A stretch of DNA of 64,000 nucleotides from assembly GCF_900660575.1 (NCBI RefSeq), contig NZ_LR215008.1, positions 887,508 through 951,507 on the forward strand, read 5' to 3'. The notes beneath the pieces were generated by a model that was not told the DNA's origin, made no database searches, and worked only from the letters and a program-made list of their open reading frames with translations. Made by a program: the position numbers and the translations under genes. Shown one piece after another: positions 1-64,000 of the stretch. How positions within the stretch are numbered: the stretch's first letter is position 1; each line of letters begins with the position of its first letter. Source of the stretch: Mycoplasmopsis pulmonis. GTDB taxonomy: Bacteria > Bacillota_I > Bacilli_A > Mycoplasmatales > Metamycoplasmataceae.

Positions 1-2510
1 AATCTAATTAATTCATTAATTGTTTCATATCATTTTTGTAAGTCAAAATTTGGATATTCAAATGCTTCTCAAAATTTATGATATTTAGGAATTGTTCTTA
101 CAAGTTGAGTCAAGATTAATTTTTTAACAGCTGCAGTTGGTCTAAAGTAAAAATCAAGTTCATCTTTAATAATTTTTTCAGTGCTTTCAAAATCACCTGA
201 TTGGAGAATTAGATCATGGTTTTGTTTCAAGGTTTTATAAAAATTAACAAATAGTTTTGTATCAGGTCACAATTTAAAGAATTTTTCTTTAGTATTTCAA
301 ACTAGAGGAACATGTTTGAAGTCATTAATATTTTTAACACTAAAAATTTTAAAAATTGCAGAACTTAGTTTTTGGTAATTATCTAAAGAAATAATATTTT
401 TAGGACTTATCAATTTTGCTTGAGTAGGAAGATCTACTAAAACTTCAATTCTTTGTTCAGAGGCTTCTTTTTTTATTTTTTCTAAAGAACCAGCTAAGTG
501 CATTGTTGAATTATTTTTTAAGAAAATTGCAGAAGAACCAAAAGGATTAATAAGAGCATTATTTGAAATTTGAATTTTAGAATTATCAATTTCAAAAAGA
601 ATGCTTTTAACTGATGCATTATTTACAATGCTTCCACTATTAAAATTAATGTTAGCCTTCTCCAAATTAATTAGAGAAGATCTAAAACTTTTGTTTCCAT
701 CAATTGATCCACCAGAAATAGCTATATTTCCTTGGCTATAAATAATTCCTTTGTCTCCAGTTGAAATATTATCTCTAATTTCTCCGTTTTTAAAAGTTAA
801 AGAAGAGCCAACATGATTTCTAATTATCCCTCCAGATTCAGAGACGTTGTTTCAAATTTTAGCTCCCTCGATTACAACACTTCCATAATTTTCAAAAACA
901 GATCCATATTTACTAAAACTTTTAGAGTTTATAAAAGCTGTTCCCGTTTTTGCAACTAATTTAGCGTTTTTTTCAATTTTTACCAAAGAAGATTCATCTT
1001 TAAAACTAGTTCCAAGACCATTTAAATTAATGCTTTGACTTGAGGGCTCAGCTATTTCAAAAGTCAAGGCTCCTTTTTGAACAATAAACATTGTAAAGCT
1101 TTTTGATGAATCTTTTCTTGTAATGGTTACATTAGATTTTGCAAAAATAGTTATGTTTTTATCTACAACAATACTTTTGTCTAATTTTAAATTTTTATTT
1201 AGAAAGATTTTTTGTCCATCTTGAGCATTTGAAATTGCATCTTGAAGAGTTGGATAAGCAATTTCTACACCTTCTTTTTCAACATAAATTTCTGGTTTTA
1301 ACTCATTAATTAGTCCCATTTTTGCTTTGCTTAACTCTAGATTTTCAGGAGCTTCAGGAAAATATCTACTTAAAATATGATTAATTAATTGAGTAATTTT
1401 TGCACTTTGATCTTTTGAAAAAAGTAATCCTTTAGCTTTGCTTTTAAGTTCACGTGATTTAATAAAAGCAGCAACTTTATCTACAATTTCTCCAGTTTTA
1501 ATAATTTCATTTTTTTCTAAATATTGCTTATGCAAGGCTTGAATTTCAACCAAAGCATCTAATTTTTCTAAAAAATACTTATATATTTCATTTTCAAAAT
1601 TATTACTAAATCATTTTTTATCTTTTAAATTTGATTCATTATTTTTTTTAATATATTCATCATTAGTTAAAAAGATTTTATTTGTTTGATAAGTATCTTT
1701 GATGGTTGAAGCCATTTTAAATAGATCTTTAATTTTTTCAATATATTGCTCAAATGAAAAATCAGCAAAAGTTTTATCTAAAGTTATCTCATCAACTTTT
1801 TTATCATAATTTATTTTTGATTCTTTAAGTTTTGAAACTATTTCTTTGAAATAAAATTCAAAACTACCATCTTTGACAGCCTCTTGTTTATTAAAAGACA
1901 AAACATTTTTAAGTTCTTTTTCTTCCTTGTTTGAATTATTCGGTTTATCTAGATCTTGTTGAGTATTTTCGCTTTCTAAAATATTTTGAGTTTGTAAATT
2001 GGCAGAGTGTTCCTCTTTGTTATTTAGAGTTTGCAATTTCTTTGATTGTTCATTTTTAATATTTGAGATATTTGATTTTTGTGAGTTTTTAAGATGATCT
2101 TGGCTTGTATCTAAATTTTGTGATTTTGCTGATGGCTTGTCTTTAGTATTTTTGGTATTTTTAGCTTCTAAAATGCGAAAGTTTTTTTCTTCATTATTTA
2201 CACTAGTTCCAACTTGTGATTCTGCTAACTCTTTGCTTTTGGTATTTTTTGCATCTTGAGTTTGTAGACCACTAGATTGTTCTTGCCTAGTAGCTGTCTT
2301 AGTTGATTTTTGTAATCCTAATGCTTCTTTGTTTGTGGTATTTGAATTACCTAAAGTTTTTGCGTTATTCTTTAGTTCATTTGCAACTTTAGAATTTTCA
2401 TTGCTAAAGTTAGTTTGATTTGATAATTGCCTCTTGCTTTTTGTATTTGTTATATCAATGCCCGTGCATGAAACAAGAACTGCAAGAGTTAAAACAATCC
2501 CTGAAAACAT
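1..2510 (-). CDS. Beta-helix-type surface lipoprotein (3' end outside window)
   Basis: The frame is open from 2510 to the window edge when TGA is read as Trp, with no TAA or TAG in the parts I walked, so the C-terminus is missing. The start of the frame encodes a hydrophobic stretch ending in LAVLVSC, a lipobox, so the product should be a lipid-anchored surface protein. Roughly residues 20-210 are low-complexity, rich in K, N, Q, S, T and E, with recurring LQTQ and AKNTK units. Then follow a helical part and, from about residue 400, short turns such as NGLGTSF and GSVVIEGAKI that resemble a parallel beta-helix. The second half is closely related to the gene at 2842-6008. The only start with a good Shine-Dalgarno is out of frame (see 2526-2560); the nearest in-frame ATG, at 2510, lacks one. 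Exact role is unknown; adhesion or immune evasion is a guess. Confidence 0.75.
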
Positions 2511-2525
2511 TAATACACTTAATGT

Positions 2526-2560
2526 AATTTTTTTATTTTTTTCATATTTTTCCTTTTATA
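2526..2560 (-). promoter_or_regulatory. Start region with two A7 tracts: candidate phase switch
   Basis: On the minus strand an AAAAGGA Shine-Dalgarno precedes an ATG (2545-2543), followed by seven A, one T and seven A. Read from this ATG the frame stops at TAA after eight codons. One extra A in either tract would join ATG-AAA-AAA to the lipobox frame and give a normal Lys-rich signal peptide. As sequenced the lipoprotein looks switched off or is initiated elsewhere. A slippage switch is inference; a sequencing error in a homopolymer gives the same picture. Confidence 0.55.
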
Positions 2561-2799
2561 TCCATTTATTAAATAAGTCTCATATAAATTTTATTATTTT
2601 ATTTTTAAAAGTAAAAATAAAAGATTGAACTTTGTTTATCGAAACCTGACAAAAATAGAGCATTTAAACGAATCATGAAACAATACATTTTCTTCAACAT
2701 ATTATTAATATAAAATTCTTTAAAAAAATTAAAAAACACACTTTTCAAATATATGTAATTTAAAAATTAAATTTGATTTTGAAAAGTGAAATTGATACA

Positions 2800-2831
2800 A
2801 AAAAATTGACCTCGCTTTTAAGTCAATTTTT
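2800..2831 (-). terminator. Rho-independent terminator of the truncated lipoprotein gene
   Basis: AAAAATTGAC pairs with GTCAATTTTT around an 11-nt loop, and the minus strand continues into a T run. It lies 11 bp downstream of the stop at 2842. Confidence 0.7.
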
Positions 2832-2841
2832 GTTGTTTGAA

Positions 2842-5800
2842 TTAAAACACAAGTCCATTTAAGAACGAAACACCTGTAATGATAAGGTCAGCTGCTGCAA
2901 CTAAAATGGAAATTAAAGGATTACTTCATGAAGTAGCTGCAGCTCCAAGTTGCAATACAAGTTTAACACTTTGGAAGGCTTTGACAACTGCTAGAATTTT
3001 TCAAAACATTGCTGTTGCACCCCCTACAGCTGTTATAGCTGCTCGTCCTTTGTTTGCCAAGTCTGAATAGGTAATATTTTTAATTTTATCTCAGTCTTTA
3101 CTATTAAATATTGACTTCTAATAACTCCTCCTTGAATAAACAATGTTGTTGCGGTTATTGCACTACCAATTGCACTAGGAATAAATGCAGGTCCTACAAA
3201 AAATGAAGCAACACCAAAACCAATTGCCATTGCAGTTGCAGTTCCTACAAAAATAAAGCTTTTTTCACTCATCAATCATAGACTATTTGCAAATGATTCT
3301 AAGGTTTTTGTTTTTCGATCGATTACTTCAAATTCATCTGCACCAATTATTTCGATAGGAGGATGTTTAAGGAATTGTTTTACTAAAAATGGACTATAAA
3401 AGCTAGTACTTATTTTTTTCATGAAAGCTCCAAGACCAGCTTCATCTTTATTTGTAACATGCTTAGTTATTTCATTTTTATTAAAAATCATTAAATTTTT
3501 AAGAGTTGTAAATGAATCTTTATTAATTATTTTAAATTTAGATTCTAAATGGGCAGCTTCTAAAATGACTGCTTTTGAATTTTGATCATCAATGAAACTA
3601 AAATGATCAAAGATTTTTGTTGAAAGATCCAATGATTTTTCAGGATTTAGTTTTAATACTTCTTTACTATGAGTAAAATCTCTAATAATTACATTTACAA
3701 TAGGTGCATCTTTGATAAAATGATTTTTTAAATCATCATGAACTTCAAGAGATGAATTATTTGATAAAATGATGTGTTTTACAAACTCTCGACCAAGGTA
3801 TGTATCTTTGAATAAGTGAAGCTTTCCATTTTTAAACATTTGAACTGCGTTTCTGTCTAAAGAGAAATTAGCTTCAAGAGATGCATTAAGTCAAGTTTCA
3901 TCATTTGATCAAATTAACCCATTACCCTCTGTTTGGTTATAGATGATTTTTCCACCCATTAATTTCAATTTACCAACATGGTTATAAATAATTGCAGCAT
4001 CACTTTTAGCTCTATTATTTGCAATGATTCCATCTAAGAACTCAAATTCTCCATCTTCATTTCTTAAAACAGAAGCGCTTTGTGAATAGTTATTTGCGAT
4101 TTTAGCTCCATCAATGAGAATTTTTCCTGAATTTAAAAAGAGAGCAAAATGCGAAGCTGAAGAGTAAGCATTGACAAAACTAATACCTTTTTTAGCAGTC
4201 AATTTTGCCCCTTGACTTACACTAACTAAAGCTGAATTTTTAACGTCAACTCCTAGTCCATTGATTGCTAAAGAGTGTTTTGCGGGATTTGAAATTTCTA
4301 AAGTTAATTCTCCTCCTTGAAGCACTTCCAAAATGGCAAAAGAATGACTTGGATATTTTCTTGTAATGTTTACATTTTTAAAAGTAGTGAAGCTAATTTT
4401 TTTATTAATTCTTAAAGAGTTTTCAATTTCAACATTTTCATTGACAATGATTGTCTCGTTTTCTTGAGCTTCATCAATTGCAGCTTGTAAAGAAATATAT
4501 TCTTTATAGTCATCGCCTTTTTTGATGAAAATACCTTCTTTGTCATAAGCTTTTTGCCCTTGATTTGACTCAGATCAATTTTTAGGCTTTCCAAAAGCTT
4601 CGCTTAAATCAACGCCTTTGTCGTTCATTCTAGATGAAAGCATACTCTCTCCAGAATAAACAACATTTATTGATTCTGTTTCAGTTAAAAAATCCAAAAT
4701 TTGATCTTTAAATCTAAACTCATCAGTCAAGTAACCTTTGTTATATTGTCGATTTTCATATAAGTACCCATGGATTTTTGTTCAAATTTTTGTTACTTCT
4801 TCATTACTAAAATATTCATGAACAGGATTAACCGAATGTGTATCTTTAGGTTTTTGTAAAATCATTCCATCTTCAATGAATTGAGAATAAGCAATATCAA
4901 ATAAATATGGAAATTCCATACCAATTAATGAATTAATTGATCTAAATTGATTTTCTAAATTAGAATTATTTTTAAAAGCTTTTCAAAATGAATGATGTTT
5001 AGGTAGTGCTCTTGCAAGTTGAGTGAAGATTAATTTCTTAACAACTAAAGTTGGTTTGAAGAAATGATTCACTTCATCTTTGATAACTTTTTCAGTACCT
5101 TCAAAATTACCTGATTTAATAACTTCATCATGTTTTTGTTTCAATATTTTATAAAAATCTACAAATAGTTTTGTATCCGGTCACAATTTAAAGAAATTCT
5201 CTTTGTTATTTCAAACTAGAGGAACATGTTTGAAATCATTAAGATTTTTAACACTAAAAATTTTAAAAATTGTTGATTTTAATTCATGGTAACTTTCTAA
5301 AGAAATAAGATCTCTAGGAATTACATATCTTGAATCAGTAGGAAGATCAACTAAAACTTCAATTCTTTGTTCAGAAGCTTCTTTTTTTAATTTTTCTAAA
5401 GAACCAGCTAAGTGCATTGTTGAGTCATTTTTTAAGAAAATTCCTGAAGAACCATAAGGATTAATTAGAGTATTTGAAATTTGGATTTTTGAATTGTCCA
5501 TTTCAAAAAGAATATTTTTAACCGATGCATTAGCTTTAATACTTCCGCTTTCAAGACTAGTCTTAGAATTAGGGTTTTCTACATTAATTAAAGAAGAGCC
5601 AAAACTTTTATTCAACTCAATTAATCCACCAGAAATAGTTAAATTTCCTTGGTTATAAATAATTCCTTTGTTTCCAGTTGAAATATTGTTTCTAATTTCT
5701 CCATCTTTAAAAGTTAAAGAAAATTCACTATGATTTTTAATTACTCCTCCAGATTCAGAGACATTATCTAAAATTTGAGCTCCCTCAATTACAACACTTC

Positions 5801-6008
5801 CATAATTGTCTAAAACAGACACACTATTTCCTATAGCATTTGAGTTTACAAATTTGGTTCCGGTCTTTGCAATTAATTGAGCATCTTTTTCAATTTTGAC
5901 TAAAGAAGCCTCACCTTCAAAACTAGTTCCAAGACCATTTAAACTAATGCTTTGAGTTTTTACATCATCTACTTCAAAAGTCAAAGTTCCTTTTTTAATA
6001 ACAAACAT
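2842..6008 (-). pseudogene. 5'-truncated, 3'-frameshifted beta-helix surface-protein copy
   Basis: One frame is open from 6008 to the TAA at 3033 (about 991 codons with TGA as Trp). It has no signal peptide, lipobox or ribosome-binding site and begins abruptly at MFVIKKGTLTFE, which matches the interior of the gene at 1-2510. That point sits against the terminator of the upstream MATE gene. Inside, the beta-helix module occurs twice: near 5930-6008 and again near 4240-4500 (SLAINGLG). At the 3' end the frame stops at 3033, but the minus-1 frame continues from about 3120 to a TAA at 2842 and encodes two hydrophobic segments rich in A, V, L and I that would complete a membrane anchor. The gene is therefore damaged at both ends and is probably a silent pseudogene or recombination donor. 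Confidence 0.75.
4920..6008 (-). repeat. Diverged duplicate of 1-1091 (surface-protein module)
   Basis: The 4920-6008 segment and the 1-1091 segment encode the same protein stretch in the same orientation, with long near-identical blocks such as EASEQRIEVLVDLPT and STMHLAGSLEK. Similarity is obvious at DNA level, for example the shared run around 5211-5240 and 297-326. Such a direct repeat could support homologous recombination that swaps variable parts between the two copies. Confidence 0.7.
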
Positions 6009-6020
6009 TATTAGTTTACA

Positions 6021-6060
6021 AAAAATGCCACATCTAAGTTGTTAAAATGTGGCATTTTTT
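6021..6060 (-). terminator. Terminator of the MATE transporter gene
   Basis: AAAAATGCCACAT (6021-6033) pairs with ATGTGGCATTTTT (6048-6060), a perfect 13-bp stem followed by T residues on the minus strand. It also marks the sharp left boundary of the truncated surface-protein copy, which starts 13 bp further on. Confidence 0.85.
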
Positions 6061-6071
6061 TATTTTTTGCT

Positions 6072-7568
6072 TTAAGGATTGGTTGATTTTTGTTCAACTT
6101 TTGTAATGTCATGAGCTCAATGCATTTTGTAATAAAAAGTCTCTACAAAAATAACTTTTGTAATATCACTCATAAAAAATATTACATAAGCTTGTCATAA
6201 TTCTAAGTTAGTTTTAGGAATAATTATGTAAACAAGCACTATTAATCAAATAATCTGGATAAAATTTCCACTAAAGTTTAAAAGCCCTGAGAAATTAGAT
6301 CTTTTTCCACTTCCTAGAACTCTGATGCTAGTTACAAATCAAACTCAAATTGGATTAAAAAGTAAAACAGGAAGCATTGTAAGTTGAAGTTGCTTTAGAA
6401 AAATATCTCTAGCTTCTATTGCTTGGGCTTGTCCATGATTTTCTAGAACTTTGTCATAAACACCTTTGGCAAAAAAGTTTAAATAGGGAATAGCAATAAG
6501 AAGAAAAACTAAGATAAAAGATGAAATTCAAGTTAGTGTAAAATGAAAGCCTTTTAATTCATTTGCATTAGCTCGGGCTTTTTCTAAATTTCCTTGACCT
6601 AGCTCTCGTGAAACAAAGATAGAAACATTAGTTTCAACAACATTAAAAAGCCCTAAAAAGATTCCAGTAATTGAGCCAGTTAAACCAAGTATTGAATAAG
6701 CTGCTATTTCATATTCGGGCTTGCCTATTGTTCCTTGAGGATAGCCAATGTTTCAAAAAACCTGTCTCATAGTAACTAAAACAATTCCACCACCAACTAA
6801 AAATCCAGCTGCAAATCTTCTTAGAAAAAGTTTTACAACATGCATGTTATTTGTAAATAAACTAAAAAGCGGAATATGTAAATATTTATTAGTTTTTTGA
6901 ATAATAATAAAATTAGAAATTAAAGCTGAAAGTCTTGCCAAAATAGTAGCATAAGCCGCTCCATCAACATCCATTTTTAGTCCGTACATAAATATGGCAT
7001 TAAAAACAATATTAACTATTAAAGTAGCAACTGATGAGTACATTTGATATTTTCCAAAGCCTGCTTCTCTAAGAGTGTTTCCTGAGATAAAAGTTGTAGC
7101 AAGAAGAAGTCAAGAAAGTGTAAGTGGGCGAATATAACTAATTCCTTTTTGGATAATTTCTTCGCCATTTTGAAGATTAGTTCTATAAAAAACGCGAATA
7201 AACCAATCAGGTGAGATCAAAACTCAAATGCTAATTGGAATTACAATTATGTAATTAAAAATAAACCTTAGCTTTAAAACATTCTTGACATTAGCAAAGT
7301 CTTTTTTTCCATAATACTGGCCAAAAATTGTCACAGACATATAAGCTACTCCCAAAAAAGCTGAAAAAATAAAGCCAGTCCAAGTGTTGGCAATACCAAG
7401 AGCTGCTATTCCCCCATTAATGTGAGTTACCATGAAATTATCAATAAAGTTGTTTAAAGAAAAAAGCAAAGATGCAAAAATAACTGGAATTGAATATTTC
7501 CAGTAGAGTTTAAATTTTGCTTTGTTTTCAGGAAAATGAGCTTTAAAAAAACTTGTCATAGACGCCAT
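6072..7568 (-). CDS. MATE family efflux transporter
   Basis: A 498-residue polytopic membrane protein of the MATE/NorM type, an exporter of small cations or drugs driven by an ion gradient. The N-terminal half has the typical opening helices (SIPVIFASLLFSLNNFIDNF) and the conserved GIANTW and GQYYG positions. The second half carries VETNVSIFVSRELGQGN. About twelve membrane segments alternate with short basic loops, matching the family length. ATG at 7568 is preceded by only a weak ribosome-binding site. It is monocistronic: a terminator follows at 6021-6060 and gyrB lies upstream on the same strand with a 61-bp gap. The substrate cannot be read from sequence. Confidence 0.85.
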
Positions 7569-7629
7569 AATTATTCTATATTATCAATATTTTGCTTTTT
7601 TTGGGCAATTATTAAAATAATAGTCCAAA

Positions 7630-9582
<1,953 letters not shown>

Positions 9583-9669
9583 TTAAAAAAGCAATAAATT
9601 TCTTTTTTATTATACACATTTTTGATCCATTTTGTGCCCTTAAAATCACTCTTGACAACTAAATTAGTT

Positions 9670-9675
9670 TATAAT
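9670..9675 (+). promoter_or_regulatory. TATAAT -10 box; predicted leaderless transcript
   Basis: A perfect TATAAT lies nine bases before the ATG at 9685 and no Shine-Dalgarno is visible between them. Transcription starting about seven bases after the box would give an mRNA that begins at or next to the start codon. Confidence 0.5.
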
Positions 9676-9684
9676 TGCAAAATC

Positions 9685-10422
9685 ATGGAAAAAGTAGAAA
9701 TTAAAGTTGGAATGACCAATAAATCTTATCGACAAGGCAATGTATTTTGGCAAGAAAAAGTCTTTGCACATTTTAACCACAAAATTGATTATTCAATTTT
9801 AAAAATTTTTGATTTTGTTCCTAAATTACTTTCTAATGATCAACACACAATCTCTTGAGAATTTATTGAAGGAAAAAACTTTGAAGCTAGTGATGAAAAT
9901 TTAAGAAAAATAGCAAAAATCATTAAAACTTTGCACAATTCTAAACTTAAATTTCCTAAGTCAAATCACTCACAAAGAGTTAAATTTTATCAACAGATAT
10001 TAAGAGATAAAAACATTAAAATAGAAGCCATTGATAAGCACTATAGAAGAATATTAACAATACTTAAAAATTCAAAACATGACATGCCACTTCACAATGA
10101 TTTGTGACCATTTAACATGATTGACAAGGAAGGTAAAATTTTTCTAATTGATTGAGAATATGCATCAATGGGAGATAAGCATTTTGACCTTGCATATTTT
10201 ATTGAAAGTGCAAAACTTGATGATCGCCAAGAAAGTGTTTTTTTAGATGAATATGATGACTATGATTATGAATATGTTATTCAACAGAAAATCTTGGTTA
10301 ATTACTTAATTATTTTATGAGTCAATGCTCAAGAAACAAAACACTTTGATGATGCTCCTTTTGCTCATAAAATAGAAACTTTGATTGAAGATTTAAAAAA
10401 TTTTAAAAAGACAATTAAATAA
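9685..10422 (+). CDS. Choline kinase / aminoglycoside phosphotransferase family protein
   Basis: A 245-residue small-molecule kinase. The catalytic loop is PLHNDLWPFNM (Asp139), followed by the metal-binding motif LIDWEYASMGDKHFDLAYF (Asp156). This combination is typical of choline or ethanolamine kinases of the LicA type, which phosphorylate choline for use in lipids or surface decoration. The N-terminal lobe is short, with TNKSYR where the nucleotide loop usually lies. The gene is alone, divergent from gyrB, with no licB/C/D-like neighbour, so the acceptor is unknown. It lacks a Shine-Dalgarno and probably uses a leaderless mRNA. Confidence 0.8.
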
Positions 10423-10664
10423 AATAATGTAAAATTTTATTTACTAAAGTTTTTCAAATATACTAAAAATAAACTTTGAAAAACAATCTTTAAGAAGGTA
10501 AAAAGACATGTACACAAAATAAGAATTTTAAATTTTTAAATTACTAAAACATATTAGTAAAGTTTTAAAAATTTTTTATATTCTTTTTTTGCCAATAAAT
10601 TAAATTAATAATTTAAAAAAATAATGCACTTACAAAACTAAGTGACTTTTAAAGTTGGTTGTTT
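10423..10664 (+). other. Intergenic region with hairpins and a four-codon ORF
   Basis: GTTTTTCAAA (10449-10458) pairs with TTTGAAAAAC (10475-10484), probably ending or attenuating transcription. A good ribosome-binding site (AAGAAGGT) then precedes an ATG at 10508 that runs only four codons to TAA. A second inverted repeat, TTACTA and TAGTAA, lies near 10541-10562. No longer gene is visible. Confidence 0.4.
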
Positions 10665-11123
10665 ATGTCTAAATCTAAAAAAAGCATTTTTTGCTTTTTG
10701 TTTAAGTTAATTATTAAAGATAAAAAATCTTTTCTTAATAGTGCTGTATTTTTGTTGATTAAAAATGCATTTAATGTAATTTCACTTTTTTGATTTTATC
10801 AAACCATAAATATTTTACTAATTGTAAATAAAGAAATTCAAGAAATAATTTTGATGATATTTTTGACTATATTATTTTTTGCATTAAATATTTTTGTTGA
10901 AAAATTCTGACAAATATCAATTAACAAAAATATCTATTTTTTCAGAGAATCACTTCAAAGATTTTTTATAAATGATTTTAAAGAATTTTATTATGAAAAA
11001 TACTATAAAAACAGTAAAGTTGAAAACATTTATCTATTCAATGAAATACCCAATAATATATCAATTTTCTTTTGCCATGTTTTTCACTTATTTCTTGACT
11101 CATTAATAAAAATAATATCTCTT

Positions 11124-12411
11124 TAAACTAGGACAAAAAAAGTGACTATTTAAAAAACACTTAGAACATCTCAGCTTTGTTGAGGTGTTTTTCATTCTAA
11201 GATTGATTGTAATCTTTCATTATTGTATCAGTCAATATAATTTTGAATAATTTCTTGCAATTCTTTGAATGATAATTTTGAAATTTTTAGATCATTTAAG
11301 CACTCACTTTTGATATTTGAAAAGAAATATTCTGCTTCTCGATTATCAAGTGAATTTGCGATTCTACTCATTGAAATTATCCCATTGTTTTCTTTAATAA
11401 TTTCACTATACTGATTTGATGAATATTGACTTCCATGATCTGAGTGAATTATTCACTCTTTATCAAATTTGATTTTAGAAATATGATCTAAAACTAACTT
11501 AACATCATTTCTTTTACTTAGATTTCAATTAATTATTTTCTTGCTTTGATGATGAATTGCAATCGATAAATAAACATGATTGTTAATTGCATCTTTGGGG
11601 CTTGGAATATAAGTTACATCAGTGGCAACTATGTTGTTAAATTTGCCATTGTAGTCTCTTTGAATTAGATTTTGATATTTAGTATTAAGATTTTTAATTT
11701 CATTTTTTCTTTTTGCTCTTCTAATTTTGCAAAAAAGATTTAATTTAAGCAAAATTCTACCTATTTTTCGATAGTTTATATACCTTTTATATTTATTTTG
11801 AATATAAATTTCTAATCTTTTTCTACCAAATATACCTTTGTTTTCATGAAATGATTTTCTAATAATTTCTTCAATTTCTTGATCTTTTTTCGGCTCTGCA
11901 AGTTTAGGTTTTTTTCAAGAATAATATGTTGATTTTGAAAAGAGAAATTCTTTTCATGAAATTTTAGTTAATATTTTTTCTTTATCTTTATGTTCTTTAA
12001 TTTTTTTTCGAATTTCTTTTTCACTAATGTCATCAAAAATTATTCTATAAATTTTAACAATCTCTTCTAATTCTTCTCTTGTATATTCATTAACTTCTTT
12101 TCTTTTTGGTGGTCTACCGTTATTTTTTTTGTTAGCTGTAGATTTGCCAGTTTGTGAAATTAAAGATTGTTCATCTTTTTGAAAAGCAGAATATTTTTTG
12201 AAAAATCAAGATTTTACATATGTATTTTTTCAATCTTTACCAATATTTTTGTTTACTAAAAATATATATTTTTTTATATTAATTTTTCCATCATAAAATT
12301 CTTCATATAATGAAAATCATTTCTTTCATTGTTCTGGTTTTAGTTGTTTCATAAACACTCCTATTTAAAGTATATTTTAAAAAGTGTTTTTTATTTTTTT
12401 GTCCCAGTTTA
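11124..12411 (-). mobile_element. IS3-family insertion sequence, IS1138-like, 1288 bp
   Basis: The ends are inverted repeats: TAAACTAGGACAAAAAAA on the left and the complement of TAAACTGGGACAAAAAAA on the right, 18 bp with one mismatch. A 3-bp direct repeat CTT flanks the element (11121-11123 and 12412-12414). The length of 1288 bp and the single transposase frame agree with what I recall of IS1138 from Mycoplasma pulmonis. Clean ends and an intact frame suggest recent insertion. Confidence 0.9.
11150..12352 (-). CDS. IS3-family transposase (single ORF)
   Basis: A 400-residue DDE transposase that moves the surrounding element. The N-terminal third is a basic, helix-turn-helix-like region (KKYIFLVNKNIGKDWKN). 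The integrase core has VATDVTYIP (Asp245), HSDHGSQYSS (Asp305) and SLDNREAEYFF (Glu341), giving the D-D-35-E spacing of the IS3 group. Unlike many IS3 elements, no separate orfA and orfB with programmed frameshifting is needed; the frame is continuous. ATG at 12352 has an AGGAG just upstream in the terminal region. All catalytic residues are present, so it is probably active. Confidence 0.92.
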
Positions 12412-13555
12412 CTTTTTGTTCTTGTTTTTATTTTGAATTGAAGTGTTGGAATTATTGTTTTATTCTTAGCTTTGATTATATATTTTGTCTTCAAAAAAAT
12501 ATTTCAAAAAAATATTTCATTAACAGAACAAAAAATCATAATAAAACAAAAATTTAATCAAAAACTCTTATCTTCATTAAATAGCTTTAAAGCTTTTTAT
12601 TTTTTAGATAAAACTAATACATGAATTCAAAAAAACAAAGAGTTATTTTTAACCAATAAAATTTCAACACAAAAACTTGATACAAAACAAAATCTTATTA
12701 TTTGGGTTTATGTTTTTGGTATTGTAATTTTTGAAATGATTCCTTTTGCAATATTAATAGTTTATTTCTTAAATGATTTTTTCAATGTTGATATTGGAAT
12801 TTTAATTACAATTCCAATTATTGTAAAAAGTATATTTTTTGAAATTGTTGAAATATATCGTTCAGAACCTAGTTTTAAATTTGCAATTGATAATTTTAAA
12901 AGCATAAACATACTCAACAAAAATGAGTACAAAGATGAAAAAATTATAAAAGAATTTGAGATTTTAGAAATTGAAAATTTGCAATTTAAACATTTAAAAA
13001 ATTTAAAAAAAATAAATCAAAAAATTTACAAAAATCAAAAAATTTTAATAGTGGGGAAATCAGGTATAGGTAAAAGTACAATTGTAAAAAGTTTGTTAAG
13101 TATAAACCAAGATTATGAAGGAAAAATATTATTTAATAATCAAAAACTGTCAGTAAATCAAAATATAAAAATAATAAATTTCATTGATAACAATTCATTT
13201 ATTTTCAACTCTTCATTAAAAAATAATTTAACTCTTTTTAATGAAAAAATTACCAATGAAAAGATCACAAAAAGTTTAGAACTAGTTGAATTAAAAGATA
13301 AGCTTCACAATTTAGAAGATGGCGTAAATGAAATGTCTTTAAGTGAAGGAGAAAAACAAAAAATTGCTCTTGCAAGGTTTTTCTTAAATAGAAAAGATTT
13401 TTTAATTTTAGATGAGGCTTTTTCAAGCATTGATAAAAAATCAACAAATTTGATTAGAAAAAAATTGTTAACAGATAAGGATCTAACATTAATTGAAATT
13501 TCACATAATGTTGATCCTAGTGAATATTCAAAATACGATGAGGTAATAGATTTAG

Positions 13556-15172
13556 ATGCAACTACTTTGAGAAAATAAAAAACTTTTTATAATAAATTTA
13601 TTTTTAATTTTTTTATCATCTTCAGGATTGATTTTGTCTATATATTTTCAATTAACAATTTCAGAAGAGATATTTAATTTTAAATCTTCAGTGTCAGATA
13701 GTCATACAAAAAATAGATTAATAATTTTGCAAATTGTTGCACTTTTAATTTTTACATTTTTTTTATCTATAAAATTTATAAATGCTATTTTTATTGATAA
13801 ACAAAAAAATGAAATAATCTTAAAGATAAGAAATAAAAATATTGAATTTTTTAATTTTTGTTCATATAAACAAATGAAGAATAAAAAAGTTGAAGAACAC
13901 ATTGACAACTTTAGTGATGTTATTGAAAAATTTACAATAGTTAACACAACAGATATCTATGCTTTTGCAAACAATATTATTTCACTTTTAGGCATTTTAA
14001 TTCTTTTTGGTGTGATCATAATCTTTAAAAACTTTTTGTTTTTATATATTTTAATTTTTATAATAGTTGCTATTTTACTTAACTGACTTTTGCCTTATTT
14101 TTTCAACAAAAAAGAATTGAAATACAAAGATAAATTAATTGAATATAGACAAAGAAATTTATCTCAAACAACTGATTTAATTGATAATTACAAAGCTTTT
14201 TTATGAAATAAATCATCTAGTTATTTTGATAGAGAATATTTCAAAATAATTAGAAAATTTAACATTGAAAATCATAAGTTATTTATTAAAAATAAGTTTA
14301 TAGAATCTATAAAAGAAATCTCACTAGAAATTACAAAATACATTCCTATTTTAGTTGCTATTTTTCTTGTAATTGCAGATCCTGTAAATCTAGGAACTTT
14401 AGTTGTTATTAATTTTATCTTTGTGGAGATAAAATCAATTCAAGAAATGATAATAAATAACTACACAAGTATTAAAAGTAGAAATGTATTTTTAAAATAT
14501 TTAAGTTTTTATCAAAATATCAAAAGTGAAAATTTAACCAAAATATATGATTCAATAGACAACATAGAATTTAAAAATTCTAGTTTCGCTTTTGATGAAA
14601 AAGTAATTTTTAATAACTTAAATATTAAGTTTAGAAAAAATGAAAAATATCTTATTGAAGGTCCTTCTGGATCAGGAAAATCTACATTAATAAAACTAAT
14701 ATTAAAGGAAATAACTTCACAAAATCAAAGCATATTAATTAATGATAAAAACATCAATAATATTGATAGAAAATCGATTATTGAAAATATTATATTTTTA
14801 GATAACAAAGTAATAATTTTAAATGAAGATTTGCAAAGTAATATCAGCTTACTTGAAGATAAAATTATCCTTGAAAAGTACTTAGATATTTCAAAAAACT
14901 TTAATATAAATTTTGAAGATCTTTTATCTCTTTCTGAAGGCGAAAAACAAATTTTAAATATAGCAAGGATAATTTATCATGCCAGTGATAACAAGTGAAT
15001 AATTTTTGATGAATCCATGTCTAACATAGATAAGAAGATGAAAGATAAAATTGAAAATTATTTCTTAGATATGAAAAATACAACATTTATAAATATCTCT
15101 CATAATCCTTCAATGTCAAATAGAGATAAATATAGTCAAATATTTAATATTAAAAACTTAAAAAATTTATAG
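13556..15172 (+). CDS. ABC exporter subunit (membrane + ATPase domains)
   Basis: A 538-residue half-transporter. The first 320 residues are hydrophobic and form the membrane domain. The C-terminal ATPase domain has Walker A EGPSGSGKSTL, signature LSLSEGEKQ, Walker B IIFDESMSNID and switch NISHN. ATG 13556 overlaps the end of the preceding ABC gene by 23 bp and is preceded by GAGGTAA, implying translational coupling. The two proteins have nearly the same length and architecture and probably form a heterodimer. Sequence is extremely A/T-rich. The cargo is not evident: no precursor peptide or accessory gene lies beside it. Its partner is broken by the IS, so function may be lost unless it can homodimerise. 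Confidence 0.85.
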
Positions 15173-15218
15173 AACTTTTTAAGCTCTAATTTTTAAAAAT
15201 TTAATAAAGTTTTTTTGT

Positions 15219-16682
15219 TTAAAGACTTTGATTATTAAATCCTTTTGGAAAAAGATGAGTTTTAAAATTTGAATCAATTTTTTTAATATTTTTTAATGAA
15301 TCTTTGTATGATTTTTTTTGTTCTTTTCCACCACCATAAATTAGATCATATTGTGGAATAAAATAATTTCTATATCAAAATGAAGGTAAGCCTTGTACTT
15401 TGAAACCTTCTGATTTAAAAGCTACTGATCCTGTTAGTCCAGAAAGATCAGAACCTAGAGCATGGATTCCTACAATTTTGTTATTTTTATCAACAGTTTT
15501 AGATCCACTTGATCCACCACTTAAGGCAGTATTTCTAAAGTAGTAAAGTAATCCAGAATAATAATATTTTTGACCTCAAATATTTAATGTTGTTCCTTTG
15601 AAAAATGCAGATGAATCCACAATTCCTTTTTTACCAAACATGCTATTGTTTTCAAATTCTGAAAGCATAGCTCCTTTTTCATAAATTTTGGCATCCAATC
15701 CTTCAACTGTATCTTCAACTGGTTTGTTAATTGATGGTACTAAAGCTCTTATTTGATTTTCTTTTCTAATTCCATCTTCATTTCTTTCAGTAGGATCTGG
15801 ATATCCCGAAATGTAATAATAATTATTTGTTGTTTGTAAATAATCTTTTAAAAGTGAATCTTTAATAAAATTATTTTTATCTTTTTCTTCTCACAAAGCA
15901 TAATCTGAAGTAAATTTTCTAGCTTCAGCTTCATTTTGGAATTTAATTTCAAATACTGCAAAGTCAATAATTTCTTCATAACTTGCTAAATCTCTAAAAT
16001 AATCATTTGGCTTTGTTGTTAGATAATCATTACCCATGAAAACCAATTTCACATTTTTTCTCGGCACTGTTAATGTGTTTTCAGGTTTATCATCATTTTC
16101 AATTTTTTGAATATTAGTTCCTGTTTTTTTTAAGTCTCATCTTCTTAGATAAACCTCTTCAGTTTCACCTCTAAAATATTTTGTTGATTCAGGAAAATCT
16201 CTTGAACTAAAATATGTTGCAACATGAGCATTGGTTGCAAAATATCATGTAAGCGGATATGATCCATCTTCTGTAAGTTGATAATCTAAAATTCAAGTTG
16301 TTCCTGAAGCTTTAGCTGGCTTTCCATCTTGGTCTATTGCTCCAACTACTGGAATTGAAAGTGAAAGAGAAGTTTTAAAATTATCTTGATAAATTTTGTT
16401 TGGTGCAACATAAGTAGCTGCTGTTTTAGGACTAAAAAGTTGATAAGCTCTACGAGCTGTTTCATCTTCTTCTCTTTCTGGACTACTATTAATTCTTGTA
16501 GAAGCAAAAGAATTACTATTTTTATTGTAATTAACAACTTGATAGCTAGAAGTGTCAATATGACCTAGATTGTCTGTTTTTCCCAAAAGTGTCCATGATA
16601 TTCAAAAAATAAGCCCAACTACTAAAGCTCCACAAATAATTCAAACTAGAAAAAATCAAAATTTATTAGATATTTTTTTCAT
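15219..16682 (-). CDS. DUF31 family chymotrypsin-like serine protease, membrane-anchored
   Basis: A 487-residue protein with one N-terminal transmembrane segment (about residues 8-33) and the rest outside the cell. A chymotrypsin-type triad can be read: His153 in ATNAHVA, an Asp in IIDFAVFEIKF, and Ser392 in LSGGSSGSK, followed by the GIHALGSDLSG strand. This is the mycoplasma DUF31 family, which includes the immunoglobulin-cleaving MIP proteases. No MIB partner is adjacent, so the target may be different. ATG 16682 is the only ATG upstream of the conserved part and gives a proper membrane anchor. It diverges from trpS. Protease assignment is strong; substrate is inference. Confidence 0.85.
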
Positions 16683-16775
16683 AATAAAAAATTTTAACAC
16701 TAAGCAACAAAGATTAAAAGCTGGTTTTTAAAAAATAATTGTATGTTTAAAATTTATTAATTTAAAATTGCTATT

Positions 16776-17774
16776 ATGAATAAAAAAACACTTGTAAGCG
16801 GAATAACATCAACTGGAAAATTAACTCTTGGTAACTATATTGGGGCAATTAGAAATTTTGTAAAATTACAAGATGAATTTAATATGTTTATTTTTGTAGC
16901 TGATCTACACTCATTAACTAATGAAATTGTTCCATCAGTACTAAGAAAAAATATTAAAGAAATTGCTGCATTATATCTTGCTTGTGGATTAGATCCTGAA
17001 AAGACTGTTTTATTTAAACAATCTGATGTTTATGAACATGGTCTTATGCAATGAATTTTATTAAATCAAACAACTATAGGTGAGCTTTCTAGAATGACTC
17101 AATTTAAAGACAAATCAAGTAAAATTACTCACGCAAACAACACTGAGTCAATACCTAGTGGTCTTTTGACTTATCCTACATTAATGGCAGCTGATATTTT
17201 ACTTTATAATCCCAACTTAGTTCCAGTTGGACAAGATCAAGTTCAACACTTAGAACTAACTAGAAAAATTGCTAGAAAATTAAATAACAAATACAACACC
17301 AAGTTTAATGAGCCAACAACATTTGTTCCTGAAACAGGTGCTAAAATCATGTCACTAACTAATCCAACTAAAAAAATGTCAAAATCAAGTGATGATATCA
17401 ATGGAACAATATTTTTATTAGAAGATCCTGAATTAGCTTACAAAAAAATTAAAAAATCTATAACAGATAGTGAAAATAAAGTTTATCATGATCCTTCAAA
17501 ACCTGGAGTGTCAAACTTGCTTGAAATTTATGCTTGTTTAGAAAATAAAAGCCTTAAAGAAGCTCAAGAAATTTTCAAAGATAAAAACTATTTAGAACTT
17601 AAAGAAGGAGTTGGAAATAGTGTTAAAAACTTTTTAACAAAGCTGCAAGCAAAATATCAAGAAAACTATAAACGTGTAGATGAAATTTTAAACCAAGGTA
17701 AAATAAAAGCACAAAAAGTTGCTTCATATAATTTAAATAACTTAATGAAAAAAATTGGAATAAGAGATAAATAA
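16776..17774 (+). CDS. trpS: Tryptophanyl-tRNA synthetase
   Basis: A 332-residue class I synthetase that charges tRNA(Trp). The ATP-binding HIGH-type region is TGKLTLGNYIGAI, and KMSKSSDD supplies the KMSKS loop. VPVGQDQVQHLELTR is the typical central signature. In this organism the enzyme must supply Trp for both UGG and UGA codons. Its stop overlaps the ATG of thrS as TAATG, so the two are co-translated. Confidence 0.95.
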
Positions 17775-19543
17775 TGAATGAAAAAAATTCAGATGAAATT
17801 AACTATGATTTTAAAGTTGATAGTAATTTAAACCACACAACAAGCCACTTGTTAGCAGCTGCTATTGTTCAACTTTATCCAAATGTAAAACTAGGTTTTG
17901 GTCCTGCTATTGAAGAAGGATTTTATTATGATTTTGAATTTGAAAATCCTCTAAGTAAACTTGAACTTTTGAAAATTGAAAAGCTAATGAAAAAACTAGC
18001 ATCTATGAATTTAAAAATGGTCAAAGTTGATGGCTCAAATTATGATTTTACAAACAAGCCTTATAAAAAAGAACTCTATGATGAACTCAAACAAAAAGGT
18101 CAAGAAATAACTTTTTACTCTTTAGTTGATACAAATGGTAAAGAAATTTTTACAGATCTTTGTGCTGGTGGCCACGTTGAAAGTACTAGCAAAATCAATA
18201 ACTTTAAATTGCTTTCACTAGCAGGGGCTTATTGAAGGGGAAACTCAAATAATATTCAACTAACAAGAATTTATGGCTCTTCTTTTTACAAAAAAGATGA
18301 ACTCGAAAACTATTTAAAAGTTATAGAAGATCGTAAAGAAAGAGACCATCGAAAAATAGGTAAAAATCTTGGAATTTTTACCTTTAGTTCTTTATCAGGA
18401 CATGGCTTTCCTATTTGATTAAAAAAAGGTATGTTAATAAAAAGAGCAATTGAAAAAGAGATATTGTATTTAGATAGAAAATACGGCTTTGAAGAAGTTC
18501 TTAGTCCTCATTTTGGAGAAGAATCTCTTTATATTAAATCAGGACATCTAGCTCACTATCAAGAGACTATGTTTAAATCTCTTGAAGTTGAAAATGAAAA
18601 ACTAATTCCTCGTCCAATGACTTGTCCTCATCACATCATCATCTATGATGCTTTTCCTCGTTCTTATAGAGAACTTCCACTAAGGCTATCTGAGCAATCA
18701 AGGCTTTATAGATATGAAAAATCAGGAGCTCTAACAGGTCTTGAAAGAGTAAGGGCAATGGACCTTACTGAAGGTCACATTTTTATTAGACAAGATCAGA
18801 TTAAAGATGAAGTTTTAAACATGATTAATTTAATCCAAGAAACTTTAAAAATTTTTAAAATAAAAATTGACCATGTTGCTCTTTCATTAAGAGACAATGA
18901 CAAAGAAAAATTCTTTGATGATGATCAAATGTGAGATCAAGCAGAAAGTGCACTTAAGGAAATTTTAGATCAAAACAAAATTGACTACATAGTTGAAAAA
19001 GGTGAAGCTGCTTTTTATGGGCCTAAAATTGACTTTCAAGTTAAAACTGTTTTAAACAACATCATCACTATGTCAACTATTCAACTTGATTTTCTACTTC
19101 CAAGAAAATTTAACATTTCTTATATAGCCCCTGACGGAAGCAAACAAACACCTTTAATGATTCATAGAGGACTAATCGGAACCTACGAAAGATTTGTTTC
19201 AATTTTACTTGAACAAACAAAAGGTAATTTTCCATTTTGACTCTCTCCTTCTCAAGTAATAGTTCTTCCTATAGCCAAGGAATTTAAAGAATATGCCTTT
19301 GAAATTTATAGCAAAATATTTAAGCAAAATTTTAATGTTGAAATTGACAATAGAGATGAGACTATAAATAAAAAAATTAGAGAAGCTCAAATCAATAAAT
19401 ATAAATATCAAATCATCATTGGTAAACAAGAGATGGAAAATAAAACTATTGCAATTAGAGAATATGGAAAAGTTCAAACAATAACAATGGATCTTGAAAG
19501 TTTTATTGAAAAAATAAAATCTCAAAGAGATTCAAAAGAATAA
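17774..19543 (+). CDS. thrS: Threonyl-tRNA synthetase lacking the TGS domain
   Basis: A 589-residue class II synthetase. The protein begins almost at once with the editing domain: HTTSHLL (His21 and His25) and [10 protein letters not shown] provide the metal and editing residues. The catalytic core follows, with motif 2 around RPMTCPHHI and [17 protein letters not shown], motif 3 [16 protein letters not shown], then the anticodon-binding domain. The roughly 60-residue N-terminal TGS domain of bacterial ThrRS is missing, and there is no room for it since the ATG overlaps the trpS stop. Editing of Ser-tRNA(Thr) should be retained. Confidence 0.93.
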
Positions 19544-19546
19544 GCT

Positions 19547-19951
19547 ATGAAATTAGAATTTCAATATAGATTGTTTTATCCACTTTTTTTTGTAATTGTT
19601 CCCTTTGTAATAATTTTAATTATGATCAACACTTTTGAAAAAACACCTATTCAAAAGTGACATTGATCATTGATTTTTTTGTCAGTTCAAATTTTAGGAA
19701 TTTTAACTTTTGCTCTTATTCATAAAATTAAAATTTCAACAACAAAATCAAAGATTAAAATTTCTTTTTTTAAAAGTATTGATTATAAAAATGTAACTCA
19801 AAATAGCTCACTTGTAATTGCCATTGCACTAATCATTGCGTTATATGGAATTATTGCTCATTGACTACTTGCTTTGATTGTTTTTACAAGTTCTATTCTT
19901 TCATATTTAGCTATTCAGTTTTTAATAAAATTTATTATTAAAAAGCTCTAA
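19547..19951 (+). CDS. Small four-helix membrane protein, unknown function
   Basis: A 134-residue protein starting three bases after thrS, so probably the last gene of the trpS-thrS operon. Hydrophobic segments lie at about residues 9-28, 40-58, 85-103 and 105-125, joined by Lys-rich loops, with a basic C-terminus. I recognise no domain. A terminator follows at 19973. Confidence 0.7.
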
Positions 19952-19972
19952 GATATTTTTTTAAACATTAGT

Positions 19973-20011
19973 TTTTGCCTTAAATTTTAAAGGCAAAATT
20001 TTCTTTTTTTT
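19973..20011 (+). terminator. Terminator of the trpS-thrS operon
   Basis: TTTTGCCTT pairs with AAGGCAAAA around an 8-nt loop, followed by a long T-rich stretch on the plus strand. Confidence 0.75.
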
Positions 20012-20250
20012 AATATTTATTTAAATTAATAAAAATAAATTTTAGCTTGCTATTTTTTTGCACAAAATCGCTATTTTTCATGGATTGCTTTATCTTTACA
20101 ATCTTATTAAATTTATAGTGGTAAAATTATTATTAGAAACTTTGGATCCAAAAAATCACAAAAGTTTCCTTAATTTTTTAAAAAAAATCTATATTTATTA
20201 TCATTAATTTGATGGTAAAAAAAAACTAAATGAAAGGAAGGTTTTTTATT

Positions 20251-21678
20251 TTGTTCGCGTTAAAAACACAAAACATTAAAGGCGAAAAAATGGTAACCTG
20301 AAAGGGTTGGTTGATGTGAGCCTTGCTTGTTTCTGCATATACCCTTTTTGTTATTAATTGAGGTATTGCGGCCAACTTAAATAGAGCCGTAGCATCTAAT
20401 GGCGAAGTAATTGGAACTTTACCTCATTTTTTTCCAGAAACCAAAGGAGCAATAAGCAAAACTGTTAACCAAGCTGTTAACTGGGGTATTACTATAGGTA
20501 GAGGTATAGGGTCGCTTCTTATTGGTTGACTTATTGTCAAATTAACCCATAAGTATGCAACTCTTATTTCTTTGGTGCTAGCTTTATTTGCTATACCAGC
20601 ACCTTGAATGCCAGACTATTGATCATTCATAACATTTAGAACCTTTTTTGCTATAGGTGGTACAACTCTAATTATCCTATTACAACCTGTTGTATCTGCC
20701 TACTTTAGTGCTAAAACTAAAGGTAAAATATCAATATTTACAACATGAGGTTATCCTCTAGGGACAATTATTACTCTTGCTCCATTTTTAGTTTCAAAAG
20801 ATACAACTGAGGCACTTGTAAGAAATTGACAAATTATTTATACAGTTATTGGTCTTTTATTCTTAATACCTCTTATTACATATGCTGTTCTTGGTCAAAG
20901 ATTTGATACTTTCCAAGACTTTAAAGAAAAACAAGAGAAGATAAAACAAGATTTTGAAGCTAAGGGTGTTAAATTAGAAACTCCTTCAGCACTTTCTCTT
21001 CTTAAACAAAAAGAAACTTATATTTGAATTTTATTTTATGGTGGATGACTTGTAGCTGTTGTTATGCCTTTCATCATGGCAAGAAGTAATCTTCCTGGCC
21101 TAGCTCAAGTTCAAGAAGCTAATGCAGATGCAATAAGAAGAATAATAACAATTTGACTAATCTTCTTCCATGTTGCCATTATTTTAGGACCTTATACAGT
21201 TGGTCTATGAAATAAATGAAACGTTAAAAGAAAACCATTCATTGTAGCAGTTACTCTAAGTGGTGTTGTACTTTGAGCTTTAGCTATTGTAGTATTTGTT
21301 TACATGGTAGCTCCTCTAACAGCACAAGGTTACAACATGGGAGCTGCTGGATGACTATTCTTCATATTAGGATTTTTAAAAGGTCTATTACTATGAGGAA
21401 TTCAAGGGGTATTTTTAAATAACCCTCATGAACAAGAAGGATCAAACCCTAAAAAAGTTGGACTACAATTTTCATTTATTTGAGGATTTGGTTACTTCTT
21501 CTTTACATTTGCAACAATTATTCTTTCACAACTTGCAGATATTAAAGGTCAAGGTGCAATAATATGAGCTGTATTTGTTACTTTATTTATGTTACTAGCT
21601 CCTATATCATGGCTGTTTATTAAAGAAACAAAACCTAATGCTCCTATCTTGCCTAAATTCGATAAAAAAGATAAATAA
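20251..21678 (+). CDS. MFS transporter
   Basis: About 475 residues and roughly twelve membrane helices with a cytoplasmic loop in the middle (FDTFQDFKEKQEKIKQDF), typical of the major facilitator superfamily. The first helix opens with KGWLMWALLVSAYTLFVINW. Resemblance to hexose-phosphate carriers annotated in other mycoplasmas is only suggestive. The start is uncertain: an excellent Shine-Dalgarno, AAAGGAAGG at 20233-20241, points to the TTG at 20251, whereas an in-frame ATG at 20230 lies before it and has no site of its own. The gene has its own terminator and upstream gap of about 290 bp, so it is a single-gene unit. Confidence 0.75.
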
Positions 21679-21730
21679 AGAATTAATTTTTAAAAAAACT
21701 AGAAGCTAAAGCTTCTAAGAAAAAATGTAA

Positions 21731-21760
21731 AACAACCCTCAATCTTAGGGTTGTTTTTTT
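21731..21760 (+). terminator. Terminator of the MFS gene
   Basis: AACAACCCT pairs with AGGGTTGTT, followed by seven T; a smaller AGAAGC/GCTTCT hairpin precedes it near 21701. Confidence 0.9.
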
Positions 21761-21867
21761 ATGTTTAATTATTGAAGATTTGACAAAGCTTATTTAACAT
21801 TTTTATTTTTTACTAATGCATCACAAACTTCTTAAATGCATTAACACTGATAAAAATATGTCTTTGT

Positions 21868-22455
21868 TAAATCAGCTCAAAAAAACTTTTTAAATATCCC
21901 TTAAATATGAGTGTTTTTGAAACAACTAAAACTAGAATAATTAAAAAAATGAATTTAATTTTTTGATGAATTTTATGGTTAAAAAATTAAGACTAAAAAA
22001 TGCATATTTTAGTGAAAAATAAACTGCTTAAAAAACCAGAAAAATTTAAAAGTAAAATTTTTATTTTTGAGAAAATATTTTGCTTTTTAAAAAATAAAAA
22101 TCTTTGATTTTACAAACCAAAAAATTTATTCTTGCAAAAAATAACGCTGAAGATGCAAAAAGTTAATCAACATAAAAAAGAATTAGAAAATATTATAAAA
22201 ATTTATAAAATAATTTTTCATAACATTAATCAAAAAGAAGCTTAAAAAAATTAAAGAATATAAATAAAAAAATATTGATTCAAGCTTCATCAAAAGAATT
22301 TTTGATTTGATAAATCAACAAATTATTCTTGACAAAAATCTAAACTTGTAAAACCAAAAAAAGATCAAGAAATTAAAAAATGATTCCATAAAAACAAAAA
22401 CATACTTAGTTGAAAAAAATTTGAAATCCATATTCATTAATAATCAAAGATAACA
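21868..22455 (+). mobile_element. Decayed IS1138-like element (5' half of transposase)
   Basis: This stretch has no open gene but is recognisably the same element as 11124-12411. The leader AAATATGAGTGTTT plus TTGAAACAACTAAAA matches the intact leader and MKQLKPE start. Translating with frame changes gives KKELENIIKIYKIIF against REELEEIVKIYRIIF, then QASSKEFLI against KISWKEFLF, then LVKPKKDQEIKK against LAEPKKDQEIEE, then KKFEIHI against KRLEIYI, all in order. Several stops and shifts interrupt it and the catalytic half is absent. It is an old insertion left by decay. Confidence 0.75.
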
Positions 22456-22470
22456 ACCATTTTTACAAAG

Positions 22471-22500
22471 AAAAACATCCCAACAAAATTGAGATGTTTT
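22471..22500 (-). terminator. Terminator downstream of mtlD
   Basis: AAAACATC and GATGTTTT form an imperfect stem around CCAACAAAATTGA, 37 bp beyond the mtlD stop; the minus strand continues into T-rich sequence. Confidence 0.6.
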
Positions 22501-22537
22501 AATGTTTTTTTAATAATTTTTTTAGTTTATTTTAATT

Positions 22538-23620
22538 CTATTTTTTAGCCAAACTTTTTAAAATTTTTTCTTGATCTTCTTGGTCTAAATTTGAAAATTT
22601 TTTTAATGCATATGCTAGTGATTTATTCTCAATTGTGCTTTGAATTTTACTAGATTCTTTATCCATTTTATTATCATAATAAAAAATTGATTTGTATATT
22701 TCTAACAAAATATCTATTTCTAAATTATGTTTTTTAACCAAGTTATAAATCAAAAAATATCTTTCATTTTTGCTTAGTTTTTGAATAGGATTTCTTGCTA
22801 CTCTTGAAATTAAATCTTGATTTTCTTTTATTGAAAATCTCTTCAGATTTTTTTCTAAATAATCATTCAAATAATCAACTTTAAATAATAGATATTCTTT
22901 AGATAAAATTTCATTAATAATCTTTGCTAGTCTTTTTATTTTAAAAAGAATTTGCTGATCATTAAGGGCTTCATTTATGTAAGTATATTTTTTTAAATAT
23001 CCTAAATAACCAATTGTAGAGTGAATTGCATTAACTAGAAAAAGTTTTTTATTTATATAAGCTTCTAGATCAGTGCTATAGTTAACAAAGTTAAGCTTTT
23101 TTTGACTTTCATTTTTTTGCTCTAAAATAATTTCATAATAACTTTCAACATAAACATCTAAAGAATCACTTTTAAAATTAGGTATGATTTTGTCCACACT
23201 AGCATTAACAAAATGATTTGAATCAATGTTTAAAATACTTTGAAAAAACGAGCTTATTTTATATCCATTTTCAAAACAAATAATTTGAGCTTTTTCTTTT
23301 AATTTAACATTTTCAAAAAACTTTTTTAAACTAGCTAAATTAGATCAACCTATTGAAGTTGAAATAAAATCTGCTTGCTCAATTCATTTTTTTATTTCAT
23401 CTTCTTGGTCAATTGAAAAAGCCTTAAAATTACTTATTTGAAAAACTTTGTTTGTTTGAAAATCAATTATGGAATAAGACTTTTGCTTATTCAATTTTTC
23501 TATTAAATCTTTATCAATATCAACCAAAGCAAAATCCATGTTATTTTTCATGTAAATATCAGATATTAAACCTCTACCAATATTGCCAGCTCCAAAATGA
23601 AGTGCTTTATATTTTTTCAT
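22538..23620 (-). CDS. mtlD: Mannitol-1-phosphate 5-dehydrogenase
   Basis: A 360-residue oxidoreductase converting mannitol 1-phosphate to fructose 6-phosphate with NAD. The N-terminal Rossmann motif is HFGAGNIGRG, followed by an acidic strand end (LVDID). The central ENGYK and the Lys-containing NKKLFLVNAIHSTIGYLGY match the polyol dehydrogenase family. The gene overlaps the end of mtlA by 14 bp, so the two form an operon: uptake with phosphorylation, then oxidation into glycolysis. Length is slightly below the usual 380. Confidence 0.9.
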
Positions 23621-25058
23621 TTTTAATTTGATCCACTATATTTTGATAATCATTTTTATCTAAAAATTGCCTAATGGAATAAATATTGGCTATAGAGTTT
23701 TTTTCTTTTACTTTTTCAACTAAATGATTAATTGTAATAATGTTTTTTTCTTGGCCATCTAAATTAGAAATTGACTTATTACTTACTTTTATATTGTTGA
23801 TATTATTATTTTTTAAAATGTTTTTAAAGATTGTAGCTCCCATTGCAGATGAACCCATTCCTGCAATACAAACAAAAATAAATTCATATTCTTTTTTGTT
23901 GTCAATTTTTAATTTATTTGCTTTACTTTCTTGCAAAGCACTTTCCAAAGTTTTTTCTTTAGTTACTTTTTTATTTTTCTTGAAAATTCTGTCAAAAGCC
24001 AAAATCATTGAGCTAACAAAAAGTGATACAAGAGCTGAACTTAAAATTCCTAGAGTTAATCCCACCAAATCATTTGCACTTTTATTAACTTGAATATAAG
24101 CTGCAATTATTGATCCTGGAGAAACAGGAGCTAAAGCTCCAACATTAAAAATTTGAAAAATCAAATTCCCAATTGCTCCTCCTGCAATAGTTGAAACTAT
24201 CAATACTGGTTTTAGTAAAACAAAAGGAAAATAAACTTCATGAATTCCACCAAACAAATGAATTGGACTCGAACTAATAGCTTGTGTTCTTACATTTTTA
24301 TCTTCTTTTTTACCAAAAATAATTCAAGCTATTAAAACACCCAAACCAGGGCCTGGATTTGACTCTAACAAGAATAAAATTGATTTACCTTTTTCTAAAA
24401 CTTCTGATTGTCCAAGCATTGTAAAAACACCATGATTAATGGCATTGTTTAAAAATAAAACTTTTGCAGGTTCTACAACAATTGCCAATATTGGATAAAG
24501 CTTATATTTTTGCATTCCATCAACCATATATGAAAGAGCTAAATTTAAATAACCTATTACATATATTGACAGATAAAAAGTAGGAAAAAGTAAGATAAAA
24601 CCAATAATTACTAATGAAAAATTATTAACAAGCATTTCATAGCCAGGTTTTATTTTACTAATTCAAAATTTTTCAAGATGTTTAAGTATAAAAGCTGCTA
24701 GAGGAGCAAAAATCATAGAAGCTAAAATCATTGGTGAGCTTGATTTAGCTATTGCAATAAAATCTTGAGATTGCCCTGCTGCAATTGCAGCTATTGAAAC
24801 AAGAGCTCCTATAACTGCTCCTCTATGTTGATAAACTTTTTTTCCACCTAAATAAGCAATTAAAACTGGTATTACATAAACAATTCCAGTACCCACCATA
24901 GTTGCTAGAGTTGCATTAGGAATTCAACCAGTTGGTATAAAAAAAGAAGTAAGTAAACCTCATGCTATAAAGATACCAATAATAGGCATAATCATAGATG
25001 AAAGTGATGCACCAAAAATTTGAATTTTAACCTTAGCTTTTTTTAAAAATAAATTCAT
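23607..25058 (-). CDS. mtlA: PTS mannitol transporter subunit IICB
   Basis: A 483-residue membrane permease that imports mannitol and phosphorylates it. The IIC domain contains the conserved GGIHE motif and NHGVF. The IIB domain begins near residue 375 with VCIAGMGSSAMGA, whose Cys is the phosphorylation site. The IIA domain is not fused and no mtlF lies in the window, so it must be encoded elsewhere. ATG at 25058 has AGAAGGT eight bases upstream. It shares a 25-bp divergent intergenic region with an RpiR-type regulator, which probably controls it. Confidence 0.92.
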
Positions 25059-25070
25059 ATTACCTTCTTA

Positions 25071-25076
25071 TATAAT
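25071..25076 (+). promoter_or_regulatory. TATAAT -10 box; predicted leaderless regulator mRNA
   Basis: A perfect TATAAT lies seven bases before the ATG at 25084, so transcription should begin at the start codon. The 25-bp gap also has to hold the mtlA ribosome-binding site on the other strand, so the two genes could interfere with or be controlled through the same short region. Confidence 0.55.
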
Positions 25077-25083
25077 TAAGCTA

Positions 25084-25857
25084 ATGCATGTTCATAACAC
25101 TTTAGATAAACTAAAAAATTTCTCTAATCAGAATATAAATTTAGTACATAAAACAATTGCAAATTTTTTGATTAATAATTTGTTTCAAATAACCAAACTT
25201 AAAATCAAAGATGTAGCTTTAGGTTCTAATTGTTCTCAATCTTCAGTTATTAATTTTGTTAAAAAAATGAAGTGCAATTCTTTTAAAGAAATGCTTTTTA
25301 AAATTGACTATGATTATTCATTTGTGACAATTAAAAAAGAAGATTTTCAAGATGAAAAAACTCAAATAGTAAAGTGAAAAAATTACAATAATTTAATTGC
25401 TGAAAATATTGATTTTATTTACAAAAATTACTATTTAGAAATTATTAAAATTGTTGGACTTTTAAAAAGAAAAAATAAAATTTTTCTTTTTGGAAAAGGC
25501 TCTAACATTGAGCTTCTTTCTATCTTTGGTCAATACTTAAATAAAAAAGAATTTATTAGCATTTATTCCTATGATATTGACATCCAAGAAAAATACATTG
25601 ACTTAGTAGATCAAGAGAGTTTTTGCTTTTTCTTTAGCTTTAGTGGAAATACCAAAAAGATAGTAGAATTTGCCAATAAGGCAAAAGAGAAAAAAGCTTT
25701 TATTATTCACTTTAGTGCTAATCCAAATTCAGAGATAATCAAAGTTTGTAATATTTTTTTATTAGTCAAAAATAATGAAGATGTTTTATATGATCACACC
25801 AATGCAAGAATAAGTTTTCTTTACATTATTATGAACATCATTAACTTACTAAAATAG
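25084..25857 (+). CDS. MurR/RpiR family transcriptional regulator
   Basis: A 257-residue regulator. The N-terminal 80 residues form an RpiR-type helix-turn-helix (KIKDVALGSNCSQSSVINFV). The C-terminal half is a SIS sugar-phosphate-binding domain, with FLFGKGSN and FSFSGNTKKIV as ligand loops. Divergent placement next to mtlA suggests it senses a phosphorylated sugar, perhaps mannitol 1-phosphate or fructose 6-phosphate, and regulates the mannitol operon. That role is inference from position. No Shine-Dalgarno is visible. Confidence 0.85.
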
Positions 25858-26192
25858 ATTGGAGTTTTACCTCCACTTTAATCTTATTTTTAAAAAAATT
25901 CAAAAAATCAAAGCATGTTTTTTTACACAAAAAATAAAAAAATTCACATGTCTAAACATGTCAAATCTATCTATGTTTTAATAAAAAAATAATGATAATT
26001 TTTTACATGAAAAAAGCTTATTTATTTTTAAAAATACATGTTTTTTAAAGTCATAATTTTTTGATGATTTTGCAGCCAAATTAACTTTTAATTACTTTTA
26101 AAAAAGTTATTTTGATATGCAAAAATTAAATGAATATTTATTTAAAAAAACTAAAAAAACAAGAGCAAAAAATAGAAGTTTTTTGCATAAAA
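25858..26192. other. Intergenic A/T-rich stretch, no gene recognised
   Basis: A short TGGAG/CTCCA hairpin follows the regulator. The rest is A/T-rich with several ACATG words, including ACATGTCTAAACATGT near 25957, and no reading frame or decayed gene that I can identify. Confidence 0.4.
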
Positions 26193-26232
26193 AAACAAGT
26201 GTGTTTTTTTGAATTTTAAAAACACACTTGTT
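26193..26232 (-). terminator. Strong, probably bidirectional terminator
   Basis: AAACAAGTGTGTTTTT pairs with AAAAACACACTTGTTT, a 16-bp stem with an 8-nt loop. It lies 41 bp past the stop of the DUF3137 gene. Confidence 0.8.
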
Positions 26233-26273
26233 TAAAAGTAAAGATTATTTTTTGGATTTTTTGAGCAAATTAA

Positions 26274-28003
26274 CTATTTTAAAACTCTATATAAAAATCC
26301 ATCAATTACATGTACTTTTTTATCCTTTGAATTAGCTATGGGATTTTTTATTTGGTCAATTCAATTAAGTAATTTAATATCTTGGCTATCTTTTAAATCA
26401 TCTGAATTAGCAAGTATTTCAACTATGCTTTTTTTAGATACTGGAATATATTCAACTCATTTAACTGGAACACTATAAAATCTTCCATTAGCAGCTAATA
26501 CAGAAACATAATCAACTCTATTAACAGTTTTATAACCATAAGCCATTACTTCAAAACTATCAATGTATTCATTTTCACTAGATATATATTTTGTTTTTAA
26601 AATGTTTTGAGTTGATGAGTGTTCATGTTTTAAAAGTTTAACTTCCATTCCATTTGCAAGTGATTCATGTTCATATCATGAATAATTTGCATCATAATTA
26701 TTTTCATAGATGTAATCTTGAGTTTTAAATTGAGCATATAAAGGTATTGATAATAAAGGAGCAAAAGAAAAATAAAGATGCTTAAAGTAATCATTGTTTT
26801 TATTAATAAAATCTGATTTTATTTTTTCAAAACTATAGTGAAAATAATTGTCTTTTCTATGGTCAATATTTAAATCTTCCATGTGAGAAGCTTTTATTTT
26901 GTTGATCATTTTATTTTTAGAAAAATAAAAATCATCTCCATAACCTACTTTGTTATCCAAAATAAGCTCTTGCATTTGTCTTTGTGCAAGTGGAGTAAAA
27001 AGCATTCTATATTCTTTTTCATTGTCTCTATTTAAAGCATTAAATAAAACCTCAAAATCATTGTTGCCAAGGAAGTAAATCCACTATTTTCTTTTTCCAA
27101 TTTTGATAAATTTTTAGTTGATGATTTAATGATTTTTTCAACTTGCCATTGGTTTTTTAAATGCATGTTTGAGGCATATCTTGAAAATGATAAATTAGGA
27201 GCTGCTTCACTAGCAAATATAAGAGTTTTGTCACTTTTATAAAATGGACAAGGTTTTTTTAAAGTTGCTACTAAAGTTTGGGTGTGTGTAGTGTTATCTT
27301 TTGTTCTATATCTAATTGTTTTTGTTCCTTTATAAACCTTTGTTCCTAATTCATGATTTAATTCTTGAACAATAAAAAAGGGATTGCCTAATATCTCTCC
27401 TGAATATACTTTTTGAATTGATGTGTTATTGTCATAATTTTGACTTTGGAAGTTATATTTATTAACTAAAAGAGACATTTTTTTGTTTGAAAAATAATCA
27501 TCAAAATGCACAATTTCAAAAGTTTTTGAAAATAATTGATTAGCCATTTTAGGTTCAAGAAGTTTACTCAAAGGTGCCATCTTTTTTATTAGTTCATTTT
27601 CTTTTTTTTCTACTGCTTTTTGGAAGTTTAAAATTTGTGATTTAAGTTGGTTAATTTTAAAATTAACAAAGATAATAATACCTAGTGAAATTAAAATAAT
27701 AGAAACTGAAATTGCAATTACTGCTACAGTTGTATATACAAGAAGAATTACCAAAGAAATAAAAGGAATAACAAGAAGAAAAAACACTAAAAATTTATAA
27801 GATTTTACAGAACTTTCATAACTAGCTAATTTTTCTTTTTCTTCTAGTAAAAGTTTATTTTCTTGAATGTTTTCTTCAATATTAATATTAGAGTCTTTAA
27901 CTAATTTATCAAAAAGATCTACTACATTTTTATTGTGTTTTTCTTTATAAACACTATTATATTTTTGCACTAAATCACTTAGTTCAATTTCTTGTGATCT
28001 CAA
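26274..28003 (-). pseudogene. DUF3137-like membrane protein with a frameshift
   Basis: The first frame runs from 28003 to TAA at 27032 (323 residues): a coiled N-terminus, two adjacent membrane helices at about residues 68-113, then a domain ending at NSGFTSLATM. The minus-1 frame continues from about 27070 (GNNDFEVLFNAL, MLFTPLAQRQMQEL) to TAG at 26274. Together they give the F-x-x-x-F ... LLTP pattern of DUF3137 proteins, so a single-base change near 27065-27085 has split one gene. TTG at 28003 is the only usable start. It follows lemA, a common pairing in mycoplasmas, but with a terminator between. Function is unknown. A sequencing error is an alternative explanation. Confidence 0.7.
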
Positions 28004-28132
28004 GTTTATATTCTCTCTTTCTATTTTTTGCTTTTTTATATTTTATTCATTATATAAAAGTTTTTTTAAAATCTATTTTAACTTTGTTTTTTACAAGCTT
28101 AATTTTAGTTTTATAAAAAGCTAAAATTACAA

Positions 28133-28162
28133 AAAAATCCAGCTCTTTCTAAGTTGGATTTT
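28133..28162 (-). terminator. Terminator after lemA
   Basis: AAATCCA and TGGATTT enclose a partly paired CTTAGAAAGAGC loop, followed by T residues on the minus strand. Confidence 0.65.
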
Positions 28163-28172
28163 GATTTTTTAA

Positions 28173-28847
28173 TTAAAAGAAATGTAGCTTTTCTTTTACT
28201 TCTTTTGAAGCCATAAATGGAATTCTAGTTGTATAGCCATATTTTGCAGCAACAATTTTTTTAGTAGGTCATTCAAAAATCATTGCATTCCATCTAAAAA
28301 CAACATCATTGTAAAGTTCTCTAGCAGCCGTTACTTCTTTTTGTAAATAACTATTTTGTTGCATAGCATCTCTTAGTGTATTTTGAGCTTTTAACTCAGG
28401 GTAGGCTTCAAAGGCTAAGTTGATTTGTCTACCAAAGTTATTTAAATTTGATTGAAGCTCATCTGTTGAAAAATTATTTGAAACAATGGCCTTGTTAGCT
28501 CCACTTCTATATAGGCTAACTTTTTCCATAACTTCTTTGTCTAAATTAATTGATTTTTCAACAATTCTAGCTGCATTTTCCAGGATGTGAAAGCGTTGTT
28601 CTTGGTAGTTATCAATTTGTGAAGCATGATGTTGAATTTTTTGTTGAACTTGGTCTAGTTCTTTTTTGGCATTGATTTTCATAAATAAAAAAACTAGTCC
28701 AGGAATAATAAAAAGAGACCATAAAATAATTTCAAAAACAAGAGATCCTCTACCAACTTCTACAGCTAGTTTTTTGTCAATAACATGAACTGCTCTTCCT
28801 TGGTCATTTTTGTGTTCTAGATCTAACTCTGATAGTTCATTTGCCAT
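28173..28847 (-). CDS. LemA family protein
   Basis: A 224-residue protein with one membrane segment (about residues 35-57) and a long helical domain after it. NAARIVEKSINLDKEVM, NLNNFGRQINLAFEAYPELK and the C-terminal ELYNDVVFRWN belong to the LemA family, which has a four-helix coiled fold of unknown biochemical role. AAAGGAATAT before ATG 28847 fixes the start. It stands before the DUF3137 gene on the same strand; the pair is often found together. Confidence 0.88.
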
Positions 28848-28991
28848 ATATTCCTTTCTAAAATTAATAGTTTTATCTTCTTGGGTGTTGATGTAAATTT
28901 AATACATATTTAAGATTATATTTTAATAAAAAGTTTTCTTGTTAAATAAAAGTTTTCTTTGATTTAAAAAAAATAAAAAAGCTAATAAAAA

Positions 28992-29009
28992 ACAAGCACA
29001 AAGGCTTGT
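28992..29009 (-). terminator. Terminator after ldh
   Basis: ACAAGC and GCTTGT pair around CACAAAG-type loop sequence with T runs on the minus strand, 33 bp after the ldh stop. Confidence 0.6.
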
Positions 29010-29041
29010 AAAAAATAATTAGGTATTTTTTTAATTTAAGA

Positions 29042-29989
29042 TTAGAAACTAATTTCTTTTTGAACGTCGTCTCAGTGTTTTTTAAGGTTAATAGCTGATT
29101 CATCAAAAGCTTTTTGTTCAGCTGGAGAAAGGTCGTAGTTTTTAACTTCTTCTCATCCATTTTCTCCTAAAATAGCTGGGCGAGAAATGTAAATTCCTCC
29201 ACCAGGTTTTGACTCATCTAAGTAAATTCCAATTGGGAAAATTCTTCTTTGGTTATATAGAACTGACTCAGCCATTTCAGCAACTGATGCACCAATACCA
29301 AAGTATGTAGATCTTTTTCTGTTGATGATTTCATAAGCTTCTTTATATGTTTTTTCTGAAATCCATTTTAGATCATCTTCAGTTAGAGCTTTTGATTTTA
29401 AGAAATCATCAAGTCTTGAAAATCCAATTTGCATTCTTGAGAAAACAACAACTGATTTGTCACCGTGTTCACCAATAACAAATCCATGAACTGAGTTTGT
29501 AGGAACTCCTGTTTTTTCTGATAAGAATTTTCTAAATCTTGAAGTATCTAGGAATGTTCCTGATGACATAACTTTTTCTTTAGGGAAGTTTGTAACTTTT
29601 TGGAATACAGTAGCTAGAATGTCAACTGGGTTTGAAGTAACAATTGTAAATCCATTGAATCCACTTTTTTTAATTTCAAGTGCAATGTCTTTCATAATTT
29701 TTGAATTGTCAGCAATCATTTCAAGTCTAGTTTCACCTTGTTTTTGTGGTCTACCAGCTGCAACAATTAATAAATCTGCGCCTTTAGCATCTGCATATGT
29801 TCCAGTTCTAATTTTAGATCCTGTTGTTGAGTTTAGAGCAATGGCATCACTCATATCCATAGCATGTCCTTTGGCAAACTCTGTGTTAATGTCAATTAAA
29901 ACATACTCAGCGTCAATTCCTTTGGTAATCATTGTGTAAACTACTGTTACACCAACGTTTCCTGTACCAATTAAAACAACTTTTTTCAT
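29042..29989 (-). CDS. ldh: L-lactate dehydrogenase
   Basis: A 315-residue NAD-dependent enzyme reducing pyruvate to L-lactate and regenerating NAD for glycolysis. The Rossmann motif is GTGNVGVT at residues 8-15. The mobile loop has QKQGETRLEM with the catalytic Arg. TSNPVDILA, DTSRFR and GEHGDKSVV with the catalytic His are all present. AAGGAGA lies four bases upstream of ATG. It is transcribed alone, next to the pyruvate dehydrogenase genes that compete for the same substrate. Confidence 0.95.
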
Positions 29990-30123
29990 GTTTCTCCTTA
30001 AATAAAATATTTAAATAATAGTCATTTTGTATGATAGTTTTTTGAAAAAAACATCATAGCTCAATTATATATCCAAACATTTAGCTTTCTTATTAAATGG
30101 CCATCTAAATGGGCAAAATATGA

Positions 30124-30163
30124 AAAAAAAAGCCATATTTTTTATATTTTGGCTTTTTTTTAT
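30124..30163 (-). terminator. Terminator after pdhD
   Basis: AAAAAAGCC pairs with GGCTTTTTT around an A/T loop, with a long T run on the minus strand, 18 bp beyond the pdhD stop. Confidence 0.75.
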
Positions 30164-30180
30164 TTTTTTAAATAAATTTA

Positions 30181-32064
30181 TTATTTTTTGTGTTTTTCAA
30201 TATTTAACTTTGGAGAAAGAGCTCTAGCTGCTTCTCAAACAATTTCACCATATGTAGGGTGTGGGTGAATTGTAGCTGCAATTTCAAAAACAGAAATTTC
30301 ATTATCCATTGCTAAAACAATTTCAGCTATGTAATCAGTTGAGTTTTTACCTATAATGTGACAACCAAGAATTCTTCCGTATTTTTTATCAACAACTAGT
30401 TGAACAAATCCATTACCTTCACTTGAAGCAAGAGCTTTTCCTAGAGTTGAAAAGCTATATTTTGAAGTTACAACATCATAACCTGCTTCTTTAGCTTGTT
30501 GTTCTGTTAGACCAACAAAGGCAATTTCTGGTTTTGTATAAATACATCCAGGAATTTCTTGTTTTGGATAAACTTCTTCTTCACCAACAATGCTCTCAAC
30601 TACTCTAATAGCATGTCTATAAGCCACATGAGCTAACATGTTTTTCCCAGTAACATCACCGATGGCATAAACATTTTCAACGTTTGTCATTAATTTATCA
30701 TCAACGATAATTTCGTTTCTTTGACCAATTTCAATTCCAACTTCACCAGCATTTAAAGGTGTTGGTATTCTACCAACGGCTGCTAGGATTTTGTCAAATT
30801 TCATTGATTCTTCTTTACCACCTACTTCAAAAAATAGTTGATTTTTTTCAATTTTTGTTGTTGAAGCATTAAATTTAAATTCAACTCCGTATTTTTTAAG
30901 GTGATTTGTAAGTTCGGTTTTAATCTCTTTTGCAAGAGGAGCATTAGCTAAAATTGCATCTGTGTTTTGAATAATAGTAACTTTAGTTCCTGCCATAGCA
31001 AAAACTTCAGCAAATTCAACTCCGATAACTCCAGCTCCAATAATTCCTAGAGTTTCAGGTAGATGTGAATCTAAATTAATTAACTTGTCACTTGAAAGAA
31101 CAACTTCATCTTTATAAGCTTGTTCAAAACCAGGAAGATTTAGTTTTCTATCAAGAGAACCAGTAGCTATAATAATGTTTTTTCCGCGGTATACTTTTCC
31201 ATTAACTTCTAGTTCATGAGAACCAACAAATTTAGCCTCTCCTTCAATAGAAGTTGCTTTAGCAGCTTTCATTAAGAATTTAACACCACCAACAATTTTG
31301 TCAACAACGCTTTTTTTGTTTTTCTGAATGTTAATTCATGTTTTTTGTCTATCAATTTTTAGTGCTTTAAAATCGGCTACAATTCCATTGTGTTCATGTG
31401 AGTGTTCTAAATTGTAAAGCTCTTCAGTTGCATGTAGAAGTGCTTTAGTTGGAATACATCCAACATTAAGACAAACTCCACCTCAATATTGTTTTTCAAT
31501 AATTAAAGTTTTTAGCCCATATTTACCAGCTTCTTCAGCTGCTAAATATCCACCAGGACCAGCTCCAATTACAATTACATCATATTCAGCCTCAACAGCA
31601 CCTGTATAAGCTTTTCCAGCTACTTTTCCAGCTACACTTGGAGCAGCAACAGCTGCTGGTGCAGGAGCTGCAACAGGAGCAGGAGCAGGACTAGGAGCTG
31701 CCGCTGCAGCTGAGCCTCCTGGTTTTCTTCTTCTAGATCCAAATAAATCACCAGCTGAAGATTTGTGCTCTTCAGCGGCTGGTTTAGCTTCAGCGGCAGC
31801 TGGTTCAGGAGAGTCACTTGCAGGTCCTGAACCATCATCGATTCAGAAAATTTCTTCACCAACATGGACAGTTCCACCTAGTTCAAATAAAATTTTGTTA
31901 ATAACTCCACCTGTAGGAGAAGGAATGTCACTTGTAATTTTATCTGTTTCAACAGAAAAAAGAGAGTCTCCTTCTTTAACTGTATCACCAAGTTTTACGT
32001 AAATTTCAGCTACTTTTCCTTCGTGAAGTCCTTCACCGATATCAGCGAATTTAAATTTATACAT
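30181..32064 (-). CDS. pdhD: Dihydrolipoyl dehydrogenase (E3) with N-terminal lipoyl domain
   Basis: A 627-residue flavoprotein reoxidising dihydrolipoamide in the pyruvate dehydrogenase complex. Residues 1-80 are a complete lipoyl domain with Lys42 in [10 protein letters not shown] flexible linker rich in Ala and Pro follows (about 80-145). The E3 part has VIGAGPGGY, the redox-active [11 protein letters not shown], the NAD motif [19 protein letters not shown], and the C-terminal HPHPT with the active-site His. ATG 32064 follows AGGAG that overlaps the end of pdhC. As E2 has no lipoyl domain here, this one probably serves the whole complex. Confidence 0.95.
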
Positions 32065-32066
32065 AA

Positions 32067-33014
32067 TTAAAATACTCCTAAAATTTCAGGTTGTTCAAGT
32101 AGAGATTTAACTTTTGAGATAAATTTACCCATTGTAGCTCCGTCAATTCATCTATGGTCAGCTGCTATAGTAATTCACATTACTTTTCCAGGAACTGCAG
32201 CTCCATTTTTTCAGTAAACTTTATCAACAATTGCTCCAACTCCTGCAATGGCAAGTTCTGGATAGTTAATAACTGGAGTTCCAAATAATGATCCAACTGA
32301 ACCATAGTTAGTAATTGTAAAAGTAGCCCCTGACATATCAGCTGGTTTAATAGTTTTTGTTCTAGCAAGATTTGCTAGTCTAATTATTTCTTGAGAAAAC
32401 TCAACTAAATTTAAGCTTTGTGCATTTTTAATAACAGGAACCATTAAACCATGATCTGTATCAACTGCCACACCCAAATTAACTGTGTCAGGATAGACAA
32501 GCTCTTCAGTTTTTTCATCATATTTAGCACCAAAGATTTGGAAATCTTTTATAGCAATAGCAATAGCTTTTAAGATAAAAGGTAAAAATGTTAATTTAAT
32601 ACCTGTTAGGTCTTTAACTTTTTCAACTACACTTTTTCTTAAATCTCATAATTTAGTCATATCTATTTCATGAACTAAGCTAACGTAGGCAACATTGTCT
32701 TGAGAGTTTTTCATAGCTCTAGCAATAGCTTTTCTAATGGTAGTAACTTTTTCTCTTCTAGCCTCTAGTTTTGCAACTTCTTTAGAAGGACTCACTGGTG
32801 CAGCAGCTGCCGCCGGAGCAGCTGCAGGAGCTGCACTAGTGGCAGCTGGAGCTGGAGCTGGCTCAGCTGCTTTAGGTGCATTTTGTTGTTCAGCAATAAA
32901 TTTTAGAACATCAGATTCTAAAATTTTTCCATCATGACCACTACCTTTAATTAAAGATATGTCAACTTGTTTTTCTTTTGCTAGTCTTCTAGCAATTGGA
33001 GAAATTAGTGCCAT
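32067..33014 (-). CDS. pdhC: Dihydrolipoamide acetyltransferase (E2) without lipoyl domain
   Basis: A 315-residue core enzyme that transfers acetyl groups to CoA. It starts directly at the peripheral subunit-binding domain (ISPIARRLAKEKQVD, then IKGSGHDGKI), followed by an Ala-Pro linker and the catalytic domain ending with ADHRWIDGA. The usual one to three N-terminal lipoyl domains are absent, and the upstream 180 bp encode none. The ATG at 33014 follows a good Shine-Dalgarno, so this is not a truncated call. It is the first gene of the pdhCD unit. Confidence 0.93.
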
Positions 33015-33129
33015 TTCTCTTCCTTTCTTATTTTTGTTTTAATTAAAAGAATTAATTTATGAATTTTAACTTAATGTAAAAAGCGTTAACATTTTAACAC
33101 TTTATTAAAAGTTTAGTTTATAAAAATAA

Positions 33130-33165
33130 AAAAGTGGAAAATTTTTTACAACTTTCTACTTTTTT
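33130..33165 (-). terminator. Terminator after pdhB
   Basis: AAAAGT-GAAA pairs with TTTC-ACTTTT with T residues on the minus strand, separating pdhAB from pdhCD. Confidence 0.65.
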
Positions 33166-33198
33166 ATCTAAATTCTATTATTTAGTTAATTGAAACAA

Positions 33199-34196
33199 TT
33201 ACTCTTCTCGTTCCATTACTTTTTTAATTGCATCTGCAATTCTTTCAGGACTTAGAGCGTGGTATTGTTCACCTTTTGCTAAAGGAACTGTAATGTCTCA
33301 ACCTGTAAGTCTTGCAAGAGGAGTTTTAATGTAGTCTCCTGCTTCTTCTGAAACTCTAGCCATAATTTCAGCTGACACTGAAAATGATCTAACAGCTTCA
33401 TGAACAACTAGCAATCTACCAGTTTTTTTGAAAGATTCAATAATTGTCTCTGAATCAAGAGGTGAAATAGTTCTTAAGTCAATCAATTCAATGCTGTATT
33501 CTTTACCTTCTTCATCTAGTAAGTCCATAGCTTTGATTGTATCGTGAACTTGTGCACCGTAAGTTACAAGAGTAAGATCATCTCCTTCATAAATTACGTT
33601 TGCTTTACCAATTTCAACTGTATATCTTCCAGCTGGAATTTCTTGTTTAAATGATCTATAAATTCTTTTGTGTTCTAAGAAAACAACTGGATCTGGATCT
33701 TCAATAGCTGCAATCATTAATCCTTTTGTGTCATATGGATTAGATGGCATAACAACTTTTAATCCTGGTATGTGAGAATATAGAGCTTCGATTGCCTCAG
33801 AGTGGTGTTCTAGAGCTCTAACTTGACCTCCCATAGGCATTCTTAATACCATAGGTACTGAGAATCTTCCTCTTGATCTATTTCTATATCTAGCAGCATG
33901 TACCATTAATTGTTGGAAAGCTGGATATGAAAATCCTTGGAATTGAATTTCAACGATTGGTTTTAGTCCATAAATAGCAGCACCAACCCCAACACCTGTT
34001 TGACTAGCTTCGGCAATAGGAGAGTCTCAAACTCTTTCTTCACCATATTTTTTTTGAAGTCCGGCAGTAGCTCTAAAAACCCCACCTTCAAATCCTGCAT
34101 CTTGACCATAAAGAACAATAGTTTTATCTTCTTCCATCTTTACGTCAATAGCGTTAGTTAAAGCTTCAATGTTATTTAAAGTTAATTTGTCAGACA

Positions 34197-34197
<1 letters not shown>
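33199..34197 (-). CDS. pdhB: Pyruvate dehydrogenase E1 component, beta subunit
   Basis: A 332-residue subunit of the thiamine-diphosphate enzyme that decarboxylates pyruvate. It has the conserved YGQDAGFEGGVFRAT, DSPIAEASQTGVGVGAA, RMPMGGQVRALEHHSEA and GADDLTLVTYG-like segments of the family. A very strong Shine-Dalgarno, AAGGAGGT, lies inside the end of pdhA, whose stop overlaps this ATG as TAATG. Confidence 0.95.
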
Positions 34198-35303
<1,106 letters not shown>

Positions 35304-35554
35304 ATTTTCCTTTCGTATAAATATATTTAAATTTAATTAAATTAAATAATTAAATTGGCCAAAATTAAATTGTTTGTCCGCTATGTATCGAATAAACAAT
35401 TTACCTTTTTATTATAAGGGAATTTAATAATTTGCTATTGTAAAAATGGCCAAATACACAAGGCTTGCAAATTTTTGCCACATTTTAAAAAAGTTTTTAA
35501 AATTTTCAAGTTTAAGGTTAAAATTAATATTTTCTTATCAAAAAAATAAAACAA
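35304..35554 (-). promoter_or_regulatory. pdhA promoter and leader with 5' stem-loop
   Basis: On the minus strand TATAAT (35416-35411) is followed at once by AAATTGTTT (35402-35394) and, 18 bases later, AAACAATTT (35375-35367). The transcript would therefore begin with a 9-bp stem whose loop holds an unusually GC-rich GATACATAGCGGAC. TGGCCA occurs at about 35355 and again upstream of the -10 at about 35448. It may be a regulatory leader; this is inference. No gene is visible here. Confidence 0.4.
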
Positions 35555-35576
35555 AAGCTAGCCAAAAGCTAGCTTA
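35555..35576 (-). terminator. Terminator after degV
   Basis: AAGCTAG and CTAGCTT pair around CCAAAAG, followed by a T-rich stretch on the minus strand. Confidence 0.7.
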
Positions 35577-35581
35577 TTTTT

Positions 35582-36430
35582 TTAATATTTTGGTACAACA
35601 CTAATTGATATTGAATCAGGTCCTGTGTGAGCAATAATGACCGTTGAGGCTAAAACAATACTTGAAAATTCAAGTCCCTTTTGTTTGAAAAATTCAACTG
35701 CACCATCAACCATTTCTTTGCTTGGTCCATGAACTAGTTTTAGGTTGTAATTTTTGAAGTTATTTTCTCCTCCAATAAATTCAGCTAATTTGTTATAAAT
35801 TTTTTCTAAAGAGCTTTTAAAAGTTCTTTTAAGTCCAGCTATTGAATTGTTTGTATAAGACTGGATAATTGGAAAAAGTTTAAGCTTTGTTAAAATGAAT
35901 TTTTTTACTCCTGAAATTCTTCCACCCTTAACTAGGTAATCTAAGGTTTTTAATGAAAGAAATGTAATTGTTTTGGTGTTAATCTCTTCTAGTCAAGTGA
36001 TAATTTCTTTAATTGATTTATTTTCTTGTTCATACATTTTTTTAGCTTGTAGTCCAATTTCAACAATAGTATTTGCAACAAAGTGATTATCAAAAATATG
36101 TACATTTTTATGCTTTTGTGCATAAACATTTATAACCGAAATAGTTCCGCTTAAAAATGATGCAATAGGTAGAACCAAAACATCATTGTATTTTTGTGAA
36201 GATTCGTTAACTGCTTTTTCAATTGTTGAAGATATAGGAAGCGATGTTTTTATATCACTAGCTTGAATTATTTTGTCAAATAGTTTTTGTCTGTCATTTG
36301 AAGGGTTGTCTTCATAACTTGTTCCATCTAAAATAAGTTGCAAAGGAAGAAAATAAAAATCTTCTAATTTTTTAAATTCATCTTCAGTAATTGAAGTAAA
36401 TGAATCAATAATAATACCTAGTTTTTTCAT
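35582..36430 (-). CDS. DegV family fatty-acid-binding protein
   Basis: A 282-residue protein of the DegV family, which binds a fatty acid; in Firmicutes such proteins (FakB) present it to a fatty acid kinase. The opening [24 protein letters not shown], the [11 protein letters not shown] loop, [10 protein letters not shown] and VHGP are all typical. ATG 36430 is not preceded by a strong ribosome-binding site. The kinase partner (FakA) is not in this window. Confidence 0.88.
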
Positions 36431-36481
36431 AAGTTCTATTATACTTGTCTTTAATTTTTCTTTTGATAAAAATTCAAAAGT

Positions 36482-38080
36482 TTATTTGTTTTGCATTGTT
36501 TCATAATAAAGGTTTACATTAGCTTTTAAAATAACATTTTCTTCTAATTTTTCTTCAATATCTTCATAGATTAATTTAATCTTTTTAAGTTGAATTATTC
36601 TAACTAAATAACAAAGATTCATAAAAGTATTTACATCATGAATTCTTTTTGAAATGTTTCTAGATATGATGACAATTCTAGGATCATAGTTTAAAATGTA
36701 GTCAAAAATTTTTGAATTTAAATCATGGATTTTAATTCCATTGAAAAACTGTTTTTGATTTAATTCAAATGAAGTAAAACCTACTTTTTCAAGTAGTTCC
36801 ATATTGAAAATATTTACTATTAAAATGATGTTTGGATTTTTGAAACTCTCTTTTAATTTAATAAATTGACCATCACTAACATCAAGTAAAATTTTTTTGT
36901 TTTCTTTATATGAGTTTATAAAATCAGTTGAATATTTTTCTAACATTGTGATTTTATAATTTTTATTTTGAACAAATTTATTGAATCAAAAATTTGAAAA
37001 ATTTTCCATAGTTGGAAGATAATAATTTGCAAAAATTTTTCTATGTTTTAATCCATAAACTCTTACATGTGCTAAGTAATTTTTAACTTCATTATGTAAG
37101 AGCATGTAAATAAAATCTGTGTATTGATTTTTAAAACTTTGATACTCATCAAAGTCAACTGTTTTTACGATAAATTTTTCTAGTTTTTTTGACTCAAGTG
37201 ATTTAAAAATTACAAACTTCATTCTATAGATAACATTTTCTAAATCATTAACATATTTAATTGAGTTATTTTCAACAACACCAACTGCATCATAGTAAAA
37301 ATTAATTCTTCAATTATTAAGATTGAATTCAAAATTTCTAACTAACTTGGCTAGGTTTTTATTTAGTTGATGATGGCTATTACTATGAATCATTATGTAT
37401 GTAATATCTTCATCTTCAAAAAGGTAAAATTTACCATTAAATCTAATGTTAGTAAACTCTTCATAAAAAGCTGTTTTATCACTAAATTCTTGCTTTGTTA
37501 AAAACCCTATAAATGCTTTGAATGATCCCTTAACTTTTACAGCATCTTCTTTTTCAATAAATCTATATTTTTTCCTTTGATTAAATGAGAAATTGTGCTC
37601 TCATCTAAAATAGCCAATAAATGATTTATTTTCATCAACATGAACTTCGAGTCAAAGAGTTAAATTTTGAGAAAAAAATTTCGAAACTATCTTATGCACA
37701 ATGTTATCTTTAAGTGATGATTTTTCTCTTAAGAAAATTGGTGTTTTTAAAACATCTTGTTTATATACATCAACATTTTTTAATTGATAAAAAAATTTAA
37801 GTAAATTGTCACTACTATCTTTATCAAAAAGAGTGTTTTTTACAAAATCATCAAAAGAAACTCAAAAGTTTTTTTGGAAGTCATTGTTTTTCTTCAAAAC
37901 ACTAGGAGTAAAGTCAAACATTTTATGTGATGTTTTTTTAATTCTATTGTTTTTTAAGTCAATTAAAAATGGAACAAAACCATCAGAGATATTAAAACTG
38001 ATTTTTTTGTTCTCTTTAACAAAAATGAAGACAATAGCTATTGCTATAAAGATATAAATGGAAATTAAAATTCAAAGCAT
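36482..38080 (-). CDS. Membrane-anchored protein of unknown function, 532 aa
   Basis: One N-terminal hydrophobic segment (about residues 2-22, IAIAIVFIFV), then an all-cytoplasmic or extracellular region rich in F, N, K and Y. The C-terminal 250 residues alternate short strands and helices (FKNPNIILIVNIFNMELLEKV, DPRIVIISRNISKRIHD), faintly like a TIM-barrel with EAL-domain spacing, but I see no EAL catalytic motif. Similar proteins occur in several mycoplasmas, as I recall. It lies between uvrD and degV on the same strand. Function is not assigned. Confidence 0.6.
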
Positions 38081-38102
38081 AATTGTTATTATTTTATTTT
38101 AA

Positions 38103-40286
38103 TTATTTTAAAATTCTTCTTATTGATTCATGAGTTTTAGATATTGTTCTAATACCCACAGCTTTGTTTTTAAATCTAACAACAATTGATGATTCAAAAT
38201 CATTGTCTTGTATTTCTAAAAGCTCTCCTTCACCAAAACTAGAGTGCGAAATAAAATCACCAACAATAAGAGAGTGATGACCTGACTGTATTTCTTGAGT
38301 AATGTTAGTTATTGAATTTATCTCTTGAACATGATCTTCAAGAGATATTCCCATTTCAGTTAAAAATCTTGATGTCTTTTTAGGCTCTTTTGAATAAGGA
38401 TCAATACCACGAGCATCTGAGATAAAAACTTTTGTTTTTGCCCTTGTAAGAGCTACATAGGCTATTCTTCTTTCTTCTTCAAGTTTGTCATAGTTTATAG
38501 AACCATCTTTTGAATAAAGAGCTTTAGCTGAAGGTAAAATATTTTCGTTTAAACCAATGATAAAAACATAGTCAAATTCTAAGCCTTTAGCATTGTGTAT
38601 TGTCATAAGTGAGATGAAATTATTTCCAGCTGATTCATCTATTCTATTTGAATATAAGGCTATATCTTCAAAAAATTTAGAAAGCTCAGAACTTGGATTT
38701 TCTTCTTGCCATTTTTGTAGAAGTGTTAAAAATTCATAAACATTATCTTGAATGGCATTTTCATCATCACGATCATAGTTAATCAAATCATAAAATTTAA
38801 CTTCTTTTAAAAATGCATCAAAAATTCAAGAATAGTTTGCTTCATGTTTTTCATTTTTTAGAAGCTTTTTAAATTTTACAATTGTTTTTAATAAGGAAAT
38901 AGTTTCTTTTCTTGTTTTAGCACTTAAACCTAAATTTTCAGTTTTGATTCTAGTAATAATATATTTGTATAAACTTAGTTTTGCAGCAGCTGCTTGATGT
39001 AAAACTTCATCTAAATCTTTTTTAGCCAAAGATCTAACAAAAAAAAGTAAAGTGTTATAAAAAGCAAGTGTATTTGCTGAGTAAATTGTCTTTAAAAAGT
39101 AAATAAGATTTTTAATTTCTTTTTTTTCAAAAAACTTTGTACCATTAACAATTTGGTGATTTATATTTTCTTTAACAAGTTGTTGTTCTAAAGCTCTTGA
39201 AACATGCGAAGAGCGATATAAGATAACTATGTTTTTAAGTTGAACTTTTTGTTTTTTCAACATGTTAATTTTAGTTACAACTCATCTTGCTTCAGCATCA
39301 ATATTGAAAGCATGATTGAATTCAATGGCTTCACCTTCTTCTTTTTCAGTAAAAAGGTTTTTAGTTAATCTTCTTTTATTTTTAGCTATTAATTTATTTG
39401 CTGCATCAAGAATTTTTTTTGTTGAACGATAGTTTTGTTCAAGTTTAATTTTCATTGATTCAGGAAAGTCTTTTTCAAAGTTTAAAAATATATTTATATC
39501 AGCTCCATGTCACCAAAAAATTGTTTGATCAGGATCTCCTACTATTGTTAAATAAGCGTTCTTTGCTATTACCTTTAAAATTTCATATTGTAAAGGTGAA
39601 GTATCTTGAAACTCGTCAACTAAAACATATTCAAATTTTGACTCTCATTTTTTTCTAACTTTAGGATTTGTTTCAAAAAGGTGATTGACTAAAAGTAGAA
39701 GATCTTCAAAATCAACAAAGTTATTTTCTTTAGTATATTCAATGTAACTTTGATAGACTAAATCCATTTTTTCCATAATATCTTCATCAATTTCTTTTCT
39801 ATCAAAAATCTCTCAGTTAGTAACAAAATCAGAGAGCTTTCTTTTTTTGAAATAAGCTCTCATTGTTCTATAGGCTAAATCTAAATTATCTAAATCATGT
39901 TTTGCATAAAGAAGAGACAAAATATTGTCTATATCTTTTACATCAAGAATTGAAAATGTTTTTGAATAACCTAAATGGTGAATATCTTCTTTTAAGATTA
40001 AATTACACAAATTATAAAAAGTATAAATTTGTAGATTTTTAGTATTTTCATTTATATGAGCAGAGGCTCTTTCCCTCATTTCTTTAGCTGCTTTATTTGT
40101 AAAAGTAACTGCTAAAATTTTGAAAGGATTAACTTGTTCAACTTCAATTAGATAAGACATTTTTCTGGTTAAAACTTTTGTTTTTCCTGTACCAGCTCCT
40201 GCAACTATTTGCAATGTTTTAGGCATTACTAAAACAGCTTGCTTTTGTGCAATATTTAAATCAGCTAATAGTTTGTGTTCAATCAT
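38103..40286 (-). CDS. uvrD: UvrD/PcrA-type ATP-dependent DNA helicase
   Basis: A 727-residue superfamily 1 helicase for repair and fork maintenance. Motif I is AGAGTGKTKVL, Ia AVTFTNKAAKEMRER, II LVDEFQDTS, III VGDPDQTIF, IV QNYRSTKKIL, V MTIHNAKGLEFDYVF and VI VALTRAKTKVFIS. A conserved C-terminal FGEGELLEI segment matches the PcrA tail that binds RNA polymerase. The ATG at 40286 has GAAAGGA before it and overlaps the stop region of the upstream RDD gene; a TTG 14 codons earlier is less likely. Confidence 0.94.
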
Positions 40287-40287
40287 T

Positions 40288-40917
40288 TTAATCCTTTCAA
40301 ATATAGTTTTGTCTAATTCTTTTTTCAACTACAAAAATTACTTGCTCATTTTGTTTTTCCTCTTCAAATTTATTTTTTCAAACTAACTTTGAAGAGGAGA
40401 TTTTATCTATAAAAGTAGTTTTAGTTTTTGAAATAACTAGTGAAAAAGTGTTTGCAAATAAAAGTAAAAATCAAGAATAAGATAATGCATGAATAAAATA
40501 TATTTTTATTAAATCTATCTTAGATAAATTTGAATTTTTATTAGTTATTTGAAAAAGTAATTTTGCATCTAAAACAAACATCATTAATACAAAAATAACA
40601 AGTAAATAAATAACCATAATATTTCTTAAAAATATTTTTTTAAATAAATTTTGTTTGGCTTTAGTAAAATCAATTTTTATTTTAAATATGACCAGTAAGG
40701 GTGGCTGTCCTTTGAAAAAAATGGGAATAACTAGATAGTAAAGTGCTAAATAAAAAATAATTAATAAAAAGAATACATATACTCTAGTTTGCTCATAAGT
40801 ATCTTCTTCTTTTATAATGACTAAAGATGATAAATATGCAATTAAAAAAAACACCAATATTTCAACAAAAGTAATTAGTAATCTAGGTCAAAAATTTACA
40901 GTTTTATTCTTTAACAT
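40288..40917 (-). CDS. RDD family membrane protein
   Basis: A 209-residue protein with about four membrane helices. The N-terminal FWPRLLITFVEILVFFLIAY carries the Arg and acidic residue expected in helix 1. The loop FFKGQPPLLVIFKIKI resembles the G-x-T-x-G-K loop of RDD proteins, and FIDKISSSKLVW the closing D-K/R-x-x-x-T segment. Members are putative ion or small-molecule transport proteins of mostly unknown role. It is packed tightly between the glycosyltransferase (1-bp gap) and uvrD, so all belong to one transcript. Confidence 0.65.
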
Positions 40918-40918
40918 T

Positions 40919-41929
40919 TTATTCTAGTAGATGCAAAATTTTTTCTCAATCAGATTCTTTCAAAGGATTCAACATCATTTGAGTCTCTTGATTTTTTAAC
41001 ATCATATATTTATTAGTTGACTTGAAGTTAGATTTATCTTTTTTTAATATATTATCAATAACCTTAGTTAGCTTTTTTAGTGCCACTGAATTATTTATTG
41101 ATTTGTTTTCCATTACATTTATCAAGTTTCTAATTTTACCCTCTTTTAAGTTAGCTAAAATTCCCGTTGAATAAACTAAAAAGAAATAAAAGTATGAATA
41201 AAATAATTCAGATAAAAAGGGACTTTCATTTTTTTGATAAAAATCTAAAATGTTTTTTCATTCTTTGTAAAACATAGTCGGAGAAAACAAATCATTTTTA
41301 TCTATGTGTTCTTCAATAATTTCGGTGTTTACATAAACATATGTTTTTGCATAAAAGAAAGCAAAATATAAAAGTTCAACTGAAAATTTTGTATTATAAA
41401 GTTTTAAAACTTTGTTCTTGTCAATTTCATCAAAAATAGATTTTTTAAAAATTTTATTGAATAAAAGAGGGAAAGAAAAAGCTAAAATTTCTGGTTTTTC
41501 TTCAATGGAAACTTTGCTTTTAGTTTTTATTCTTTGCTTAGGTTCAAAATCAATTAAACCTCTTGTTTTCATCCTAAATTCTATAATGTCACTATCAAAT
41601 TTATTAATAAGATAAAGTAGTTGAGAAATAAAACTTTTTTTGATGTGATTATTTTGTGTTAAAACAAAAAAATATTCACCACTTGCATATTTTATTCCTT
41701 CAACAATGTTTTTGTTAATTCCTTGATTTCTTGAATTAAAAATTACTTTTACTCTATCTTGATATTTTTCTTTTAAGAAGTTTAAGTGTTTAAAATTTTT
41801 GGGAAAAATGTTATTGTCAACAATAACAACAATTTCAAAGTTTGAACTTTGAAAGTCTTCATTAATTAGTGCTTTTAAAACAGATCTTTTTTTGTTTTTT
41901 TGAAAGGGCAATATTATCGATAATTTCAT
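40919..41929 (-). CDS. Glycosyltransferase family 2 protein, atypical
   Basis: A 336-residue protein. The N-terminus has the GT2 fold (KLSIILPFQKNKKRSVLKAL, IVVIVDNN, RNQGINKNIVEGIKYASGEYFFVL). At the place where GT2 enzymes have a metal-binding DxD or DD the sequence is TQNNHI, so the catalytic metal site seems lost or changed. No membrane segment is present. It sits two bases after asnS in an asnS-GT-RDD-uvrD run. It may be a degenerate transferase or one with another mechanism. Confidence 0.75.
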
Positions 41930-41931
41930 AG

Positions 41932-43278
41932 TTACATTTTCAAGTTATTCGGTGTTCTTGGAAATGGAATTGAATCACGAATGTTATCAATTCCTGTTAT
42001 GTACATAACTAATCTTTCAAGTCCAAGTCCAAATCCAGCTGATCCTGAATAACCATACTTTCTTAAATCTAAATATCACTGGATATCTTTTTGATCAATA
42101 TTTAACTCTTGAATTCTTTGTTCAAGTTTTTCATATCTATTTTCTCTTTGAGAGCCTCCAACTAGCTCACCTATTCCAGGTACTAATAGGTCAAAGGCAG
42201 CAACTGTTTCATTATCGTCATTTTGATACATATAAAAAGCTTTTAACTTTTTAGGATAGTTAATTACTCCAACTGGACCTTTTGCATATTTTTCTGCAAT
42301 AAATCTTTCATGCTCAGTTTTTAAATCCATACCAAATTCAATGTTTTGTTCTTCAAAGAAAACTTTGTTTTTTTCTAAAATCTCAATAACTTTTCGATAC
42401 TCAATAATTTCCAAATTAGACTCAAGAAAATCCTCAAGAGATTGAATTAATCCTGGCTTGATATGTGTGTCTAAAAAGACTAGTTCATCTCTGCGTTTTT
42501 CTAGTACTTTTTTAATTACGTACTTAAGCATCTCTTCAGACATTTGAATAAGTTCTTTTAGCGTAAAAAAAGCCACTTCAGGCTCAACCATTCAAAATTC
42601 AGCAGCATGCTTTTTGGTATTGGAGTTTTCAGCTCTAAAAGTTGGTGCAAAAGTATAAACTTTTTGTAGACCTAAAGCATAAGCTTCAGCATGAAGCTGG
42701 CCTGTTACTCCAAGGGTTGCTTTAACATTGTTTCCAAAAAAAGGTTCTTTATCTTCTGAATCAACTATAAAGGTTTCACCAGCTCCTTCACCATCATTAC
42801 TTGTAATTATTGGAGCTGCAACCAATGAAAAATCGTTTTTTTGAAAATATTCATGAATAAAAAAAGATATTGATGATCTCACCAACATTACAGCTTTTAT
42901 AGTATTTGATCTATGTCTTAGGTGTGGAATTGTTCTTAAAAACTCAAGTGTGGTTTTTTTAGTTTGAATTGGAAAATCTTCATCACTTTGAGCTAGTAAA
43001 GATATTTTATCTACAATTAATTCTACACTTTGCTCAGCTTTTGGGGTGTAGTTTAAAATTCCTTCAGCTTTAATAGAACTTCCAGTTTTAAAATGAATGT
43101 CATTTAAATCCATTTTCTCAGATTTTAAAACTAGTTGCAAATGTAATACACTACTTCCGTCATTTAACTCTATAAATTGGATTTTTTTATTTCCTCTTGA
43201 AGTTACAACTCATCCTTTAATCTTAATTTTGGATTTGTCTAACTCTTTTGCATTTTCATAGATTTGTTTAACTAACAT
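41932..43278 (-). CDS. asnS: Asparaginyl-tRNA synthetase
   Basis: A 448-residue class IIb synthetase charging tRNA(Asn). An N-terminal OB-fold binds the anticodon ([21 protein letters not shown]). Motif 2 reads [20 protein letters not shown], where the final Trp is a TGA codon; motif 3 is [15 protein letters not shown], followed by [16 protein letters not shown] sits four bases before ATG 43278. It heads a run of four tightly spaced genes. Confidence 0.95.
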
Positions 43279-43317
43279 TTTCACCTCAAGTTAATATATT
43301 ACTTTAAAATTTTAACA

Positions 43318-43349
43318 TAAAAACCATAGCATTGTAAACTATGGGTTTA
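43318..43349 (-). terminator. Terminator after the flavin oxidoreductase gene
   Basis: AAACC-ATAG and CTATGGGTTT form an imperfect stem around CATTGTAAA with T residues on the minus strand. Confidence 0.7.
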
Positions 43350-43375
43350 AATTGTGCCAAAAACAACTTAAAAAA

Positions 43376-44572
43376 CTAGTCTTTTTTTTGGCTATTTTCT
43401 TTTAAAACTTCACTTGTAGATTCTGGAAGGTTTTGTCCAAAATCAAAAAAATAAGCAATGTTTTTAAAAGCATAAGGAGGAATTTTTAAATCCTCTAAGT
43501 TTGCTTTTGTAATATCTAAGTTAATTTGGTTTTCCTTTTTTTCCATTAACTTTTGAACAAATTCAGGCTCAACTACAAAAACTGTTGAAAGGCCAACTAA
43601 ATCTACATGTTCAATAGCTTCAATGGCACTTTCTAATGAGTTAATTCCTCCATTTGCTATAACAGGAACTCGTCCATTTATATGCTCATAAACAACTTTG
43701 TTTATTAGCTGATTATAAAATTTACCTTTGGTTCTAACTTTGGTTTTGTAGATATTTTTTCCTCAGCTTGCAAGAGAAAGATATGAAATATCAATTTCAT
43801 CCAAGATTTTATCCATAAGCCAATTAAACTCTTCAACAGAGTATCCAATGATTTCACCAATTGTCTCTTCAGGGGTTGCTCTAAAGCCTAAAATAAAATC
43901 TTTGTGAGCATGTTTTTTAATTACATCTTGAACTCTATGTAAAACTTGCATTGTCAAAAGTGCTCTAGACTCTAGACTTTGATTTCCATATTTATCTTTT
44001 CTTTGATTTGAATATTTAGAAAAAAAAGCTTGTTGCAAAAGTCTTTGAGCAGAGGCAATTTCCACCCCATCAAAACCTGCTTTTATAGCTCTTAAAACTG
44101 CATTTTCAAAGTCTTGAATAATGCCTTCAATTTCTTCAATTGTAAGCTCTGTTACTTCATGTTCAAAAGGAGTTAAAAAAACTCCTGCACTAGGGCCATA
44201 AACTTTTTTATATCTTATTAAACTAGCAATTGAAAACCTTCATGAATGAGCAATTTGTAAAATAGCTAAGTTACCATCTTTTTTCATGACTTTTGCCATC
44301 TGGGTTAGTCCAGGTAAAACTTCATCACGATCATTTGCAAAACCGTTTTCAAAAAGCTGGGCATATTTGTTGATGTAAGTTCCTCCAGTTATAGCCATAG
44401 GTGCACTATGGCTTCTTCTTTGGGCATAAGCTAAATCATCATCAGTAATTATTCCATCATCAGTTGATGTATTAAGTGCCATAGGTGCTAAAACAAATCT
44501 ATTTTTTAAAACAAAATTTTTAATTTTAAGTGGCTGAAATAATTTGTTTTTTAATAATTCTTTTTTATCCAT
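43376..44572 (-). CDS. NADH-dependent flavin oxidoreductase (Old Yellow Enzyme family)
   Basis: A 398-residue FMN-dependent TIM-barrel enzyme. It opens with FQPLKIKNFVLKNRFVLAPM, the typical FMN-binding start, followed by GGTYINK and ILQIAHS. GFDGVEIASAQ-LLQQAF corresponds to the G-x-D-x-V-E-I-H-x-A-H-x-Y-L motif but with A-Q in place of the His pair, so proton donation to the flavin substrate may differ. VPVIANGGINS and VDLVGLSTVFVVEP close the barrel. It is a single-gene unit. The substrate is unknown. Confidence 0.85.
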
Positions 44573-44840
44573 ATTTTCCTAAAAAATAATATTTAAAGTG
44601 CTCTATTTACTTTTAAAAAATGACTAAAATTTTCTTTTCTTATCATAGGCATTTTTTTAAAGTTTGTTTTTTTATTTTTAATCTCTTTTACAAAACACTA
44701 ATTTTAATTTTATATTTTTTAAAGCTAAAATTTAAAATTAAATAAATCAAAAGTTGATCTTGTTTTTTACATAAATAAGAATAAAAATCAAGATCAACTT
44801 TTTATAGTTTTTTTAAGTAAATAAAAAAATCATAGACTAG
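44573..44840 (-). terminator. Intergenic region holding a 14-bp terminator (44749-44802)
   Basis: AAAAGTTGATCTTG pairs perfectly with CAAGATCAACTTTT around a 26-nt A/T loop, terminating the ABC operon that ends at 44841. The other 200 bp are A/T-rich with no gene recognised. Confidence 0.75.
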
Positions 44841-45746
44841 CTATGATCATTTTATTTCATGAGGGCTTAGAGGCTTTTTATTAATTTCAACTCTTTCAAT
44901 AAGACCTTCTTTTAATCTAATAACTTTGTGAGCAATAGGTGCCATAAATGGGTTGTGAGAAACCATAATTATTGTTGTTCCGGTTTGCTGATTTATTTTT
45001 TGTAAAATATCAAGAACTATTAAAGTTGTTTTTTCATCTAAAGCACCTGTTGGCTCATCGGCAAAAATCAAATCAGTGTTTTTTGTTAGAGCTCTTAAAA
45101 TAGATATTCTTTGTTTTTGACCTCCAGACATTTGAGCTGGGAATTTGTATTTAACATCTTCAAGATCAAAGATTTCAAAAAGCTTGTGAATATCCATTTT
45201 CTTTGATTTATCTTTTTGAAGATAATCACCTGTTTCTACATTATCAAAACCTGTTATATTTTCAAGCAAGTTATAACTTTGAAAAATAAAACTAACATTT
45301 AATCTTCTAAATTTTGTCAGCTCATTATTTGAAAGATAAGGTAAGTTAACATCGTTAACAACTACATCCCCTTTAGTAGGTCTATCAAGTCCGGAGATAA
45401 GGTTTAAAAGTGTACTTTTTCCAGAACCACTTTTTCCATAAAGAATAACAAATTCACCTTTTTTGATATGAAAGTTAACTCCTTTTAAAACTGAAGTAAC
45501 TAAATTACCAGAGGTATAAATTTTTGAGACATTAACTACATCAATTATGTTACCGGTTAAGTTTTTAAATTTTTTTCTTGCATCAGCTTTTCTCTTTTTG
45601 TTATTGGCTCTATTGATAATTTTCAAAGTCTTTCAATCAGCTTGTGGGCTTTGTCCAATTTCAATTAAAGAAGTGTTCATAGCCTCTATTGAATCAAAGG
45701 TAATAGTTTTTTCTTTAATCTTGGCTTTTTCATCTTTTTTATTCAT
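44841..45746 (-). CDS. ABC transporter ATP-binding protein (LolD/MacB type)
   Basis: A 301-residue ATPase. A charged extension of about 60 residues precedes the domain. Walker A is LYGKSGSGKSTLLNL, the Q-loop IFQSYNLL, signature MSGGQKQRISI, Walker B LIFADEPTGALD, and the His switch MVSHN. The DEPTGALD and FQSYNLL forms are typical of ATPases that work with FtsX-like permeases. Its ATG overlaps the stop of the giant permease gene (TAATG), so the two are made together and form one complex at the membrane. Confidence 0.93.
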
Positions 45747-48700
45747 TATTTACCTTTCAACAACATAATAGGTTTGATTTTGTTTATTCCAATTCATGAA
45801 AAAATAGATGTAACAGAAATGATTGCTGCAACAGCTAGGAAAGTAACTAACATATGTCAGAATTTTAAAGAAAGCGGAAGGGCTATGGAAGCTGCGTTTA
45901 TTAAGAAGAAATTGAACGTGAAAATAATAGCTAAAACAAACACCGATGAAAGCAAAATAGCAAAGATAATAAATGGAACAAAAATTGAGAAAAATAGAAT
46001 TAATCTTTCTTTGTTATTGTAACCCAAGATTGCAAAGATAGCTATGTTTTTTTCATTTTCAGCAATTAATATTACTGAAATAATTACCAAAATAATAACT
46101 GAAATAATTAAGGAAATAATTAAGATAGCAACAGTTAAATTATTAACAGCCGAAGATATGTTTGTAACAAATCCTGATTCAACATCTTTTGAGTCAATTG
46201 AGCTTGAAACACTTGCATATAAACTTCCATAAACTTGAGCATATTTTTGAAGAGCAGCATCTCTTTGAGATTCATTATTTTTTAACTCATCTAATGAGCT
46301 TGCATTTGAGTTTAATCACCTTAAAATTTGTTGCTCTGAAAGGTTTAATCCACTTACACTTCTTAAAGGTCCACTTTCATCAAAAATAGCATCATAAATT
46401 GCGCTTTCATTACCTTTAAATTCAAAGTTTGTTATTGCAGGTCAATAACCACTAGCTGAGTAAATTGATGATGATCCTATTAGCTGTGCTGGTTTGTCTC
46501 TTGAGGTTAAAATTCCATTAAAAATTTCTTGATTTTCTCTTAGAGCAATTTTGTTTAAATCAGTAATTTCATTAACAATTTCTTGGCTTGTAATAAATTC
46601 TTCATTGATAAAAGTTGGGTTAATTCCAACAACTTCAAAAATTACATTATTGTCAAAGTTTTCTTGTTTAATTTGATGTGAATAACGAGTTGCTTTGTTT
46701 AATATTGAAACTCCAAAAGTTGAACCAATACCTAGTTTGTATTTTTTAGAACTTACAGTGTTAACAACAACTGGATAAACTTTTTTACCATCAATTGTTT
46801 TAGTTTCAAACTTAGCAATTTCTTGCATTAAATCAACATCATTTTCATCAATGATTTTTATGAATTTTGAATCACTTTTGTATCCATAAATATTTAATGA
46901 TCTTGTTGTGCCTTCAAAGTTAGCACTTGCATATGAATAAGTCTCATCAAATCTTTGATCAAAGACAACTCCTCCAAGTGATAAGAAATAATCTTCTCTT
47001 GGAAAACTTTGAGTTCCTTTTTCTTCAAGCTCTTTTGCAATTCTATGGTTTTCTGATTGGTGTAATTTAGTGTAGGCTCTTACTAAAAATTGACGATAAA
47101 CATTTCTTAGACTAATGTTTTTTTGATTTGGAAAATCTCCATAATAATCATCTGCAAAAATATCCCTTGATGTAGTAATGGGTTCATGATTATAAGTGTT
47201 TTCTATAGCATTTCATCTCATATAGAAAAATCCTCTTACACCTTGTAAATCATCAAAGTATTTAAAGTAGTTTTTAGGATCACTTACTGATCCATAATAG
47301 AAATTACCATTTTCTGGATTTTGAATTAATTTATATGGTGAAGTTTCATCAAATTGAGTTTGTTCTAGAAGTTTTCCCATTTCAGAAACTATTTTATCAA
47401 CCCTGAATTTTTGTGTGTCGGGCAGTGAATTATAAATAAGATCTCAAAGGTTAAATCTAATCGCACCTTCAACTATGATATTCATTGAAAATGCACTAAA
47501 AACGTGAGGTAAATAATCTTTTGGATCTCCATTATTTTTTTGGCTTCTATCACCATTTATAGCATTTGACCATCCAGGTTTAAAGTATGTTCCATCAACT
47601 AAGTTTGCCTCTCCAGGAGTTCCAAGAGGAACATACAATGAGTTTTTAATTTCATCATAGTTTAATTTAGTTAAAGGTCCTCCTTCAAGAGTAGGAGTTG
47701 CTAAGTTTAATTTAAAACTATAGTGTCTATTTTTGTAGGTAGAGTCAATTGATTTACTAAAGACTTTATTAATACTAATACCAAACATGATGATTGTTGA
47801 TGTGATGGTAATTGCAAAAGCTAAAGAGAGTAATTTGAAAAAGGAGTTAACTAAAAGTGAAGCTGAAAATTTTGTCTTTACATTTCTTTTTGAAAAAAGT
47901 CTATTTATTCTTCTTGAAAATGATCCAACCTTTATTGCTGTAATACCAGACATTAGATCAATTGGTTTTTTTCTAAGTATTCATAATGAAGTCAAAATAA
48001 TCAAAATCGACATTCCTAAAAAGGGTAAAAACACAGCAACCATAAGTGAGACAATACTAAATTTTTCTGTGTGTCTTTCGAGGGTTCAAAAATTAGAAAA
48101 GACATTCATCAATAAGCCTTGGAGATTGTTTCCAACAACATAACCAAAGACTCCACCAAAAACAGCCGTAAACATTGCAAAGACTGTCATGGATAGTGAT
48201 ATTTGAAGAGGTGAATATCCTTGAAAAATTAAAATTCCAATAACAAGTGATTTATTTTTAATGTATCTATGAACAATAAAAATAATTGAAATAGCAACAA
48301 GAGTTATTAGGATGATAATAATATAAAAGTTGAAATTTGAAACAGAAGATATGATCAACCTTGGAGTTGCAACTCTAATAGATCTTTCTGGATTAATTGG
48401 ATCAATTTCATTATTTAAGTAAGTTTTTTTAATACCAACTGATTGATCAGTTTGTTGACTAATATATGATTCAATTTGATCAGCTAAAAGCCTTTCTTTT
48501 TTTGGCTCTGCTTTAACTAAAATGTATTCTTTTATATTAGGTGATTCAGAAAAAGTTTTTACTCTTTCAAATCCTTTTTGGTTTACATAAACTATGGCTT
48601 GTTGAGAAGTGTTAACTTGTAAATTATTTTCATCAACAACTGGATATAAATAATCACTAGTTGTATCGGTTCCTACAATAATAAATTGAGAACCATTAAC

Positions 48701-51700
48701 ATTTAACATTCAACTTTCATCTTTATTTTTTAATAAAAATTCATTAAATAATTTGTTATTAGTTGGTATTTCACCAGTGTAAATTGTTTTATTATTTTTA
48801 ACAAGATAAGCTTGATTTACTTTTACTAAATATGAAGCAACATCATTAAAAACAACAACATTATCTAGAGTATGAGGATATGTTACTGCATCAATAAATT
48901 CATAAATAGTTTTTTTGAAATTAATTCCAAAAACAAGCTCTTGTTCATCATTTTTTTTCCTTGAATTTTCATTAATTCCAATAAGCTCTAAATAATCTAA
49001 ATCAACAAACAAATTACTTTTGGCATCATTTTCAAAGTTGTTAAAAACACCTTCATTACTATTTCCCAAAAACACAGAAACAAAATTTTGGATTTGTTCA
49101 AAATTCATCTTACCTAGATTAACAACTTTGTTAGTAATCAAATAAGCAAGATTTGATTTATTGTCTTTGTTTTGTGAATTTTCTGGAGTGTTTAAACTTG
49201 AGGTAAATCATAGAGCAACTTGAGGAAGCAAAATGTTTAACATTGGATCAACTAATGCATAAGAAAGACCTAATGAATAAATAATTTTTGATTGATTTAT
49301 TGCAGCACTAGCTTGCTTGTTCAACTCATTAAGTGCAATTTTATTTTCAAAAACTGGATTTGTAATAGAGTATTTAAAGAAATTATTTCTATGAATATCT
49401 TCATATTCAAAAATATTTAAAAGTGTTGGATGATACTCTTTAAATGAAAGTAAAATTGCAGCTATTTGAATAAAATATTCTTTATTTTCTTCAATTAATT
49501 TTCTAGCTTCATTAGTTAGTGAATCTAGAAATTTTTGAATTTCTTTATTTTTGTAATTTTCTGCTTCTTTTTCAAATAATTCATTTGCTAGTCTTGAAGT
49601 TGAAGCTAGTCCTTTAGAAATTCCAAAACCAGCTATATCAAAATTGTCATCAACATCTTTGTACAAAGTTTTTGAATTTACTACATTAACAAAAGCATTT
49701 TCATCATCTGATTTAGTATTTATAAAATCAAAAATCTTTTTATAGTCATTTTGATAATTTTCAATACTTAATGATTCTTTTCTTAGTCTAATAAAAAGGG
49801 CTAAAAGACTAATGGCTTTTTTACCTAATTTATAATCAGGATGTTTTAGACCTGAAGAAGAAAGTTCAAACTCTTCATAAACACTTCCAAGTGAGTCTTT
49901 AAGTTGTTTTGATGCAAGGTTGTATGCCTCATGATTTGAAGGAGCATCTAAAAGCCTTTTTGCAATAGTAGAAAAATTAACAAGTGATGAGTTTGTGCTA
50001 TTAAATCTAAATTGATTTGTTAAAAGATAATTTGCATCAATGTGTTCAATTACATTATTTTTATCTTCAAAATTAAAGTCTTGTTCTAATGGTAGATATT
50101 TTTTTAAAAGTTCAACTTGTGATTCACTTAAGTTTCTATTTTGTAATAGTGAATTTTTAATTTGATCAAGTTGATTCAATATTTCAAGTTGTGTAAAAAC
50201 TTCTTTAGATTTATCTACTTGAGATGCAAAAAGTTGAGGAAGACTTTGTAGTACAGAAAGATCACCTAATCCAACTTTTTTATCATCTTTAAAACTTGGA
50301 ATGTAAAGAGGTTTGTCAGAAATTTTTAAGAACTCACCTGCATCAGAGATGTTAAACATTTCAACTAAAATGCTTTTTATTTTAGCATCATTGTTAATAC
50401 CTAAATTAACACCATTTTCATCACTTTGACCATGAAAAATTGAATCTAAAAATGAAGCTCATAAATTTTTAGAACTAATAGAATTTGTTTTGTATTCTTT
50501 AGGGTTGTTTGGAATTTTTGGTAATAACTTAAATTCACTATTTTGTTTTAGTCTTGCAACAAATGATTTAATGTCTAAAAACGAAATTAACTCAACTAAT
50601 CCTTTTGAAACATTTGAATATTTTTCTTGACCTTCTTTTGATCCATCTAATTTATTAAAAAAGTTTTTAACATCTTGATTTTCACCATGTATTTTTTTAA
50701 ATCTTGAATATATTGAATCTTGTTCTTCTGGATTTAAAAATTTATTAAAGTCTATTTCTGAGACAATTTTGCCCATTCCTAGTCTTACTTTATTTTGGTC
50801 GGCACTATCTAAAATTGAAAGTAAAACATCAATTTCTGAAAGCAAAATATATTTATTGTTTTGATCATGTTTTTGTCAGTTTTGTTCATATCATAAACCA
50901 ATTTCAGAAGTAGCTTTTGTAAAATCTATTGATTTAATGATCTCTTCAAAACCTTCAATGAATTTAACAGGGTCTTTTATGTAGGTAAAAATATCATAGA
51001 CTTCTAGATTTAAAAATAGTGCGCTAAAAAGTTTTCCTGTAGTGCTAAGACTTCCAAAAATTTTGTCAAATTTTTTAAACTCACGAACAATAAAATCTTT
51101 TTGTTGTTGAGTTGTTGCTCCACCTTCTTTTATTTGTCTTTTAAGCTCTTTTGTAAAATCCAAGATTACATCATTAAAAAATGTGTTTCCGTTTTCTTTA
51201 TTTATCTCACTAATTCAATCGAAAAACATCTTGAAATAAATGTTTGAATTAATTGATCCAGATGATAAAACTGAATGGAATTTATTATTATATAAAGCTC
51301 TTTTAAAAGGACCATACATCTTATCTAAATTAGCCTTTGATATAAAACCTCTAGTAACTAAATCTGATTTTCTAAATGCCTCATAAATACTATCTAAAAA
51401 TAGTTCAAAAGTTCCTTGATTATTAATTTCTTTTATAACATCTGATCTAGGTGCTCTAAAAATAAAAGGAAGTGCAATTTTAGATTTATTACTATCAAGT
51501 GGTCTAGCTCATGTATCACCAACTTTTGTAGATGAAATTGTCTTATTTTTTTCAATAAAAAATAAATCAAGTTCATCTTTAGTAAGAGGTTTTTTAATGT
51601 CTAAAATAAATTTATTGTTATCTAAAATAGTGTGGTAATAGCTGTTATCTATTTTTACAATTCCCTCACTAAATTTTTTCTCCTCATTAACATTTTTTAT

Positions 51701-53509
51701 TAAGACAATTTTTTGATTGCTAGTTCTATAACTTCCATTAAGATCAACATAGCTAATGTCTTTATAAAGAAGATCAACTATTAAAAAGTTTTTATCAACA
51801 TGAAAGTTATCTAAAATTTTTGTAGTTATTTTTCCTGATTCAGAAGAAGGGATTTCCTCACTTCTAAAAAAGTTTGTGTCATTACTCTCTAATGTATTTA
51901 ATTTAGATGGATTAAAATGTTCATCATAAAGTCTACCAACATTTTGTTTAATACCATTTATTACATTATCTTTATCACCTGTGTTGACAAAATGAAAAGT
52001 TTGACGCTCACTTTGTTCACTAACTGAGTCAATTGAAATTGTCTGTCTTAGTCCTAATGATTCTTTTCCTGCTAGTTCACTAACTTTATCTATTACATTT
52101 TGTTTGGTGATGCTATTTGAAAGATCAATGATTTCATTTGTTCTTTGATTTTCAATTCTTTTGTTAGATAAGTTATATAAAAAGTTAGACTCTCTTATTT
52201 GTTCATCACTAAAGTTTTCAATTGATTTTATTGTATAGATAGCTAAATCTTGAGTGCTAGGATTAACTTTTTTTAGATCTTTAATAAGCTCTAATGTATT
52301 AATAACCTCTTCAAATTCAGAGTGATTTTTTCCATTAATTTTGATAACTTGTCTTTTTTCTCAATATGAAAAAGACTTAAATTTTTTAGATTTTTCAGCA
52401 TCAGCTAATATTTGTTCAATAGCCTCTTTTGTAGTTCCGTTTCAATCAGGATGTGGATAGTTTAGTGTGTATTTATGACGTTTGAAAAAAACTTCATTTT
52501 GATATGTTTTAATGATCTCAGAATCCAAAGCAACTTCATATCCTTTTTGAGGATTAAAGTGTTTGTTAGAATTTTGTTTAATTTCCTCAGTGTCACTAAC
52601 AAAAGGAAATGAAAAAGAACCATAAACTTTTGTTCCTCAATTTATATTTGTTTTTTTATTTTCAACATCTTCACTAGCTATTGTAGGCAATGATTGATCA
52701 ACTTGAATTGATTTATCATATTCATAAAAACCACTAACATTATTTTTTGAAAATCCTAGTATCTTTGCAACTTGATCAGAACTTAAAACATAAAGCTCTT
52801 TTCTATTTCTTCACTCAATAGATTTAAGTAAACTAACAGTGGCTTGTTTGGTTTTTAAATTTAAATATATTCCACCAATACTAGCTAAAAAATCATTGTC
52901 ATTTGCTTTGTTTTTTATCTCAGCTATTTCTCTTAAAAAAAAGGGACTATCAAAGGTAAATTTTGTATCTTTTTTAATGACATTTTCAACTTGTTTTTGA
53001 ACAAAATCTCCATTTGATTTTAATTCATATAAAGGTATGTGTGTTTGATCAGATAAAAATGTAATTGAATTTTTATTTTTATCAATGGCTATTCTTGAAT
53101 CAACAACAGTGTTGTTATATAAGTTTTCAAGATATGATGCTTTGATATAAAGAGAATTTAAATTTGGATCATTTTGTTCTAAGTATTTTGAGGCTAAAAT
53201 ATAATTAGAGCTAAAGTCTAAAATCTTCTTTTTTTCTTGATTTGGATTGGATAATTTGTACTCTTCAATGGCTTTGTTATAAATTCCAGAAGAAGGAATT
53301 TTTCCATTAGTTTTTAAATCAAGATCAACAGTTAAATCATGATTTTTAGAAATTTTACTATATGAGTCAAATTGACGTTGATATGAATTTTTAACATCAA
53401 AAAGTAAAGTAAAAATTCCTGATGTTAAAAACACCAAAATACTCAATCCAATTACAGTTACCTTATTATGGGCAAGTGATTTAAAAACTTCTTTTAATAT
53501 TTTGAACAT
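45746..53509 (-). CDS. Giant FtsX-like ABC transporter permease, 2587 aa
   Basis: A single frame of 7764 bp when TGA is Trp. I followed 51164-51660 codon by codon and found no stop; the rest shows the same frame in long pieces. Residues about 12-32 form one membrane helix (TVIGLSILVFLTSGIFTLLF). Then comes an extracellular part of roughly 1,600 residues, rich in N, K, S, F and E. Membrane helices recur at about residue 1800 (FYIIIILITLVAISIIFIV, FGGVFGYVVG), at about 1860-1900, and in four at the C-terminus (GYNNKERLILFFSIFVPFII). Ends NKIKPIMLLKGK. The layout matches the very large MacB/FtsX-type permeases of mycoplasmas, but with an unusually big outer domain. Cargo unknown; lipoprotein release or peptide export is possible. 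Confidence 0.88.
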
Positions 53510-53644
53510 AAATCTTCTCTTACAAAATGTAAGTAATTTTACCATTTTTAAGAATTGATGGCAAAAAATTGAATTTATCTATTTTTAAATGGAGTTATTT
53601 TTTTAAAAAATCATTAATAAAATTTTGATTTTTTAAATTAAAAA

Positions 53645-53671
53645 ACCAAATGTACTTTGACATTTGGAAAT
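53645..53671 (-). terminator. Terminator after the acyltransferase gene
   Basis: CCAAATGT pairs with ACATTTGG, with flanking A and T runs, 18 bp beyond the stop at 53689. Confidence 0.75.
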
Positions 53672-53688
53672 TATAAAAAGTAATTTTT

Positions 53689-55494
53689 TTAAATTTTTTC
53701 TAAAAATAAATTAACAATATTTAGAAAGTTTTTTGTTCATTTTTCTAGATATTTTTTGTTGTCTTCAAAGACACTTGTGATCATTCTAAAGTTATCACTA
53801 TCCATTGCATAAGCTATGCCAATACCATCATTTTCAACGGGATTAAATGAAAAGTTTTTTAGATATTTATCAACAATACTTGAAGTTGATAATATGTTTT
53901 GAGAGGCAGCTTTTCAAGCTTTAGTTTCCAACAAAGCAGGTTTTTTAATTTCATCTTGATTTTCATATCAAGCAAGATATATTCCAAGCATGTGCCTATT
54001 AATTCCTTTTCCTTGCTTTGTTAAAAGTGTTCTTTGATAGTGTTCTTTTTCAATTTGAGGAAAGTAATTTTCAAATTCTTTAAGTGCTTGTTCAGGATTT
54101 TGTGCAAATTTTTTTACATATTCTAATGAAACACCACTAACTGGTCTAATGCACTCAGTTCTTCCTCTAAAAAAGCCTCTCATATCAACTGCTATATAAG
54201 TGTTTTTTACTTGCTCGTTACTTTGATATTGAGCAATTTGATAAAAAAGTTGAATTAAAGCCTCTGAGGATTTAACTCCTCTTTTTTTAACTTCATCTTT
54301 ATTGAATTTTTTAATTACATGTTCAAAAAATAAAGTTTTGTTAACATAGCTTAAAAATTCATCTTTTATTTGCTTAAATACAGCTATTTTGTCCTGATCA
54401 ATATCATTTTTAAAAGTTTCAAATTCTGCAGGTTTGGCATTTTTTTCAAATTTTATATTTTCTTCAAATCTTGTTCCTATAATGTTTACTATGCTTGCTA
54501 TACTAGCTCCATCTACACTTGCATGATCTGAAAGAAAAACAACTTTAGAATTTTTGCTAATTATTACTTGTAAGCCTTTTCCGTGTCAACGATTAAAATC
54601 AGAAGTTAAAGTTGAATTTTTTAAATTTTCCAAAGCTGATTGAGGACTAACATCATCTAAATTTATGATAAAAAGACTATTTAAAATATCAAGAGCTTGT
54701 TCAGGATATTTTGAGGCAAATTCATCAAAAAGTTCCTCTGATTTTTTAGCATCAATTGCAGCTGTTAAAAAGTTTGAATTATATTTATTTTTATTTTCGT
54801 TTTCTATAATTGAATTGAAGGTTTTATTCAAACTAGAAAGATCTACTAATTTTTTGTTTTTAAAAATATTTACTTTATAAAATACATTATTTTTCATCAC
54901 TATTATGTGATTAAAAAATTTGTTATTTACATAATATTTATCTAAATTTTCAGAGCGTAATCTCATTGAAGAAAAAAGCGTTTTTAATTGATCTAGAGAA
55001 ATTTTTTTGTTTTTTATTTCAAGAAAATCTAGCTCTCCATTTTTAACTTTTTGATATATTTTTCCAAGTTCAAGGGCAATAATAGATGCACTTTGACTTT
55101 GAGTTAAATTTTGATTTTTAAATTCAATATAATAAGGGGCATTAACCTCTGGAGTCATAGGTAGACGAGTTGTTAAATAAACATATTTTAATCATCAATC
55201 TGCAAGTCAACTATTGTCAGGGTTTTGTGATCTTTGTTTAATAATTGTTTCAATTTTTTGGCGCTCATTTGAGCTTAAATAATTTTTCACTTCTTCAAGT
55301 GCTTTTTGATAGTCATCTTTTGAAATTAATGGCTTAGTCCATTCTAAAAATCTCTCGAGAAAATCCTCTGATTTTTCAATAGGTAAAGTTTCTATATTAG
55401 CACTATTTTTAAAGTAATTATGAGCACTTTCAAAAAGTAATGAATTACTCTCAATTTTTCTTTGAATTTTTGAGTTTAAATTAGGTTTTTTCAT
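53689..55494 (-). CDS. Choline/carnitine O-acyltransferase
   Basis: A 601-residue enzyme of the carnitine/choline acyltransferase family, which moves acyl groups between CoA and carnitine or choline. The N-terminal block has WLADWWLKYVYLTTRLPM and NAPYY. The catalytic His lies in FLSDHASVDGASI, the family H-x-x-x-D-G motif. Downstream, AVDMRGFFRGRTECIRP corresponds to the conserved R-G-R-T-E-x-I/V-R segment. Family members are usually eukaryotic; a few mycoplasmas carry one, which suggests past transfer from a host. It follows the MFS gene by 21 bp, probably in one operon. Confidence 0.9.
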
Positions 55495-55515
55495 TGTAAG
55501 TTCTTTTCATCAATG

Positions 55516-57054
55516 TTAATTATCTTTTAGTGGTTTTTTAGATCTAACTTTTAAATACATTACATAGGCTATTCCAAGGGCACCAACTGAATTTATCAAG
55601 GCAAAAATTCCTCAATAAATTAGTGCTTTATGTGAGTAAGTTGCTGAGCTTAGAGATTCATTTTCTGCTATTTTAGCTAAGAAAATACCTGCTCAAACAT
55701 CTTTTGAAAAACCTATGATTGAGATAAATCCTATTGCTAGACCTAAAATTTTAGGATTTATTTTTAATTCAGTTGTTGTTGATCAATAAATTGATCGACT
55801 AGCTCCAATGAAAAACATGTTTAACATAACTAAAACAAAGCTTATTCATAAAATAGTTGGGCTAAAAACATTTTTAGAAGGATCATTAGTTGCTGCAACG
55901 AAGAAAATTATTAATAATAAAGCTGCTGAGCCAATTGTAAAAAGAGAAATTCAAATTAATGATTTTGAAGTTAATTTAGTATATCTTTTAGTTAAGTATC
56001 CAGCTGCAGTGGCACCTATAATTGGTATACCATAAATATAAACAGGTGAAAGAGCAGTTGCTGTATATTCACCCGCTCCTAGAGATTGTAAAATTGTTGT
56101 ACCAAAACTACCATAAACTGTATATTGATTCATGACAAAGAAAATCATCATGGCAGTAAGTCAAACCCCTGGAGATTTTAGAGTTTTGATTGTGTCATCT
56201 TTGACTTTTATAAAGAATTCTTTAAGTTGTTGTTGTTTGAATTTTTTTAATTCGAATTCATTTTTTATTTCATATCATTTTTCGTGTAAAACTGAGTAAA
56301 AACTATAGCTTCCATCTTCTTTTTTAATAACATTTTTATCTCATAGTTTTCCAGGTAAGAAAAACAGTGATAAAACACCAGTTAATATATAAATTAGTCC
56401 ATAAAAACCAATACTAAAGAAAATACTTGATGATGAAGATGAAATTTCTCCAGCATTTGCATTTGGTAAAATTGCACCTTTTGAATCAAAAATTACAAAA
56501 GGACTTACAACAATAACAATGGCAGCTAAACCTATTGAAATATAGTTTGCTATAAGTTGAAGTGCATATCTTGTTGTTTCAGCTTTTGCATATAGTGAAG
56601 CTTGCTCTTTAGGACTTCCAAGCATTTTAATACTTTTAATAAAAGCTGATCAAAAAGTTAAAACCGTTGTAAAAGAAAATAAAATGTGAATTATAACTAA
56701 TTGTGCATAATCTACAATTCCTCTAAAGGCAATTAAAGAATATCAAATAGTTACAACTCCAGTGCTAAGCATTGAAAAAGAAAATAGTGTCTTAGCAGGT
56801 ACTCTATCTGCTAATCAGCCCCCTGGTATGTATAGAAATAAAGAAAAAATTCCATACACTGTTAAAAGTAGCTGAACACTTTGTTCGTTTGATTGACTTA
56901 CAGTAATCATTTGTGATTTAAAACTATAAAGTAGATAAGGAACCAAATAAATAGTTCCTCCACCTAAAGCAGTTATGAAAATGGCAATCCACTTTTGCCA
57001 AAGACTTAATTCATAGTAGTCTTCTTTTGCGTTATAAACAATTTTTTGTTTCAT
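55516..57054 (-). CDS. MFS transporter next to the acyltransferase
   Basis: A 512-residue carrier with about twelve membrane helices. LSLWQKWIAIFITALGGGTIY is helix 1, and GGWLADRVPAKTL is the conserved loop 2-3 motif of the superfamily (G-x-x-x-D-R/K). A basic cytoplasmic loop of about 60 residues separates the two halves. ATG 57054 is preceded by AGAAAGAAGT; longer ATG or TTG readings lack support. Its position before the acyltransferase suggests it imports a substrate or exports a product of that enzyme, for instance carnitine, choline or an ester. That is inference. Confidence 0.8.
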
Positions 57055-57120
57055 AGTTACTTCTTTCTTGCAAGTAAAATTATAAATCTCTCTTTTTAGC
57101 TTGATATTTGAAGGCATAAA

Positions 57121-57147
57121 AAAGGTCAAACTTTAGTGTTTGACCTT
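57121..57147 (-). terminator. Terminator after msrA
   Basis: AAGGTCAAAC pairs with GTTTGACCTT around CTTTA-type loop sequence, followed on the minus strand by six T. Confidence 0.85.
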
Positions 57148-57173
57148 AAAACGTGATTGTTTTTTTCACAGTC

Positions 57174-57674
57174 TTATTGTTTTTGATACTCTTCTGGAAT
57201 ATCATCTAAGTTAATATGGCAATATCCATTTACATTTTTAAGTAAGTAATTTTGGTGATATTCCTCAGCTAAAGTTACATCTTCAACTTTTTGAATTTCA
57301 ATATAGTTTTTCTTTCCTTCACTTTTCATAAAAGCTTCATTTAAGTCACTAAATTTCTTTAGCAAGTCTTTGTCATAACTATAAAGCCCAATGCGATATT
57401 GAACTCCTCTATCGTTACCTTGTTTGTTTAGTGAGTAAGGATTGATTATTCTTAAATATAATTTTCAAAGATCTTCTTCAGTAATTTTTGAATTGTCATA
57501 AATAACTCTTACAGCTTCAACATGTGAAGATCCTTCGCAAACTTCTTTGTATTTAACTCCTTCAAATCCACCATTTATATAGCAAGCTTTTGTATCTAAA
57601 ACACCTTTAACTTTTTGAAAGTATCTTTCTACTCCTCAAAAGCATCCTCCAGCTATAAAAATTTCTTTTTGCAT
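57174..57674 (-). CDS. msrA: Peptide methionine sulfoxide reductase MsrA
   Basis: A 166-residue thiol enzyme that repairs oxidised methionine (S-epimer). IAGGCFWGVERYFQ holds the catalytic Cys11; its Trp is a TGA codon, which shows directly that UGA is read as Trp. YINGGFEGVKYKEVCEGSS and the C-terminal EYHQNYLLKN are conserved. There is no fused MsrB domain. It is a single-gene unit. Confidence 0.95.
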
Positions 57675-57837
57675 GTTTTCTCCTTCATAAAAAATCACAA
57701 ATAGCAAATACTTATAAATAATAGCACACGAGCAAAAAGCTAAATTATTTTTTTAAATTTTACTTGCTTTATTTTTAATATTTTTTTAGCTTGATAATTT
57801 GAAATTACTAGCTTTAACCAATAAGACAAAAAAATAA

Positions 57838-57874
57838 AAATAAGTGCAACTTTTCTTATGAGTTGCACTTATTT
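57838..57874 (-). terminator. Terminator after ftsH
   Basis: AAATAAGTGCAACT pairs perfectly with AGTTGCACTTATTT, with T-rich sequence following on the minus strand, 36 bp past the ftsH stop. The rest of the 57675-57909 gap shows no gene. Confidence 0.9.
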
Positions 57875-57909
57875 AAAAATTTAAAAAAAGACTTATTTTT
57901 AATGATTTA

Positions 57910-60078
57910 TTATTCAGCTTTTTCAGCTAAAGTTTCTTCTTCACCTTTGTCTTTTGCCTTAGTTAAATTGTCCTTTTTATCCATTTTGGATAAATCTTCT
58001 TTAATTTGAGCGTTTTTTTGTTTATCTTTTTCTTGACTTTCATTTACTTGATTAATTAAATCTTCAATATTAACTTTTTTACTTTCACCATCAGGTTTTA
58101 TTTTCTCGTTATTTGGTGGAAGTTTCATATTTTTTTCAATGTATTCAATTTCTTCGGCAACAATTGTTTCATTTTCAAGAAGTGAATCTTTAATTAATTC
58201 TAATAATTCTAAGTTTTGTTCAATTGCTTTAATAGCAATTTCTTCAGAAGCACTAATTATTTTTCTAATTTCAAGATCAATTTCATGAGCCATTTTACTT
58301 CCAAAAGTACCCTTAGAATAATCTCTTCCTAAAAATGGATTTTCTGTATCTTCTTCATATTTAATTGGCCCTAGCGCTGACATTCCTCACTCAGTAACCA
58401 TTTTTCTAGCAATTTTTGTTGCCCTTGAAATATCATCACTTGCTCCAGTTGAGATATTTTCTTTTCCATAAATAATCATCTCAGCTGCTCGACCACCCAT
58501 GTATGAGGCTATTGTTGCTAGAAGCTCTTTTTTACTTGCATTGTATTTTTCTTCTTCAGGAGTCATCAAGTTATATCCTCCTGCATTACCTCTAGGAATA
58601 ATAGTGATTTTTTGAACTTTATTTCCACCTTTAACTTTTAAACCAACAACGGCATGTCCTGCCTCGTGGTAGGCAACAGCTTTTAATTCTTCTTGAGAGA
58701 TAACTCTAGATTTTTTAGCAGGTCCTGCCATAACTCTATCGATAGCCTCATCAATTTGAGTTGAAATAATTACATCAGTTTTTTCTCTTACAGAAAGAAG
58801 TGAAGCTTCATTAATAACATTTTCAAGTTGAGCCCCTGAATAACCAGGAGTTCTTTTAGCAATTTTGTCAAATTTAATTTCTTTAGAAAGTCTTTTTCCT
58901 TTTGAGTGAAGTTTTAAAATTTCTTCTCTTTCTTTAATGTCAGGAAGACCAACTGTGATGATTCTATCGAATCTTCCAGGTCTTAAAAGAGCAGGGTCTA
59001 AAACATCAGTTCTATTGGTAGCCCCCATAATCAAAATACCAGCATTTTCATTTATACCGTCCATTTCGACAAGGATTTGGTTAAGAGTTTGTTCTCTTTC
59101 ATCATTTCCTCCACCAATTCCACTTCCTCTAGAACGTCCAACAGCATCAAGTTCATCAATAAAAATTATTGCTGGAGCTAATTTTCTAGCTTCTTTAAAC
59201 ATTTCTCTAACTCTTTTGGCCCCCAGTCCAACATAAAGTTCAACAAATGATGAAGCTGATATGAAAAAGAATGGAACATTTGCTTCTCCAGCTGTAGCTT
59301 TTGCTAAAAGAGTTTTACCAGTTCCTGGAGGACCTCCTAGCAGAATTCCTTTAGGAAATCTCGCTCCTGCAGCTGCATATTTTTTAGGATTTTTTAAATA
59401 ATCAACTAACTCTTGAACCTCTTCAATTGGTTCTTTATTTCCAGCTATATCAGTAAATTTTTTATCTGTTTTAACAATAACAGCTTGGTTTTTTCCAGGA
59501 TTAAAAATTCCTCCTGAAGCTGCTCTACTTTGTGCTTTGTAACCAAGGAAAATAATAATTGCAATAAGCGCAGGGAATCAAATGGCTTTTATAAATGTAA
59601 TAAATCCATTTTCTTGAACAATGTGTTGTCCAAAAAGCCCAGCTTTAGATGCATCATAGCCAGGGTGCTGTGCTAGGAATTTATTCATAAATGTAAATCA
59701 TGAAATTGTGCCATTAAGAGGTTTAATACTTTGAATATATGCTTGAACATTTGCTAATTGTAATATTTCACGAACTTCAACGTTTCCTGAAGTCAAGAAA
59801 TTTGCTTGAGCAGCCGAGGCAGCAACGAAATATTCTTCCCTCATAGCTCCATTTCTAAAAATTACGCCAATGGTATTATCTAAGGAGTTGATCTTAATAG
59901 TTTCGAAATAGATATCATCTGTTGTGCTTTTGGCAGCTTCTTCAAAGTGTTTTAATAAATAGTCAAAACTTTTTGGTTGAGTTTTTGGACTAAAAAGTAA
60001 AACAAGAACTGTTATTAATAGAGCTGCAATAATCCCAACAATAACAATTAATAATCAATTAATTTTAGGTTTTTTCAT
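57910..60078 (-). CDS. ftsH: ATP-dependent zinc metalloprotease FtsH
   Basis: A 722-residue membrane protease that degrades misfolded membrane and regulatory proteins. Helix 1 lies at residues 9-30, then an extracellular domain of about 150 residues, and helix 2 near 170. The AAA module has Walker A GGPPGTGKTLLAKA, Walker B IIFIDELDAVGR and the second region of homology around TDVLDPALLRPGRFDR. The zinc site is YHEAGHAVVG. The C-terminal 110 residues are highly charged (K and E). The ATG at 60078 is preferred because AGGATGG lies at the right distance; an ATG three codons earlier is too close. Its position beside tilS near the origin is as in many Firmicutes. Confidence 0.95.
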
Positions 60079-60246
60079 TTTATCCATCCTAGTTTTCTAT
60101 TTGATCGCAGAAATAATTTTAATTTTACAAACCAATACTAAATAAATTCTATGTTATCAAAATCATTTAAAACATAATTTAAACAATTATATTGAAGCGT
60201 AACTCTTTAAATACTTTAAAGCATTTTTTGTTAATATTATAACAAA

Positions 60247-61107
60247 TTATTTTTTTAATACCTTTATTATTTTTTTAGCCTTAACTAGATAGAACTCTTT
60301 ATTTAAAATGAATTTTTTTTCATTTTTTTCTGAATTGATAAATTTAATTATTTGCTGAATTTTTCCTCTTGATAAATTTATTGAGTTGTTTGTTTTTTCA
60401 GAGATAAAAATAGTGATGAGATTTTCTTGAAATTTTGATTTTAAAAAATTCTGTTTATCAAAATTTTGCTCTTTTCATTTATTAAAATCTTGCTCAATTT
60501 TTTTTATTTTTCTAAGTTTAAAAAAATTCAGAAAAAGAATTTTTATATATATCAATCTTTTTAAAAATTCTTTGTTAAGCAAGTTGTTTCTAATTTTATT
60601 TCTCAAATAAATATTCTCTTTGTTTGTTTCGTCTTGACCAAAAAATATTTGCTTATTATCTAAAATTTTCAGTATTTGATTTTTTCAATATTTATGAATA
60701 AAAGGTCTATTAATATTCATGCCGAAATTAAAATTTTTGCTTTTAATTGATCAATAAAGTGGTTTTCTTTTTTGATTTTTTTGAATTAAAAAAGTCTCAA
60801 CAAAATCATCTTTGTGATGAGCCAATAATATCTCATCACAGTTATATTTTTCATATACCAATTTAAAAAAATCAAATCTTTTTTTTCTTGCTCAATCATG
60901 AAAATTTCCTTTAACTTCATAATCAGTTAAATTCAAAATTTCAAGTTTTATATTATTTTTGAAACAGTAATCTTCAACTATTTTTTGATCTCTTTTTGAG
61001 CTGTTTCTTTTGTTGTAATTTACATGAGCCACTACAATATCATGATGTTTAAAAACATCAAGTAAAAGCATCGAATCAGGCCCACCACTTACTGCAATTA
61101 ATTTCAT
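60247..61107 (-). CDS. tilS: tRNA(Ile)-lysidine synthase
   Basis: A 286-residue PP-loop ATPase that makes lysidine at position 34 of the CAU tRNA(Ile). The nucleotide loop is AVSGGPDSML (residues 5-14); HVNYNKR and ILLAHHKDDFVETFLI are family motifs. It is a short version: the C-terminal domains of the larger enzymes are replaced by about 100 Lys- and Asn-rich residues. It starts three bases after pth. Confidence 0.92.
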
Positions 61108-61110
61108 AAA

Positions 61111-61671
61111 TTACTTTTTAGAATTTTTTAATTTTGAAACATTTATAAAAGTTTTAAAGTCATTAAAAATGTAAGTTAATAATTTATCTGCTAATTCATC
61201 AATTACTTTTTCAAAAGTTTCTTTTTCATTTTCAGGAATCTTTTTTAATATGTATGAACTTACTGGTTCATATAATGGACGAGAGACTCCAATTTTAATT
61301 CTTTTTATGTTTTCTGTTTTAAGTTTTTCGATGATACTTTGCATTCCTCTTTGGCCATTTGCTGAGCCTTTTATTTTAATAGAAGCTTGACCAACTTTTA
61401 AATCAATTTCATCATAAATTATGATAATGTTATCAATTTCAATATCAAAAAAATTTTTTATATCATAGACAAAATTTCCTGAGTTATTCATATATGTTAG
61501 TGGCTTAGAAATTATGTAATTTTCACCTTTATAAAAGATTCCATTAAACTTTTCTTTATCTAACTTAACATTTAATTTTTCAGCTATTTTATCAATAACC
61601 ATAAAACCTAAATTATGTCTTGTTTTATCATATTCATCACCAGGATTTCCTAGACCTACAATTAGTTTCAT
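61111..61671 (-). CDS. pth: Peptidyl-tRNA hydrolase
   Basis: A 186-residue enzyme releasing tRNA from stalled peptidyl-tRNA. GLGNPGDEYDKTRHNLGFMV includes the active-site Asn and His; KPLTYMNNSG, YDEIDLKVG and GSANGQRGMQSI follow. AAAGGAGATG before the ATG is a strong site. It lies between the RecD2-type helicase and tilS in a tight three-gene unit. Confidence 0.95.
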   Translation of the reverse strand: MKLIVGLGNPGDEYDKTRHNLGFMVIDKIAEKLNVKLDKEKFNGIFYKGENYIISKPLTYMNNSGNFVYDIKNFFDIEIDNIIIIYDEIDLKVGQASIKIKGSANGQRGMQSIIEKLKTENIKRIKIGVSRPLYEPVSSYILKKIPENEKETFEKVIDELADKLLTYIFNDFKTFINVSKLKNSKK

Positions 61672-61694
61672 AACATCTCCTTTAAGTTAAAAAT

Positions 61695-63779
61695 TTAATT
61701 AATATTTTCATTGTTGCTTTGTTTAATAAAATCACTTATGTTTGTCAAAATCTTTTTATCTTTTGAAAACATTATCACTTCATTTAATGCACTTTTAGAT
61801 CCTATTATATATAGTTTATCAACTGCTCTTGAAAATGCTGTATAAATCATCTTTCTTGTTAAAAAATTCATCAAAATTGGAAATATAACAAAGATAACTA
61901 TTTTTGATTCAGATCCTTGAAATTTATGAACAGTTGTAGCATATGCAAGTGATATATTTTTATTTAATTCTTCTAAAGAATAGTTAATTTTTTTATCTCC
62001 AAAATTTATATAAACTTCTTTGTCTTTGTCTTTAACTTTTTCTACAAATTTTTCAATGATTCCAATTTCACCATTATAAACACCTTTTTCATAGTTGTTT
62101 TCTATTTGCATAACTTTGTCACCTATTGCAAAATTCTTAAGATCATTTTTTTTAAAAAGCTTTTTTTGAATATGTAAATTTGTCTTATGAGCCCCTGTTT
62201 CAAATTTATTAAAAGGAATTAAAATCGTTTTTTCTAAAACATCATAATTTGATAAATCTTCAAAATATAATTTAGAAATTTTATCAAAAAAATTTGTATC
62301 ATTAGCTTCTATAAAATTAACATTTTCACTATTGTTTTCAAATGGAATTTTCTTTTGGACATTTAAAAAATTTTCAGAAATATCTTTAGTTTTATTTCTA
62401 AAAATTTGACTTAATCTATTAACTGATATATTTTGTAATTCCAACAAATCCTCAAGTAAATTTCCAGCTCCTATGGCAGGAAGTTGCCTATGATCTCCAA
62501 CTATTATAATTTTTTTAATTGAACTAAGAGTTGATAAAATCAAAAAGAATAAATCTACTGTAACCATTGAAAATTCATCAATGACTAAAATCTCTATGTG
62601 ATCAAAATCTACATCAAAAAAAGATACTTCAGTAGCCTTAGGTTTTAGTTTCAAAAAACTGTGAATTGTCTTTGCTTCAAAACCTGTTTTTTCAAAAATT
62701 TGAAGTGCTGCTTTTCCTGTGGGGGCCATGATTGCAATGTTGCTTTTTTTAACTTTTTTGTTTTCATCACTAATAATTGATTCTAATATTGATTTTAGGG
62801 TTTTTGTTTTTCCACTTCCTGGATATCCAGTTAAAATTGAAACAGAATTTTTTAAACATAAAGTTGCAGCTTCTTTTTGTTCTTTACTTAATTCTTTATC
62901 TTCAAAATTAAAATTAAATGAGTATCTTTTTTTTGATAATCTCTTTAGTTTTTCAACAATAAAAAATTCTTTATCATACATTTTAGCCTCAGCTAAAAAT
63001 TGCTTATCTTTTAATAAAATAATTTTTCTTTGTTTAATTAAATCATTTAAAAAAAATGTAAAATCACTTTTTTTAAAAGCTATTTTTTTACATGATTGTT
63101 TATATATATCTTGAATGGCAAATTTTGTTGAATTTGTTGAATATAACTCTTTAAAACAATTAAGAATTATGCTTCTTAATCTCTCTAGATCATCTACTGG
63201 TTTTTTTAGAATTTTTAGAAAGTAAGTGTCAATTTCGTTAAAGTCAAAATCATCTTCAGATAAAATTGAATATGGATTTTCATAAAAGTTTTTTAACTTT
63301 TGGCTTTCTGGCTCTTTTGTTTCTAATTTTTTTATTTTTTCAAATAAATTATAAATTCCATATTTTTTATATTCAAGTCCATCAATTTTTAGTTTTAAAT
63401 CAGCTAAAAACTCTTCCTTTTTCTTATCTTTTATCCTTAATTTTGAAGGATCTTTTAAAATTGAATCTAAAGTGTCAATGGGATAGTCCTCAAAAATTTT
63501 TTCAGCTTCTTTTTTAGTTACGCCTTTGATTTTAGTGTGTAAAAAATCAATAATTTCATCTTTTTTAATAATATCTAAAAATTCTAATGACTCACAAACA
63601 TAGGAATTTTCATAAGTATTAGAAGGCTTTATTTCAAGATTGTATTTTAAACCTTCTTCAACATTAAAGCCTTTAATAAAAACCCGATATTTTTGCTCTT
63701 TATCTGAAAAAATAAACAATGAAGCACTCTGGTCAGCGCTAGATCAAATTTTCTTAATAGCCTTTAAAGTAATTTTCAT
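61695..63779 (-). CDS. RecD2-type DNA helicase
   Basis: A 694-residue superfamily 1 helicase. A helix-hairpin-helix unit near residues 80-125 (IKGVTKKEAEKIFEDYPI) marks RecD2, which works without RecBC. The motor has Walker A LTGYPGSGKTKTL, motif II EILVIDEFSMVT, III IIVGDHRQLPAIG, and the C-terminal ATTVHKFQGSE and AFSRAVDKLYI. The ATG at 63779 extends the frame 20 residues beyond a TTG within it and has no Shine-Dalgarno; TAATAAT upstream could act as a -10. It is the gene nearest the origin. Confidence 0.88.
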
Positions 63780-64000
63780 TTTTTAAATTATTACAAATAA
63801 AAGTTTTTTTGTTGTTATTTTCTCAATTTTAAAAAACTTATCCAAAAGTAAACTATGTTAATAATTTGTTTATATTTTTTGTTGATAAGTACTTAAAAGC
63901 TCAATAAAACCAAGTATTTTTTGTGGATAAATCTATCTGAATTTCACTAATTTATCAACTAAAAAATTATTTTTATCTTTTTTAACTATACTTTAAAACT
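63780..64000. other. oriC: Probable chromosomal origin: DnaA-box cluster
   Basis: Four sites resemble the DnaA box TTATCCACA: TTATCCAAA (63838-63846), TGTTGATAA (63880-63888), a perfect TGTGGATAA (63922-63930) and TTATCAACT (63952-63960), alternating in orientation within 125 bp of very A/T-rich DNA. This fits mycoplasma origins flanking dnaA. dnaA itself is not in view and presumably starts just past position 64000. Confidence 0.75.

What the first reader, a model, noticed from the sequence alone, without database searches (positions are those of the whole stretch)
2526..2560. Homopolymer switch at the start of a surface lipoprotein
The only start codon with a Shine-Dalgarno is followed by A7-T-A7 and is one base out of phase with the lipobox. 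Adding one A would give a perfect lipoprotein signal peptide. Coding-tract slippage is a known route to phase variation in mycoplasma surface proteins. Here the sequenced cell would be in the OFF state.
Basis: partly seen in the sequence, partly recalled or inferred. Interest (0 to 1): 0.7.

Follow-up and report, generated by a model that had tools for sequence, protein, structure and literature searches.

The report
Out-of-frame poly-A start, surface lipoprotein
In this mycoplasma genome a long gene for a predicted surface lipoprotein starts one base out of frame at two runs of A, likely the OFF position of a reversible on/off switch of a kind already known in other mycoplasmas.

Summary
On the minus strand, AGGA and ATG (window 2545-2543) are followed by A7-T-A7 (2542-2528). 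That frame stops after 8 codons, while a long lipobox frame (1534 codons from ATG 2510, ending outside the window) is one base out of register. The sibling gene next downstream has a closely similar signal peptide, with A8-T-A6, in register; a homologue in another genus has A8-T-A8, in register. A second lipoprotein gene of this genome (C1 about 199.9 kb) is also one base out at its start, and both arms of contig 2, which repeat that stretch, agree. In all, 2 of 22 lipoprotein-like starts in the DNA fetched are out of register. This fits poly(A) slipped-strand phase variation, as published for Vaa of M. hominis and P78 of M. fermentans. It does not prove switching: no second strain or read set turned up, contig 2 shows that this assembly's raw data tend to lose single bases in A/T runs, and such runs come free because Lys is AAA 90% of the time. 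A residual sequencing error, a fixed loss or leaky expression remain open. The protein is a predicted parallel beta-helix protein; a truncated, decayed copy lies upstream. New member of a known kind.

The parts
2551..2554 (-). Shine-Dalgarno-like AGGA
   Evidence: sequence shows directly
2543..2545 (-). ATG start codon of the out-of-register leader frame (8 codons)
2536..2542 (-). first A7 run
2528..2534 (-). second A7 run; in the ATG frame it reads A_AAA_AAA
   Evidence: heptamer type listed in PMC3711429 (passages)
2519..2521 (-). TAA that ends the ATG frame
   Evidence: frame 0 translation
2508..2510 (-). ATG in the lipobox frame; lines up by eye with an internal Met codon of the in-register sibling; no Shine-Dalgarno-like motif
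2466..2468 (-). lipobox Cys codon (LVSC)
1..2510 (-). part in the window of the 1534-codon beta-helix lipoprotein ORF (continues to L006:9414 = G000:C1:885413)
3033..6008 (-). upstream partial copy: no signal peptide and no first ~470 residues
2842..3060 (-). C-terminal piece of that copy in another frame, after a short deletion near 3100
   Evidence: (separate frame, 890352-890636 of C1)

Best explanation
Two poly(A) runs right after the start codon leave a 1534-codon predicted surface-lipoprotein frame one base out of register, and this is likely the OFF state of a reversible slipped-strand (phase-variation) switch. Shown: the register break, the intact long frame, the in-register sibling gene and the second out-of-register lipoprotein start. 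Inferred: replication slippage in the A runs changes their length in a small fraction of cells. Where the frames agree, the protein would be made, lipidated at the Cys and displayed. Where they do not, translation would stop after 8 codons and the surface would lack it. The gene product is predicted to be a lipid-anchored right-handed beta-helix protein.
For: Register break and runs. Rest of the ORF open for 1534 codons. Sibling gene next downstream with a closely similar signal peptide, A8-T-A6, in register. Homologue in G055 with A8-T-A8 in register. Second lipoprotein gene, C1 about 199.9 kb, one base out at A7-GT-A5, with the same letters in both arms of contig 2. 20 of 22 lipoprotein-like starts in the fetched DNA are in register, with 22-35 codons from start to Cys; ATG 2510 would leave only 14 codons and no Lys. 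31 window ORFs hold 110 A/T runs of 7 or 8 bases, and the one gene found split by a frame break among those ORFs is not broken at such a run. Published precedents: vaa is ON at 8 A and OFF at 7 or 9, frequency 10^-3 to 10^-4 (PMC524362, passages); p78 of M. fermentans, 7-base run (PMC2831843, passages).
Against: No length variant of this run was seen. Differences of contig 2 from C1 are mostly single-base deletions in A/T runs (33 of 34 gaps are deletions, 28 of 34 lie in A/T runs of 2 or more), the same kind of change as here, and the two arms probably come from one molecule or one read set, so their agreement at the second gene speaks against a consensus slip but is not a second strain. The 110 runs were counted inside open frames, which favours unbroken ones. 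Frame breaks not at long runs exist elsewhere in C1 (MAG1210-family gene; one lipoprotein copy). Lys is AAA 90% of the time, so the runs need not be a selected switch. dN/dS against the partial copy is 0.48 overall (0.14 to 0.79 by segment), so constraint is uneven. The promoter scan upstream gave no more sites than shuffles (2 found, 3.7 expected).
Confidence: 0.53

Rival explanations
1. Residual assembly error: a base lost in a poly(A) run of a long-read consensus, the gene being in register in the cells.
For: Contig 2 is a fold-back of C1 about 196.5-202.2 kb whose arms carry 16 and 18 one-base gaps against C1, 33 of 34 deletions, 28 of 34 in A/T runs. Frame breaks elsewhere in C1 could be errors too.
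Against: Among 31 window ORFs with 110 A/T runs of 7 or 8, the one gene split by a frame break is not broken at such a run. The comparable break at 199.9 kb is the same in C1 and both contig-2 arms. Of 12 gene starts at ATG-A7+ with a Shine-Dalgarno-like motif (14 listed, 2 judged internal), only this one is out of register.
Confidence: 0.2
2. Fixed loss: the gene is a young pseudogene that no longer switches, like its partial copy upstream.
For: The neighbouring copy lacks its 5' part and carries a further frame break. Relaxed constraint in parts (dN/dS up to 0.79 in one segment). Frame breaks away from runs occur in other genes.
Against: 1534 codons without a second break. The break lies at the slippage-prone runs of the start. 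The C-terminal segment has dN/dS 0.14.
Confidence: 0.17
3. The allele is expressed anyway at a low level: -1 ribosomal slippage on A_AAA_AAA, RNA polymerase slippage, or a start at ATG 2510.
For: The second run reads A_AAA_AAA in the ATG frame and a -1 slip would enter the lipobox frame; the heptamer is a known slippery type (PMC3711429, passages). The 80 bases behind it fold better than shuffles (z -2.6). 8 of 20 in-register lipoprotein starts lack the Shine-Dalgarno-like motifs sought, so ATG 2510 cannot be excluded on that ground.
Against: A_AAA_AAA occurs in frame 28 times in 16 of 29 window ORFs. The fold is not special: z between -3.5 and 1.35 among 22 lipoprotein starts, 5 of 22 at or below -1.97, target -2.13. 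The second out-of-register gene has no such heptamer. Sibling and G055 homologue are in register and need no slip. A start at 2510 would leave a 14-codon signal without Lys, outside the 22-35 codon range.
Confidence: 0.1

Closest known systems
Vaa adhesin of Mycoplasma hominis (vaa; PMC524362, passages)
   Same: 5' poly(A) run in a surface adhesin gene; 7 versus 8 A decides the frame
   Different: Length change and phase variation are reported there and not shown here; here two runs separated by one T; no sequence relationship was tested
P78 lipoprotein of Mycoplasma fermentans (described in PMC2831843 and PMC3711429, passages; original paper not held)
   Same: 7-base poly(A) run near the 5' end of a lipoprotein gene; a one-base change inactivates it
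   Different: P78 is an ABC transporter subunit; here a predicted beta-helix protein, and the runs lie in the signal-peptide n-region
Hypothetical protein of Mesomycoplasma neurolyticum (P0003)
   Same: Homologue, 42% identity over 99% of query residues 960-1534; a 99% copy lies in G055 with A8-T-A8 at its start
   Different: In register; signal-peptide-like start without a lipobox by my reading

Membership tests
Poly(A) coding-run phase-variable mycoplasma surface proteins (Vaa/P78 kind) | poly(A) run of about 7-8 at the 5' end of the coding region | tested here: met
Poly(A) coding-run phase-variable mycoplasma surface proteins (Vaa/P78 kind) | a one-base length difference decides between full frame and early stop | tested here: met
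   early stop in the ATG frame, 1534 codons in the other; sibling in register
Poly(A) coding-run phase-variable mycoplasma surface proteins (Vaa/P78 kind) | run length varies among cells of one strain | not testable with these tools
   no reads or second strain; protein searches, which scored 7989 and 7990 candidates, gave only this genome and one other species
Poly(A) coding-run phase-variable mycoplasma surface proteins (Vaa/P78 kind) | protein expression follows run length | not testable with these tools
   needs immunoblot or proteomics
Bacterial lipoprotein | n-region with Lys, hydrophobic core, lipobox Cys behind one start | tested here: inconclusive
   all elements present, but the n-region codons are one base out of register with the ATG
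Right-handed parallel beta-helix surface protein | parallel beta-helix fold | tested here: met
Programmed -1 frameshift gene | slippery heptamer in the right frame | tested here: met
   but common in ordinary ORFs
Programmed -1 frameshift gene | frame transition kept in homologues | tested here: not met
   sibling, G055 and G013 homologues start in register

The most novel reading that the evidence does not exclude
The lipoprotein family of this mycoplasma uses its Lys-rich signal-peptide start (A-run, one or two other bases, A-run) as a shared two-run switch: either run can slip, so the same register is reached with different run lengths (A8-T-A6, A8-T-A8) and at any time some members (here 2 of 22 starts) are OFF independently, alongside a separate DNA-inversion-like lipoprotein locus at 622-637 kb.
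Probability: 0.3. Interest if true: 0.5.

Novelty: new member of a known kind. Interest (0 to 1): 0.36.

Why it matters
If run length varies, a mycoplasma for which these searches gave a single genome gains a testable on/off surface protein, and lipoprotein genes filed as broken in AT-rich mycoplasma genomes may be switched off rather than lost. The finding also shows how a poly-Lys signal peptide in an AT-rich genome gives a mutable site for free.

Tried and rejected
Strain comparison: not possible. The genome-contig scan with the lipoprotein found no relative (41 stretches matched a pattern, none confirmed), phages none. The large protein collection gave this genome's own copies plus one Mesomycoplasma neurolyticum protein (only 7989 and 7990 candidates were scored). 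Of 38 genomes searched with the window part of the protein, 2 matched, the own genome and G013. With P0003 as query, 8 of 119 family genomes matched, own genome included. Pfam and NCBIfam: 0 families for the three pieces. Solved structures by sequence: 0 matches.

A special frameshift signal was considered and rejected as the main reading. The promoter scan told nothing. A chance-only origin of the run is not rejected: Lys is AAA in 1050 of 1161 cases.

The contrast between lipoprotein and other gene starts is too small to lean on. Of genes starting with ATG-A7+, 2 of 9 lipoproteins are out of register (this gene and L051) against 0 of 7 others that have a Shine-Dalgarno-like motif (my sorting; 108 distinct sites examined, the genome having 135). 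One search listed 9 sites as possibly out of register. Besides these two, I set aside five (window +17744 and +17777, before a frame with its own ATG; window -17944, inside another frame; L026 and L115, whose long frames have their own ATG). L104 and L119 have no Shine-Dalgarno-like motif and were not followed; L119 lies at the 622-637 kb locus.

The 22 lipoprotein starts are what remains of 27 rows: I dropped four without a signal-peptide n-region or on the wrong strand (window + 39180, L024, L105, L136) and one protein that looks YidC-like to me (name recalled) with an in-frame start further upstream (L044). The scan needed 100 codons of open frame, so the short lipoprotein L127 counts among the 9 but not the 22. 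The fetched DNA is biased towards ATG-A7 sites and this protein family.

Full report
What is there. The window is G000:C1:887508-951507 of a 962,791-base genome in 2 contigs. The GyrB-like protein at 7630-9564 is 69% identical to those of Mycoplasmopsis gallinarum and M. lipofaciens, so the genome is likely a Mycoplasmopsis or close kin; no call named the species. The gene lies on the minus strand: AGGA 2554-2551, ATG 2545-2543, A7 2542-2536, T 2535, A7 2534-2528, TAA 2521-2519. The long frame has a start at ATG 2510 and a lipobox Cys at 2468-2466, and runs 1534 codons to L006:9414 (L006 position = window position + 11508). Upstream of ATG 2510 the long frame stays open through the runs but has no start codon.

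Is the upstream ATG the real start? The sibling gene next downstream (L006:7122-9170) begins ATG-A8-T-A6 and reads MKKNKKLILGVLMFSGIVLTPAILVSC in register; by eye the target's letters behind the runs line up with it codon for codon in the lipobox frame, and ATG 2510 matches an internal Met. In 20 in-register lipoprotein starts the start lies 22-35 codons before the Cys; from ATG 2510 it would be 14, without Lys. A G055 homologue, 99% identical to a Mesomycoplasma neurolyticum protein, starts ATG-A8-T-A8 in register. The G013 homologue is in register with interrupted A runs.

A second case. The lipoprotein at C1 about 198.2-199.9 kb (L051; 40% identical to the sibling over sibling residues 171-680) starts ATG-A7-GT-A5, its first frame stops after 17 codons, and the long frame is one base out in the same sense. 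Contig 2 is a fold-back of C1 about 196.5-202.2 kb: two arms, 99.7% identical to C1, with 16 and 18 one-base gaps (one search also counts 5 and 6 mismatches where BLAST counts 0 and 1). Both arms keep A7-GT-A5, so this break is likely in the DNA and not a consensus slip; the arms may come from one molecule, so this is no evidence on other cells. The neighbouring gene with A7-GT-A7 (L050), in register in C1, has the same letters there in both arms.

How far can error be excluded for the target? In contig 2 the gaps are 33 deletions and 1 insertion, 28 of 34 in A/T runs of 2-7, so the raw data tend to lose bases in such runs. In C1, 31 window ORFs that I chose between 6072 and 55494 hold 110 A/T runs of 7 or 8; being counted inside open frames they lean towards unbroken ones. 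30 of the 31 were scanned against NCBIfam and 27 matched; one gene is split by a frame break, of the MAG1210 family (26274-28003), not at a run of 7, and one ABC transporter gene lacks its 5' part beside an IS3 transposase. A lipoprotein copy at 633.8-635.9 kb is also split, not at a long run. So C1 is not free of frame breaks, true or not, and the target has no second copy to check against.

Selection. Against the partial copy upstream (958 codons) dN 0.14, dS 0.30, ratio 0.48; by segments 0.14 (C-terminus) to 0.79. I read this as a long frame kept until recently, with uneven constraint; the partial copy may itself be under little constraint. It (3033-6008) lacks the signal peptide and the first ~470 residues, and its C-terminal end lies in another frame (2842-3060) after a short deletion that the target lacks.

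Mechanism. I commit to slipped-strand phase variation at the A runs, OFF in the sequenced cell (0.53). Precedent: vaa ON at 8 A, OFF at 7 or 9, 10^-3 to 10^-4 (PMC524362, passages); p78 (PMC2831843 and PMC3711429, passages). PMC2831843 also reports that 7-8-base poly(A) runs lie closer to the 5' end of genes in mammalian pathogens than in other prokaryotes (passage). Rivals: residual error 0.2, fixed loss 0.17, leaky expression by slippage or ATG 2510 0.1. The A_AAA_AAA heptamer and the downstream fold are not special here.

Literature searches for this kind. I saw listings, starts of abstracts and the passages named, not whole papers. I did not search print for this protein, which has no name, so I claim nothing about its absence there.

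Noticed in passing
L137 (G000:C1:622500-637500): Lipoprotein locus with 36-base tandem repeats (27.6 and 50.7 copies) and the motif CATCAAATAATGAACAAA four times, two on each strand, in front of or inside different ORFs, of which only 629214 shows a signal peptide: looks like a DNA-inversion antigen locus of the Vsa/Vpma kind (kind recalled)..
   Followed up: partly
G000:C1 198193-199933 (L051, L136): Second lipoprotein gene one base out of register at its poly(A) start.
   Followed up: yes
G000:C2 (L135): Contig 2 is an inverted fold-back of C1 about 196.5-202.2 kb, likely a long-read artefact that a genome database would count as extra genes.
   Followed up: yes
window 26274-28003: MAG1210-family gene split in two by a frame break not at a long run.
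   Followed up: partly
window 11150-13578: IS3 transposase beside an ABC transporter gene whose 5' part is missing.
   Followed up: no
window 15219-16700: MIP-family Ig-specific serine endopeptidase.
   Followed up: no
L035 1534-1564 (G000:C1 about 88.4 kb): Run of 31 T between two genes that look like an alpha-amylase-type and a SecA-type gene (names recalled).
   Followed up: no
L137, C1 624281-626327 and 633842-635889: Inverted pair of closely similar lipoprotein genes, one intact and one split.
   Followed up: partly
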